From NCBI RefSeq assembly GCF_000499525.1, contig NZ_HG529244.1, positions 1 through 52,457 of the forward strand: a stretch of 52,457 bases of DNA. The letters run 5' to 3'. Numbering within the stretch: the first letter of the stretch is position 1; each line of letters opens with the position of its first letter. The position numbers were made by a program, and so were the translations under genes. Under the pieces are notes generated by a model. The model saw only the letters and a list, made by a program, of their open reading frames with translations. It had not been told where the DNA came from and did not search any database. Positions 1 through 52,457 of the stretch are shown one piece after another. The stretch is from Faecalimicrobium dakarense. Its GTDB lineage: Bacteria; Bacillota; Clostridia; Peptostreptococcales; Peptostreptococcaceae.

Positions 1-22
1 TAAAAGATTAGGGCTCTTTTTA

Positions 23-400
23 TTATTTATCTTCTCTTAATAAGTATTCGTTGTTATCTTGGTCTTTGAATGAGAACATTTTACCATAAGGCATAATCAT
101 AAGTTCTCCAACTTCAACCCCATTTTCTTTCATTTCATTGTATGACTTTTCTATATCAGTAGTACTTAGTAATATAGATGGATGATTAACATTTGCAGAT
201 GGGTTTTGAGCTAGCATCATTTTCTTATCATATAAAACAAATGTTGTAAATTCGCTTTCGCTTGGACCAACTTCTAACCACGTCATAGGACCCATTGATT
301 GTTCAAGCTTTACTACAAAGTTTAACTTTTCAGTCCAAAATTTCTTAGCATCATCTTGATTATTTACATATATTGTTATCTTACCTATTTTATTGATCAT
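23..400 (-). CDS. VOC (glyoxalase/dioxygenase) superfamily protein
   Basis: A single-domain protein of 125 aa with the beta-alpha-beta pattern of the vicinal oxygen chelate fold. It starts with the typical 'KIGKITIYVNNQDDAKKFW' opening and ends with the second-half motif 'YGKMFSFKDQDNNEYLL'. Members include glyoxalase I, fosfomycin- and bleomycin-resistance proteins and extradiol dioxygenases. Family membership is clear but the substrate cannot be told. I start at the ATG at 400, because GGAGG sits 5 nt upstream; a TTG four codons earlier would lie inside the ribosome binding site. It is monocistronic and faces away from the rest of the window. Confidence 0.85.
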   Translation of the reverse strand: MINKIGKITIYVNNQDDAKKFWTEKLNFVVKLEQSMGPMTWLEVGPSESEFTTFVLYDKKMMLAQNPSANVNHPSILLSTTDIEKSYNEMKENGVEVGELMIMPYGKMFSFKDQDNNEYLLREDK

Positions 401-647
401 GTCATCCTCCAAGGTTATGTATTATTTTTATTAGTATTCTTTACTTAAAATAATAATACTATAAATGAAATATTTAGTCAAACTTATGTTTGTAATTTTG
501 CACAAACATAAGTGCTTAAAAATTATTGTTTTAAAATTATACATGGTTAATTATATCAAAATAAATATATAGATTTAAAATCTAATAAAATATATAATTA
601 GTTAAATAAAGAAAAATTTAGAAACTATTAAAACGAGGGGAAAGATT

Positions 648-1345
648 ATGAAGAAAAAAGCATTAATTATACTTGGAGTAATATTAGTAGTTATAGTATT
701 AGCTCTAGGAACATATAAACTTATGAACTCTAGAACTTACCAAGTTATGGGTAATATTACAAATAAAATTAACACTGATAAAAAAGTGGTAGCTTTAACT
801 TTTGATGATGGACCTACAAAAAATACAGATAAGATACTAGATATATTAAATGAAGAAGATGTAAAAGCTACATTTTATCTAATAGGTTCAGATATAGAAA
901 AAAATTTAGAAGAAGGTAAAAAATAGTTAAGGAAGGTCATCAAGTAGGAAACCATACATATACTCACACAAGAAATGTATTTAAGTCTCCATCTTTTATA
1001 AGAAATGAATTAACTAAAACTAATGAATTAATAAATAGTATTGGATATAAAGGAGAAATAAACTTTAGACCTCCATTTGGTAAAAAACTATTTGTTCTAC
1101 CATATTATTTAAATAAATATAATATGGATACTATAACTTGGAATTTAGAACCAGATACATATTTTGATAAAGCTAAAGATAAGGAAAAGTACGTGCTAGA
1201 AAATATTGAACCAGGTTCTATAATATTAATGCATCCAATGTATAATGAAGAATCTATAGATGCACTAAAAGGTATTATTACAGGTTTAAAAGAAAAAGGA
1301 TATGAATTTTTAACGATAGATGAGTTGCTAAAACTAGAAAAATAA
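648..1345 (+). pseudogene. polysaccharide deacetylase (CE4/NodB), broken by a 1-nt frameshift
   Basis: The first 92 codons give an N-terminal membrane anchor (residues ~4-26) and the NodB motif 'VVALTFDDGPTKNTDKIL'. The frame then closes at TAG 924-926, just after an A6 tract at 918-923. One extra A restores a continuous CE4 domain of about 232 aa, containing 'EGHQVGNHTYTHT' (metal-binding His pair), 'FRPPFGK' and 'GSIILMHP'. CE4 enzymes N-deacetylate peptidoglycan or other polysaccharides outside the membrane. A GAGGGG ribosome binding site precedes ATG 648. All diagnostic motifs survive, so either the lesion is recent or it is a homopolymer base-calling error. As given, it would make only a truncated anchor peptide. 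Confidence 0.85.
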
Positions 1346-1397
1346 TAACTTACTATATCAATTAATATACATAAATAGTATCAAAATCTTACTAATA

Positions 1398-1426
1398 TAG
1401 AAATAGGCATAGAGGTGTGCTATAAT
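1398..1426 (+). promoter_or_regulatory. candidate promoter of the riboswitch-adhesin transcript
   Basis: A perfect -10 TATAAT lies at 1421-1426, preceded by the extended element TGC. The -35 (TAGAAA, 1398-1403) is poor but 17 bp away. Transcription would begin about 7 nt downstream, just before the first c-di-GMP-II aptamer. Confidence 0.55.
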
Positions 1427-1437
1427 TTATATAAAGG

Positions 1438-1531
1438 AACGAGGAAGTATATTCTGTATGTGGGCATCTGGAATATACGGAGTTAATGATGCAACCGACT
1501 TTAGACAATTACTGTCTAAAGTCTTTTTTTT
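1438..1531 (+). promoter_or_regulatory. c-di-GMP-II riboswitch, copy 1, with intrinsic terminator
   Basis: The 3' strand carries 'GGAGTTAATGATGCAACCG', matching the conserved GAGUUAGUAGUGCAACCG end of class II c-di-GMP aptamers. Supporting pairings are GTATATTC with GAATATAC, and GCATC with GATGC within the GGGCA segment. The aptamer (about 1438-1500) runs directly into a terminator whose stem is GACTTTAGAC/GTCTAAAGTC, followed by nine T (to 1531). The first terminator bases overlap the closing aptamer helix, which is typical of an ON switch where ligand binding prevents termination. The class is known to raise expression of surface adhesins and pili in C. difficile when c-di-GMP is high. Confidence 0.9.
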
Positions 1532-1537
1532 TAAAGA

Positions 1538-1630
1538 AACGAGGAAGTATATTCTGTATGTGGGCATCTGGAATATATGGAGTTAGTGATGCAACCGGCT
1601 TTAAACAATTAATGTTTAAAGTCGGTTTTT
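1538..1630 (+). promoter_or_regulatory. c-di-GMP-II riboswitch, copy 2, with intrinsic terminator
   Basis: A near-identical second unit, arranged head-to-tail about 100 bp after copy 1. The helix here is GTATATTC with GAATATAT (one G-U pair), and the end reads 'GAGTTAGTGATGCAACCGG'. Its own terminator has a changed stem, CCGGCTTTAAAC with GTTTAAAGTCGG, followed by seven T. The changes keep pairing, so both copies look maintained. RNA polymerase must pass two ligand-gated terminators to reach the adhesin gene. Confidence 0.9.
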
Positions 1631-1665
1631 TTATTGCAAAAAATTTTAGTAAAGGAAGTGTAAGT

Positions 1666-4284
1666 GTGAAAAGTAGTAAAAGGTATAGTTTTTTATTTAC
1701 AACAATGTTAGTGTTAATTAGCTTAATGATAAACCTTATATCACCTGTTATGAATGTATTTGCCCTAGATGCAAATAAAAATATTAGCTTATCAATAAGT
1801 AGTAATAAAAATCCTATAAAAGAAAATGATGAAGTTAAGTTTATTGTAAACTATAGTATAAAAGGAGAATTAGGAACCTTAAAAGATGGAGGAAATGTTA
1901 TAACATTTAACCTTCCAGATGGTTTTAGGGACGTTAAACCGTCTTATCCGAAAGATCATTTTGACAATGTTACAGTAGAGGGAACTAAAGTAGTAGCAAC
2001 TTTAAGTGAAAAGGCACTTACAAATGGTATAGGGGGATACTTGAGTATTAGAGCTTTTGCACCTAAGGTGGATGAAGATAAAAAAGTTAGAGTGGAAGCT
2101 AGTTTAGATGGAGATAGTACATATTTAGATGTTGATTTAGTAAATACAGATCCTGTTATAATTCCAGATGAGAAACCAGATCATAACCCTATTGGAGATA
2201 GACTTTTGCATAAGTATGCACAAAACGCAAGCTATTATACTGATGGTATACCAACTGCAAATATACCTGCGCCTGCTGTAGGTAAAAGATGGGAGTTTTT
2301 TGTTTCTGTTAATGAAAAATATTCTAATTTAAACAATGTTGTTTTAAAAGATAAAATGCCTAACGGTTTAGAGTTAGATGTAAATAGTCTAAAAATAGAA
2401 GAAACACCATACATAGGAAGTAAAAAAGATGTAACAAAAGAGATACTTTCAAAAACAGAAAAGACTAAAGATGGACTAGTAATAAATTTTGGAGATATAA
2501 ACTCAAGATATGATATTTCCTACTATGTTAATATAACTGAAGAGTTTCCAACTTATAAAAATACAGCAATATTAAATGAAAATGGAAATACTATTGAAAG
2601 TTCATCTATGCTAAAGACTGAAAAAGTAGAAGTACCTATGATTAAAAAATATGAAAATACAAAGTTTCATGATAAAAAAGGAAATAGTATAGTTACTGAT
2701 ATAGGTGATGAAATTGGTTATACACTTGTTGTAAATCAAAATGGAGAGAAAATTAAAAATGCAGTAATAAATGATATATTACCACAAGGTACAAAATATA
2801 AAGAATCAAGTGCATCAATATATTATTATGATTCACAAGGTAGTTATCAATTTGACCCTAATAGTAGTGATAAAGTTACTGTTAAGGATAACAAGATGAC
2901 TATAAAACTTGGAGATATTAAAGATAAATATTTAATATACTATAGATTAGTAGTTACAGATAAACAAGAAGAGTACAAAAATAAGGCGATAATTAGTTAT
3001 GATGATGAAACTTCAAGTTCTAATTCAACTGTTAAATATGAAAAAGATTCAGGTTCTATAAATGCTATAAAAAAAGTAGATAAAAAGACCCTTAAAGATG
3101 GAGATAATCAAATAGTAAACTATTCTATAGAAATTGATTCACATGGATTTTTCAGCGATGGATATATAGATTTATCAGATAATATTAATCCAGATGTTAA
3201 GATTGTAGGAGTTAATGTTGAGAAGCATAAGATTATTGGAGAAAAAGATGGTAAATATATAACTGAAAAAATAGAAGATAATTCAAATGGTATTAGTCTT
3301 AAAGTTGATAAAGTAAATAATAAAATAGAAGTTGCTAACGACAGTGTAAATATGAACTATGACGAAATTTACAAAGTAAATATAAAAACTGATTTTACTA
3401 ATGTTAAAGATGGAACAACTATATTAAATGTTGCTAAAATAAAAGACTCAAGTACTAATACAGTTGAGACTAAAAAAGGGTATGCGTTTAAAGCTCTTAA
3501 AGTAGACAAAAAAACTAAAAAATTATTATCTGAAGCTAGATTTAATATATTAGATAAAGATAAAAAAGTTATTGGAACTGTTACTAGTAATGAAGATGGA
3601 GTAATAAGAGAAAAAATAGTTACCCCAGGAACATATTATCTAAAGGAGATAAAAGCTCCGAAAGGATACTATTTAAACAACGATTATATAAAATTTACTA
3701 TAAAAGAAGATGACTTAGGAACTACAATTGATTTAGGATATATATATAATAACAAAATGGAAAATGATAAAAATAGTGGCGGAAACAACACAGACGAAAT
3801 AGTAAAAGACCCAGATAAAACTACTGGGGAAGATAAACCAGATGAAAAGGTAAAAGATCCAGACAAAGCAACTGGAGAAGAAAAACCAGATGAAAAAGTA
3901 AAAGATCCAGACAAAGCAACTGGAGAAGAAAAACCAGATGAAAAAGTAAAAGATCCAGGCAAAACTACTGGAGAAGAAAAACCAGATGAAAAAGTAGAAG
4001 AACCAGAGAAAACAACTGAAGAAGATAAACCAAATGAAAAAGTAAAAGAACCAGAGAAAACAACTGGAGAAGATAAACCAAATGAAATAGCTAAAGAAAA
4101 TAAGTTAAGTACAAATGATGGAGAAGCTAAAGTAGATAAAGTTATTAACGAAAAAAGTACTAATGTAAATAAATCTCAAAACTATAATAATCCAAAAACG
4201 TATGATGTAGGTATCGCTCCATATGTAGGTGTAGGTATATTAGCAATGAGTGGATTAGTTATAAATACAAGAAGAAAAAAATAA
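1666..4284 (+). CDS. sortase-anchored adhesin with DUF11/collagen-binding-like repeats and a CnaB domain
   Basis: A surface protein of 872 aa from a GTG start preceded by AAAGGAAG. The frame is open further upstream, but that stretch is the riboswitch and cannot be the coding start. In order: a signal peptide (residues ~1-37, hydrophobic core then 'VFA'); Ig-like adhesion domains through about residue 600, including DUF11-like segments such as 'DIGDEIGYTLVVNQNGEKI'; a CnaB-type domain (~609-690, 'YYLKEIKAPKGYYL'); a charged Pro/Glu/Lys repeat stalk (~711-806); and a C-terminal sorting signal. The sorting signal is NPKTYD (842-847), a hydrophobic helix and RRKK. NPKT-type motifs are LPXTG variants used by clostridial sortases. 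Regulation is by the two c-di-GMP-II switches, so expression should rise with c-di-GMP. The ligand is unknown. Confidence 0.88.
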   Translation: MKSSKRYSFLFTTMLVLISLMINLISPVMNVFALDANKNISLSISSNKNPIKENDEVKFIVNYSIKGELGTLKDGGNVITFNLPDGFRDVKPSYPKDHFDNVTVEGTKVVATLSEKALTNGIGGYLSIRAFAPKVDEDKKVRVEASLDGDSTYLDVDLVNTDPVIIPDEKPDHNPIGDRLLHKYAQNASYYTDGIPTANIPAPAVGKRWEFFVSVNEKYSNLNNVVLKDKMPNGLELDVNSLKIEETPYIGSKKDVTKEILSKTEKTKDGLVINFGDINSRYDISYYVNITEEFPTYKNTAILNENGNTIESSSMLKTEKVEVPMIKKYENTKFHDKKGNSIVTDIGDEIGYTLVVNQNGEKIKNAVINDILPQGTKYKESSASIYYYDSQGSYQFDPNSSDKVTVKDNKMTIKLGDIKDKYLIYYRLVVTDKQEEYKNKAIISYDDETSSSNSTVKYEKDSGSINAIKKVDKKTLKDGDNQIVNYSIEIDSHGFFSDGYIDLSDNINPDVKIVGVNVEKHKIIGEKDGKYITEKIEDNSNGISLKVDKVNNKIEVANDSVNMNYDEIYKVNIKTDFTNVKDGTTILNVAKIKDSSTNTVETKKGYAFKALKVDKKTKKLLSEARFNILDKDKKVIGTVTSNEDGVIREKIVTPGTYYLKEIKAPKGYYLNNDYIKFTIKEDDLGTTIDLGYIYNNKMENDKNSGGNNTDEIVKDPDKTTGEDKPDEKVKDPDKATGEEKPDEKVKDPDKATGEEKPDEKVKDPGKTTGEEKPDEKVEEPEKTTEEDKPNEKVKEPEKTTGEDKPNEIAKENKLSTNDGEAKVDKVINEKSTNVNKSQNYNNPKTYDVGIAPYVGVGILAMSGLVINTRRKK
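3796..4088 (+). repeat. in-frame 48-bp tandem repeats (six copies) encoding the adhesin stalk
   Basis: Six 16-residue units of the form V-K-D-P-D-K-x-T-G-E-E-K-P-D-E-K. The second and third units are identical at DNA level over a full 48-bp period (around 3850-3948), and the flanking ones have drifted. This is the signature of recent slippage or recombination, so stalk length is likely variable between strains. The reverse strand stays open here only because of the repeat. Confidence 0.9.
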
Positions 4285-4297
4285 AATAATTAAAATA

Positions 4298-4328
4298 AAA
4301 GGACTGTGAAAATGATTCACAGTCCTTT
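4298..4328. terminator. bidirectional terminator between the adhesin and the next convergent gene
   Basis: The hairpin AAAGGACTGTGAA / TTCACAGTCCTTT has a 5-nt loop. It lies 14 bp after the adhesin stop and ends the convergent gene at 4357 as well. The T-rich tail is stronger on the minus strand. Confidence 0.8.
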
Positions 4329-4356
4329 AAATATTCACTATTAATTAGGTGTATAT

Positions 4357-4755
4357 TTAAATTTTAGTTATACTTTCTAATCTATAACTAAGTAGATTTT
4401 CATATTTATCTAATTTTTCAATAAGTCTTATCATGATAGTATCACCGATATTTACAGTATCAAAAATGTCTTTATCATTTATTTTATAAGGTCTGTTTTT
4501 ATATTCTAATTCTAATAAATAAGAGTTTGGTAAATTTGAAATAAAATACTTATTTCTATGAGCATAATTACAAGGCATGCCTTTAATAAAGTATTTGTTT
4601 TTTACAGTCATATTTACATTAGTTACCCTTATTTCAGAAACTCTCAATTTTCTATAAATGTTTTTTATAAAATCTCTAATTCTAAGGAGTATAAAAAATA
4701 TTATACCTGCAATAGTAGCTAGGACTAAAAAATTATCAGATATTTCATTTCTCAT
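4357..4755 (-). CDS. hypothetical single-pass membrane protein
   Basis: A protein of 132 aa with one N-terminal membrane helix (residues ~9-25, 'FLVLATIAGIIFFILL') and a basic stretch just inside it. A soluble C-terminal half (~40-132) looks like a small beta-rich domain. I recognise no family. It stands alone, convergent with the adhesin, with about 470 bp of non-coding DNA upstream. Confidence 0.6.
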   Translation of the reverse strand: MRNEISDNFLVLATIAGIIFFILLRIRDFIKNIYRKLRVSEIRVTNVNMTVKNKYFIKGMPCNYAHRNKYFISNLPNSYLLELEYKNRPYKINDKDIFDTVNIGDTIMIRLIEKLDKYENLLSYRLESITKI

Positions 4756-4991
4756 TAATAATCTCCAATCTATTTATATATAATAGCTCAATTAAGAATA
4801 ATATTTAAGTATGTATAATGCTAAACTAGTACGCCAACTTAAGTTATTATTTACTAATACAGCATAGTTTAAAAGTAAATTTGGTACTATACCTTAAATT
4901 ATAACAGAAAATGTTAAAAAGTGCTAATTATCAAGATGTATTATGAAGCACATTTAATTATAAAGAGTAGGAAAGATAGATTAAACATTAA

Positions 4992-5019
4992 AAAAGGCAG
5001 GTTCCGCTGCCTGCCTTTT
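4992..5019. terminator. orphan strong hairpin in the 4756-5224 intergenic region
   Basis: A perfect 10-bp stem AAAAGGCAGG / CCTGCCTTTT with an 8-nt loop; AT-rich flanks make it stand out. It follows no visible gene on the plus strand (a six-U run would follow it on the minus strand). It may end an unannotated small RNA or act as an insulator before ohrR. Nothing else is recognisable in 4756-5135 apart from a possible -10 TATAAT at 4814-4819. Confidence 0.6.
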
Positions 5020-5135
5020 CGTAAGGATATAAAATTAGGATAAAATTTGAATAAAAACATTAATGAGTATACTTTAATTATATCCAGCATTCTTAGTTTT
5101 ATACATTTATTTTAAAATTGATATGAATAAAATTA

Positions 5136-5164
5136 TTGACAAAAAAAATAATAGTACATATAAT
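5136..5164 (+). promoter_or_regulatory. sigma-A promoter of ohrR
   Basis: A consensus TTGACA (5136-5141), a 17-bp spacer and TATAAT (5159-5164). Such a perfect promoter needs a repressor, which fits the OhrR-like box just downstream of the expected start site. Confidence 0.85.
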
Positions 5165-5179
5165 AAATTTAACAACTGG

Positions 5180-5194
5180 TTTAATTAAATTAAA
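5180..5194 (+). promoter_or_regulatory. OhrR-type operator upstream of ohrR
   Basis: TTTAATTAAATTAAA is a 7-1-7 inverted repeat whose core AATTAAATT is the core of the Bacillus OhrR operator (TACAATTAAATTGTA). It lies about 10 bp after the predicted transcription start, suited to autorepression. Confidence 0.6.
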
Positions 5195-5224
5195 TTTATA
5201 TAAATCATTGAATGGAGAAAATAA

Positions 5225-5656
5225 ATGAGTAAATATGATAAAATAAAATTAGAAAATCAAATATGTTTTTCATTATACGCAGCATCAAGAGAGGTTATAA
5301 AGCTATATAAGCCCTTACTTGATAAACATAACTTAACATATACACAATATGTAGCAATGCTTGTAATGTGGGAAGAAGAAAAAATTATATTTAAAGAATT
5401 AGGTAAGAGACTACACCTAGATTCTGGAACTCTTACTCCAGTAGTAAAAAAATTAGAATCTATGGAATTAATTACTAAATATAGAAATAAAGAAGATGAT
5501 AGAGTAGTTACAGTAGAAATAACTGAAAGAGGTAAATTATTAAAAGAAGATATACTTGAAGTTCCAGAAAAATTATACTGCAACTTCAATGGTGATAAAG
5601 AAAATCTTAAAAAATTAAAGGTATGCTTAGATGAATTTTTAAGAGAATTAGATTAA
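5225..5656 (+). CDS. ohrR: MarR/OhrR-family organic peroxide-sensing repressor
   Basis: A winged-helix regulator of 143 aa. The N-terminus 'LENQICFSLYAASREV' matches the OhrR signature and places the redox-sensing Cys at position 14. The wHTH spans about 50-105 ('LGKRLHLDSGTLTPVVKKLE', then the wing 'RNKEDDRVVTVEIT'). In the one-Cys OhrR family, oxidation of this Cys by organic hydroperoxides releases DNA. The gene sits 107 bp before a glutathione-peroxidase gene, and both leaders carry the same AATTAAATT palindrome core, so it most likely represses itself and that enzyme. Other MarR roles are possible, but the conserved Cys context makes OhrR the best call. Confidence 0.87.
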   Translation: MSKYDKIKLENQICFSLYAASREVIKLYKPLLDKHNLTYTQYVAMLVMWEEEKIIFKELGKRLHLDSGTLTPVVKKLESMELITKYRNKEDDRVVTVEITERGKLLKEDILEVPEKLYCNFNGDKENLKKLKVCLDEFLRELD

Positions 5657-5666
5657 TAAATAGAGT

Positions 5667-5686
5667 TAAATTCTATATAGAATTTA
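5667..5686 (+). promoter_or_regulatory. 20-bp perfect palindrome between ohrR and the peroxidase gene
   Basis: TAAATTCTATATAGAATTTA is a perfect 20-bp palindrome, 11 bp after the ohrR stop. A T-rich stretch follows, so it could be a weak terminator hairpin or a protein site. It differs from the OhrR-like boxes. Confidence 0.45.
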
Positions 5687-5714
5687 GCTTTATATTTTAA
5701 ATAAATCAATTGGA

Positions 5715-5729
5715 TTAAATTAAATTTAA
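5715..5729 (+). promoter_or_regulatory. OhrR-type operator upstream of the glutathione peroxidase gene
   Basis: TTAAATTAAATTTAA has the same AATTAAATT core and 7-1-7 symmetry as the box before ohrR, and shares a 15-nt string (ATTAAATTAAATTTA) with that region. It lies 35 bp before the start codon. Confidence 0.55.
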
Positions 5730-5763
5730 ACAAACTAATGTAAACGAGGAAGGAAGTATTAAT

Positions 5764-6240
5764 ATGAAATTTTATGATTTTAAAGCTACAAAGATGAACA
5801 AGCAAGAAATAAGTATGGAAGATTACAAGGGGAAAGTAGTTCTAGTTGTAAACACTGCAAGTAAATGTGGATTAACTCCTCAATTTAAATATCTAGAAGA
5901 GTTATATAAAGAATATAAAGACAAGGGGCTTGAGATACTAGGGTTTCCTTGTAATCAATTTGCAAAACAAGATTCAGGTAGTAATGAAGAAATACATGAA
6001 TTTTGCCAACTAAACTATGGAGTTACATTTACTATGTTTGAAAAGATTGATGTAAACGGAAAAAATGCACACCCGCTATATAAGTATTTAAAAAGCCAAG
6101 CAAAATCATTACTTAGCAAAGAAATAAAGTGGAATTTTACTAAGTTTTTAATAGACTCTAATGGAAATGTAATAAAAAGATATGCACCTACAGTATCACC
6201 ATTAAAAATTAAAAATGATATAGAAAACTTATTAAAATAA
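5764..6240 (+). CDS. glutathione peroxidase-like thiol peroxidase (Cys type)
   Basis: A thioredoxin-fold peroxidase of 158 aa. Catalytic positions are visible: Cys35 in 'NTASKCGLT' (the selenocysteine site of animal enzymes), Gln65 in 'FPCNQF', and Trp123-Asn124 in 'KWNFTKF'. Bacterial Cys-GPx enzymes reduce hydrogen and lipid hydroperoxides, usually with thioredoxin rather than glutathione as donor. Cys81 or Cys63 could act as the resolving residue. AGGAAGG precedes ATG 5764. It follows the peroxide sensor gene and shares an OhrR-like box, giving a compact peroxide response unit in what is probably an anaerobe. Confidence 0.93.
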
Positions 6241-6299
6241 ACAAACATAAGGGAAAATATAAATTTAAGGTAAAGAATATGAAGGATTAATATAAACTT

Positions 6300-6360
6300 A
6301 ACCTCTTAAAGTAGACACAAGTGAAAAATACTTGTACAATCTTAATTTAAGAGGTTATTT
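6300..6360 (+). terminator. branched terminator after the peroxidase gene
   Basis: An outer stem AACCTCTTAAA / TTTAAGAGGTT (6300-6310 with 6346-6356) encloses an inner hairpin ACAAGT / ACTTGT (6317-6322 with 6330-6335), and a T-rich tail follows. Confidence 0.7.
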
Positions 6361-6466
6361 ATTTTACTTTTATTTATAATGATTAAATAATAAAATATAT
6401 AGTATAAGATAAATATATTTGATATAAATAATATATATAAGAAAATGTAAATTAGTGGGGGACAAT

Positions 6467-7175
6467 ATGTTTTATAATATTTCAAATAAAAAGTTTATGA
6501 ACTTGTAATAGAACAAATACAAGATAGTATATTAAAGGGGAAACTAAAAAAGGAGACAAGCTACCATCAGAAAGAGAATTATCAGAGAGTATGAGTGTAA
6601 GTAGAACGTCAATAAGAGAGGCTATAAGAGTTTTAGAAACAATGGGAGTAATTGAAAGTAAGCAAGGTGAAGGTAATTTTATATGTAATAATATAGAAAA
6701 ATCACTAATAGAACCATTATCTATGGGATTTAAATTAAATGAGGGTACATGGAAAGATATATTAGAGTTAAGGGAAGTTTTAGAGTTACAAACGGTGGCA
6801 ATAGCAGCAGAAAAAGCAACAGAAGATGATTGCAATGAATTAAGAAAAATAATAGAGCAGATGCAAAATGAAAATGATAAGTTAAATTATAATAGTAAAA
6901 AGATAGTTCAACTTGACCAAAAATTTCACAATAAAATAGCATCTATAAGTAAAAATTATTTAATAGAAAGTGTATTTATGACATCATCTAGACTTTTTGA
7001 AACTTTTATAGAAGACGCAAGAGAAAAAATTATAGACAATTATAGAGATGAAAAAACATTATTTGAAAGTCATAAAATGATATATGAAGGGATAAAACAA
7101 AATAATCCTAATTTAGCATATCTAGAAATGAAAAGACACATGTCAATTATTAGAGAAAGTTATTTAATGAAATAA
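6467..7175 (+). pseudogene. GntR/FadR-family lactate regulator, two 1-nt frameshifts near the start
   Basis: Reading across the breaks gives a complete FadR-type regulator: 'VYELVIEQIQDSILKGKLKK', 'GDKLPSERELSESMSVSRTS', a wHTH, and an FCD effector domain with 'DLDQKFHNKI'-like His ligands. The frame shifts after A5 at 6488-6492 and again after A6 at 6546-6551; one added A at each repairs it. ATG 6467 has GGGGG 7-11 nt upstream. From 6591 the remaining frame codes for 194 aa but lacks most of the first recognition helices. Position next to the lactate permease operon and FadR-like palindromes in that promoter make it the lactate-responsive regulator (LldR/LctA-like role, inferred). It may be functional if the indels are base-calling errors. 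Confidence 0.8.
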
Positions 7176-7207
7176 TTTTATGGAAAATGTTAATTTTTAG
7201 ACAATCG

Positions 7208-7234
7208 TTGAAAAAATCATCACTATATTATACT
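7208..7234 (+). promoter_or_regulatory. candidate promoter of the lactate operon
   Basis: TTGAAA (7208-7213) and TATACT (7229-7234) with a short 15-bp spacer. The sub-optimal spacing leaves the exact promoter uncertain. The palindromes that follow would cover the start site. Confidence 0.4.
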
Positions 7235-7245
7235 ATTAAAACATA

Positions 7246-7260
7246 AGTGGTAATACCACT
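7246..7260 (+). promoter_or_regulatory. FadR/LldR-type operator before the lactate permease gene
   Basis: AGTGGTAATACCACT is a perfect 6-3-6 inverted repeat that fits the FadR-subfamily consensus (TNGTNNNACNA; here TGGTAATACCA). It lies about 12 bp after the predicted -10 and is the likely target of the adjacent FadR-type regulator. Confidence 0.75.
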
Positions 7261-7273
7261 GACCATCATTCAA

Positions 7274-7284
7274 GTGACCGTCAC
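7274..7284 (+). promoter_or_regulatory. second palindrome in the lactate operon leader
   Basis: GTGACCGTCAC is a perfect 5-1-5 inverted repeat, 13 bp after the FadR-like box and just ahead of the ribosome binding site. It may be a secondary regulator site or a site for another factor. Confidence 0.4.
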
Positions 7285-7309
7285 AAAATAATATTTAGGA
7301 GGAAACTTG

Positions 7310-8860
7310 ATGAACGATTATATGTTATTTTTAATAGCTATAATACCAATTATATGGTTGATTGTGTCATTGGGAGTATTGAAATTACCAGCACATAAAA
7401 CTTGTCTTTTTACAGGAATACTTACATTTATTATAGCTATGGCATTTTGGAAAATGCCATTTATAGATGCAATTACGGCATCTATTGAAGGCGTATTAGT
7501 TGCACTATGGCCTATACTTTTAGTTATAGTTGCAGCTTTATTTACTTACAACTTAGCTGTTGAGACAAAAACGATGGATACTATGAAACAAATGCTATCT
7601 AGTATAACAACAGACGAGAGAATACAAGTACTTATACTAGCTTGGGGGTTTGGAGGTTTCTTAGAGGCAGTTGCAGGATATGGTACAGCTGTTGCAATAC
7701 CAGCCAGTATACTTGCATCATTAGGATTTAATCCAATATTTGCAGCTATAATATGTCTTATAGCTAATACAGTTCCAACTGCATTTGGAGCAATAGGTAT
7801 TCCAGTAAGTACACTAGCAACAGTAACTGGACTAGATGTAATGAAATTAAGTTATATGACAGCAATTCAATTAGCACCATTCATAATATTAATACCTTTT
7901 GTATTAGTAATTCTTACTAAAAAAAGTTTTAAAGCATTAAAAGGAGTATTTTTAATAACTCTAGCATCAGGAGTAGCCTTTGCCATACCACAAATATTTA
8001 TAGCAAAATATTTAGGAGCTGAATTACCAGCACTTGTAGGAAGTTTGTGCAGTATGTTAGTCACAATACTTATGGCAAAAGCAATGAAAAAGAATGAATC
8101 TAAAACAAGAGACGATGATGCTTCTGGAAATGTAGCAATAAAATCTAGTGTAACTTTAAAGGAAGGGTTACTAGCATGGCTTCCATACATATTATTATGT
8201 ATCTTGATATTAGCAGCAAGCCCATTATTCCCATCAATAAACGAGTTTTTATCTAAATTTACAAGTGAATTTAAAATATATACAGGAGAAGGAGCAACAA
8301 CAACTAAATTTGTGTGGTTAAATACACCAGGAATGGTAATTATAGTTGCTACGTTCTTAGGAGGATTAATACAAAGAGTAAAAGTTTCTACTATGTTAGA
8401 TGTATTAATAAGAACAGTAAAACAATTATCTAAATCATTTGTAACTATAACATCAATAGTTGCAATATCAAAAATTATGTCATATAGCGGTATGACAGGA
8501 TCAATTTCATTTGGACTTAGTGCAATAACGGGGTCTTTCTATCCGATAATATCACCACTTTTAGGTTCAATTGGAACCTTTGTAACAGGGAGTGACACAT
8601 CAGCGAATATTTTATTTGGTGGGCTACAAGCTCAATCTGCAACAGCTCTAGGCATAGACCCATATTGGATAGCAGCAGCAAATACAGCAGGTGCAACAGC
8701 AGGGAAAATGATATCACCACAAAGTATAGCAATTGCAACATCAGCAACTGGATTAATAGGAAAAGAAGGAAAGATACTTAATTCAACATTAAAATTCTGC
8801 TTAGCTTATGTAATAATACTAGGCATTATGGTTTATTTAGGAAGTTATATAGGTATTTAA
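7310..8860 (+). CDS. lctP: L-lactate permease (LctP family)
   Basis: An integral membrane transporter of 516 aa with about 12-14 hydrophobic helices. Family motifs include 'GFGGFLEAVAGYGTAVAIPA', 'ANTVPTAFGAIGIPV', and near the end 'GSDTSANILFGGLQ' and 'GATAGKMISPQSIAIA'. LctP proteins import lactate (and glycolate) with protons. The ATG at 7310 is 7 nt from AGGAGG; the TTG one codon earlier is less likely. It is the first gene of the lactate operon, followed 21 bp later by the racemase gene. Confidence 0.95.
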   Translation: MNDYMLFLIAIIPIIWLIVSLGVLKLPAHKTCLFTGILTFIIAMAFWKMPFIDAITASIEGVLVALWPILLVIVAALFTYNLAVETKTMDTMKQMLSSITTDERIQVLILAWGFGGFLEAVAGYGTAVAIPASILASLGFNPIFAAIICLIANTVPTAFGAIGIPVSTLATVTGLDVMKLSYMTAIQLAPFIILIPFVLVILTKKSFKALKGVFLITLASGVAFAIPQIFIAKYLGAELPALVGSLCSMLVTILMAKAMKKNESKTRDDDASGNVAIKSSVTLKEGLLAWLPYILLCILILAASPLFPSINEFLSKFTSEFKIYTGEGATTTKFVWLNTPGMVIIVATFLGGLIQRVKVSTMLDVLIRTVKQLSKSFVTITSIVAISKIMSYSGMTGSISFGLSAITGSFYPIISPLLGSIGTFVTGSDTSANILFGGLQAQSATALGIDPYWIAAANTAGATAGKMISPQSIAIATSATGLIGKEGKILNSTLKFCLAYVIILGIMVYLGSYIGI

Positions 8861-8881
8861 TTAAATATTAGGGGGGATAAA

Positions 8882-10156
8882 ATGCCTACTTTAAAAGTAC
8901 CATACTCAAAAGAAGGAATGACTTTAAATATTCCAGACGAAAACTTTATCAAATTACTCACATCTAAGGCACACGATTATAAAGTCAGTGAAACTCAAGA
9001 AGAAATAGTTGAAAAATCATTAGACAATCCAATTGGATCACAGAAACTAGAAGAATTAGCAAAAAATAAGAAAAATATAGTAATAATAACAAGTGACCAT
9101 ACAAGACCAGTTCCTAGTAGAGTTACTATGCCAATAATTTTAAGAAGAATAAGAGAAGTAAATGAAAATGCAAATATTAAGATATTAGTTGCAACAGGAT
9201 TTCATAGAGAAAGTACAAGAGAAGAACTAATCTATAAAATGGGTGAAGAAATAGTAAATAATGAAGAGATAATAATGCATATATCAACAGATGAATCTCA
9301 AATGGTAAAAATGGGAGTATTACCATCTGGTGGAGATTTATATTTAAATAAATTAGTTAAAGAAGCAGACTTACTAATAGCAGAAGGATTTATAGAACCT
9401 CATTTCTTTGCAGGATTCTCTGGAGGAAGAAAAAGTATACTTCCAGGAATAGCATCAGCTAAAACTATAATGTATAACCATTGTAGTGATTTTATAGATA
9501 GTGAAAATGCAAGAACAGGTACACTTAACAAAAATCCTATACATGAAGATATGGTATATGCAGCTAAAGCATCAAATATAGCATTTATATTAAATGTTGT
9601 AATAGATCAAGATAAAAAAGTTATAGCATCCTTTGCTGGAGATGTAGAAAAGGCGCATAAAAAAGGATGCGAATTTGTAACTGAACTATCTAGAGTTAAA
9701 CCTTATAAAACCGATATAGTTGTCAGTACTAATGGTGGATATCCACTAGACCAAAATATATATCAATCGGTAAAAGGAATGACAGCAGCAGAGGCAACAT
9801 GTAATGAAGGTGGCGTAATAATTATGGTATCTGCATGTAATGATGGACATGGAGGTCAATCTTTCTATGACAATATAGCAAATTCTAAATCTCCAACTGA
9901 AGTACTAAAAAGAGTTAGACAGGTAAGTAGGGCACAAACAGCTCCAGACCAATGGGAATTTCAAATACTAGCCAGAATACTAGAAAAACACACAGTAATA
10001 ATGGTTACAGATAAGTGTGATAAAGATATGATAGAAAGTATGCATATGAAGCATACATCAAACTTTGATGATGCTTTAAATATAGCCTTTGATATAAAAG
10101 GCAAAGACTCAAAAGTTGTAGTTATTCCTGATGGAGTATCTGTAATTGTTAAGTAG
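8882..10156 (+). CDS. larA: nickel-pincer lactate racemase
   Basis: A protein of 424 aa. All four functional residues known from Lactiplantibacillus plantarum LarA occur at identical positions: His108 ('ATGFHRES'), His174 and Lys184 ('EPHFFAGFSGGRK'), and His200 ('TIMYNH'). The enzyme interconverts D- and L-lactate using a covalently bound nickel pincer nucleotide. The cofactor needs LarB, LarC and LarE, which are not encoded in the window. Between the permease and Etf genes, it lets the operon use both lactate isomers. Confidence 0.95.
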   Translation: MPTLKVPYSKEGMTLNIPDENFIKLLTSKAHDYKVSETQEEIVEKSLDNPIGSQKLEELAKNKKNIVIITSDHTRPVPSRVTMPIILRRIREVNENANIKILVATGFHRESTREELIYKMGEEIVNNEEIIMHISTDESQMVKMGVLPSGGDLYLNKLVKEADLLIAEGFIEPHFFAGFSGGRKSILPGIASAKTIMYNHCSDFIDSENARTGTLNKNPIHEDMVYAAKASNIAFILNVVIDQDKKVIASFAGDVEKAHKKGCEFVTELSRVKPYKTDIVVSTNGGYPLDQNIYQSVKGMTAAEATCNEGGVIIMVSACNDGHGGQSFYDNIANSKSPTEVLKRVRQVSRAQTAPDQWEFQILARILEKHTVIMVTDKCDKDMIESMHMKHTSNFDDALNIAFDIKGKDSKVVVIPDGVSVIVK

Positions 10157-10172
10157 ATAAGGGGGATAAATA

Positions 10173-10961
10173 ATGGAAATTTTAACATGTATCAAACAAG
10201 TTCCAGGAACTACTGAAGTTGAAGTTGATGAAAAAACAGGGGTACTTAAAAGAGATGGTATAGATTCTAAAATGAATCCATATGATTTATACGCATTAGA
10301 AACAGCCCTTAAAATAAAAGAGGAAAAAGATGCAACTTTAAAAGTATTGACTATGGGACCACCACAAGCAAAGCAAATAATAGAAGAAAGTTTTATGATG
10401 GGTGTTGATGAAGGGGCTATACTTAGTGATAGAAAATTCGCAGGAGCAGATGTACTTGCAACATCGTATACACTATCTCAAGGTATAAAAAAGGTAGGAA
10501 GTCCAGATTTAATAATATGTGGAAAACAAACAACTGATGGAGATACTGCTCAAGTTGGACCAGAGATAGCAGAATTTTTAAATATAGCTCATGTTACAAA
10601 TGTAACTAAAATAATCGAAGTAAAAGAAAAGAGTATAGTTGTAGAAGCTGACATGCCAAATACATTAGAAGAATGTGAGGTTAATTACCCATGTCTTATA
10701 ACTGTTGAAAAAGGAATATTCCAACCAAGATTACCTTCATTTAAATTAAAATTAGACACTAAAGATAGAGAGATACCTATTTATAGTTTAAATGATTTTG
10801 AAGACAAAGACGAAAATAACTATGGACTTAATGGATCTCCAACTCAGGTATTAAAAATTTTCCCTCCAACTTCTAATAATGAAAAAGAAGTTCTAAGAGG
10901 AAGTAGTGATGAAATAAGTGATAAGTTAGCAGATAAACTTAAGGAGTTAAAGTTAATATAG
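10173..10961 (+). CDS. etfB: electron transfer flavoprotein beta subunit (lactate dehydrogenase-associated)
   Basis: A protein of 262 aa with the EtfB opening 'MEILTCIKQVPGTTEVEVD', 'MNPYDLYALETALKIKE' and the signature 'VEADMPNTLEECEVNYPCLI'. EtfB carries the FAD that performs electron bifurcation in Bcr/Ldh-type Etf complexes. It is 16 bp after larA and 14 bp before etfA. In the A. woodii Ldh/Etf complex, the homologous LctB works with LctC and LctD to drive NAD+ reduction by lactate at the expense of reduced ferredoxin. The same role is inferred here from the gene set. Confidence 0.93.
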   Translation: MEILTCIKQVPGTTEVEVDEKTGVLKRDGIDSKMNPYDLYALETALKIKEEKDATLKVLTMGPPQAKQIIEESFMMGVDEGAILSDRKFAGADVLATSYTLSQGIKKVGSPDLIICGKQTTDGDTAQVGPEIAEFLNIAHVTNVTKIIEVKEKSIVVEADMPNTLEECEVNYPCLITVEKGIFQPRLPSFKLKLDTKDREIPIYSLNDFEDKDENNYGLNGSPTQVLKIFPPTSNNEKEVLRGSSDEISDKLADKLKELKLI

Positions 10962-10975
10962 GGGGATGATTTAAA

Positions 10976-12187
10976 GTGGCTAAAATAATAATAAATCAAG
11001 AAAAAATAGAGAATGTTGATGAAGTAATTAAACTATGTCCTTTTAATGCAATAGAGCTTATAAATGATAAAGTAGAAATAAACGCAGCTTGTAAAATGTG
11101 TAAAATGTGTGTTAAAAAAGGACCAAAAGGGGCATTTGAATTTGTTGAAAGTTTAAAGGTAGAAATAGATAAAGACAAGTGGAAAGGGATAGCTGTATAT
11201 GTAGACCACCATGAAGGAGATATACATCCTGTAACTTATGAGCTTATAGGTAAAGCTCGTGAAATGGCTGAAAAAGTAAATCATCCAGTATATTGTGTAT
11301 TCGTAGGAAAAAACATAAAAGATAAGTGTGATAAATTAATATCTTATGGTGTAGATAAAGTATTCGTATATGATGAGGAAGAATTTGAACACTTTAGAAT
11401 AGAACCATATTCTAGTGCTATTGAAGATTTTATAGAGAATGTAAAACCAACAATAATGTTAGTAGGGGGAACTACATTAGGAAGATCATTAGCACCAAGA
11501 CTTGCAGCAAGATTTAAAACAGGTCTTACAGCAGACTGTACAATATTAGATATACAAGAAAACACAGACTTAGATCAAATTAGACCTGCTTTTGGTGGAA
11601 ATATAATGGCTCATATTCATACACCAAACAATAGACCTCAATTTGCAACAGTAAGATATAAAATATTCTCTGCACCAAATGAAGTAGAAAATCCAACTGG
11701 AAAAGTTATTTTATGTAACGTCGGTAAAGAAAAATTAAACTCAAATATAAAAGTATTAAGCACTAAGCCTAAAACTAAAGAAGTTGGTCTTGAAGATGCA
11801 GAAGTTATTGTTGTTGGAAGTAGAGCTATAAAAAAACAAGAAGATATGGATATGATTTATAAATTAGCGGATGTATTAGGGGCACAAGTTGCAGGAACAA
11901 GACCACTAGTTGAATCTGGATGGATAGATGCCAAAAAACAAATAGGTCTTAGTGGTAGAACGGTAAAACCCAAACTTATAATAACTTGTGGTGTATCTGG
12001 AGCTGTTCAATTTGTGGCTGGAATGCAAGGTTCAGACTACATAGTAGCAATAAATAAAGATGAAAAAGCTCCTATATTTGATGTTTCTCACTTAGCATTA
12101 ATAGGTGATATTTATGAAATAGTTCCGAAGTTAATAGAAAAAATAGAGAAAAAACAATTAGACTTAGCATTATCAGTGGAAGAATAG
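10976..12187 (+). CDS. etfA: electron transfer flavoprotein alpha subunit with N-terminal [4Fe-4S] domain
   Basis: A protein of 403 aa from GTG 10976, preceded by GGGGGA. Residues ~1-65 form a ferredoxin-like domain with Cys21 ('CPFNAIEL') and the cluster 'CKMCKMC', able to hold one [4Fe-4S]. The remainder is canonical EtfA, with the FAD-binding signature '[10 protein letters not shown]' and '[20 protein letters not shown]'. The added iron-sulfur domain is typical of Etf partners of clostridial/acetogen lactate dehydrogenase, where it probably takes electrons from ferredoxin. Confidence 0.93.
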
Positions 12188-12198
12188 GGGGATTAGCT

Positions 12199-13590
12199 AT
12201 GTATAAAAAAATTGATAAAAATGATATAGATTTTCTTATAGATATTTGTGGGAAAGATGAAGTTTTTGTAGGGGAAGGAATAAGTGAGGACTTTTCTCAT
12301 GATGAGTTAGGTGGAGTTGAAAAATATCCAGAAGTACTTATAAATGTATATGAAACACAACAAGTATCTAAAATAATGAAATACGCATATGAAAATAATA
12401 TACCAGTAACACCTAGAGGACAAGGAACTGGATTAGTTGGAGCAGCAGTAGCAATTCATGGTGGTATTATGATTAACTTAAGCAAGATGAATAAAATATT
12501 AGAACTTGATGAGGAAAACTTAACATTAACAGTAGAACCAGGTGTATTACTTATGACTATAGGTCAATACGTTCAGGAAAAAGACTTATTTTATCCACCA
12601 GATCCAGGTGAAAAAAGTGCTACAATAGGTGGAAATATAAATACAAATGCAGGTGGAATGAGAGCAGTTAAGTACGGAGTAACTAGAGATTATATAAGAG
12701 GGTTAGAAGCAGTTCTTCCAAATGGAGAAATAATTAATATAGGTGGAAAAGTCGTTAAAAATAGTTCTGGATATAGTATAAAAGACTTAATAGTAGGTTC
12801 AGAAGGAACATTAGCAATAGTAACAAAGGCTATACTAAGACTATTACCACTTCCTAAAAAAGATATAAGTTTATTAGTTCCTTTTAAAGATTTAGCAACA
12901 GCAATAGATACAGTACCTAAAATAATAAAATCAAAATCTATACCAACAGCAATAGAGTTTATGGAAAGAGAAGTAATACTTGCTGCAGAAGAATTTTTAG
13001 GAAAGAAATTCCCAGATAATAGTTCAGATGCATATTTATTACTAAAATTTGATGGAAATAGCAAAGAAGACATAGAAAAAGAGTATGATAAAGTTGCTCA
13101 TCTATGTTTGGAAAATGGAGCATATGATGTATTTATATCTGATACACAAGAAAGAAATGAATCTATATGGTCTGCTAGAGGAGCGTTTTTAGAAGCTATA
13201 AAAGCATCAACAACAGAAATAGACGAGTGTGATGTTGTAGTTCCTAGAGATAAAGTTGCTGATTTTATAAGATATACTAATGAGTTACAAAAAGAATTAA
13301 ATGTAAGAATAAAAAGCTTTGGTCATGCAGGAGACGGAAACCTTCATGTATATACATTAAGAGATGATATGGATGATAAAACATGGGAATTAAAACTAAA
13401 AGAAAGTTTTGATTGTATGTATAAAAAAGCAAGAGAATTAAGAGGGCAAGTTTCAGGAGAACATGGAATAGGATACGCTAAAAAAGGATACTTACACGAA
13501 TCTCAAAGTGAAGCATATATGGATGTTATAAAAAATATTAAAATGGCTTTTGATCATAAAAATATATTAAATCCAGGAAAAATATATTAA
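12199..13590 (+). CDS. FAD-linked lactate dehydrogenase (GlcD/LctD family)
   Basis: A flavoenzyme of 463 aa with the N-terminal FAD_binding_4 domain ('[14 protein letters not shown]', '[17 protein letters not shown]') and a C-terminal FAD-oxidase domain carrying 'GHAGDGNLH' and '[14 protein letters not shown]'. The length and end ('NPGKIY') fit GlcD/LctD proteins, which oxidise 2-hydroxy acids. Being directly after etfBA (11-bp gap), it should pass electrons from lactate to the Etf pair instead of to quinone. The product is pyruvate. D-lactate is the usual stereoisomer for this family, which explains the racemase in the operon. A strong terminator follows. Confidence 0.93.
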
Positions 13591-13597
13591 AAAATAT

Positions 13598-13646
13598 AAA
13601 AAGCTATACTTGTTGGAATCTAATCATCAAGTATAGCTTTTTTATA
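13598..13646 (+). terminator. terminator of the lactate operon
   Basis: A stem AAAAAGCTATACTTG / CAAGTATAGCTTTTT with a 15-nt loop and a T6 run, 7 bp after the dehydrogenase stop. Confidence 0.85.
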
Positions 13647-13651
13647 TTTAA

Positions 13652-13760
13652 GGAAATTATATTTTATCTGATTTGTGGATAAGTATAATTTCCAGCCGCT
13701 AAGCTTTAGCAACGGACCTGGTTTGTAGGTCGTTGGCGATATGAGCGAAGCGAATTTTTT
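13652..13760. other. compact GC-rich folded intergenic element
   Basis: Two structures lie back to back. The first is a long hairpin: GGAAATTATA (13652-13661) with TATAATTTCC (13684-13693), continued by TTATC/GATAA. The second is a gapless three-way junction: GCC (13695-13697) with GGC (13735-13737) closes two hairpins, GCTAA-gct-TTAGC, and AACG(g)ACCT with AGGTCGTT around a 7-nt loop. 'GAGCGAAGCGAATTTTTT' follows. Base composition is unlike the flanks. It could be a small RNA, a REP/MITE-like mobile repeat or a complex terminator for the convergent gene at 13762. No second copy is seen in the window. Confidence 0.6.
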
Positions 13761-13761
13761 A

Positions 13762-14103
13762 TTAATCTAATATTTTATTTACAAAATCTATAAACTCATC
13801 AGAATTATCACTTAGTATATTTGAAAATAATACATTTTCAAAATTACCTTTAATAGTTATATATTCTTTTAATAAAATTTTCTTTTTTTCAATTGAATAC
13901 ATATCTTCGTAATTAATTACTTCGATTAACTTAGCATCTCCTAAGTTATAAGCATAAAATATAAATCTCTTATTAGTAGCCGCAAGTATACCTGGTCTAT
14001 AAACTTCTGTTCGTAAAAATGTTCTTATAGAACATCTTAATGATGATAATATTTCCTCATCTTCATCTAATATATTAATAATTTCGTTAATTATTTTGTC
14101 CAT
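13762..14103 (-). CDS. small PH-like domain protein (YokE/bPH type)
   Basis: A protein of 113 aa with no signal or membrane segment. The pattern 'GILAATNKRFIFYAYN' followed by 'INYEDMYSIEKKKILLKEYITI' is characteristic of the bacterial pleckstrin-homology-like domain found in YokE/YvbH-type proteins. The function of such short proteins is unknown. AAGGGGGA precedes the ATG with normal spacing. It is a single gene whose stop abuts the folded element. Confidence 0.65.
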   Translation of the reverse strand: MDKIINEIINILDEDEEILSSLRCSIRTFLRTEVYRPGILAATNKRFIFYAYNLGDAKLIEVINYEDMYSIEKKKILLKEYITIKGNFENVLFSNILSDNSDEFIDFVNKILD

Positions 14104-14292
14104 TATATATCCCCCTTAAAGATTAATCTCTAATAACCTTTTAAATATAGTATAGGATACGTATTAATATTTGTAAATTAAACTATAGTAAGTTTTCGTA
14201 CTAATAATTATTGTTGTTGTATATTTTAAAGTGTAGTAACATCATAAATATAAAATGATTTTATATTGAAATATATAAAGGGGGAAATTTAT

Positions 14293-14490
14293 TTGAATAG
14301 GAAAATGTACATATCTAATAATGATTCAGTATTTGCTGGTGTTTGTGGTGGAGTATCTGAATTCTTTGGATTTAAGTCATCAACTCTTAGAATAATATTT
14401 GTTTTATTCACAGTATTCCGGAATATAGGGATGGGTGTAATGTTATATGTAGCTTTAATTTTTCTTATGCCTAATCAAGCAAATTATTAA
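14293..14490 (+). CDS. PspC-domain small membrane protein
   Basis: A protein of 65 aa consisting almost only of a PspC domain: 'MYISNNDSVFAGVCGGVSEFFG', then a hydrophobic segment ('IIFVLFTVFRNIGMGVMLYVALIFLMP'). I use TTG 14293, 7-8 nt after GGGGGA; an ATG four codons later is the alternative. PspC proteins sense or stabilise the membrane under stress, but standalone clostridial copies are uncharacterised. Monocistronic. Confidence 0.8.
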   Translation: MNRKMYISNNDSVFAGVCGGVSEFFGFKSSTLRIIFVLFTVFRNIGMGVMLYVALIFLMPNQANY

Positions 14491-14589
14491 TTATAAAACA
14501 AGGTAGTGATATATTAAAAATTTTAACTATTATCATACTTAAGATAAATAAAACTATGTTATATCATCATAAAATTCTAAATCTATTTT

Positions 14590-14772
14590 TCAGTATTCAG
14601 TTAATTTTATATTTCGTCCATTTTTCTCAAACAAAGGAACTTTTAATTCTTCTTCTAATTTTGATATTGATTTACTTAAAGCCGGTTGGGTTACGGAAAG
14701 TAAATTTGATGCAGTTGTAAAATTTTAAGTTTCGGCTATTGTCTTAAAGTATTCTAACTGTTGTAGATTCAT
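14590..14772 (-). pseudogene. LysR-family regulator remnant (N-terminal HTH only)
   Basis: From ATG 14772 the minus strand reads 'MNLQQLEYFKTIAET', an in-frame TAA, then 'NFTTASNLLSVTQPALSKSI' and 'KLEEELKVPLFEKNGRNIKL', ending in TGA. This is the standard LysR helix-turn-helix (Asn-Phe-Thr-x-Ala-Ser ... Gln-Pro-Ala-Leu-Ser). The effector domain is missing. It is divergent from the ferredoxin-nitroreductase gene at 14969, the usual LysR/target arrangement, so it may be what is left of that gene's regulator. Confidence 0.8.
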
Positions 14773-14968
14773 TTTTATACTCCTTATTATTGTAGTTAAT
14801 ACATGACTAAAAGTTATACTTATATGAAAAATAGAAATTAGACATATATAAATTTATAGTGATATAATCTCAATAAATGATTAAAAAATAAATTAATTGT
14901 ACTAATATAATTACATAAATTATAAATATTATTTATAGTTATGTCAAAGATAGGGGGAAATAAATATT

Positions 14969-15790
14969 ATGATGAAAGTAGATAAAGATAAATGTATAGG
15001 TTGTGGATTATGCGTTAAGGACTGTTTCTTAAGAGATATAGAGCTTGTAGATAAAAAGGCTAATATTAAAAATATAACTTGTATTAAATGTGGCCACTGT
15101 ATAGCAGTCTGTCCAAAGAATGCAGTATCAACTGATGAATACAATATGGAAGATATTAAAGATTATAATAAAGAAGAATTTGAGATAGATGCGAATAATT
15201 TATTAAACTTTATAAAGTTTAGAAGAACTATAAGACAATTTAAAAATAAAGATGTAGAAGTAGATATGCTTTCTAAAATTATAGAGGCAGGAAGATTTAC
15301 TCAGACAGGAAGTAATAGTCAAAACGTATCTTATATAGTAGTAAAAGATGATATAGAAGAATTAAAATCAATGACATTAGAAAGATTAAGCCGAATGGGA
15401 GAACATATACTTTCTAATTTAAATCCACAGACAATGCCTATAAAAAAGTATGCCGATATGTGGGTTAATATGTATGAGGCTTACAAAGAAGATAAAGTAA
15501 AGGGAGATAGTTTATTCTTTAATGCTCCTGCTGTAATACTTGTTGTATCTGATTCACCAGTAAATGGTGCTTTGGCTTCTTCAAACATGGAGCTTATGAC
15601 TAATGCATTAGGTCTTGGAACATTCTTTAGTGGATTCTTTGTAAGAGCAGCTCAAGGAAATAAAAAAATAATGGATTATCTAGGATTAGAAGAAGGTCAA
15701 GAAGTAGTTACTTGTATGGTAATAGGATATCCTTATATAAAATATTCAAGAACTGTACCTAGAAAAGATGCTCAGATATCTTGGAGATAA
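14969..15790 (+). CDS. ferredoxin-nitroreductase fusion protein
   Basis: A protein of 273 aa. Residues 1-60 are a 2[4Fe-4S] ferredoxin ('CIGCGLCVKDC' and 'CIKCGHCIAVCPKNAV'). Residues ~75-273 are an FMN nitroreductase domain ('RRTIRQFKNKDVE', 'AGRFTQTGSNSQNV', 'LGLGTFFSGFFV'). The fusion is common in anaerobes, where the ferredoxin part feeds electrons to FMN to reduce nitro compounds, quinones or unknown substrates. GGGGG lies upstream of paired ATG codons; the second (14972) is also possible. Followed by a terminator. Confidence 0.92.
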   Translation: MMKVDKDKCIGCGLCVKDCFLRDIELVDKKANIKNITCIKCGHCIAVCPKNAVSTDEYNMEDIKDYNKEEFEIDANNLLNFIKFRRTIRQFKNKDVEVDMLSKIIEAGRFTQTGSNSQNVSYIVVKDDIEELKSMTLERLSRMGEHILSNLNPQTMPIKKYADMWVNMYEAYKEDKVKGDSLFFNAPAVILVVSDSPVNGALASSNMELMTNALGLGTFFSGFFVRAAQGNKKIMDYLGLEEGQEVVTCMVIGYPYIKYSRTVPRKDAQISWR

Positions 15791-15814
15791 TTAATAAAAA
15801 CTATAGTTTAGAGT

Positions 15815-15848
15815 AAAAAATAAGTAGTCATAATGGCTACTTATTTTT
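15815..15848 (+). terminator. terminator after the ferredoxin-nitroreductase gene
   Basis: A stem AAAAATAAGTAG / CTACTTATTTTT with a short loop and T run, about 25 bp after the stop. Confidence 0.8.
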
Positions 15849-15891
15849 GTATAAAGTTATATTAAATGACTTATGATTTAAACCATAGATA

Positions 15892-16029
15892 TTAGTCTAA
15901 TAACTCTGATTTAATAACATTTTTGATATTAGGTAGGTACATTAGTTTATATGTTTTATTTTCATCAATTTTATTGAATTTAGGATTATAATAATAACAC
16001 TCTTTATTTAGTCTATATGATAAAATATT
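15892..16029 (-). pseudogene. possible C-terminal gene remnant
   Basis: The minus strand is open for 45 codons with no start codon at its head (preceded by TAA) and ends 'NKTYKLMYLPNIKNVIKSE'. This resembles the tail of small clostridial membrane proteins of the DUF3592 type, a loose similarity only. Otherwise the interval 15849-16074 holds nothing but the leader of the next gene. Confidence 0.3.
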
Positions 16030-16074
16030 TTATGTAGAAATATTTGGGTGAAATTATAAAAAGGGAGAAAAATT

Positions 16075-16782
16075 ATGAAGAAAAAATATTTATTATACAT
16101 AGTATCTACTATTGTAATAGTAACATCATTAGTATTAATTAGGGAAAAAACACTAAAAAACAATTTAGAAACAGTAACAAAGGCATACGAAAAATTAATT
16201 GACTCAAGGGGAGATGTGGAATACGTTAAAGTAACTAAAAATGATGGCTCTTATGAAGAGTATTACAAAGACTCAGAAACAGCAATAGAGCAAAGAGATG
16301 AGTATAATAAAAATAATGAACTAAAAGTTAGAGAAATATTTCATAAAAATGAAGGTAAAATGAGTAGTATATATAATGAAAATGGTAAATTTGAAGGTAG
16401 TACAACTATACTTTCACCTCAGATAGCAAAAGAAAATAAAGAACTAGAAAATATATCTTTAATGGAAAGTATGTCAAATCAGTACACAACAAAATACTTA
16501 AAGGATAAATTTAAAAAAGTTAAAAATGAAGATAGTTCAGTCACAGAATACAAAAGTAAAACAGCTAAAATATATATAAATAAAGATACTGATACTATAA
16601 CTAAGGTAGAAAGTATTCATCCTAGTGGAAAAAGTGAAGTAATAGAGTATAAAAAACTTAAAAAAGGCGAGAAAGATTTATTTAGAATAGATGCAAAAAA
16701 TAATTCAAATATAGACCTTAGTAATGTAAAGCTTAAGGAGTATATGCAAGAAGATATTAATTATGAAAATGTAAAAGGATAA
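16075..16782 (+). CDS. hypothetical membrane-anchored extracytoplasmic protein
   Basis: A protein of 235 aa with an N-terminal signal anchor (residues ~4-21, 'LLYIVSTIVIVTSLVLI') and a hydrophilic, Lys/Glu-rich exterior. Segments such as 'VEYVKVTKNDGSYEEYYKDS' and 'YINKDTDTITKVESIHPSGK' suggest a beta-rich domain of LolA/lipoprotein-like repeats, though I recognise no family. AAGGGAG precedes the ATG. A terminator separates it from the next gene, which has similar architecture. Confidence 0.6.
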   Translation: MKKKYLLYIVSTIVIVTSLVLIREKTLKNNLETVTKAYEKLIDSRGDVEYVKVTKNDGSYEEYYKDSETAIEQRDEYNKNNELKVREIFHKNEGKMSSIYNENGKFEGSTTILSPQIAKENKELENISLMESMSNQYTTKYLKDKFKKVKNEDSSVTEYKSKTAKIYINKDTDTITKVESIHPSGKSEVIEYKKLKKGEKDLFRIDAKNNSNIDLSNVKLKEYMQEDINYENVKG

Positions 16783-16806
16783 ATATAAATATGGGAAGAT
16801 TTGTAT

Positions 16807-16836
16807 AAAAAGGCTACTTTACAGTAGCCTTTTTAC
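16807..16836 (+). terminator. intrinsic terminator
   Basis: AAAAAGGCTACT / AGTAGCCTTTTT, a perfect 12-bp stem with a 4-nt loop, about 24 bp after the stop at 16782. Confidence 0.88.
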
Positions 16837-16880
16837 ATACATTATTAGATAAACAAATAAAAATTTGGGGGATAGAGATA

Positions 16881-17375
16881 TTGAATAGTAATTCAAGAAA
16901 AATAATAATGGCAGTATTAATAATTATATTAGGTTTAATAATTGCACAAATAAGATTAAATATATATAAAAAAATAAATAATAATCAAAAAAATATATAT
17001 CTTAATTGGGATATTAGTCTAGATACACCAGACAATGTAGTAGATATTTTTATAAGTGAGCCATCTTTTCATGGTGATGGTGAAAGATATGCTTATTTAG
17101 AATATTCCAAAGAGGATTTAAATAAGGTGAAAAATTTAAAAGAATGGATAATTATAAATAAAGACAATATAAAATCATTAAACAAAAAAATAGAGAAATT
17201 TAAAGAACAAGCATTTGAAATGAATAAATCTAACATAAAGTCTTATGAAGAAAATCCAATAAATTTAGAAATAGGGGATAAGTATATATACAAAAAAGAT
17301 AGTGATGGTAGCTATATAATATTAATATTAAAGGGAAAAGAGAATAGAGTTTATTTACAAGAGTGGAAAATATAG
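16881..17375 (+). CDS. hypothetical single-pass membrane protein
   Basis: A protein of 164 aa from a TTG start with GGGGGA upstream. One N-terminal membrane helix (residues ~8-26) is followed by an extracytoplasmic region with no recognised domain. The C-terminal 'GDKYIYKKDSDGSYIILIL' looks like a small beta-hairpin. It sits alone between the preceding terminator and the symporter promoter. Confidence 0.5.
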   Translation: MNSNSRKIIMAVLIIILGLIIAQIRLNIYKKINNNQKNIYLNWDISLDTPDNVVDIFISEPSFHGDGERYAYLEYSKEDLNKVKNLKEWIIINKDNIKSLNKKIEKFKEQAFEMNKSNIKSYEENPINLEIGDKYIYKKDSDGSYIILILKGKENRVYLQEWKI

Positions 17376-17481
17376 TTTTACAAATGAGACAGAAAAACAG
17401 TTTATTCGACAAAGATTTAATTATAATGTTGGTTAGATGACGTAATATAACAATATGAAAAATATAAATGTTAGATACTTG

Positions 17482-17510
17482 TTGAATATTAAAGATTAGT
17501 TTGCTATCAT
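17482..17510 (+). promoter_or_regulatory. candidate promoter of the symporter gene
   Basis: TTGAAT (17482-17487), a 17-bp spacer and TATCAT (17505-17510), leaving a leader of about 55 nt. Confidence 0.5.
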
Positions 17511-17572
17511 TTGTGTTGTAATCAATTTTTTATATCTATAAAATTATATTCATATTAAAAGGGGGATTTATT

Positions 17573-18772
17573 ATGAAAAAAATTTTTAACAGCTTAATTT
17601 TTAAGCTAGTGCTAGCAGTTACTATTGGTCTTATAATTGGTTTTGCGTCTTCAGAGTCTTTGATGAACGTAATAGTTACTCTTAAATACATTTTAGGGCA
17701 AGTGATATTTTTCTCAGTGCCACTAATAATAATTGGTTTTATAGCACCATCAATTGCTAGATTAAGACATAATGCTTCTCAATTACTAGGGTTTGCAATT
17801 GGATTTGCATATATATCATCAGTAGGTGCAGCTGCATTTTCTGCAATATTTGGTTATATGTTAATTCCAAAACTATCAATCGCTTCAGCTACTGGATCTT
17901 TACGTGAATTACCAGAGCTTATCTTCAAATTAGATATACCTCAAGTAATGCCTGTTATGAGTGCTTTATTTTTATCTATAATAATTGGTTTAGCAGTGAC
18001 ATGGACAAAAGCTGATTTAGTTGAAAAATTATTAAACCAATTCCAAGATATAGTTTTAAGCTTGGTGAATAGAATAGTAATACCTATACTACCTTTCTTT
18101 ATAGCTACAACATTTGCATCTTTAGCATACGAAGGTTCTATAACTAATCATCTTCCTGTATTTTTAAAGGTTATAGCTATTGTTCTTATTGGACACTTTA
18201 TATGGCTAGCAGTTCTATATATTATTGGAGGTGCTATATCAGGTAAAAATCCAATTGAAGTTATAAAACACTATGGCCCAGCTTACTTAACAGCTGTTGG
18301 AAGTATGTCTTCTGCGGCAACATTACCCGTAGCATTAGAATGTGCTAAGAAATCTAAATCTTTAAGAAAAGATATATTAGATTTCTCTGTTCCACTTTGT
18401 GCAAATATACATCTTTGTGGATCTGTTTTAACTGAAGTATTCTTTGTAATGGTTGTATCTCAAATTCTTTATGGAAAACTTCCAAGTGTTACTACTATGA
18501 TTTTATTTATAGTATTACTTGGAATATTTGCAATAGGAGCACCGGGTGTTCCTGGTGGTACAGTTATGGCATCTCTTGGTTTAATAACTAGTGTTCTTGG
18601 ATTTAATGAAACTGGAACAGCACTTGTATTAACTATATTTGCTCTTCAAGATAGCTTTGGTACAGCTTGTAACGTTGTTGGAGACGGTGCAATAACCCTT
18701 ATGCTTACCGGAGTTGCAGATAAAAAGAACATAAAAAGTGAGGAAGTTTCTTCTGATTTATCAGAAATTTAA
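17573..18772 (+). CDS. dicarboxylate/amino acid:cation symporter (DAACS/SDF family)
   Basis: A membrane protein of 399 aa with the SDF fold: 'LGQVIFFSVPLIIIGFIAPS' near the start, the serine-rich hairpin 'AVGSMSSAATLPVALECAKK', and 'APGVPGGTVMASLG' and 'DSFGTACNVVGDGA' in the transport core. Members import glutamate, aspartate, serine/threonine or C4-dicarboxylates with Na+ or H+. The substrate cannot be fixed from sequence. A GGGGGA ribosome binding site precedes the ATG. It is transcribed alone. Confidence 0.9.
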   Translation: MKKIFNSLIFKLVLAVTIGLIIGFASSESLMNVIVTLKYILGQVIFFSVPLIIIGFIAPSIARLRHNASQLLGFAIGFAYISSVGAAAFSAIFGYMLIPKLSIASATGSLRELPELIFKLDIPQVMPVMSALFLSIIIGLAVTWTKADLVEKLLNQFQDIVLSLVNRIVIPILPFFIATTFASLAYEGSITNHLPVFLKVIAIVLIGHFIWLAVLYIIGGAISGKNPIEVIKHYGPAYLTAVGSMSSAATLPVALECAKKSKSLRKDILDFSVPLCANIHLCGSVLTEVFFVMVVSQILYGKLPSVTTMILFIVLLGIFAIGAPGVPGGTVMASLGLITSVLGFNETGTALVLTIFALQDSFGTACNVVGDGAITLMLTGVADKKNIKSEEVSSDLSEI

Positions 18773-18793
18773 TATACGTATAAGTTTATAAAT

Positions 18794-18840
18794 AAAAACA
18801 AGCCTTATTAAAAGATATTTTTTATAAGGCTTGTTTTTAT
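18794..18840 (+). terminator. terminator after the symporter gene
   Basis: AAAAACAAGCCTTATTAAA / TTTTTATAAGGCTTGTTTTT, a long stem with a short loop and T run. Confidence 0.85.
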
Positions 18841-18939
18841 TATCGCATAAAATAATTTTGATATAAAATATTAGGATATGGTAAGATAAAACATAAGTAG
18901 TAGGTGGAATTATGAAAAAATATTAAGTGAGGGAAACTA

Positions 18940-19470
18940 ATGAACATAAAAATAAGACAAGAAAATGAAAAAGATTATAAAGTAAGCGAAGATTTAGTAA
19001 AACTAGCTTTTGAAAATGAAGAATTTAGTGATAAGAGTGAGCATTTGTTAGTAAATAGACTTAGAAAAGGAAACTCTTTTATAAAAGAATTATCTATGGT
19101 AGTAGAAGATAATGAAAAGATTGTAGGACATATTTTATTTACAAAAGCACTAATAGATAATGGTAAAGAAAAGTTTGAAACTTTAGCTTTAGCACCACTT
19201 TCAGTTTTACCAAAGTATCAAGGTAAAGGTATAGGAAGTAAGTTAATTAAAGAAGGTTTAAAAAAAGCAAAAGAAATGGGATATAAATCAGTTATAGTTT
19301 TAGGTCATGATAAGTATTATCCTAGATTTGGATTTATACCTGCAAGTAATTATGATATAAAAGCTCCATTTGAAGTACCTAATGAAGCATTTATGGCTTT
19401 AGAATTAATCCCTAATGGTTTAGAAAATATTAGTGGAACAGTAGTTTATGCAAAAGAGTTTCTTATATAA
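18940..19470 (+). CDS. GNAT-family N-acetyltransferase (YhbS-like)
   Basis: A protein of 176 aa with the GNAT acetyl-CoA loop 'LSVLPKYQGKGIGSKLI' (motif A, Q/RxxGxG/A) at about residues 87-103. It then has 'VIVLGHDKYYPRFGFIPAS', typical of the YhbS subgroup. It transfers acetyl from acetyl-CoA to an unknown amine. A GAGGG ribosome binding site sits 10 nt before the ATG. Monocistronic. Confidence 0.85.
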   Translation: MNIKIRQENEKDYKVSEDLVKLAFENEEFSDKSEHLLVNRLRKGNSFIKELSMVVEDNEKIVGHILFTKALIDNGKEKFETLALAPLSVLPKYQGKGIGSKLIKEGLKKAKEMGYKSVIVLGHDKYYPRFGFIPASNYDIKAPFEVPNEAFMALELIPNGLENISGTVVYAKEFLI

Positions 19471-19595
19471 TAATTACAACTAATAAACAATCTAAATACT
19501 CTATATAGTTAAAATCAATATGTGTTCTAATTTTATAGGAAACTATAAGAATTACAAAACTAATTATATAAGTATAGCGAACTTATGTTAATATA

Positions 19596-19880
19596 ATGGG
19601 TGGTAAATCCTCATGCATATTACAAAATGCTTTGCAGTTTGTGGATGAACCAGGATATGCCTGTGCTATCATCAGATTATCATATGCAGATTTTAATAAT
19701 ATAATAGCATCTATAGGAGCAATAGCCTGTGAAAGTATATTAATAAGTAATAATAGGAAAAAATATCAAGAAATAAATGAAGAAAGACAAAGAATTGAAG
19801 ACTTAAAAGCAATGGTAGTTGAAATGCCTAATTTCATTGGTGGACCTGTAGAAAAAATTGGAGAATTTTTTAGAAAATGA
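19596..19880 (+). pseudogene. phage terminase large-subunit fragment joined to other phage-like sequence
   Basis: Residues 1-33 ('GGKSSCILQNALQFVDEPGY...SYADF') match the Walker A region of phage terminase large subunits, which normally continue with the ATPase for another ~400 aa. Here they switch abruptly into an unrelated segment ('NNIIASIGAIACESILIS', then a Lys/Glu-rich helix) and stop after 94 aa. The upstream Gly-rich part of the Walker loop is missing. This is a deletion scar of a prophage, not a working enzyme. Confidence 0.6.
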
Positions 19881-20040
19881 AGTACATTACATAATTAAAG
19901 CAACTTCAAATGATAATCCAAATAAAGCTGGATTAGTATATGACAAAGGAAGAGATCCAGGGGATAATGTAGGTATGTTTAGATATGAAGGTAGACTAAG
20001 TATCCCACTTACAATAAAAATACATGCAAGGGCGATTTAA
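19858..20040 (+). pseudogene. short fragment in the prophage scar
   Basis: A frame of 60 codons from TTG 19858 overlapping the previous fragment by 23 nt. The readable part 'IIKATSNDNPNKAGLVYDKG' has no family I recognise. It lacks a convincing ribosome binding site, so the true coding part probably lost its 5' end. Grouped with the phage debris by position. Confidence 0.3.
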
Positions 20041-20049
20041 GGTGTATAT

Positions 20050-20238
20050 ATGAGCAAAGGAATATTAGTAAAATTAATTGATGCAATAAAAGAGAACAAC
20101 AGAAGAGAAACTATTAAAAAGCAAAACTATAATAAGCAGCAACAGGAAGTGGATTATTTTCAAGTAGGAATAATGACAACAATAATAAATCACAATAAGA
20201 AATTCTTGGAGTATATATGTATATTTGGTATACTATGA
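20050..20238 (+). CDS. small hypothetical protein in the prophage scar
   Basis: A protein of 62 aa with AAGGTG 6 nt before ATG 20050. The first half is a charged helix ('LIDAIKENNRRETIKKQ') and the end is hydrophobic. It is unrecognised, may be another decayed phage gene, and coding status is uncertain. Confidence 0.3.
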   Translation: MSKGILVKLIDAIKENNRRETIKKQNYNKQQQEVDYFQVGIMTTIINHNKKFLEYICIFGIL

Positions 20239-20303
20239 TTTAGATTCAAACATAAAAATATATATTGGAACAAATTAATATAACAACTAAGGAGATTGAC
20301 AGA

Positions 20304-20693
20304 ATGAAAGAAATAATAAGATTAGGAAAAAAAATAATAAAAATAATGTTTTTTTTATTTATAGTACTGTATATGTGGGGTTTACACTTAGGCTCAAAAG
20401 AATATAAAAGAATTGAACCTGAAGTTAAAAAACAATTCAATAATTTAGAATGGAAAATGGATGATACTACATGGTTTGGAAGTGAAGTAGAAACTAAATT
20501 TAAAAATACTACTAGAACAACTTTAGGTGTTAAAATTAGTTATAAATTAAAAGATTATGATGGAACAATATTAGAAGAAGGTATTTCAGATGAAGTTAGA
20601 ATTGAACCAGGAGATACAAAATTGATTGAAATTCCACTTGGATATAAAAATGTATCAGTTGATAATCTTGATTTTAAATTGAATAATTTTTAA
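20304..20693 (+). CDS. membrane-anchored FxLYD-like domain protein
   Basis: A protein of 129 aa from ATG 20304, 9 nt after AAGGAG; an upstream in-frame TTG has no ribosome binding site. A membrane helix (~residues 12-29) is followed by an extracytoplasmic Ig-like domain: 'VETKFKNTTRTTLGVKISYK', 'KDYDGTILEEG' and 'IEPGDTKLIEIPL'. This pattern (a 'neighbouring-group' polar beta-sandwich ending in an induced-by-Gly-Asp turn) resembles FxLYD domains. The role is unknown. A strong terminator follows. Confidence 0.6.
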   Translation: MKEIIRLGKKIIKIMFFLFIVLYMWGLHLGSKEYKRIEPEVKKQFNNLEWKMDDTTWFGSEVETKFKNTTRTTLGVKISYKLKDYDGTILEEGISDEVRIEPGDTKLIEIPLGYKNVSVDNLDFKLNNF

Positions 20694-20742
20694 AAGGAGA
20701 ATCTGCATGAATATATATGTTTAAATATAAGATTTATATAGT

Positions 20743-20776
20743 AAAAAAGACCGCTTAAATTTAAGTGGTCTTTTTT
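20743..20776 (+). terminator. intrinsic terminator
   Basis: AAAAAAGACCGCTTAAA / TTTAAGTGGTCTTTTTT, near-perfect with one G-U pair. It is A- and T-flanked, so it can stop transcription from both sides. Confidence 0.88.
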
Positions 20777-20812
20777 ACTATAACTAAAGAAACATAGGTA
20801 CTTTATTTAAAA

Positions 20813-21160
20813 TTAAAAAACAATAATGCAAATCATTAAAATTAATGAAGATACAAGTTTAAACAAAGTATAATAATAAGATTTCTTATATTTATCTAAT
20901 TTATAAAGCTTAATAGTTTTTAAATAATTCTCAAAGGCACTAAGAGCATACAGAAAAATTAATACATAAGAGTAATGCATATTCTTAATTGCTACAAGGT
21001 AAAGACATATTAAAAGACCAAAAGATAATAGATATCTAAGCTTATTAGGTAAAAGTTTAAGTTCAGTCTCTTTATCAATATTTTTTATATAAAATTTCTT
21101 CTTTAAAATAAAACCAATAATAATATCTGAAGCTAATAAAATAAGTACTAATAAGGCCAT
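20813..21160 (-). CDS. hypothetical multi-pass membrane protein
   Basis: A protein of 115 aa with about four hydrophobic segments (starting 'MALLVLILLASDIIIGFIL') and basic loops. No family is recognised. GAAGGGAG is found 9 nt before the ATG. It is convergent with the preceding gene and shares its terminator. Confidence 0.55.
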   Translation of the reverse strand: MALLVLILLASDIIIGFILKKKFYIKNIDKETELKLLPNKLRYLLSFGLLICLYLVAIKNMHYSYVLIFLYALSAFENYLKTIKLYKLDKYKKSYYYTLFKLVSSLILMICIIVF

Positions 21161-21301
21161 TTAGGCAAATCTCCCTTCAAGGATATATAATCATGTAAAT
21201 TAGAATACTTCTAAAATGAATAATAGTATATTTTTTGAGAAAGTTCAACAAAGAGTAACATTGTTTAAGACAAGTTCATAGCTTATATTAGGGGTGCTAT
21301 T

Positions 21302-21517
21302 ATGAAAATAGAGGAAATTATGAAACAAGTAAAAGACACTATGGACAATTATAATTTGACTTTTGAACAAGCCCTAGAACTATTCAAAGTTCAAAACACT
21401 TTAGGAAATTTAGAAAGCTTATGTGAAAAGTTAGATAAAACAAGTGCAGAAATATCAAATCTATCTGAAAAAGTTGATGCTGTAGTAGCAATACTATCAT
21501 ATACAAATTTTAAATAA
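21302..21517 (+). CDS. small coiled-coil hypothetical protein
   Basis: A protein of 71 aa. Residues ~35-62 ('LESLCEKLDKTSAEISNLSE' and following) have a heptad pattern of a short coiled coil. The N-terminal half reads like a small helical domain ('YNLTFEQALELFKVQN'). A GGGGTG ribosome binding site precedes the ATG, and a strong terminator begins at its stop codon, supporting a real gene. Its function is unknown, and phage or plasmid origin is possible given the neighbourhood. Confidence 0.6.
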   Translation: MKIEEIMKQVKDTMDNYNLTFEQALELFKVQNTLGNLESLCEKLDKTSAEISNLSEKVDAVVAILSYTNFK

Positions 21518-21559
21518 TACAAAAGCACCTGTTTAATTATAGGTGCTTTTGTATTATTT
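21516..21559 (+). terminator. terminator overlapping the small-gene stop
   Basis: AATACAAAAGCACCT / AGGTGCTTTTGTATT, a perfect 15-bp stem with a 10-nt loop. Confidence 0.88.
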
Positions 21560-21678
21560 AAAAAATTTAGAAAAAATCGAAATTTGTATTTCATATAAAA
21601 AGGAAAAAAGCATATATATGTAAAATATAATAACTAACACAAATATGATATTAAAACTAAAATAGGGGATGTGTATAT

Positions 21679-22152
21679 ATGAACATTACAGAAGGAAGGT
21701 ATAGAATGTTTGAAATATATGCTAAAGAATACAAAAAAATTATGCAAGAAAAAGATCAAAAAAAGATTAATAGACTAGAAGAAAAGATGAATTACATAGA
21801 TAAAGAATTAACTGATTATACTAAAGAATTTTGCAAGCTAGATTTAGAATTTAAGGAAAATTCAAATGAAATTCCAGACCCTATAAAATATTATATGGAA
21901 AATGGTATTGCCTTAAATCCACATAATTACGTAAATAACACTAAATGGGAAGGATTTTGGAAAAAGTGTAGTGGAAAGGATTTAGAATATTTTATATCAT
22001 ACCTAGAATATCCAATTATGTATCCAAAACATGAAAATTATATAGAAAATAATAAAAATTTGATAGATGTGTTTAAAAATGAAACAGGATTTAATAAAAC
22101 TCCATATGGAGTAATTTGTGCAGAAACTATAAATAAGAAATATTTTAAATAG
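21679..22152 (+). CDS. hypothetical soluble protein
   Basis: A protein of 157 aa, highly charged, with an N-terminal coiled-coil-prone helix (residues ~10-60) followed by a Tyr/Trp-rich part ('NTKWEGFWKKCSGKDLEYFI'). There is no signal, membrane segment or recognised domain. AGGGGATG lies upstream of ATG 21679. The 204-bp gap after it (22153-22356) holds no recognisable element beyond the next gene's leader. Confidence 0.5.
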   Translation: MNITEGRYRMFEIYAKEYKKIMQEKDQKKINRLEEKMNYIDKELTDYTKEFCKLDLEFKENSNEIPDPIKYYMENGIALNPHNYVNNTKWEGFWKKCSGKDLEYFISYLEYPIMYPKHENYIENNKNLIDVFKNETGFNKTPYGVICAETINKKYFK

Positions 22153-22356
22153 ATTATAAAAAATGAGTTTAAAGATTCGATTTTAAGAAAGTTGGGTAAT
22201 TAATAATTTTGAAATAAAAGCTAAACAAATCTTCATTATTGACGAATAAATAATAAAGGAATATTTTAGAATAATACCATTATTTACTAAAAGAATAACA
22301 TGTCGTATAATTGTTGCATATGGAAAATAATGGAAATGAGGATGAGGTGGAGATAA

Positions 22357-24561
22357 TTGAAAAATAAAATTGCATTAGCAACATTAGCTATGTTACCTAT
22401 AGCAGCCACTAATGTAAGTGCATCTGGACATATAGGAGTCGTGACAACAAGTTCCTTAAATGTAAGAAGCGGAGTAGGAACTAATAATAGTGTTATTTTT
22501 ACAATAAAAAAAGGTGACCAAGTCGAAATAAAAGAAACATCAGATGGATGGTATAAGATAAGAACTAACTCAGGACAAGAGGGTTGGTCATCTTCTGAAT
22601 ATATATCAACTAGTCAAATTGCAAGCCAAGAATCTTCAACAGGAAATAAGAAAAAAACTACTGATAGAGTAAACTTAAGAAATGGAGCTGGAACTAGTTA
22701 TAGAGTTATTACCACTTTAAATAAAGGTGAAGTGTTGGAAGTTGTTTCAGAAAGCAATGGATGGGCAAAAGTTAAGCATGATGGAAGACTAGGTTACATT
22801 TCTAGTCAGTACCTAGAAAATTTAGGGTCGAGTTCTAGTAATGTATCATCAACAAAAATAGTTGATACAGATACACTAAATGTAAGAAGTGGACCAAGTA
22901 CTAGCAATGGAATAGTAGGTAAACTACATAAAGGTGAAAAAGTAGGTGTAATATCAGAAGGCAATGGATGGTCAAAAATAAAGTTTAATTCTACTGAAGC
23001 ATATACTTCTACAATGTATCTAAAAGCAGAAGGTCAGGTTACTGTACCAGAAAAACCATCAAAACCAGATACTACTCCTGAAGCTACTAAAGAAACGAAA
23101 GTAGTAAATACATCTTCATTAAATGTAAGAAATGGAGCGGGAACTAGCAATTCTAAAATAGGAAGCTTAAAATTAGGAGAAAAAGTAGAAGTAATATCAG
23201 AAAGCAATGGATGGTCAAAAATTAAGTTTAGCGGGTCTACTGGGTATGTATCAAGTCAGTATTTAAGCAAAATAAATACAAGTCCAGAAACACCAGAAAA
23301 ACCATCTCAACCAGAAACTACTAAAGAAACAAAACAAGTAAATACATCTTCATTAAATGTAAGAAGTGGAGCAGGAACTAATAATTCTAAAATAGGAAGC
23401 TTAAAATTAGGAGAAAAAATAGAAGTAATATCAGAAAGCAAAGGATGGTCTAAAATTAAGTTTAATGGATCTACTGGATATGTATCAAGTCAGTATTTAA
23501 GTAAAGTAAATACAAGTCCGGAAATACCAGAGAAACCATCTCAACCAGAAACTCCAACACAAGCAAAAGAGGTAAATACATCTTCATTAAATGTAAGAAG
23601 TGGTCCAGGAACTAACTATTCTAAAGTAGGAAGCCTTAAGCAAGGAAATAAGGTAGATGTAATATCTGAAAATAACGGATGGTCAAAAATAAAGTTTAGC
23701 GGAAAAGATGGCTTTGTATCAAGTGAATACTTAAGCCAAGAAGGTGGCTCTAAACCAGAAAATCCAGTACCTCCTGTTGTAGGTGGAGATAGTGTTCAAA
23801 TAGTAGATGGTGCTACTGTACATAATAAAGGACTAATTTATTCATTAAGTAATCACGTTGAAAAGCAGATTAATGTGGGTAAAAATGTAATGAATTCAGC
23901 TAATGCGGGTAAAAATGACTTAGAATATTTCTTAAATCCTAATAATTTTAGAAATAGTAAAAAGGGAATGATGCAGTTCTTAAGATTAGACAGCTACAAA
24001 GGTGGAATAACTGCTGGTGAGTTAAATTCATTTTTAAATGCTCAAAGGCTTTCTTCACAAGGAACTAATGTATTCTATAATCAGGGGCAAGCTTTTATAG
24101 ATGCTGCTAGAAAATATAATATAGATTTAGTATATCTTGTAGCACATTCTATGTGGGAAACGGGATATGGTTCTTCAACATTAGCACAAGGACAAGTTTT
24201 AACAAGCTATAAGGGACAAGCTTTAAGTTCACCAGTTAAAGTTTATAACTTCTTCGGTATAGGTGCATTTGATGGAACAGCTAACCTATCAGGAGCAGAA
24301 GCGGCTTATGCAAATGGATGGACAAGTGTAGAAAAAACTATTGAGGGATCTGCAAAATGGATAGCAAATAATTATTTAAAGAGCTCAAAATATGACCAAA
24401 ATACGGTTTATAAGATGAAGTTTTACTATGAAAATCCAAGACACCAGTATGCAACAGACGTAAACTGGGCAAATGGAATATCAGGTATAATGTATAGATT
24501 AATAGGAATGTATGATACAACAAGTAATTTAAAATATGAAATTCCGATTTATCAGGGATAG
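22357..24561 (+). CDS. secreted endo-beta-N-acetylglucosaminidase with six SH3b repeats
   Basis: A protein of 734 aa. A signal peptide ends near 'NVSA' (~residue 22). Six bacterial SH3 domains follow (about residues 28-465), each with the 'SLNVRSGxGT' and 'GWSKIKF' motifs and Pro/Glu linkers; the last three are almost identical, indicating recent duplication. The C-terminal ~200 residues form a GH73-type glucosaminidase with the acid Glu601 in 'HSMWETGYGSSTLAQG' and 'VYNFFGIGAFDG'. It should cleave the glycan strand of peptidoglycan (GlcNAc-MurNAc) outside the cell, with SH3b domains binding the wall. The start is TTG 22357, supported by AGGTGGAG. Possible role in cell separation or autolysis. 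Confidence 0.92.
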   Translation: MKNKIALATLAMLPIAATNVSASGHIGVVTTSSLNVRSGVGTNNSVIFTIKKGDQVEIKETSDGWYKIRTNSGQEGWSSSEYISTSQIASQESSTGNKKKTTDRVNLRNGAGTSYRVITTLNKGEVLEVVSESNGWAKVKHDGRLGYISSQYLENLGSSSSNVSSTKIVDTDTLNVRSGPSTSNGIVGKLHKGEKVGVISEGNGWSKIKFNSTEAYTSTMYLKAEGQVTVPEKPSKPDTTPEATKETKVVNTSSLNVRNGAGTSNSKIGSLKLGEKVEVISESNGWSKIKFSGSTGYVSSQYLSKINTSPETPEKPSQPETTKETKQVNTSSLNVRSGAGTNNSKIGSLKLGEKIEVISESKGWSKIKFNGSTGYVSSQYLSKVNTSPEIPEKPSQPETPTQAKEVNTSSLNVRSGPGTNYSKVGSLKQGNKVDVISENNGWSKIKFSGKDGFVSSEYLSQEGGSKPENPVPPVVGGDSVQIVDGATVHNKGLIYSLSNHVEKQINVGKNVMNSANAGKNDLEYFLNPNNFRNSKKGMMQFLRLDSYKGGITAGELNSFLNAQRLSSQGTNVFYNQGQAFIDAARKYNIDLVYLVAHSMWETGYGSSTLAQGQVLTSYKGQALSSPVKVYNFFGIGAFDGTANLSGAEAAYANGWTSVEKTIEGSAKWIANNYLKSSKYDQNTVYKMKFYYENPRHQYATDVNWANGISGIMYRLIGMYDTTSNLKYEIPIYQG

Positions 24562-24570
24562 TATAAAAAA

Positions 24571-24608
24571 TAACTAGATTAATAAAATATTAATCTAGTT
24601 ATTTTTTA
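24571..24608. terminator. terminator after the glucosaminidase gene
   Basis: TAACTAGATTAATA / TATTAATCTAGTTA, a 14-bp stem with a 3-nt loop, flanked by A6 and T6. It probably serves the convergent gene too. Confidence 0.88.
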
Positions 24609-24621
24609 TTAAATATTAATT

Positions 24622-24999
24622 TTATTTTTCGATGTTTGGATTATTATTAAAAATTCTATAAACTATTGCTGATAATAATAAAATGTTTAAGATAAAGCAA
24701 CCTAAGCCAAGTAATCTTAAATCTTTACTAGTAGTTAATACCCAAATAGTAGTAAAGATTGTGAATAGTACAATTGGAACAAGAGCTACAAAGTATCTTT
24801 TTTTAGAAAATAAAACACATATTATAGTTAAAATACAAATAAGAGCAATTGGTAATAAGAACAATCCAGTTTCACTTATAACGACTGGATAATCAGAACT
24901 ATCAAATAAATAGAATGAAGATGGTATTACCATTCCCATTAAATATATGAAAACCCCAATATTTCCGAATATATCATAGAGAATACTTCCTTTTTTCAT
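24622..24999 (-). CDS. hypothetical four-helix membrane protein
   Basis: A protein of 125 aa with about four membrane helices ('GNIGVFIYLMGMVIPSSFYL', 'GLFLLPIALICILTIICVLF' and two more). No family is recognised. I prefer ATG 24999, 10 nt after AGGA, over GTG 25008, which would overlap the ribosome binding site. Convergent with the glucosaminidase gene. Confidence 0.55.
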   Translation of the reverse strand: MKKGSILYDIFGNIGVFIYLMGMVIPSSFYLFDSSDYPVVISETGLFLLPIALICILTIICVLFSKKRYFVALVPIVLFTIFTTIWVLTTSKDLRLLGLGCFILNILLLSAIVYRIFNNNPNIEK

Positions 25000-25082
25000 T
25001 TTAGTCACATCCTTGTAAAGTATTAAAATATAACTAAATTATAACATTAAATTTCATATTACAAAAATATTTTAAACAACAT

Positions 25083-25139
25083 AAAAATTCCCCAGAAAAT
25101 ATAGATTTTAATAAGTTCTATTTTACGGGGGATTTTTTA
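25083..25139. terminator. bidirectional terminator
   Basis: A stem AAAAATTCCCC..GAAAATATAGA paired with TCTATTTTAC..GGGGGATTTTTT, lying between the two minus-strand genes. It terminates the metallopeptidase-like gene. Confidence 0.75.
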
Positions 25140-25150
25140 TTAGCGAATTT

Positions 25151-25822
25151 TTATTTAAAATATCTTTTGTACTTGAAAAATACATCTATATTATGTTCTT
25201 TAACAATATTTTTTAAATTACCAAAGTTATAGGTAGCTAGTGCATATTCTCTCATCTTATTAAAAACTAGTTTTTCACTATCATCTTTAAATATTAAAAA
25301 GTCTCTTGCTATATCCCAGGCCTTAGACTCTCTAGCAATTAGGTTTTGCTTTAATTTTAAAACACAAAGTTCAAGATCATAAGGTATATTACCTTTATGA
25401 AAATCAGTATTATTAATATCTATATCATATTCAATAATTTTATCTACAATATCAGATAATATTTCTGAGTACTCCTCTTTAGACTTAGAAATATCAGGGT
25501 CTAATATATGGCCAATTTCATGAGATAGTACAAACTTGGCTATGGATTGAATGTTAGCGGAATTAATAGGGATAACATTTTTATCTACATTTATAAAAGC
25601 AAAAAAATTATAACAAAAAGATAAAAATCCAAGTTTTGATGCTAAAATAAGTCTAAAGTTAGGCAGTGTACAAATAGGTATATTTCTGGTTCTAGAGTAA
25701 TAAAGATATACTTTTTTACTTATGTTAATGTTTGATAAAGACTTTTTAAGTAATTTTTTTTCTCCTAATTCTCGGTAGTAAAGTGCTATTTTTCTATAAT
25801 TATCTGCATCAAAAGAAGACAT
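25151..25822 (-). CDS. putative zinc metallopeptidase-like protein (HEIGH motif)
   Basis: A protein of 223 aa, soluble and without a signal peptide. His101-Glu102-x-x-His105 in 'LSHEIGHILDP' is a classic zincin motif, with possible third ligands downstream (Glu in 'KEEYSEILSD' or 'ARESKAWDIA'). The layout recalls ImmA/IrrE-like or phage-type M78 peptidases, but the flanking sequence is not a clean match, so the subgroup stays open. No substrate or repressor gene lies beside it. Confidence 0.65.
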   Translation of the reverse strand: MSSFDADNYRKIALYYRELGEKKLLKKSLSNINISKKVYLYYSRTRNIPICTLPNFRLILASKLGFLSFCYNFFAFINVDKNVIPINSANIQSIAKFVLSHEIGHILDPDISKSKEEYSEILSDIVDKIIEYDIDINNTDFHKGNIPYDLELCVLKLKQNLIARESKAWDIARDFLIFKDDSEKLVFNKMREYALATYNFGNLKNIVKEHNIDVFFKYKRYFK

Positions 25823-26011
25823 GATAACACCGCCTTGCGTTATAGTATTGTATATTATAATATTAAATAAAGTTAGATTTGTAGCTAATCCAATTTAAAA
25901 TAGTACAGGTATAAAATTAAGTTTTAAAAATCAAAATATTTTGAAAATGTATTACTTAAATATTTTATTAAAATATTGATGTGAAAATTTAGATAACACA
26001 CTGGTCAAAAG

Positions 26012-26032
26012 GGTATATACCTATGATATAAT
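26012..26032 (+). promoter_or_regulatory. polC promoter region with palindrome
   Basis: An extended -10 TGATATAAT (TATAAT 26027-26032) is preceded by the 10-bp palindrome GGTATATACC (26012-26021) within the spacer. The -35 is weak. The palindrome may be chance. Confidence 0.45.
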
Positions 26033-26058
26033 AGTTAGTCTATAGAAGGGAGTTGCCT

Positions 26059-29000
26059 ATGGAAAGTGTAAAAGAGTATTTAGATAAATTAGAGATAAAT
26101 AACAATATACTAGCAAAACAATTAAAAGAAGTTTATATAAAGAAAGTAGTGTATTTTAAAGAGAATAAAATAGTTTATTTTTACTTAACTTCAAAGGATG
26201 TAGTATCAAATGAACTTTTAGAATCTTTTAGAGAAGAGTTAAAGGAGAAATTAAATTATTTTAAAGATATAAAATTAAAAATAAGGTACACAGGGCTTGA
26301 TAGGAAATCAAACAAAGATATAATCAAAAGATACTGGGTAAATATTATGTATATACTAAAAAGCTTGTGCCCGTCATTAGCAGGATGGCAAAAACAAGTT
26401 GAATACTTGTGTATAGACGATCTATTAAAAATAAAATTACCTAAAGGTTTATTTTATGATAGATTAATGAAACAAAATATAATTCATGTAATTAAAACTG
26501 TATTAGTTGAAGAAATAGGAATGGAAATTAATATAGAAATTGAAAGAGCTGTAGATGAAGAAGTAAATATTGAAAAAATAATTAAAAAAACAGATAGAAT
26601 AACTGAAGAAAGAATTAGAGAGTTAGAAATAAGTAGCCAAACTAAATCTGAAGAAGAGGAAGAAGTAGCTTATGTTATAAAACCAGAAGTTGATGAAAGT
26701 TTAATATATGGTGAAAATGTTCATGCCATGGTAGAAGATATTAAAGACTTAAATAATACCTCAGGGACAGTAAGTGTAATTGGGGAAGTTTTTGATGTTG
26801 AAACTAAAGAACTTAGAAATGGAAAGATTTTATTAATAGCTTCAGTTACAGATTATACTAGCTCAATAAGTTGTAAACTTTTCTTAAATGATACTAATAA
26901 AGATAGTGTACTTGACCATGTTAAAAAAGGTTCTTATTTAAAAATTAAAGGTGACGTAATTTATGATACTTACCAAAGAGAGCTTACTATGACTATAAGT
27001 GGTATAAGAAAAGAACATAAACCTGAAAGAAAAGATTTAAGTGAAAATAAAAGGGTAGAATTACATGCGCATACTCAAATGTCTTCTATGGATGCACTTT
27101 GCCCTGTAAAAAAATTAGTAGAAAGAGCAGCTGCATGGGGACATAAAGCAATAGCAATAACTGACCATGGTGTAGTTCAAGGATTCCCAGAGGCTATGAA
27201 TGCAGCTAAAGCTTCTGGTATAAAAATACTTTATGGAGTAGAAGGATACTTAGTAGAAGACGATGCTTTAATAATAGAAGATGCAAATGATAAGCCATTA
27301 ACACAAAGCTTTGTAGTATTTGATATAGAGACTACTGGTTTTTCTAATACTAATGATAAAATAACAGAAATTGGTGCAGTTAAAATAGAAAACTTTAAAG
27401 TAGTAGATAAATTTAGTGAACTTATAAATCCTCAAAAGGATATATCTTATAAAATACAAGAGTTAACGGGTATAACTAACGATATGGTAGCTGATAAGCC
27501 TACAATAGAAGAAGTACTACCTAAATTTTTAGAATTTATTGGAGATAGTGTATTAGTTGCTCATAATGCAGAGTTTGATATGGGATTTATATCAGAAAAA
27601 TGTAGACAACAAGATATAGAGTTTAATAATAAAAGTGTTGATACATTAACACTTTCACGAATATTACTTCCAGATTTAAAAAGACATAGATTAAACGTAG
27701 TTGCAAAAGCATTAGGAGTACCACTGTTAAATCACCATAGAGCAGTAGACGATGCACAAGCAACAGCACTTATATATATAAAGTTTTTAGAAATGCTTGA
27801 TAAAAAAGGTGCAAATACTTTAAGAGAAGTTAACGATGTATTAGGAAAAATAGATTACCAAAAGTTAGGAACCAATCATATAACATTAATCGTTCAAAAT
27901 TATACAGGACTTAAAAATCTTTATAAAATAGTTTCAGATGCTCATGTTAATCATTTTTACAGAGCACCTAGAATACTAAGAAGTGTGCTACAAGAACATA
28001 AAGAAGGAATAATTATAGGCTCTGCTTGTGAGGCAGGTGCTGTATTTAGAGCAGTTAAGAAAAATGTTCCTGATGAGGAAATGGCAAAGATAATAGAAAT
28101 GTATGATTACATTGAAGTTATGCCAATAGATAATAACCGTTTTATGATTGATAAAGGTGAAGTAAGTGATGAAGAAGAGTTAAGAGATTTAAATAGAAAG
28201 CTCATAGAAACAGCATATAAATTTGGTAAAATACCAGTTGCCACAGGTGATGTTCACTTTTTAGATAAGCATGAAGCAGTTCATAGAAAAGTGTTAAAGT
28301 ACTCTCAAGGATTTAAGGTTGAAGATGAAGAAACTTATCTTCATTTTAGGACAACTGATGAAATGCTAGAGGAATTTAAATACTTAGGTGAAGATTTAGC
28401 TTATGAAGTAGTAGTAACAAACACTAATAAAATTGCAGATATGGTAGAGGTTATAAAACCAATACCAGATGATACTTATCCTCCAGTAATAGAAGGATCA
28501 GACGTAGAACTTAGAGAAATGTGCTATGAAAAAGCTAAAAGAATATATGGAGATCCAATACCAGAGGTAGTAATAAATAGACTTGATAGAGAATTAAATT
28601 CTATAATAGGTAATGGATACGCAGTGATGTATATAATATCTCAAAAGCTAGTTACAAAGTCACTAAGCGATGGATACCTGGTTGGTTCAAGAGGATCTGT
28701 TGGTTCATCATTTGCAGCTACGATGAGTGACATAACAGAGGTTAATCCACTTCCAGCTCATTATATTTGTGATGATCCAGAGTGTAAGTACTCATACTTC
28801 TTTGAAATTGGAGAGTATGGTTCAGGAGTTGACTTACCTGATAAGGATTGTCCGAAATGTGGCAAGCCACTTAGAAAAGATGGACATGATATACCATTTG
28901 AAGTTTTCCTAGGATTTGAAGGGGACAAAGAACCTGATATAGACTTAAACTTCTCAGGAGATTATCAGCCGGTAATTCACAAATATACAGAAGACTTATT

Positions 29001-30357
29001 TGGTGAAGGTTATGTTTATAGAGCAGGTACAATAGGTACAGTAGCAGAAAAAACAGCCTTTGGATATGCTAGAAAATATATAGAAGAAAATAATATAAAT
29101 GTACCAAGTGCAGAAGCATTAAGACTTGCTAATGGATGTACAGGAGTTAAAAGAACATCAGGGCAGCATCCTGGTGGAGTTATGGTTATACCTCACTATA
29201 AAGATGTATACGACTTTACTCCAATACAGTATCCAGCAAATGATACATCTTGTGGAGTAATAACAACACACTTTGACTACCACTCAATAAGTGGTAGAAT
29301 ACTGAAACTTGATATACTAGGGCACGATGCTCCGACCATGATAAGAATGTTAGAAGATATTACAGGAATTATTGCAACAGATATTCCGCTAGATGACCCA
29401 GAGACAATGTCACTATTTACATCAACAGATGCATTAGGTGTAACACCTGAGGAGATAAACTGTCCAATAGGATCTCTAGCAATACCTGAGTTTGGTACAA
29501 AGTTCGTTAGACAAATGCTACTTGATACTAAGCCAACAACTTTTGCAGCATTAGTTCGTATATCTGGACTTTCTCATGGTACCGACGTTTGGTTAAATAA
29601 CGCACAGGACTTAGTAGTGGCTGAGGTAGTTGGAATAGATGATGTTATATCAACTAGAGATGATATAATGAACTACCTTATATTTAAAGGACTAAAGCCT
29701 AAAAATGCCTTTACAATAATGGAAAACGTAAGAAAAGGTAAAGGACTAAAGCCTGAACATATAGAAGAGATGAAGGAAAATGATGTACCAGAATGGTATA
29801 TAGGTTCATGTCAAAAGATAAAGTACATGTTCCCTAAGGCCCATGCTGTTGCTTATGTTATGATGTCATTTAGACTTGCATATTGTAAGGTACATCATCC
29901 TGAGGCATTTTATGCAACTTACTTTACAACTAAAGCAGAGGACTTTGATGCAGATTTAATAGTAAAAGGACTTCCTGCTATAAAAGCTAAGATACATGAA
30001 ATCGAAAGTTTTGGAAATGATGCAACAACAAAAGAAAAGAATATGCTTACAGTACTAGAAGTAGCTCTTGAAATGTATGCAAGAGGATTAAAAATACTTC
30101 CAGTAGATATATATAAATCAGATGCAACGAAATTCCAAGTTGCAGGAGAAAAAACATTACTTCCACCAATGATAGCTCTACAAGGAGTTGGGGAAAATGC
30201 AGCGATAAATATCCAAAAAGAAAGAGAAAATGGAGAATTTATTTCAAAAGAAGAATTAAGAAAAAGAACTAAGATTTCAAAGACTGTAATAGAAACACTT
30301 ACAGTTCATGGTTCACTTGAAAATATGAGTGATGAAAACCAATTATCACTATTTTAA
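26059..30357 (+). CDS. polC: DNA polymerase III alpha subunit, Gram-positive type
   Basis: A replicative polymerase of 1432 aa, the usual PolC length. In order: an N-terminal domain (~1-220); an OB fold (~225-325); the first PHP part ('ELHAHTQMSSMDALCP'); an inserted DEDDh proofreading exonuclease ('FVVFDIETTGFSN' ... 'HRAVDDAQATALIY'); the rest of PHP; then a polymerase core with a zinc-binding Cys set ('CDDPECKY', 'CPKCGKPL') and the catalytic 'EPDIDLNFSGDY'. The ATG at 26059 is 7 nt from GAAGGGAG. It is an essential housekeeping gene with its own promoter and terminator. Confidence 0.98.
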   Translation: MESVKEYLDKLEINNNILAKQLKEVYIKKVVYFKENKIVYFYLTSKDVVSNELLESFREELKEKLNYFKDIKLKIRYTGLDRKSNKDIIKRYWVNIMYILKSLCPSLAGWQKQVEYLCIDDLLKIKLPKGLFYDRLMKQNIIHVIKTVLVEEIGMEINIEIERAVDEEVNIEKIIKKTDRITEERIRELEISSQTKSEEEEEVAYVIKPEVDESLIYGENVHAMVEDIKDLNNTSGTVSVIGEVFDVETKELRNGKILLIASVTDYTSSISCKLFLNDTNKDSVLDHVKKGSYLKIKGDVIYDTYQRELTMTISGIRKEHKPERKDLSENKRVELHAHTQMSSMDALCPVKKLVERAAAWGHKAIAITDHGVVQGFPEAMNAAKASGIKILYGVEGYLVEDDALIIEDANDKPLTQSFVVFDIETTGFSNTNDKITEIGAVKIENFKVVDKFSELINPQKDISYKIQELTGITNDMVADKPTIEEVLPKFLEFIGDSVLVAHNAEFDMGFISEKCRQQDIEFNNKSVDTLTLSRILLPDLKRHRLNVVAKALGVPLLNHHRAVDDAQATALIYIKFLEMLDKKGANTLREVNDVLGKIDYQKLGTNHITLIVQNYTGLKNLYKIVSDAHVNHFYRAPRILRSVLQEHKEGIIIGSACEAGAVFRAVKKNVPDEEMAKIIEMYDYIEVMPIDNNRFMIDKGEVSDEEELRDLNRKLIETAYKFGKIPVATGDVHFLDKHEAVHRKVLKYSQGFKVEDEETYLHFRTTDEMLEEFKYLGEDLAYEVVVTNTNKIADMVEVIKPIPDDTYPPVIEGSDVELREMCYEKAKRIYGDPIPEVVINRLDRELNSIIGNGYAVMYIISQKLVTKSLSDGYLVGSRGSVGSSFAATMSDITEVNPLPAHYICDDPECKYSYFFEIGEYGSGVDLPDKDCPKCGKPLRKDGHDIPFEVFLGFEGDKEPDIDLNFSGDYQPVIHKYTEDLFGEGYVYRAGTIGTVAEKTAFGYARKYIEENNINVPSAEALRLANGCTGVKRTSGQHPGGVMVIPHYKDVYDFTPIQYPANDTSCGVITTHFDYHSISGRILKLDILGHDAPTMIRMLEDITGIIATDIPLDDPETMSLFTSTDALGVTPEEINCPIGSLAIPEFGTKFVRQMLLDTKPTTFAALVRISGLSHGTDVWLNNAQDLVVAEVVGIDDVISTRDDIMNYLIFKGLKPKNAFTIMENVRKGKGLKPEHIEEMKENDVPEWYIGSCQKIKYMFPKAHAVAYVMMSFRLAYCKVHHPEAFYATYFTTKAEDFDADLIVKGLPAIKAKIHEIESFGNDATTKEKNMLTVLEVALEMYARGLKILPVDIYKSDATKFQVAGEKTLLPPMIALQGVGENAAINIQKERENGEFISKEELRKRTKISKTVIETLTVHGSLENMSDENQLSLF

Positions 30358-30360
30358 ATA

Positions 30361-30398
30361 AAAACAGGTATTGATAAAAAATACAATACCTGTTTTTA
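30361..30398 (+). terminator. polC terminator
   Basis: AAAACAGGTATTG / CAATACCTGTTTT, a 13-bp stem with a 10-nt loop and T5, directly after the stop. Confidence 0.9.
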
Positions 30399-30430
30399 TT
30401 TGTTTAAAAAGAATAAGTACAATTTGTATA

Positions 30431-30444
30431 TTACAAATTTGTAA
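30431..30444 (+). promoter_or_regulatory. BceR-type response regulator box
   Basis: TTACAAATTTGTAA is a perfect 14-bp palindrome and an exact match to the TNACA-N4-TGTAA consensus of BceR-like regulators. Downstream is a -10-like TATACA (30467-30472) without a good -35, as expected for an activated promoter. It lies about 90 bp before the transporter ATPase gene. Confidence 0.7.
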
Positions 30445-30530
30445 GGAAATTGAGATATAAATCGATTATACATAATTATAAAATCCTATATACTAAGTTA
30501 CTGTAAAGAGGAAAAAGGAGGTACACAAAT

Positions 30531-31208
30531 ATGTCTAAAATATTAGAAGTTAAAAACTTAAAAAAATCATATGGAACTAAAAAAAATATACAAACAGTGT
30601 TAGATGGTATAGACCTTGAAATAAACAAAGGAGAATTTGTAGGGGTAATGGGACCTTCGGGTGCTGGTAAAAGTACTCTTTTAAATATTGTTTCTACAAT
30701 AGATACAGCATCAAGTGGAGAAATAAATATAGAAGGAAAAAACATAACTAATTTAAATAACAAACAAATATCTAAGTTTAGAAGAGAAAGTTTAGGATTT
30801 ATATTCCAAGACTTTAACTTACTAGATACTTTATCTGTAAAGGATAATATTGCATTACCATTAGCCCTTGCTCGTGTTAATGCAAATGTGATAAATAAAA
30901 CTGTAAAATCAATAGCTACGACACTAGGAATTGAATCACTACTTGATAAATATCCTTATGAAATATCAGGGGGGCAAAAGCAAAGAACTGCTTGTGCTAG
31001 AGCTATAATTACAAAGCCTTCACTAATATTAGCTGATGAACCTACAGGAGCACTTGATTCTAAATCATCTACGGACCTTTTAAATGCTATGACTAGCTTA
31101 AATAAAGAACAAGATGCAACTATAATGATGGTTACTCATGATGCATTTGCTGCTAGTTATTGTAAAAGGGTTTTGTTTATAAAAGATGGATTAATATTTA
31201 AAGAATAA
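30531..31208 (+). CDS. Bce-type ABC transporter ATPase
   Basis: A protein of 225 aa with Walker A 'GPSGAGKSTLLN', Q-loop 'FIFQDFNLLDTL', signature 'EISGGQKQR', Walker B 'LILADEPTGALD' and H-loop 'MMVTHD'. This is the MacB/LolD/BceA subgroup. BceAB pumps free cell-wall targets from antimicrobial peptides such as bacitracin. AAGGAGG precedes the ATG. It is followed by the large permease gene and preceded by a BceR-like box; the matching two-component genes are not in the window. Confidence 0.93.
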   Translation: MSKILEVKNLKKSYGTKKNIQTVLDGIDLEINKGEFVGVMGPSGAGKSTLLNIVSTIDTASSGEINIEGKNITNLNNKQISKFRRESLGFIFQDFNLLDTLSVKDNIALPLALARVNANVINKTVKSIATTLGIESLLDKYPYEISGGQKQRTACARAIITKPSLILADEPTGALDSKSSTDLLNAMTSLNKEQDATIMMVTHDAFAASYCKRVLFIKDGLIFKE

Positions 31209-31280
31209 TAAGACATGAGTCTAGAAAAGAATTCTTTAAAGAAATTTTAGACGTTTTATCATTGATAGGTGGTGGTGATA

Positions 31281-33218
31281 ATGGTCTTATTTAATATAGC
31301 TAAAAAAAATATAGAGAAAAATTTAAAAGGGTATTTCTTATATTTTTTCTCTATAGTATTTACTGTATGTATATACTACTCATTTAAAAACTTACAGTAT
31401 AACCCGGCTATAGATAGTGCATTAGCAGGAAGTAGTAAAGCTTCTACTGCTTTTAATTCTGCTTCAGTTGTAATTGCTTTATTCTCAGTACTATTTATAT
31501 GGTACTCAAATAGTTTCTTTATAAAGAAAAGGAAAAAAGAAATTGGGTTATATGCTCTTTTAGGAATAGAAAATAGAGAAATCGGGATTCTTTTATTCTT
31601 TGAAACATTAATAATAGGAGCAGTTTCACTAATAATAGGAATAGTGTTTGGAATTATATTTTCAAAACTTATGTTAGGAATACTTTTAAAGATTATCGGA
31701 TTAAATTTAAGTATACCTTTTTACGTATCATTTAAAGGAATATTTGATACACTTGTACTTTTCATATTTGTATTTTTAGTGATTGCTTATCAGAGCAATA
31801 GAATAATTTACAAGTTTAAGCTTATAGATTTATTTAAAGCTTCAAGTGTATCGGAAAAAGCTAAAAAGGGATCAAAGTTATTGGCTATAACATCAATAGT
31901 TCTTATAGGGTTTGGATACGTAAATTATATTTCAGTTTTAAAAGGAATGGATATAGTAGTGTCAGCTATGATTACCTTATTTACAGTTGTATTAGGTACA
32001 TTTTTATTCTTTAGCTCATTTATGTATTTTGTAATTAGAAAGAAGAAAAATCAAGAATCAAACTATTACAAAGGACTAAATATGATATCTACATCTCAAT
32101 TACTTTATAGAATAAAAAGTAATGCGAAGATGTTATCTATAATATCAATATTAAGTGCAACTACTTTAACCGCTATAGGTATATCTATGACAACATACTT
32201 TATGAGTTCTGAAAACGTAGATAGCATTGCTCCATTTTCTTATACTTTAAAAATTGATAATAAAGATTATATAAAAGAATTTGAAGAAACTTTAAGTAAT
32301 TCAAGTAATCATAAATTACTTGATAAATCTAAATTTACTTATATAACATTACCAGAAGTAAAAAATAATTCAAATTCTGATTATCTTGAAGAATATGAAA
32401 TAATTTCTTTATCAAACTTAAATCAATTATTAAAGATAAAAGGTGTTAAAGAGGCAAGTAATATAAAAGATAGTGAATTTATTCATGTATATCCTAAATA
32501 TAACGACTATCGAGCTAAGTCAGTTGTTGATATAGATCATAATGGGACTACATTTAAATTAAATCTTAACTCTAGTATAGATGAAAAATTATATAATACA
32601 GAAATACCTCAAAATACTATAGTTGTATCTGATAGTACTTTCGAAAGTTTAAAATCAAATAATAAAGTAAATAACTACTATTTATATGATATATCTAATG
32701 AAAAAGATAGTGAATATTTTAATAATAAAGTTTTAAAATTAACTGAAAAATATGCAGTTGGAGAATATGAGAAGCCTTCTAATAGCTTAGTAAATTCTTA
32801 TTACTCAACATTTAAAGATATATTCACAACTTCTGGAATAATGGTATTTATAGGAGTCTTTGTGGGGTTAGTATTTTTAGTTTGTACTGGTAGTGTTATA
32901 TTTTTCAAGCTACTATCTGAGGCTCAAGATGAAGCACCTAGATATAATGTATTAGATAAAATTGGGGTAGATACTAGTGATGTAAAGTCATCTGTTTATA
33001 ACCAAGTTGGATTTAATTTCTTCGTACCATTATTAATAGGAAGTATTCATAGTATTGTAGCAAATTATGTTGTATGTAAAATGTTTGGTCAAAATTTAAT
33101 ATTTGTAATGGCTTGGACACTTATACCTTACTCAATAATCTATGTAGTTTACTACTTGCTTACATCTAAGTTTTATTTTGATATAGTTACTAAAAAAATT
33201 AAGGAGAATTTAATATGA
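31281..33218 (+). CDS. Bce-type ABC transporter permease
   Basis: A protein of 645 aa with about ten membrane helices and one large extracytoplasmic domain between about residues 300 and 515. This is the hallmark of BceB permeases, which also signal to a BceS-type histidine kinase. 'KKRKKEIGLYALLGIENREI' after helix 2 is the FtsX-like coupling segment. ATG 31281 follows AGGTGGTG; GTG codons just before it are less likely. It overlaps the next gene by 4 nt (ATGA), so they are translationally coupled. Confidence 0.9.
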   Translation: MVLFNIAKKNIEKNLKGYFLYFFSIVFTVCIYYSFKNLQYNPAIDSALAGSSKASTAFNSASVVIALFSVLFIWYSNSFFIKKRKKEIGLYALLGIENREIGILLFFETLIIGAVSLIIGIVFGIIFSKLMLGILLKIIGLNLSIPFYVSFKGIFDTLVLFIFVFLVIAYQSNRIIYKFKLIDLFKASSVSEKAKKGSKLLAITSIVLIGFGYVNYISVLKGMDIVVSAMITLFTVVLGTFLFFSSFMYFVIRKKKNQESNYYKGLNMISTSQLLYRIKSNAKMLSIISILSATTLTAIGISMTTYFMSSENVDSIAPFSYTLKIDNKDYIKEFEETLSNSSNHKLLDKSKFTYITLPEVKNNSNSDYLEEYEIISLSNLNQLLKIKGVKEASNIKDSEFIHVYPKYNDYRAKSVVDIDHNGTTFKLNLNSSIDEKLYNTEIPQNTIVVSDSTFESLKSNNKVNNYYLYDISNEKDSEYFNNKVLKLTEKYAVGEYEKPSNSLVNSYYSTFKDIFTTSGIMVFIGVFVGLVFLVCTGSVIFFKLLSEAQDEAPRYNVLDKIGVDTSDVKSSVYNQVGFNFFVPLLIGSIHSIVANYVVCKMFGQNLIFVMAWTLIPYSIIYVVYYLLTSKFYFDIVTKKIKENLI

Positions 33219-33715
33219 AAAAAATAATATCTATTGCAATAGCAATTTTAATAATACTAGGGGGAGCATTTTTCGCTTTAAGAACAGTGTTATTCCCTGT
33301 TAAATATACATCTGATATAAAGAGTATTTCTAGCGAATACAAGATAGACCCGTATATATTAGCTTCACTTGCACACTTTGAATCAAGATTTGATGATAAA
33401 AAATATGAGAAAAATTCAAATAATGGGATTTTAAGATTTAGTGATGAATCTTCAACTAAATTAGCAAAAGAGTTAAATATTAATAATTTTAAACCTGAGG
33501 ATTTAGTTGACCCCAAAACTAGTTTAAAACTAGGAGCATATTATATATCTAAGTTTAGTAATGAAGGTTTAAGCAAAGTAGTTCAAGAGTGGAATGTTAA
33601 AAATGGAGAGGAAGCTAACTTTGATAGAAGAGACTATGCAAAGCAGTACTATCTTCCTAAAATAGAAAAGAATATAAAAATATTTAAATTTTTATATCCA
33701 GATTTAAAAAATTAA
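33215..33715 (+). CDS. membrane-anchored lytic transglycosylase (SLT domain)
   Basis: A protein of 166 aa with an N-terminal signal anchor (residues ~4-23) and a goose-lysozyme-like SLT domain. The catalytic Glu is Glu56 in 'LASLAHFESRFD'; the usual 'GLMQ' stretch is reduced to 'NGILRF', followed by 'DPKTSLKLGAYYISKF'. SLT enzymes cleave peptidoglycan glycans to 1,6-anhydro ends. The start overlaps the permease stop by 4 nt, so the wall hydrolase belongs to the Bce-like operon. That is an unusual pairing, suggesting a wall-remodelling answer to antimicrobial stress. Activity is inferred. Confidence 0.85.
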   Translation: MKKIISIAIAILIILGGAFFALRTVLFPVKYTSDIKSISSEYKIDPYILASLAHFESRFDDKKYEKNSNNGILRFSDESSTKLAKELNINNFKPEDLVDPKTSLKLGAYYISKFSNEGLSKVVQEWNVKNGEEANFDRRDYAKQYYLPKIEKNIKIFKFLYPDLKN

Positions 33716-33764
33716 ATTTATCTCTTTTTATAATGATTTTAAAAGATAAATAATTATAATACGT

Positions 33765-33797
33765 AAAAGGTATTGGCTAAATAGTCAATACCTTTTT
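33765..33797. terminator. bidirectional terminator between the transglycosylase and brnQ genes
   Basis: AAAAGGTATTG / CAATACCTTTTT with extra pairing inside the loop. Confidence 0.82.
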
Positions 33798-33819
33798 ATT
33801 TAAATTGCATTAGAATATA

Positions 33820-35166
33820 CTATTCTAAATTACTACTTTCATTAACTTCATTTTTAATTAAACTAGGTTTTAAATACATTGTTCCTAACCCTAAAAGCAT
33901 TCCAATTATTGCAGGTACTACCCAACCTAGACCTTGAGAGTATAAAGGTAATTTACTAAATAAATCTGAAAGATAACTTAATTTTATTCCTACTTGACCT
34001 AAAGTATCAACGACGCTTACTACACCAGTAAATAGTATTGTAAATTTATAAACTAAAGTATTTTCTTTTATAAACTTATCAAACATTGATAGTAATATAA
34101 GCATTATTGAGATTGGGTATATCGCATTTAATAGAGGTACTGATACAGCTAGTAGCTTTGTTAATCCTAGGTTAGCAAGGGTCATACTAGAAACAGATAA
34201 GATTCTAACCCAAGATTTATAAGATACTTTATTAGTAAGAGTTGCAAAGTATTGGCTACAAGAACTTATAAGCCCAACACTAGTTGTCAAGCAAGCTAAT
34301 GTAAATGTAGCTGCTAACAATAATGCTCCTGGTTTACCGAAAATATGCGTTGTAACATTTGTTAAAGTTTGAGCTCCATTTTCAGTAGCACCAAATCTAA
34401 AACCACTAGTTGCTCCTAGATGAGCAAGTAACGAATATATTATTACCAATAAAGTTCCTGCTATAAGTCCTGCTTTTATAGTTGCTGAAACTACGGCTTT
34501 TTCATCTTTTACCCCGTTAGATTTTATTGCTAGTGCTATAACTATACCAAAATTTAAAGCTGCTATTGTATCCATAGTTAAATACCCATCTAAAAATCCT
34601 TTGACTAACGGATTAGCTAAATAATCTTTGCTAGGCTCTCCATAACTACCTAAAGGTCTAAATAAAGATCCTAAGAAAATAACAAGTATTAAGAGTAACA
34701 AAGTTGGAGTTAACACTTTACCCATACGGTTTACTAACTTTGTTGGAGAGAGTGAAAGCCAATATGCAACTGAAAAGAAAATAAATGTAAATAAAAATAA
34801 TGCAAGAGATTTTGGAACACTTTCTGGTAAATAAGGTGATACTACCATTTCGAAAGGTAAACTTCCAGCTCTTGGTATACCTAAACCAGGTCCTATTGAT
34901 AAATATATTAAAATAGTAAAAACTATTGCAAAACTATTATTAACTTTCTTAGCTAAGTTAGTTAACCCACCTGACTTAGCAACAGCAATCACGCCTAATA
35001 TAGGAAACCCAACCGCTGTTATAAAAAATGATGCCATTGCTATCCATGTGTTATGTCCTGCTGATTGCCCAAGAAATGGTGGAAATATTAAGTTTCCTGC
35101 TCCAAAGAATAAAGAGAAAAGCATTAATCCTATAAATAATAAATCTTTTTTTGATAAATCGTTCAT
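33820..35166 (-). CDS. brnQ: branched-chain amino acid:cation symporter
   Basis: A membrane protein of 448 aa with about 12 helices. The start 'LLFIGLMLFSLFFGAGNLIF' and 'PPFLGQSAGHNTW' are the BrnQ/LivII signature. It imports Leu, Ile and Val with Na+ or H+. AGGAGG precedes the ATG. A T-box leader lies directly upstream, so expression should rise when the cognate tRNA is uncharged. This fits branched-chain amino acid starvation in an organism that probably ferments amino acids. Confidence 0.94.
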   Translation of the reverse strand: MNDLSKKDLLFIGLMLFSLFFGAGNLIFPPFLGQSAGHNTWIAMASFFITAVGFPILGVIAVAKSGGLTNLAKKVNNSFAIVFTILIYLSIGPGLGIPRAGSLPFEMVVSPYLPESVPKSLALFLFTFIFFSVAYWLSLSPTKLVNRMGKVLTPTLLLLILVIFLGSLFRPLGSYGEPSKDYLANPLVKGFLDGYLTMDTIAALNFGIVIALAIKSNGVKDEKAVVSATIKAGLIAGTLLVIIYSLLAHLGATSGFRFGATENGAQTLTNVTTHIFGKPGALLLAATFTLACLTTSVGLISSCSQYFATLTNKVSYKSWVRILSVSSMTLANLGLTKLLAVSVPLLNAIYPISIMLILLSMFDKFIKENTLVYKFTILFTGVVSVVDTLGQVGIKLSYLSDLFSKLPLYSQGLGWVVPAIIGMLLGLGTMYLKPSLIKNEVNESSNLE

Positions 35167-35249
35167 TTTTATATCCTCCTGTTTTAATTATATTTTTCAG
35201 TAATTCATTATTTCACCTTCAATGTCCATTAAAATTCCCCCTTTCAAGA

Positions 35250-35552
35250 AATAAAAAAACCGCCCCTTGTAAAATACAAGGGACGGATTATCCGCGTTAC
35301 CACCCTAGTTCCACAAAATTAGGTTATAAAAAATAAACCTTTTCGTGGCTCTTAGTTACGTATCTATCAATACGCTTACCTTTTAACGGTGGAAGATACC
35401 GGCAATACTTACTTAAAATACGTTCAGCATTGCTTCTCAGAGATGATTTTTCAGTATAATTTGAACATTGGTTTTCAGCAAACACCAACTCTCTGTGGAA
35501 CAAAATAATACTTACTTTTTCTCTTCATAGAATTTATTTCCTTTAAATTTAT
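35250..35552 (-). promoter_or_regulatory. T-box riboswitch of brnQ (probable Ile specifier)
   Basis: On the minus strand the T-box core AGGGTGGTAACGCGG lies at 35306-35292, followed by a strong terminator (CCGCCCCTTGT/ACAAGGGACGG with T7, 35253-35286) that competes with the antiterminator. Upstream is a Stem I-type region with AGAGAGTTGG and 'CTCTGAGAAGC'. Directly before CTCTGAG are two consecutive ATC triplets (35442-35447), the likely specifier, i.e. isoleucine. The UGGU bulge fits a tRNA with discriminator A. The specifier codon is the tentative part; the T-box itself is certain. Confidence 0.92.
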
Positions 35553-35559
35553 TAATCTA

Positions 35560-35588
35560 ATAATATAGACTATTTTTAATTATGTCAA
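35560..35588 (-). promoter_or_regulatory. sigma-A promoter of the T-box-brnQ transcript
   Basis: Minus strand TTGACA (35588-35583), a 17-bp spacer and TATTAT (35565-35560). Confidence 0.8.
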
Positions 35589-35727
35589 CATAAAAAATAA
35601 ATTTTTTATATTTTAAAATTTATTTTAATAATCAATTAATTTAAAGATACGTTGACCGTATAATTAAAATATATTTTTCTACTTTTAAATTCAAAAAATA
35701 ATATAAATACGCATAATATCTTAATTA

Positions 35728-35756
35728 TTTACAAAAAATTCCATTCGTGTTAATAT
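35728..35756 (+). promoter_or_regulatory. candidate promoter of the c-di-GMP-I leader
   Basis: TTTACA (35728-35733), a 17-bp spacer and TAATAT (35751-35756), about 35 bp ahead of the aptamer. Confidence 0.45.
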
Positions 35757-35792
35757 AAAATGTAAAATTAAATATTAAATAAAATTAAATTA

Positions 35793-35856
35793 GCAAACCC
35801 GGAGTGATTCGGCGACGCAAAGCTATAGGGACTTTTTATTAAAGTCAGCCAGTTGC
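35793..35856 (+). promoter_or_regulatory. c-di-GMP-I (GEMM-I) riboswitch aptamer
   Basis: Contains the invariant 'GACGCAAAGCTATAGGG' with GCAAACCCGG upstream and 'CAGCCAGTTGC' downstream; P1 is GCAA/TTGC, P2 CCGgag/CGG-like, P3 GACTTT/AAAGTC. An intrinsic terminator follows. In clostridia class I switches are usually OFF switches with such an arrangement, so chemoreceptor transcription should fall when c-di-GMP is high. Confidence 0.93.
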
Positions 35857-35885
35857 ATAAATTTTGTACCTTTGTATATTAGAAT

Positions 35886-35927
35886 AAGAGTGTTAACTGG
35901 TTTATGTTAACGCTCTTTTATTTTTTG
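35886..35927 (+). terminator. riboswitch-controlled terminator
   Basis: AAGAGTGTTAAC / GTTAACGCTCTT, then TTATTTTTT, about 30 nt after the aptamer. It is the expression platform. Confidence 0.88.
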
Positions 35928-35983
35928 TATTACGTAAAGTGGATTTTAATAATTATAATATTTTAACTTGTGAGGGGGGATTA

Positions 35984-36091
35984 TTGAAAATTATAAAATA
36001 CAAGTATTTTAAAATAATACAATTAAAGGACAAAGCCTAAATAGTTAGCTCTGTTAATAGTGCTGATAAATTAGCAGATAAAGCAAAATAA
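35984..36091 (+). other. short interrupted reading frame in the chemoreceptor leader
   Basis: A TTG with a strong GAGGGGGG ribosome binding site opens 18 codons ('KIIKYKYFKIIQLKDKA'), closes at TAA 36038, and the same frame continues for 16 more sense codons ('SSVNSADKLADKAK') to TAA 36089. It may be a decayed small gene or leader peptide. Only the ribosome binding site supports it. Confidence 0.3.
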
Positions 36092-36111
36092 TAAAGGGGA
36101 AAAAATAAAAA

Positions 36112-38176
36112 ATGAAATTTAAATTAAGAGAAAAAGTAAAGAAAAAACAAAAGTATAAAAACTCAACTTGCTTTGACAATTGTATGTTTTGCAGTTGTTT
36201 GCTGTTTATGTTTAGGATCAATTACAAGTTTTTTAAATTATAAAACTTCTAACAGTATTTTATCGAAAACAGCAGTAGAGACGACTAAACAAGCTGCTGA
36301 AACTGTTTCTCAAAAAATTACTAATCTTAAAAATGCAGCAACTCAAACAGGTATTATAAAAGAAATATCAGATCCTAAGGTAAGTGTAGAAGAAAAACAA
36401 AGTATTATAACTAGACAGGAAAAACTATATGGATTATCATTAGGTCAAATTTTAGATGCAAACGGTAAAGATCTTTTTAGTGGAAAAGATTATTCTGGAA
36501 GGGATTATTTTAAAACTTCTATGGAAGGAAAAGCTTATATGGGTAGTCCTGTTGTTAGTAAGGTAACAGGAGAACTTACACTTGTAGTCTCAGCGCCTAT
36601 TTGGGAAAATGGAGTACAAGATAGCAAAATAGTGGGAGTTGTAACTTTTGATGCAGATAAAGATTTCCTAAATGATATTATTAATAATATAAAAATAAGT
36701 GAAAATAGTTACACTTATCTTATAGATAATGAAGGAACAACAATTGCTGATAAAGACCCTAGTCTTGTTGCTAAGGAAAATACTATAAAAGAAGCAGAAA
36801 CAAATAAAGATCTAGTGCCTGTTGCAGAAGCTGATAAAAAGCTAATTTCAGGAGAAACAGGGTACACTGATGTAGAGGCAAAAGGAGAAGATTGGATTTT
36901 AGGATATGCTCCAGTAAAAAATAGTAGTGGCTGGGGTGTAGGAGTAATGATAAATAAAGCTGATTTCCTTGATCAAATGTATACTTCAATAATGATTACA
37001 GTTATACTATCTATAATATTTACAATTATAGCATTTATTGCAGCAATAAAGTTTTCTAATAAAATAGGAAATCCATTAAAAGAATGTAGCGAAAGACTTA
37101 AAAAACTAGCCGAAGGTGATTTAAATTCAGATATACCAGTTATATATGAAAATAATGAAATAGGTTTAGTAGCAGAGGCAACAGGTAAAATAGTTACTGA
37201 TGTTAGAGAAATGATAAATACATTAACAAATATATTAGCTGAAATTAGTAATGGTAATTTAGATATTAATATAGATGATGATAAATACAGTGAGTTATTT
37301 GTAAATGACTTTGAACCGATGTTAATAGCTTTAGATAAAATTGTAGACAGTTTAAATAGTACTTTAACACAAATAAATGTTTCTGGGGAACAAGTTGCAA
37401 TTGGAGCAAATCAAGTAGCAGAGGGAGCTCAAGTACTTTCTCAAGGTGCTACAGAACAATCAAGTTCAATTCAAGAGCTTTCAGCAACTATAAATGAAGT
37501 ATCAGAGCAAATAAAACAAACTGCAGAAAATGCAGCAAGAGCAAAAGAAATATCTATAAATTCAAGTATTGCTACAGACAAAGGAAAAAAACAAATGCAA
37601 GAGATGATTTCAGCAATGGATGAAATTAGCAATACATCAAATGAAATAGGAAATATAATTAAAAACATTGATTCAATAGCATTCCAGACAAACATATTAG
37701 CTCTTAATGCAGCTGTAGAAGCAGCACGTGCTGGAGAAGCGGGTAAAGGATTTGCTGTTGTTGCTGATGAAGTTAGAAACCTTGCTGAAAAATCTGCACA
37801 AAGTGCAAAAGATACAGCTGAGTTAATAGAAAAATCGCTTATAGCAATCAAAAATGGAAGTGTAATTGTTTCAGAAACTGCAAAATCTCTTGAAGAAGTT
37901 GTTAATGGTGCTAAAAAATCAGCAGAAGTTATACAAGAAATTGCAGATGCAAGTAATGAACAATCAGAGCATATAAACCAAGTAAATATAGGTGTAGAAC
38001 AAATATCTATAGTTGTACAGACTAACTCAGCAACTTCTGAAGAAAGTGCTGCAGCAAGTGAAGAATTATCAAGTCAGGCTGAAATGTTAGAAGAACTTCT
38101 TCATAAATTTAAATTAAAAGATGAAAAACCTAAATATTTTGATAGTAAGATGTTATTTGATAGTGAAGAATTCTAG
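36112..38176 (+). CDS. methyl-accepting chemotaxis protein, frameshift near the N-terminus
   Basis: A receptor with an N-terminal membrane helix ('LALTIVCFAVVCCLCLGSIT'), an extracytoplasmic double Cache domain ('SGRDYFKTSMEGKAYMGSPV', 'YTYLIDNEGTTIADKDP'), a second helix (~residues 275-297 of the downstream frame), HAMP, and the MCP hairpin 'NILALNAAVEAARAGEAGKG'. ATG 36112 with AGGGG upstream reads 'MKFKLREKVKKK' and then runs out of frame at an A6 tract (36142-36147); removing one A restores the normal start. From TTG 36173 the frame is open for 667 aa, keeping most of the first helix but without a ribosome binding site. Controlled by the c-di-GMP-I switch upstream. Confidence 0.88.
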
Positions 38177-38237
38177 GTATAAATATTTTAAATTTATACA
38201 TACAGAAAATATATAATATATTAATATTCATAGTATA

Positions 38238-38376
38238 ATGGAAATTCTTATTAATTTCTTCGCAGATAAAAAATTAATAGTTAAGAGTACAAAAAATTAC
38301 TATTGAAAAATCATCTGATGATAAAACGTTATTTCTAGAATCAGAAGATATTACAAATATAATTAGTTTTAAGTGA
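38238..38376 (+). pseudogene. possible small gene with a 1-nt frameshift
   Basis: From ATG 38238 'MEILINFFADKKLIVKS' continues, after removing one A from the A6 tract 38291-38296, as 'ITIEKSSDDKTLFLESEDIT' to a TGA at 38374, 45 aa in all. The amphipathic pattern and position (62 bp after the chemoreceptor and before a terminator) hint at a real small protein, but there is no clear ribosome binding site and no family. Confidence 0.3.
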
Positions 38377-38387
38377 TTAAATTAATA

Positions 38388-38427
38388 AAAAAGACACATT
38401 TACTTTTATAGAGTAAGTGTGTCTTTT
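38388..38427. terminator. terminator, probably bidirectional
   Basis: AAAAGACACATTTACT / AGTAAGTGTGTCTTTT, between the chemoreceptor region and the convergent MerR gene. Confidence 0.85.
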
Positions 38428-38461
38428 AACATATTATGCAAATAGTTGATAACTAAAAAAT

Positions 38462-39202
38462 TTATAATGTCTCAATCCAAGAATGATAATAATCATATGA
38501 TTTATCTGAAATTAAATATTTTGATAATATAATTCCACAGTTTTTACCGATACTTTTTATATAGTCTAAATGGTCTTGTAAATAAACCTGATCAACCTCT
38601 TCACCCTCAGTTCTTATTAAACACTCAATATATTCATGTTTCTTATTATCACAACTCCATAATATCTTACCATTTGAACTATCAATATTATTAGATACTA
38701 CACCATAGTGCTTGATTTCTTTATCACCTAGATGAAGAGGAAAGGCTAAAATATTTTGGTTATTGATATAATTTAAAACATTTTTTGTTTGACCTAGATG
38801 CAAATGTACAATGCTAGTAAATGGTGGAATCCCATTTCTATAAGGGTTATCTTTTAATTCATTATATGTTTTAATACCTTCTAAGTTTTGGTCAATTTTA
38901 TATTTTATTGATTCTAACTCTGTAATCTGCTGTTCAAGTTTATCCTTAGAATTAAGGAGAAGTTCTTCAGTATCAGAAACGCTCATTTTCCAGGTTTTAC
39001 TAACATCTTTCACTGGAATATTTAAATTCCTATAAAAAATAATATCACAAATTTTAATAAGACTATCAGTACAGTATTCTCTATAGTTATTTGAATTATT
39101 TCTTAAAGATGAAATTAATCCTTCACTTTCCCAATATCTTAATGTTGATTTAGGAATATTAAATAATTCTGATATTTCTTTAATTGTATATTTTTCGCTC
39201 AC
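38462..39202 (-). CDS. MerR-family regulator of the adjacent PTS operon
   Basis: A protein of 246 aa. Residues 1-70 are the MerR HTH and wing ('YTIKEISELFNIPKSTLRYW', 'ESEGLISSLRNNSNNYREY'), then a dimerisation coiled coil (~75-115). A C-terminal effector region with 'FTSIVHLHLGQTKNVLNY' is of a type seen in several clostridial MerR regulators of sugar PTS genes. It is divergent from the PTS operon, whose promoter has the 19-bp spacer and central dyad required by MerR activators. The inducer is unknown; a beta-glucoside phosphate is a reasonable guess. Confidence 0.85.
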   Translation of the reverse strand: MSEKYTIKEISELFNIPKSTLRYWESEGLISSLRNNSNNYREYCTDSLIKICDIIFYRNLNIPVKDVSKTWKMSVSDTEELLLNSKDKLEQQITELESIKYKIDQNLEGIKTYNELKDNPYRNGIPPFTSIVHLHLGQTKNVLNYINNQNILAFPLHLGDKEIKHYGVVSNNIDSSNGKILWSCDNKKHEYIECLIRTEGEEVDQVYLQDHLDYIKSIGKNCGIILSKYLISDKSYDYYHSWIETL

Positions 39203-39281
39203 TAATCATCACCCAATCTTATTTTAAGTTTTATATCGAGAATGGTCAATAAAAAGGTTTTCATAAATTTAGGAAAAGGTA

Positions 39282-39312
39282 TTTACATTAAAGTTACTTT
39301 AAAGTATATAAT
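39282..39312 (+). promoter_or_regulatory. MerR-type promoter/operator of the PTS operon
   Basis: TTTACA (39282-39287) and TATAAT (39307-39312) are separated by 19 bp, the stretched spacing of MerR-activated promoters. The spacer begins with the perfect 7-1-7 dyad TTAAAGT-T-ACTTTAA (39288-39302). Confidence 0.85.
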
Positions 39313-39335
39313 GACATCAAGAGGAGGGATGTAAA

Positions 39336-42018
<2,683 letters not shown>

Positions 42019-42019
<1 letters not shown>

Positions 42020-42321
42020 TGAGAAAAATAGTATTATTTTGTAATGCAGGAATGTCAACTAGCTTACTAGTTAACAAAATGAAAGAAGCAGCCCAAAAAG
42101 ATAAATATGAAGTTCAAATAGAGGCACATGCTATATCTGAAGCAGCAGAGTATGGACCAAGCGCAGATATTGTATTACTTGGGCCACAAGTAAGATTTAA
42201 TCAAGCAAAGGTAAAAGCACAGTTGCCAAATATTCCAGTTGAAGTAATAGATATTGCTGATTATGGAGCTATGAATGGTAAGTCTGTTATTGATAAAGTG
42301 AAAAAAATATTAGGTGACTAA
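42019..42321 (+). CDS. celA: PTS cellobiose-type EIIB
   Basis: A protein of 100 aa with the phosphorylated Cys8 in 'IVLFCNAGMSTSLLVNKM', the mark of the Lac/Cel IIB domain. It takes the phosphate from IIA and passes it to sugar in IIC. The start overlaps the glucosidase stop (TAATG). Confidence 0.95.
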
Positions 42322-42339
42322 GGCAAAGGGAGATTAGCT

Positions 42340-42660
42340 ATGGAAGGAATGGAATTAATAAGCTTTGAAATTATTTCGAATGTAGGTGGAGCAAGAAGTT
42401 GTTATGTAGAAGCAATTGGTCTTGCTAAAAATGGTGATGCAAAAGCTGCAATGGATATGATAAGTGAGGGTGAAGCTTTGTTTGTAAATGGTCATCGTGC
42501 TCATGCTAAGCTAGTTCAAGAGGAAGCAGCAGGGAATCCAGTAGTACCTAACTTACTACTTATACATGCAGAGGACCAATTAATGAGTGCAGAAACTTTT
42601 AAGATTGTAGCACTAGAATTTATATCTTTATATGAAATGATGAATAGTAACACTAAATGA
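42340..42660 (+). CDS. celC: PTS lactose/cellobiose-type EIIA
   Basis: A protein of 106 aa, a trimeric helical IIA. The phosphorylated His is His76 in 'LLLIHAEDQLMSAE'. It starts 18 bp after the IIB gene behind AGGGAG. Last gene of the operon, followed by a terminator. Confidence 0.95.
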   Translation: MEGMELISFEIISNVGGARSCYVEAIGLAKNGDAKAAMDMISEGEALFVNGHRAHAKLVQEEAAGNPVVPNLLLIHAEDQLMSAETFKIVALEFISLYEMMNSNTK

Positions 42661-42675
42661 TAGTTATTAAAAATA

Positions 42676-42713
42676 AAGAAAACCGTACCATAATTAAAGG
42701 TGCGGTTTCTTAT
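42676..42713 (+). terminator. terminator of the PTS operon
   Basis: AAGAAAACCGTACC / GGTGCGGTTTCTT with a 9-nt loop. Confidence 0.8.
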
Positions 42714-42810
42714 AATAATGCTTTTAATTTTAACTATTAGGATAACGTTTTCTAAAATATTGATGATAATTCTACATTATAAAAATTTAATTTGTATTAG
42801 GGGGATTAAT

Positions 42811-44064
42811 ATGATAAGAAAAAATAAATTTATTAAAATTTCAACTCTAATGACAACTTGTATTATTGGTATGACAATGAACGGTTGTAGTTCAACAAGC
42901 AATGATATAAGTACTTTAGATTCTTCAAATGTAACACTTATAACTAAGGTTCTTCCATATGGTGAAGTTGGTTATGCTATGGTTTGCGACTTTGGAGATA
43001 CAGTAGATGCTTCTGAATTAAAACCAGAAAATTTTAAGGTAGAAGTAACTATTGATGATAAAACAGAAGAGAGAACAGTAACTAAGGTATACACAAACGA
43101 TGAAATTGATTTATCAGAAGAGTCAAAAGAAGGACAGTATGTAGTTATTGAGTTAGATATAGAAGATGAAAATGCAAGTACAATAGTATTTGAGGAAGAA
43201 AGATTTTTAAATGACAGATTAGGTACGGATTATACAGTAACTCAAAATACAGATATAAAAACAAAGAATGGAAAGACTTTTAAATCAAGTGAAGATAAAA
43301 TTAAAAAATCAAATATAGTAACTCCTATTGTAGATGAATTTGAAAAATTAACTTATAAAGACTCATCAGGAAATACGATGGACTATAGACTGTTTGAACC
43401 TAAAACTGAAAATAATGAGAAATATCCATTAGTATTATTTTTACATGGCTCAGGAGAAAGAGGTAGTGACAATGAAATGCACATGCTTGGAAATGAAGGT
43501 GCATTAGTATGGGCCGACCCTAAGCAACAAGAAAAAAATCCAACATATGTATTAGCACCTCAAGTACCTGCCGCTGATGAACTTACAATGTACTGGACAG
43601 AAGAGCCTAATTATACTACGATGTTAAACTTATTAAAAGAAACAATTGAAAAGTATAATATAGATGAGAATCGAATTTATGTTGTTGGAATGTCTAATGG
43701 AGGAATAGGAACTTGGAATATTATTGAGAAAAATCCAAAATTATTTGCGGCAGCAGTTCCTATTTGTGGTATAGGAGATATTAATGGTTTAGACCTTGAG
43801 TCAGAATATATTCCTATGACAGATTATTCAGCATTTAAGAATATAAAAGATATGCCTATTTGGATTTTCCATGCAGAAGATGACCCATTAGTTGATGTCA
43901 GATATAGTAGAGATGCCGAAAAAGCAATAAAAGAATTAGGTGGAACTTCTGTTAAATATACAGAGTATAAAGAGGGAGAAGTTATGCCAATGGGGCATTT
44001 CTCTTGGGTACCAGCATTACAAAACCAAGAAATGATAGATTGGGTATTTAGTCAATCAAAATAG
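42811..44064 (+). CDS. lipoprotein CE1-like esterase (alpha/beta hydrolase)
   Basis: A protein of 417 aa with a lipoprotein signal ending 'MTMNGC' (Cys26 acylated). An N-terminal beta domain (~35-165) is followed by an alpha/beta hydrolase of the CE1/PHB-depolymerase type: oxyanion motif 'LFLHGSGERGSDN', nucleophile Ser295 in 'VVGMSNGGIG', acid Asp357/358 in 'HAEDDPLVDV' and His396 in 'MGHFSW'. Such enzymes remove acyl or feruloyl groups from plant polysaccharides. ATG 42811 follows AGGGGGA; a longer upstream frame crosses the PTS terminator and lacks a signal. Placement after a beta-glucoside PTS fits plant-glycan use. Confidence 0.87.
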   Translation: MIRKNKFIKISTLMTTCIIGMTMNGCSSTSNDISTLDSSNVTLITKVLPYGEVGYAMVCDFGDTVDASELKPENFKVEVTIDDKTEERTVTKVYTNDEIDLSEESKEGQYVVIELDIEDENASTIVFEEERFLNDRLGTDYTVTQNTDIKTKNGKTFKSSEDKIKKSNIVTPIVDEFEKLTYKDSSGNTMDYRLFEPKTENNEKYPLVLFLHGSGERGSDNEMHMLGNEGALVWADPKQQEKNPTYVLAPQVPAADELTMYWTEEPNYTTMLNLLKETIEKYNIDENRIYVVGMSNGGIGTWNIIEKNPKLFAAAVPICGIGDINGLDLESEYIPMTDYSAFKNIKDMPIWIFHAEDDPLVDVRYSRDAEKAIKELGGTSVKYTEYKEGEVMPMGHFSWVPALQNQEMIDWVFSQSK

Positions 44065-44116
44065 TAAACATAGAAATATAACATGAATTAATAAAAATTA
44101 TGGGGGATTTGTTATT

Positions 44117-44896
44117 ATGGTGAAGAAAGCTATTTTATTATGTTTAGTTGGAATATTGTCAGTTCCACTATATGGATGTTCAAGTAATGATACTGAGGCA
44201 GCCAAGGAAAGTAAGCCTGTTGAAATATATTTAACAAGACATGGAAAGACTATGTTAAATAATACAGATAGAGTACAAGGATGGGCAGATGCACCTCTTA
44301 CAGAAGATGGAATAGAAGTAGTACAGTTTTTAGGAGAAGGTTTAAAGGATATAAAATTTGAAAAAGTATATAGTTCTGATAGCGGTCGTGCAATAGAAAC
44401 AGCTAAAATAGTATTAGATAAAAGTGGTCAGAGTGATTTGGAAATAATTCAAAGAAAAGAATTAAGAGAATCTTGTTTTGGAGAATTTGAAGGAGAATTA
44501 AACTCTACTTTTAGGGAGGAACTTGCTAAAGCTAATAATATGACAATTGAAGAATTTATGCAAAGATTTGATGTTGATGTAATGCTTGATACATGTAAGA
44601 AAATTGATAAAAGTAAACAAGCTGAAAGTACAGAAGAGGTTTCAAAGAGAATAAGATCAGAAGTTGATAAAATTATAGAAGAAGCATCAAAAGATGGTGG
44701 AGGAAATGTTTTATTAGTATCTCATGGAATATCATTAATGGGATTATTATATACCATAGAACCGGAAGCATTAAATGAAGTAGAAGAGGGGCTTCATAAT
44801 GCCAGTGTATCAAAGATAGTATATAAAGATGGTAAGTATAGTGTTGAATCAGTAAATGATATGAGCTATGTAGAAAAAGGAAAAGATAAAAAATAA
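44117..44896 (+). CDS. lipoprotein histidine phosphatase (phosphoglycerate mutase-like)
   Basis: A protein of 259 aa with a lipoprotein signal ('LSVPLYGC', Cys21). The histidine-phosphatase hallmark Arg41-His42-Gly43 is in 'LTRHGKTMLNN', then 'YSSDSGRAIETA', 'RELRES'-like 'ELRESCFGEFEG', and the second catalytic His in 'LLVSHGISL'. It should dephosphorylate an unknown extracytoplasmic substrate. GGGGGA precedes the ATG. It lies 52 bp after the esterase gene in the same direction, a possible two-gene unit. Confidence 0.88.
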   Translation: MVKKAILLCLVGILSVPLYGCSSNDTEAAKESKPVEIYLTRHGKTMLNNTDRVQGWADAPLTEDGIEVVQFLGEGLKDIKFEKVYSSDSGRAIETAKIVLDKSGQSDLEIIQRKELRESCFGEFEGELNSTFREELAKANNMTIEEFMQRFDVDVMLDTCKKIDKSKQAESTEEVSKRIRSEVDKIIEEASKDGGGNVLLVSHGISLMGLLYTIEPEALNEVEEGLHNASVSKIVYKDGKYSVESVNDMSYVEKGKDKK

Positions 44897-44965
44897 TATT
44901 ATAGCTTTATTTTAGATAATTAGATATTAAAGTGTTCAATGTATAAGAAGTAAAGTTTAAATAAT

Positions 44966-45016
44966 AAAAAAAGGTGTAAAATAGAAAATCAATTCTACTA
45001 TTACACCTTTTTATTA
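44966..45016. terminator. bidirectional terminator
   Basis: AAAAAAAGGTGTAA / TTACACCTTTTTT with inner pairing AAAATAG/CTATT, between two convergent genes. Confidence 0.85.
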
Positions 45017-45050
45017 TACCTAATATAATTTAAGTATTAATATTAGTTTT

Positions 45051-46412
45051 TTACTTAAGTAATGAAACACCTTTATTATAATACTCATCCATCATATCTT
45101 TTGGTACCATACTTCCACCAGTTGCCCATGCAATATGAGTTATATTGTTTAATTTATCTTCAAGATTGTTATCTCTTAAATATTTTTTACCTTCTTCAGA
45201 TGTAAGTATATTTACAATACCTGGAACACCAGCAAGTGCTGAAGGTTCTAAGAATATATTTTCACTATCAGCCATTTTAGTTAATAGTCTGTACATGTTT
45301 TCATCTGTAATTGAATAGCATCCACTCATTAATTTTTCTAAAGTTTTACCAACAAATCCAGAAGCTCTACCTACTGCTAATCCATCTGCTGCAGTTATAT
45401 TATCTATTCCAAATTCTTGAACAGATATATTATCATGTTCTCCAGTCATACATCCCATCATCATACATGGAGAATGTGTTGGTTCAGCAAAGAAGAAATG
45501 CACATTATCTTTATATAAAAGCTTAAGTCCAAAAGCAACTCCACCAGGACCTCCACCAACTCCGCATGGTAAATATACGAATAATGGATTATTACTATCT
45601 ACTTTTACACCCATATCTTTTAGCTGCTTATCTAATCTTTTAGCTGCTACTGAATATCCTAAGAATAAGTTTTTAGAATTTTCATCATCTACAAAGTAGC
45701 TACTAGCATCTGCTTCAGCTTGCTTTCTACCTTCTTCAACAGCTTTACTGTAATCAGATTCATATTCTATAACCTCTACACCTCTGCTTCTTAAAAGATC
45801 CTTTTTCCATTGTCTTGCATCTGCTGACATATGAACAGTAACTTTGAAACCAAGCTTAGCACTCATTATACCTATACTTAAACCTAAATTTCCAGTTGAT
45901 CCTACTACCACAGAATAATTAGAGAAAAATGCTCTAACTTCATCGCTATCTAACTTTTCATAGTTATCTTCTAATGTAATTATATTATTTTCTAAAGCTA
46001 AATCTTCTGCACGCTTTAAAACTTCATATATACCACCTCTAGCTTTTATAGATCCTGATACTTTAAGATGACTATCGCACTTTAATAAAAGATTTCCTAA
46101 AAGCTTCTCACCACATATTTCTTCTAATTTAGCTTTCATATTATCTATTTTAGCTATTGGAGATTCTATTATACCGTTTTCTGGCTTAGTTTCAGGGAAT
46201 ACTTTTGCTATATATGGAGCAAATCTATCTAATCTTTTCTCTGCATCTAATACATCATCATCAGATAGAGAAACATTTTTCATTCCTTCTTCAAAGTTGC
46301 TATGTTGTGGATTTATCCATAATGATTCCTTTAAATCTATTATCTCTTGTAATAATGGATATTCTTCTATCCAAGTTGATATTTCTTTGTTTAATACTTT
46401 TGAATTAGTCAT
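45051..46412 (-). CDS. dsdA: D-serine ammonia-lyase
   Basis: A PLP enzyme of 453 aa of the DsdA family. The PLP Lys is Lys123 in '[11 protein letters not shown]'; the Gly-rich phosphate loop is 'CGVGGGPGG'; '[12 protein letters not shown]' and '[11 protein letters not shown]' are family motifs. It converts D-serine to pyruvate and ammonia, allowing growth on or detoxification of D-serine. AAGGATGG precedes the ATG. Divergent from an XRE-cupin regulator gene across 247 bp. Confidence 0.95.
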
Positions 46413-46584
46413 AATTAACCATCCTTATCTTAATATTATATAGATTTATATATTATTCTTAGTTAAATAATATTTAATTTCAACTTAATAAATTAAGTGT
46501 GTTTTAATAAATACTAGCATGTTTTTTTATGATAGTCAATAATATTTAATTATTTTAATTTTAATTAAATAGAATTTAATCAAA

Positions 46585-46613
46585 TTGCGTAAAGTAGTCT
46601 ATACTGATATAAT
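46585..46613 (+). promoter_or_regulatory. promoter of the XRE-cupin gene
   Basis: TTGCGT (46585-46590), a 17-bp spacer and TATAAT (46608-46613), 47 bp before the start codon. Confidence 0.6.
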
Positions 46614-46659
46614 TATCTAAATAATAATTTAAAATACGTAAAAATGAGGTAGTTTATAA

Positions 46660-47214
46660 ATGAATGAAGTAGATATATCAAAAAATATTTCTGAATACAG
46701 AAAAGGAAAAGAATTAACTATTAAAGAGTTAGCTAATTTAATAGGTGTTACACCATCACTGCTTAGCCAAATAGAAAAAGGAAGCGCTAATCCGTCTATT
46801 AATACACTAAAACAAATTGCTAATGCTTTGGATATACCAATGTTTAATTTTTTCATAAATGATGTTGCAACTGAAAGTTTAGTAGTTAGAAAAGATAGTC
46901 GTAAGAAAATAATGTTTGCTGAAGATGACAGTTTTGCATATGAATTGTTAACACCCAACTCAAAAGGAGATATTGAGTTTATGCTTATGAAAATACCTCC
47001 TAAGAAATCTTCCTCAAAAGAACTTTTTAGCCATAAGGGTGAAGAGGTTGCTTATGTAATGAAAGGATCAGTTAATCTTTATTTAATGAATGAGGTAGTT
47101 GAACTAAATTGTGGCGATAGTATAAAAATACCTCCACACTCAAATCACAAATGGGAAAATATATCTGATTTTGATTGTGAAGTGATATTTGCAGTAACAC
47201 CACCTTCTTTCTAA
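46660..47214 (+). CDS. XRE-family regulator with C-terminal cupin domain
   Basis: A protein of 184 aa. Residues ~10-65 are an HTH_3 ('LTIKELANLIGVTPSLLSQI', 'NPSINTLKQIANALDIP') and ~110-180 a cupin ('SHKGEEVAYVMKGSVNLYLM', 'DSIKIPPHSNHKWEN'). XRE-cupin regulators sense small molecules (often amino acids or polyamines). Divergent placement suggests control of dsdA, an inference. Monocistronic or read through to the DeoR gene 90 bp later. Confidence 0.88.
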   Translation: MNEVDISKNISEYRKGKELTIKELANLIGVTPSLLSQIEKGSANPSINTLKQIANALDIPMFNFFINDVATESLVVRKDSRKKIMFAEDDSFAYELLTPNSKGDIEFMLMKIPPKKSSSKELFSHKGEEVAYVMKGSVNLYLMNEVVELNCGDSIKIPPHSNHKWENISDFDCEVIFAVTPPSF

Positions 47215-47304
47215 AGTTATCTATAATAGGAAGCGTTACTTGATGCCGTAGTAAAAAATATAATATTAAAATTAAATATACAAAAAATAATATAGGAGAT
47301 ATAA

Positions 47305-48069
47305 ATGTTAGCTCAAGAGAGATATGAATATATAATAGAAATTTTGAAGAGAGATTGTGCAGTTAAAGTATCTAAATTAATAAAAGAACTAAATGTATCA
47401 ATAGAAACTATAAGAAGAGATTTGGAACACTTAGAAAAAGAAGGTATATTAGAACGAGTTTATGGAGGCGCTGTTTTAAAGAAAGTATCAGTAGATAAAC
47501 TAAGCTTTGAAAAAAGAGAAGAAGAATTTAAAGAAGAGAAATTGGAGATAGCATCTATTGCTATAAAATACATAAATGAAGGTCAATCTATAGCATTAAA
47601 TGATAGTACAACTAATGTAGAAATAGCTAGGCAATTAAAAAATAAATTTAAAAATATAACAGTTATAACTAATTCTTTAATAATAGCAACAGAATTAGCT
47701 AATAGCCAAGGTATAAATATAATACTAGCAGGTGGACTATTAAATAATAAAGAATATGCATTTTATGGTGAGTTTGCAAAAAATATATTGAAAAACTTTA
47801 TAGTAGACAGAGCATTTATAAGCGTTGGAGGAGTTTCTTTAAATAGAGGAATAACAGATTATGATATACATACTGTAGAGATACAGCAAATGTTAATTGA
47901 AATATCAAAAGAAGCAATTATATTAGCTGATAGTAGTAAGATAGATAGTGTGTCTTTAACTAAAATTTCAGATATAGAAGACGTTAATTTTATAATTACA
48001 GATAGCAAGGCCGATAAAAATATTGTTAGTAAATATTTAAAACATGGTGTAGAGATAATAAATAAATAA
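47305..48069 (+). CDS. DeoR-family transcriptional regulator
   Basis: A protein of 254 aa with a DeoR HTH at residues ~5-60 ('VSKLIKELNVSIETIRRDLE', then 'LERVYGGAVL') and a C-terminal sugar-phosphate isomerase-like sensor ('ALNDSTTNVEIARQL', 'ITNSLIIATEL', 'ILADSSKID'). These regulators usually repress sugar-use genes and are released by a phosphorylated sugar. The next genes encode two MFS transporters and a phosphodiesterase; the leader of the first holds two palindromes with TTTCGTTTT-like halves. Confidence 0.9.
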   Translation: MLAQERYEYIIEILKRDCAVKVSKLIKELNVSIETIRRDLEHLEKEGILERVYGGAVLKKVSVDKLSFEKREEEFKEEKLEIASIAIKYINEGQSIALNDSTTNVEIARQLKNKFKNITVITNSLIIATELANSQGINIILAGGLLNNKEYAFYGEFAKNILKNFIVDRAFISVGGVSLNRGITDYDIHTVEIQQMLIEISKEAIILADSSKIDSVSLTKISDIEDVNFIITDSKADKNIVSKYLKHGVEIINK

Positions 48070-48078
48070 TAAATTTAT

Positions 48079-48119
48079 AAAAAACGACTTAAATTAAACT
48101 TAATTTAAGTCGTTTTTTT
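48079..48119 (+). terminator. terminator after the DeoR gene
   Basis: AAAAACGACTTAAATTA / TAATTTAAGTCGTTTTTTT. It separates the regulator from the transporters. Confidence 0.88.
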
Positions 48120-48219
48120 AAAATTTAATTTAAGTTGTCCTTTTGTGTAATTTCAAGAGTTATAAGGAATAAAGATGTAAATAAATGCAATCAAATACAA
48201 ATAAATACAATAAAAACAA

Positions 48220-48248
48220 TTGCAAATCCACAAAAATCTATATATACT
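48220..48248 (+). promoter_or_regulatory. promoter of the transporter genes
   Basis: TTGCAA (48220-48225), a 17-bp spacer and TATACT (48243-48248). Upstream DNA (48122-48219) shows only A-rich short repeats of the form AAATACAA. Confidence 0.6.
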
Positions 48249-48257
48249 AAAAATGAA

Positions 48258-48284
48258 AATGGTATCCTTTAAAACGAAACCATT
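48258..48284 (+). promoter_or_regulatory. operator-like palindrome 1 (probable DeoR site)
   Basis: AATGGT (48258-48263) and ACCATT (48279-48284) flank a partly symmetrical core with TC..TTT and AAA..GA, 27 bp in all. The minus strand contains TTTCGTTTT, a typical half-site of DeoR-family operators. It begins about 3 bp after the predicted transcription start. Confidence 0.55.
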
Positions 48285-48330
48285 ATTAAATGAAATTAAG
48301 GAGGCAAAGAAGTAAAATAATCAGCGGGAA

Positions 48331-48356
48331 AATGATATCTCTAAAGTGAAATCATT
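48331..48356 (+). promoter_or_regulatory. operator-like palindrome 2 (probable DeoR site)
   Basis: AATGAT (48331-48336) and ATCATT (48351-48356) with the same TC../..GA core, 26 bp. It is an imperfect copy of palindrome 1, 73 bp later. Both arms changed together (GG/CC to GA/TC), so symmetry is kept. Each copy is followed by AATATTAAGGAG-like sequence; the second is the transporter ribosome binding site. Confidence 0.55.
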
Positions 48357-48383
48357 ATTAAATAATATTAAGGAGTGAGACAG

Positions 48384-49631
48384 ATGAATAACAAGAAAGA
48401 AAACATTAAAAAATGGATTACTTTTATAATCTTAACATTAGGAGCAGGAACCATATATAAGTTATGTTTTTTAAAAGATGCATTTTATGTTCCGATGCAA
48501 GAATACTTAGGGCTTACACATACTCAAATAGGAAATGCTTTGTCTATAAGTGGTACAGTAACGACTCTGGGGTTTATAGCAGCTGTATGGTTATCGGATA
48601 GAATATCTAAGAGAATACTATTACCAGTTGGTCTTATTGGTACAGGACTTTTAGGTTTGTGGTTGGCAACTTTCCCAGGATACAACCAAATATTATTAAT
48701 ATGGGCATTATTTGCTTTAACAAATGATATGATTTTCTGGCCAGTTTTACTTAAAAGCATTAAATCATTAGGTGGTAAAGACGGACAGGGTAGAATATTT
48801 GGATACTTTGAAGCAAGTAGAGGACTTGTAGATACTTTGGTAGCTTTTGCTGCACTTGGAATATTTGCTTACTTTGGGTCTAGTGAAATAGGATTTAGAA
48901 ATTCTATATTATTTTACTCTATAACAGTAATAGTTATAGGTATAGCAGCGTTCTTTGTTCTTGAAGATGATAAAAATTATTCTAAAAATAATAAAGAAGA
49001 AGGTAAAAAAGCTAAGGTTTCTCCAATAGTGGCTTTCAAAACAAAAGAGATATGGCTAGCAGCATTTAATACTTTCTTTGTGTATGCAATATACTGCGGA
49101 ATAACTTACTTTATACCTTTCTTAAAAGATGTATATGCTTTACCAGTTGCATTAGTTGGAGCTTATGGAATTATAACTCAATATGGATTAAAAATGGTTG
49201 GTGGACCAATAGGTGGATACTTAGCAGACAAAAAATTCCATTCACCAACAAAATATATAAGATTTGGATTTCTAATATGTATAGCTCTTTTAGTTATAAT
49301 GGTCATAGCACCACATAATTCATTAAATGTTTATACAGGTATGGCTATGACATTAATATTTGGAGCTGTACTATTCTCTATGAGAGCGGTATTCTTTGCT
49401 CCAATGGGTGAAATAAATATATCTGAAGATATAACAGGTGCAGCAATGTCTATAGGTAGTTTTATAGGATATGCACCAGGAATGTTTTGTTATTCACTAT
49501 ATGGAAATATTTTAGATAAAAATCCAGGTTTATCAGGATATAGAATGATATTTATTATGATGATAGGATCTGCTGTATTAGGGTTTATAGTTAGTACATT
49601 ACTTGTAAATGCAATTAAAAAAATAAAATAG
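48384..49631 (+). CDS. MFS transporter (OPA/UhpC-like)
   Basis: A protein of 415 aa with 12 predicted helices. 'YVPMQEYLGLTHTQIGNALS' and 'AAVWLSDRISKRILLPVGLI' are the first-loop MFS motif; 'GPIGGYLADKKFHSPTKY' is its repeat in the second half. The style resembles organophosphate:phosphate antiporters. AAGGAG lies 9 nt before ATG 48384. It likely imports a phosphate ester or its product, together with the paralog and the phosphodiesterase that follow. Substrate unknown. Confidence 0.85.
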   Translation: MNNKKENIKKWITFIILTLGAGTIYKLCFLKDAFYVPMQEYLGLTHTQIGNALSISGTVTTLGFIAAVWLSDRISKRILLPVGLIGTGLLGLWLATFPGYNQILLIWALFALTNDMIFWPVLLKSIKSLGGKDGQGRIFGYFEASRGLVDTLVAFAALGIFAYFGSSEIGFRNSILFYSITVIVIGIAAFFVLEDDKNYSKNNKEEGKKAKVSPIVAFKTKEIWLAAFNTFFVYAIYCGITYFIPFLKDVYALPVALVGAYGIITQYGLKMVGGPIGGYLADKKFHSPTKYIRFGFLICIALLVIMVIAPHNSLNVYTGMAMTLIFGAVLFSMRAVFFAPMGEINISEDITGAAMSIGSFIGYAPGMFCYSLYGNILDKNPGLSGYRMIFIMMIGSAVLGFIVSTLLVNAIKKIK

Positions 49632-49837
49632 AACAATTAAATTCAGAAGTAAAATAAAAATTAATATATATAAATATTCAATAAAGTTTAGTCATAGAGA
49701 TTTTTATTAAATTTAAAATAAACAAATATTATTATATAAGTATAAAAGTGACAAATAGGAATATAAATTTTTAAAAGTATGATAAATATTATATAATAAA
49801 TTAGGTTTTAGAATCAAAATTGAAGGGAAAACGATTT

Positions 49838-51070
49838 ATGAAATCTGAAAAGAATATAAAAAAATATATTACATTTATAATTTTAACAATGTCTACGGGA
49901 GTAGTATATAAATTACCTTATATTCAAGATGTATTTTATGTTCCAATACAAAAAAGCTTAAATTTAACTCATACTCAGATTGGAAATATACTATCCATAG
50001 CTGGATTTTTTAGTACTTTTGGTTTTCTAGGATCTATATATTTTATAGATAGAATATCTAAAAAAATATTAATACCATGTGGCCTTATAGGCGTTGGTAT
50101 TGCAGGTATATATTTATCTACTTTTCCAGGTTATTATATGCTTATATTAATATGGATTTTATTTTCATTATTTAGTGATATGCTTTACTGGCCAGTATTA
50201 GTAAAAAGTGTGAAAAGCCTTGGCAATAACAATGAGCAAGGAAGAATATTTGGATTTTTTGAAGCTGGTAGAGGTTTATTTGATACAGTAATAGTATTTA
50301 TGGCATTGTATTTATTTTCTAGATTAAAATCTCTCAAGTATGTAATATTATTTTACTCAATTTCAGCCATAATTATGGGTATATTAGCATTTATAGTTTT
50401 AGAAAAAGATGAGCCTACAAAAGCGAAAAAAGAACGTAACTCAAGGGTGAATTTTGAGATAGTAAAATTAAAAGAGGTTTGGTTAGTAGCAGGAAATATG
50501 TTTTGTGCTTATGCAATTTATTGTGGATTAACATATACAATGCCATTTTTACAAAATACATATAACGTTAGCGTATTACTAATTGGAGTTTATTCAATGA
50601 TAAATCAATATGGAATAAAAATGTTAGCAGGACCATTTGGAGGATATTTAGCCGATAAAAGATTTAAATCTCCATCAAAGTACTTTAGATTTAGTTTTAT
50701 ATCAATAATACTTGTTATGATTTTTATGATTGTTTTACCTCATAAAAATCTTAGTGTAAATATAGGCTTTATATTTGTTATTGTTTTTGCAGCACTAGCA
50801 AATTCTATGAAAGCTCTATTGTTTGCACCTATGCAAGAAGTAGGAATTGATGAGAATATATCAGGAGCGGCAATATCATTAGCAAGTTTTATAGGATATT
50901 CACCATTAGTATTTTGCTATTCATTATATGGGAATATTTTAGATAGATTTAAAGGCCTTCTTGGATACAAAATACTATTTAGCATTATAATAGTTTTTGG
51001 CCTGGTAGGATTATTAATAAATAAAAAACTTATAAAAGTAACTAAATTGAAAAAATCGATAGAAAATTAA
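49838..51070 (+). CDS. MFS transporter, paralog of the preceding gene
   Basis: A protein of 410 aa, clearly a duplicate of the upstream transporter: same start ('NIKKYITFIILTMSTGVVYK'), 'NLTHTQIGNILSIAG', 'GPFGGYLADKRFKSPSKYF' and 'CYSLYGNILDRFKGLLGYK'. The two have diverged substantially. ATG 49838 follows AAGGG; a TTG 18 nt upstream overlaps that site. No terminator is seen in the 206-bp gap before it, and the phosphodiesterase gene follows after 30 bp. Confidence 0.85.
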   Translation: MKSEKNIKKYITFIILTMSTGVVYKLPYIQDVFYVPIQKSLNLTHTQIGNILSIAGFFSTFGFLGSIYFIDRISKKILIPCGLIGVGIAGIYLSTFPGYYMLILIWILFSLFSDMLYWPVLVKSVKSLGNNNEQGRIFGFFEAGRGLFDTVIVFMALYLFSRLKSLKYVILFYSISAIIMGILAFIVLEKDEPTKAKKERNSRVNFEIVKLKEVWLVAGNMFCAYAIYCGLTYTMPFLQNTYNVSVLLIGVYSMINQYGIKMLAGPFGGYLADKRFKSPSKYFRFSFISIILVMIFMIVLPHKNLSVNIGFIFVIVFAALANSMKALLFAPMQEVGIDENISGAAISLASFIGYSPLVFCYSLYGNILDRFKGLLGYKILFSIIIVFGLVGLLINKKLIKVTKLKKSIEN

Positions 51071-51100
51071 TAACATTGTTTAAAATAAGGAGAATATAAA

Positions 51101-52411
51101 ATGAACAGTAGACCAAGTGTTTTATTAATATCAATAGATGCTCTAAAACCAGAGTTTGTATTTGAATCAGAAAGAATAGGAGTTAATCTTCCTAATTTAA
51201 AAAAATACTTTGTGGAAAATGGAACTTATGCATCAAAAGGTGTTAAAAGTGTATTTCCTACATTTACATATACTTGCCACCATTCTATGATAACAGGTAC
51301 TTATCCGGCAACTCATGGAATACACACTAATAAAATATTTGATCCAACAGGGAAGCATATGGATGCATGGTATTGGTATGTAAGTGAAAATGTTAAAAAT
51401 TTATGGGAATGTGCTAAAGAAAATGGATATATATCTTCAAGTGTAGGATTTCCTGTATCTGTTGGAGCAAAGTCAGATTACCATATACCAGAAATATGGA
51501 GAGATGGAAGTGAACTTGATAGCAAACTAATAGATGCAGTAAGTGCACCACAAGGAATAGTTAAAGAAATAGAAAAAGAAATCGGTAGATTTGCAGGGGG
51601 AACAGACTTAACTATTGAAGGAGATACTGTAAGACAAAAAGCAGCTATGTGGATATTAGAAAATAAAATAAAAAATCGTATAGAAGAAAAGCCATTTTTT
51701 ATGTCATGCTATTATGCATCATATGATGAGACTGCTCACGGTAATGGCGTATATAGTAAAAAAGCAATAGCAGATCTTGAAAAAATAGATGAATTAGTTG
51801 GAGAACTAGTAAGAAAGGCTCATGAAATTACAAATGATAATGTAGTAGTATGTGTGGTTTCAGACCATGGCCTTATAGATAATAACTATGATATAAAGCC
51901 AAATGTAATTTTAGCTGAAAATGGATTACTTGAAATTAATGAAAATAATAAAGTAATAAACTGGGAAGCTTGGTGTCAACGTTCTGGTGGAGTTGGACAA
52001 ATAAAGCTTAAAGATAGAGAAAACAAAGAAGTAAGAAAAAAAGTCGAAGATATATTAAAAGAGCTTTCAAAGGATGAAAACAGTGGAATTAGTGAAATAA
52101 TAACAGGAAAAGAAGCTAAGAAAACTAGAAGAGGATTCCCGGATGCTGATTATGTTATTATATCTAAGCCAGGATATGAAGTAAGAGAAGATACAGTAGG
52201 AAAATATCTAGATAGCAATACATCACAAAAAGCTCAACACGGTTATTGCGAAAATTTAAAAGATATGAGAGCATCTTTTTATATAGAAGGAGTTAATATA
52301 GAAAAGAATAAGGATATAGAAGAACTAAGATTAATTGATGTTGCTCCAACTCTTGCAAATATAATGGGATTTGAAATATCAACAGCTGAAGGAGAAAATA
52401 TATTAGTTTAA
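51101..52411 (+). CDS. alkaline phosphatase superfamily phosphodiesterase/nucleotide pyrophosphatase
   Basis: A protein of 436 aa with the NPP fold. Metal-site Asp lies in 'LLISIDALKPEF'; the nucleophile region is 'VFPTFTYTCHHSMITGTYPA' with Thr as probable nucleophile; further ligands are 'DETAHGNG' and 'VVSDHGLID', and the last His is in 'AQHGY'. No signal peptide, so it acts in the cytoplasm. It hydrolyses phosphodiester or pyrophosphate bonds; candidates are glycerophosphodiesters, nucleotide sugars or phosphonates. AAGGAG precedes the ATG, and it is likely co-transcribed with the transporter before it. A further gene may start past the window end ('AGGAGA'). Confidence 0.9.
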   Translation: MNSRPSVLLISIDALKPEFVFESERIGVNLPNLKKYFVENGTYASKGVKSVFPTFTYTCHHSMITGTYPATHGIHTNKIFDPTGKHMDAWYWYVSENVKNLWECAKENGYISSSVGFPVSVGAKSDYHIPEIWRDGSELDSKLIDAVSAPQGIVKEIEKEIGRFAGGTDLTIEGDTVRQKAAMWILENKIKNRIEEKPFFMSCYYASYDETAHGNGVYSKKAIADLEKIDELVGELVRKAHEITNDNVVVCVVSDHGLIDNNYDIKPNVILAENGLLEINENNKVINWEAWCQRSGGVGQIKLKDRENKEVRKKVEDILKELSKDENSGISEIITGKEAKKTRRGFPDADYVIISKPGYEVREDTVGKYLDSNTSQKAQHGYCENLKDMRASFYIEGVNIEKNKDIEELRLIDVAPTLANIMGFEISTAEGENILV

Positions 52412-52457
52412 AACTATGATTATATAAACTGAAAGTATTATTAATTTGAATAGGAGA

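Follow-up and report, generated by a model that had tools for sequence, protein, structure and literature searches.

A transglycosylase-like gene next to BceAB transporter genes: a probable accessory component of Bce-type resistance modules

The mechanism by which BceAB-type transporters protect lipid targets is described as still under debate (PMC7828314). The closest relatives of the locus analysed here are the BceRSAB, PsdRSAB and GraXRS-VraFG systems. It shares with them a BceB that is homologous over nearly the full length, a BceA that is homologous except for a missing tail, an operator of the GraR/BceR type and, in two of the three clades described below, BceRS-type genes close by. It differs from all three in an extra transglycosylase-like gene and, in clade I, in an operon without BceRS genes of its own. 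VraDEH is said to be a three-component Bce transporter with a small extra gene in the transporter operon. A small extra gene is also found in the transporter operon of YsaDCB, but YsaD is described as a secreted peptide (PMC7438565), whereas the protein encoded here combines an SLT domain with a membrane helix that is predicted. In the excerpts of the literature that were searched, we found no account of a BceAB operon that includes a transglycosylase gene.

The operon in the window

The window, a 52,457-nt stretch of a Faecalimicrobium dakarense contig, contains the operon on its forward strand. The first gene (30531-31208), assigned from its ORF, a profile match and alignment, encodes a BceA ATPase of 225 aa. 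The BceB FtsX-like permease (31281-33218) is assigned from its ORF, its profile and matches to solved structures, and starts at the ATG at 31281 in a frame that opens with a GTG at 31269. The third gene (33215-33715) encodes a transglycosylase-like accessory protein of 166 aa, identified from its ORF, a Pfam SLT match and motif alignment. A terminator search of the locus detected a hairpin with a T run 3' of the third gene (33765-33796) and one other terminator-like site, inside bceA (30659-30678); it found none at the junction of bceB with the third gene, which, like the tight spacing there, would suit co-transcription of the two.

An earlier note on this DNA had read the first two genes as a BceA/BceB pair, and profile and solved-structure matches agree on a Bce-type transporter operon; the window BceB aligns almost end to end with the solved structures of PsdB (1.1e-60) and BceB (1e-57). 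Tested as a Bce-type module, the window contains the transporter pair and, judged from sequence, a BceR-type operator upstream of bceA; adjacent BceRS genes are absent. BceA lacks its last ~29 residues, stopping about that far before all aligned orthologues, and most of the missing tail aligns to solved BceA. The 4-nt overlap of bceB with the SLT gene (ATGA), pointed out earlier, exists in the ORF list and sequence of the window genome only. In seven relatives the two genes are separated by 10-12 nt, and we rejected 4-nt translational coupling as a conserved feature. Since BceA is short and the overlap is not conserved, the draft copy in the window may be damaged or mis-assembled.

Conservation of the gene trio and its promoter

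When 297 genomes of the order were searched with a profile, 14 loci scored above 116 bits, in 13 genomes from two families; nine of these loci were seeds of the profile. The trio is thus present in other clostridia, where the earlier note had proposed to look for it, and refutation by non-conservation does not apply. BceB adjoins the SLT gene in all 14 loci (one a remnant) compared with none of 87 ordinary SLT loci that were fetched with 1.5 kb flanks, representing 84 distinct proteins and leaving out most lower-scoring ones. There are several gene orders, with the BceAB partner constant and the outer neighbours differing between genera. Clade I and the G060 member were found by similarity alone and G158a by the profile. 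Against the window protein, the score of G062 did not exceed those of ordinary SLTs, and G062 owes its place in profile A1 to the adjoining BceB; as G158b and G149 resemble G062, these three are not independent finds.

Class-wide (291 genomes) and phylum-wide (398 genomes) searches returned no further family member. Scores outside the family peaked at 100 and 110 bits, and such proteins as were fetched carry ordinary motifs. Some SLT match occurs in 70 of 71 genomes of the window's family, nearly all of the ordinary type. The second family has members in 2 of 16 genomes. Because sampling was even, rare members may be missed. Neither the 72,556 plasmid records nor the 50,697 phage records searched contained a match to the third protein; these collections may omit records near the window genome, and within their limits spread by mobile elements was rejected.

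The BceR/GraR-type operator is the perfect palindrome TTACAAATTTGTAA at 30431-30444, as the earlier note had described it, and contains ACAAATTTGT, reported as the GraR operator (PMC3128592). We do not use the box alone as evidence, since its chance frequency is about equal to the observed rate: the window has one match against 0.17 expected, 16 of 100 shuffles have at least one, and the genome has 19 sites against 15 for the reversed control. Its position, its conservation and an ATCRAT element 16 nt further on turn the box into strong evidence. It lies 87-100 nt 5' of the assumed bceA start in all nine clade I promoters (eight genomes), one of them with a TGACA half-site, and upstream of BceA, the SLT gene or both in every locus except the G058 remnant. 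A variant form is found in G012 and in G158a, which has the variant only, about 240 nt upstream, and in G060, G062, G158b and G149 an operator stands directly in front of the SLT gene.

In the window the second promoter element, recognized from conservation of the bipartite site, is ATCGAT (30461-30466), exactly 16 nt past the box. ATCRAT at exactly this distance marks two of the three clades; in clade II (G060, G158a) the exact bipartite promoter was not found. The exact site occurs 13 times in 13 genomes, compared with none for the reversed control and about 0.6 expected from base composition, and all 13 copies lie at Bce promoters: the gene downstream is the SLT gene in G062 and bceA in the others. 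The pattern was derived from sites that make up 11 of these matches, so the independent evidence comes from two sites, G057:C21 and G058:C1:2853847, and from the lack of exact matches elsewhere. With two mismatches allowed, the pattern is no commoner than its reversed control.

The 12 intact members form one clade relative to 30 of the 84 sampled ordinary SLTs (support 0.996). Their distances track the BceB distances (Mantel r 0.86 with p 1e-4, and 0.83 with p 0.003 within clade I), a co-divergence that may come partly from species descent. The SLT gene has a dN/dS of 0.16-0.32 in five intact pairs, for which BceB gives 0.13-0.24; the pair of window and G012 reaches 0.46 over 98 codons, which hints at relaxed constraint in the window's genus. 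Some copies have decayed: the frame is broken in G012, G058 has remnants that lack a box, and G053 has a fragment of 30 residues. The component can thus be dispensed with. Copy decay, like the missing exact bipartite promoter of clade II, counts against the explanation that we prefer below.

In all three clades the SLT gene stands beside BceAB, and the operator of BceA either serves it through a shared operon or is present as its own copy. We are confident that the third gene is a dedicated component of Bce modules.

Possible roles of the third protein

The window protein matches the Pfam SLT family (PF01464; 9.2e-10, 38.6 bits, cut-off 21.3) over residues 36-117. A hydrophobic segment spans residues 4-22, and on hydrophobicity a single N-terminal membrane helix is predicted, with the domain outside. 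The AlphaFold model, built on an alignment of three sequences, is poor (pLDDT 52.5); a fold search with this low-confidence model placed lytic transglycosylases at the top, with a best E of 0.009 and none below 0.001. The earlier reading that GLMQ is lost and Glu56 kept was correct, with GILR in place of GLMQ. The YN-x-G motif of ordinary SLTs is absent, with EWN at its likely place.

Among the 12 intact members, the catalytic Glu is lost in G060 (Thr) and G158a (Gln), both of which have open frames, GLMQ is lost in nine and kept in three, and YN-x-G is absent throughout. Because Glu is lost in two members and other motifs are lost or altered in all 12, cleavage cannot be the family-wide function, and the wall hydrolase of the earlier note does not extend to the family, although the window protein itself keeps Glu56. 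The best reading of these motifs is that cleavage is dispensable in at least one clade; it may persist in clades I (window) and III, both of which keep Glu. The loss of the catalytic residue in one branch raises the possibility that the protein grips cell-wall building blocks rather than cutting them, and we propose that what the whole family shares is binding and not cleavage.

As a whole, our preferred explanation is that the protein is a dedicated accessory of a Bce peptide-antibiotic detoxification module and acts by binding, to which we assign a probability of about 50%. BceAB would meet antibiotic in complex with undecaprenyl pyrophosphate or lipid II, and a BceRS pair would switch on BceAB and the SLT-type protein together. 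The SLT-fold domain, next to the extracellular domain of BceB, would then bind nascent strands or lipid-linked precursors by their glycan part, and in this way help to release the target or shield it once freed. This particular mode of binding is put forward tentatively, as plausible but somewhat short of an even chance.

The strongest alternative, though an unlikely one, is an active lytic transglycosylase: members of clades I and III would cut nascent or uncross-linked glycan made faulty by the antibiotic, and the Glu-less clade II would be a derived exception. Glu in 10 of the 12 members, invariant Ser57 and Phe59, Tyr146 in 11 of 12 and the GLMQ that clade III retains along with Glu all suit this idea, as does the reported effect of S. 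aureus GraSR on autolysin gene expression, with the transglycosylases sceD and isaA among the genes affected (PMC3128592). It is opposed by the loss of GLMQ in 9/12 and of YN-x-G in 12/12, when all 84 distinct ordinary SLTs have both together with Glu-Ser (in one of them GLMQ is followed by Met), and by a Pfam match that ends at profile position 82 of 117. The members with Glu, and clade III with GLMQ too, fit an enzyme and to that extent weigh against the binding explanation.

The distribution of two-component genes bears on a third possibility, that the protein tunes the signal from BceAB to BceS in the manner of YsaD or GraX, its SLT fold doing no more than sensing the state of the wall. 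Both YsaD (PMC7438565) and GraX (PMC3128592) are described as small partners, encoded in the operon, with a modulating effect on signalling, and a BceS-like kinase gene lies 0.3-5.3 kb from the SLT gene in all five loci of clades II and III. However, none of the eight clade I loci has one near the operon, which indicates that the partner kept is BceAB and not the kinase, and we regard a signalling role as improbable. The nearest same-contig kinase in clade I is about 79 kb away, in G026 (in G025 the contig measures just 9.2 kb), and the five BceS-like matches of the window genome, whose location the earlier note had proposed to check, are on other contigs (C45, C121, C167, C92, interrupted, and C116, partial). 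Bce resistance transporters without their own two-component system are known, as reported for DerAB under ApsR (PMC10858260), so we call the window locus an unlinked Bce operon. The nearby BceRS-type genes of clades II and III indicate a Bce module with an extra component rather than a swap of regulator for hydrolase. That the gene is an unrelated neighbour caught in the operon, with no functional tie, is very improbable and already disfavoured: some copies decay and linkage alone could be inherited, but there are several gene orders, the SLT gene has its own operator in four loci, and the trio stays together while outer neighbours change between genera.

Relation to ordinary SLTs and to type VII ABC transporters

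An ordinary clostridial SLT of the window genome, encoded on C146 next to what is presumably coaE, belongs to the same domain family and has a similar N-terminal hydrophobic segment (28% identity). It differs in keeping Glu, GLMQ and YN-x-G and in not being near BceAB. In the accessory of the Bce module, a conserved and probably extracellular partner from a glycan-handling family exists with and without the catalytic residue. This natural experiment gives a hint of what the Bce module acts on beyond the membrane, and it reduces the choice between binding and cutting to a test by one residue change. Such a partner would also carry the link between type VII ABC transporters and wall-active proteins into antibiotic resistance.

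Type VII ABC transporters paired with a hydrolase-type partner outside the cytoplasm are described in FtsEX-CwlO (PMC7828314) and YbbAP-TesA (PMC12646458), which the Bce pairing resembles; tesA adjoins ybbAP just as the SLT gene adjoins bceAB. It is rather unlikely, but conceivable, that BceB grips the SLT domain and that ATP-driven movement of BceAB works it mechanically on antibiotic-bound lipid II or nascent glycan. After FtsEX with its hydrolase and YbbAP-TesA, this would be a third type VII ABC machine to have an extracytoplasmic enzyme of its own, one set in a resistance module and evolving to a non-cutting clamp in one lineage. In contrast to FtsEX-CwlO and YbbAP-TesA, the pairing seen here, known from gene adjacency and co-divergence, involves an SLT-domain partner that is Glu-less in one clade and stands under a Bce-type operator.

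The operon in the window

A palindromic box, bceA, bceB and a gene for an SLT-domain (transglycosylase-like) protein lie on the forward strand at 30431-33715, as the earlier note had described, with a terminator-like site 3' of the third gene (33765-33796). The window BceB resembles solved PsdB and BceB over nearly its full length. The third protein has 166 residues and a single strongly hydrophobic segment (residues 4-22); it has no lipobox, since its first 35 residues contain no cysteine. Pfam assigns it an SLT domain, the match stopping at position 82 of 117 in the profile.

The bceA frame ends about 29 codons early (31200-31280), leaving BceA about 29 residues short of all aligned orthologues; most residues of the missing tail align with solved BceA. 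The 4-nt overlap of bceB with the SLT gene, also noted earlier, is present in the window because its BceB runs a few residues longer, but relatives show gaps of 10-12 nt. Further Bce genes are split in the same draft of 256 contigs (BceB of contigs C92 and C45, kinase of C92), so that the altered genes may reflect either frame errors of the draft or real decay.

Elsewhere in the window, a protein with a glucosaminidase domain and six SH3_3 stretches (22357-24561), encoded about 6 kb upstream of the operon, is a second wall enzyme, probably an ordinary autolysin. The protein at 1486-4284, combining collagen-binding and SpaA-type domains, is probably a surface protein, and a row of genes at 7307-13590 (lactate permease, lactate racemase, two ETF-domain proteins, FAD-linked oxidase) looks like a lactate-use operon.

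Distribution and descent of the Bce-linked SLT proteins

With the third protein as query, clear relatives were found among 71 genomes of the family in nine besides its own (genomes G029, G055, G027, G057, G025, G026, G058, G012 and G060), including, by record matching, Romboutsia lituseburensis DSM 797 (G057), Clostridium sp. CCUG 7971 (G012) and an uncultured Peptostreptococcaceae bacterium (G055). Identity is 34% in G060 and 65-82% (best piece) in the other eight. Ordinary SLTs occur in nearly all 71 genomes, mostly at 22-34% identity to the third protein. Gene maps place BceA-BceB-SLT contiguously in eight genomes, with the SLT frame broken in G012, which bears out the occurrence of the trio in other clostridia; its outer neighbours change from genus to genus. 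Decayed copies were also seen: G058 has an SLT remnant, and G053 a fragment of 30 residues. An additional tandem BceAB copy precedes the trio in G026 (BceAB-BceAB-SLT; locus L063, 2820-8862), with an exact bipartite operator before each BceAB.

An order-wide profile search of 297 genomes gave 14 loci in 13 genomes (282.7 to 116.7 bits), nine of which had served as rows of the profile; next came a second G012 gene fragment (98.9 bits) and ordinary SLTs from 93.2 bits down. BceB adjoins all 14 loci, as a remnant in G058. It is missing within 1.5 kb of all 87 ordinary SLT loci that were fetched; one of these has nearby a gene for an ABC ATPase that shares 27% identity with BceA. The new loci, two in G158 and one in G149, belong to a second family of the order (2 of the 16 genomes sampled from it). 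BceB is found at E 1e-60 or better in 63 of the 297 genomes, and most BceAB pairs therefore lack an SLT partner. An SLT gene nevertheless adjoins BceB, broken in G012, in all eight genomes whose BceB is >60% identical to that of the window.

Gene order differs between clades. Clade I, which includes the window, has A-B-SLT without BceRS. Clade II comprises G060, where the SLT gene converges on a run of response regulator, BceB and BceA genes, and one of the two G158 loci (G158a), which reads kinase, SLT, BceB, BceA, BceB, one ATPase gene being flanked by two permease genes (L138, 3496-10074). Clade III has SLT-B-A-R-S in G062 and R-S-A-B-SLT in G158b and G149.

Against 30 sampled ordinary SLTs, the Bce-linked proteins form one clade (support 0.996), within which clades II and III join (0.89). 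The clade II pairing of G060 with G158a has no support in this tree (0.17), and G158a joins clade III (0.88) once the outgroup is left out; the BceB tree supports the pairing (0.99). SLT and BceB distances are correlated (Mantel 0.86, p 1e-4, and 0.83, p 0.003, within clade I). Five intact pairs give a dN/dS of 0.16-0.32 for the SLT gene, and the window-G012 pair, over 98 codons, gives 0.46; for BceB the value is 0.13-0.24 in the same six.

Promoter architecture and regulators

The window box contains ACAAATTTGT, reported as the operator of GraR in S. aureus; according to the same source, the GraR orthologues BceR and VirR recognise inverted repeats (PMC3128592). AnnTTACnAnnnnGTnAG is described as common to L. 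paracasei ApsR/PsdR promoters (PMC10858260). In clade I, the box starts 87-100 nt upstream of the assumed bceA start in 9/9 promoters from eight genomes, one having a TGACA half; none was found at the G058 remnant. In G060, G062, G158b and G149 the SLT gene has a box of its own, starting 104-123 nt upstream, and in G158a a variant lies about 240 nt upstream, in the stretch that separates the kinase gene from the SLT gene. Both clade I and clade III have a further element, ATCRAT, exactly 16 nt after the box (TTCGAT in front of the SLT genes of G158b and G149); it is absent from clade II.

The bipartite site occurs in 13 exact copies in the 13 member genomes, against about 0.6 expected from base composition and none for the reversed control in all 13, the pattern having been drawn with 11 of these copies already known. 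All 13 lie directly upstream of bceA or, in G062, of the SLT gene; the two outside the pattern set (G057, G058) each precede a further BceAB pair. A variant palindrome, TTTCA-N4-TGAAA, with ATCAAT at the same 16-nt spacing, occurs at G000:C168:489-524, upstream of BceA of another BceAB pair (L074), and at G012:C83:33708-33743. It looks like a second operator specificity on the same promoter plan.

The location of bceRS, a question of the earlier note, is answered differently for clade I and for clades II and III. BceS-like kinases give five matches in the window's genome, none on the window's contig, and none was found near the eight clade I loci (for G025, within a contig of only 9.2 kb), whereas in 5/5 loci of clades II and III one lies 0.3-5.3 kb from the SLT gene.

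Active site and possible role

The window protein keeps Glu56 and has GILR at the GLMQ site, in agreement with the earlier reading. The catalytic Glu is kept in 10 of 12 intact members, which fits the proposed wall-cleaving role; against it, Thr (G060) or Gln (G158a) replaces Glu in two, and the YN-x-G motif is missing in all 12. At its likely place a tryptophan is invariant, within EWN in 6/7 clade I members. GLMQ is kept in three (clade III) and altered in nine. Ordinary SLTs have Glu-Ser, GLMQ (once then Met) and YN-x-G in 84/84 distinct proteins. The G158a protein is expected to be inactive, because the titles of solved MltE and Slt entries call the Glu-to-Gln mutant inactive. As Glu is missing from two intact members, the property common to Bce-linked SLTs is more likely binding than cutting, although cutting may persist in clade I and clade III.

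The current view of BceAB-type transporters is that they release UPP or lipid II from bound antibiotics (PMC7828314, PMC9020739, PMC10314905). An SLT-domain protein co-controlled with BceB, and probably anchored beside it, would meet the same lipid-linked intermediates; a physical BceB-SLT complex would be a guess. The closest comparable systems are YbbAP-TesA (PMC12646458) and FtsEX with its hydrolases, in which an extracytoplasmic hydrolase is held or controlled by a type VII ABC permease.
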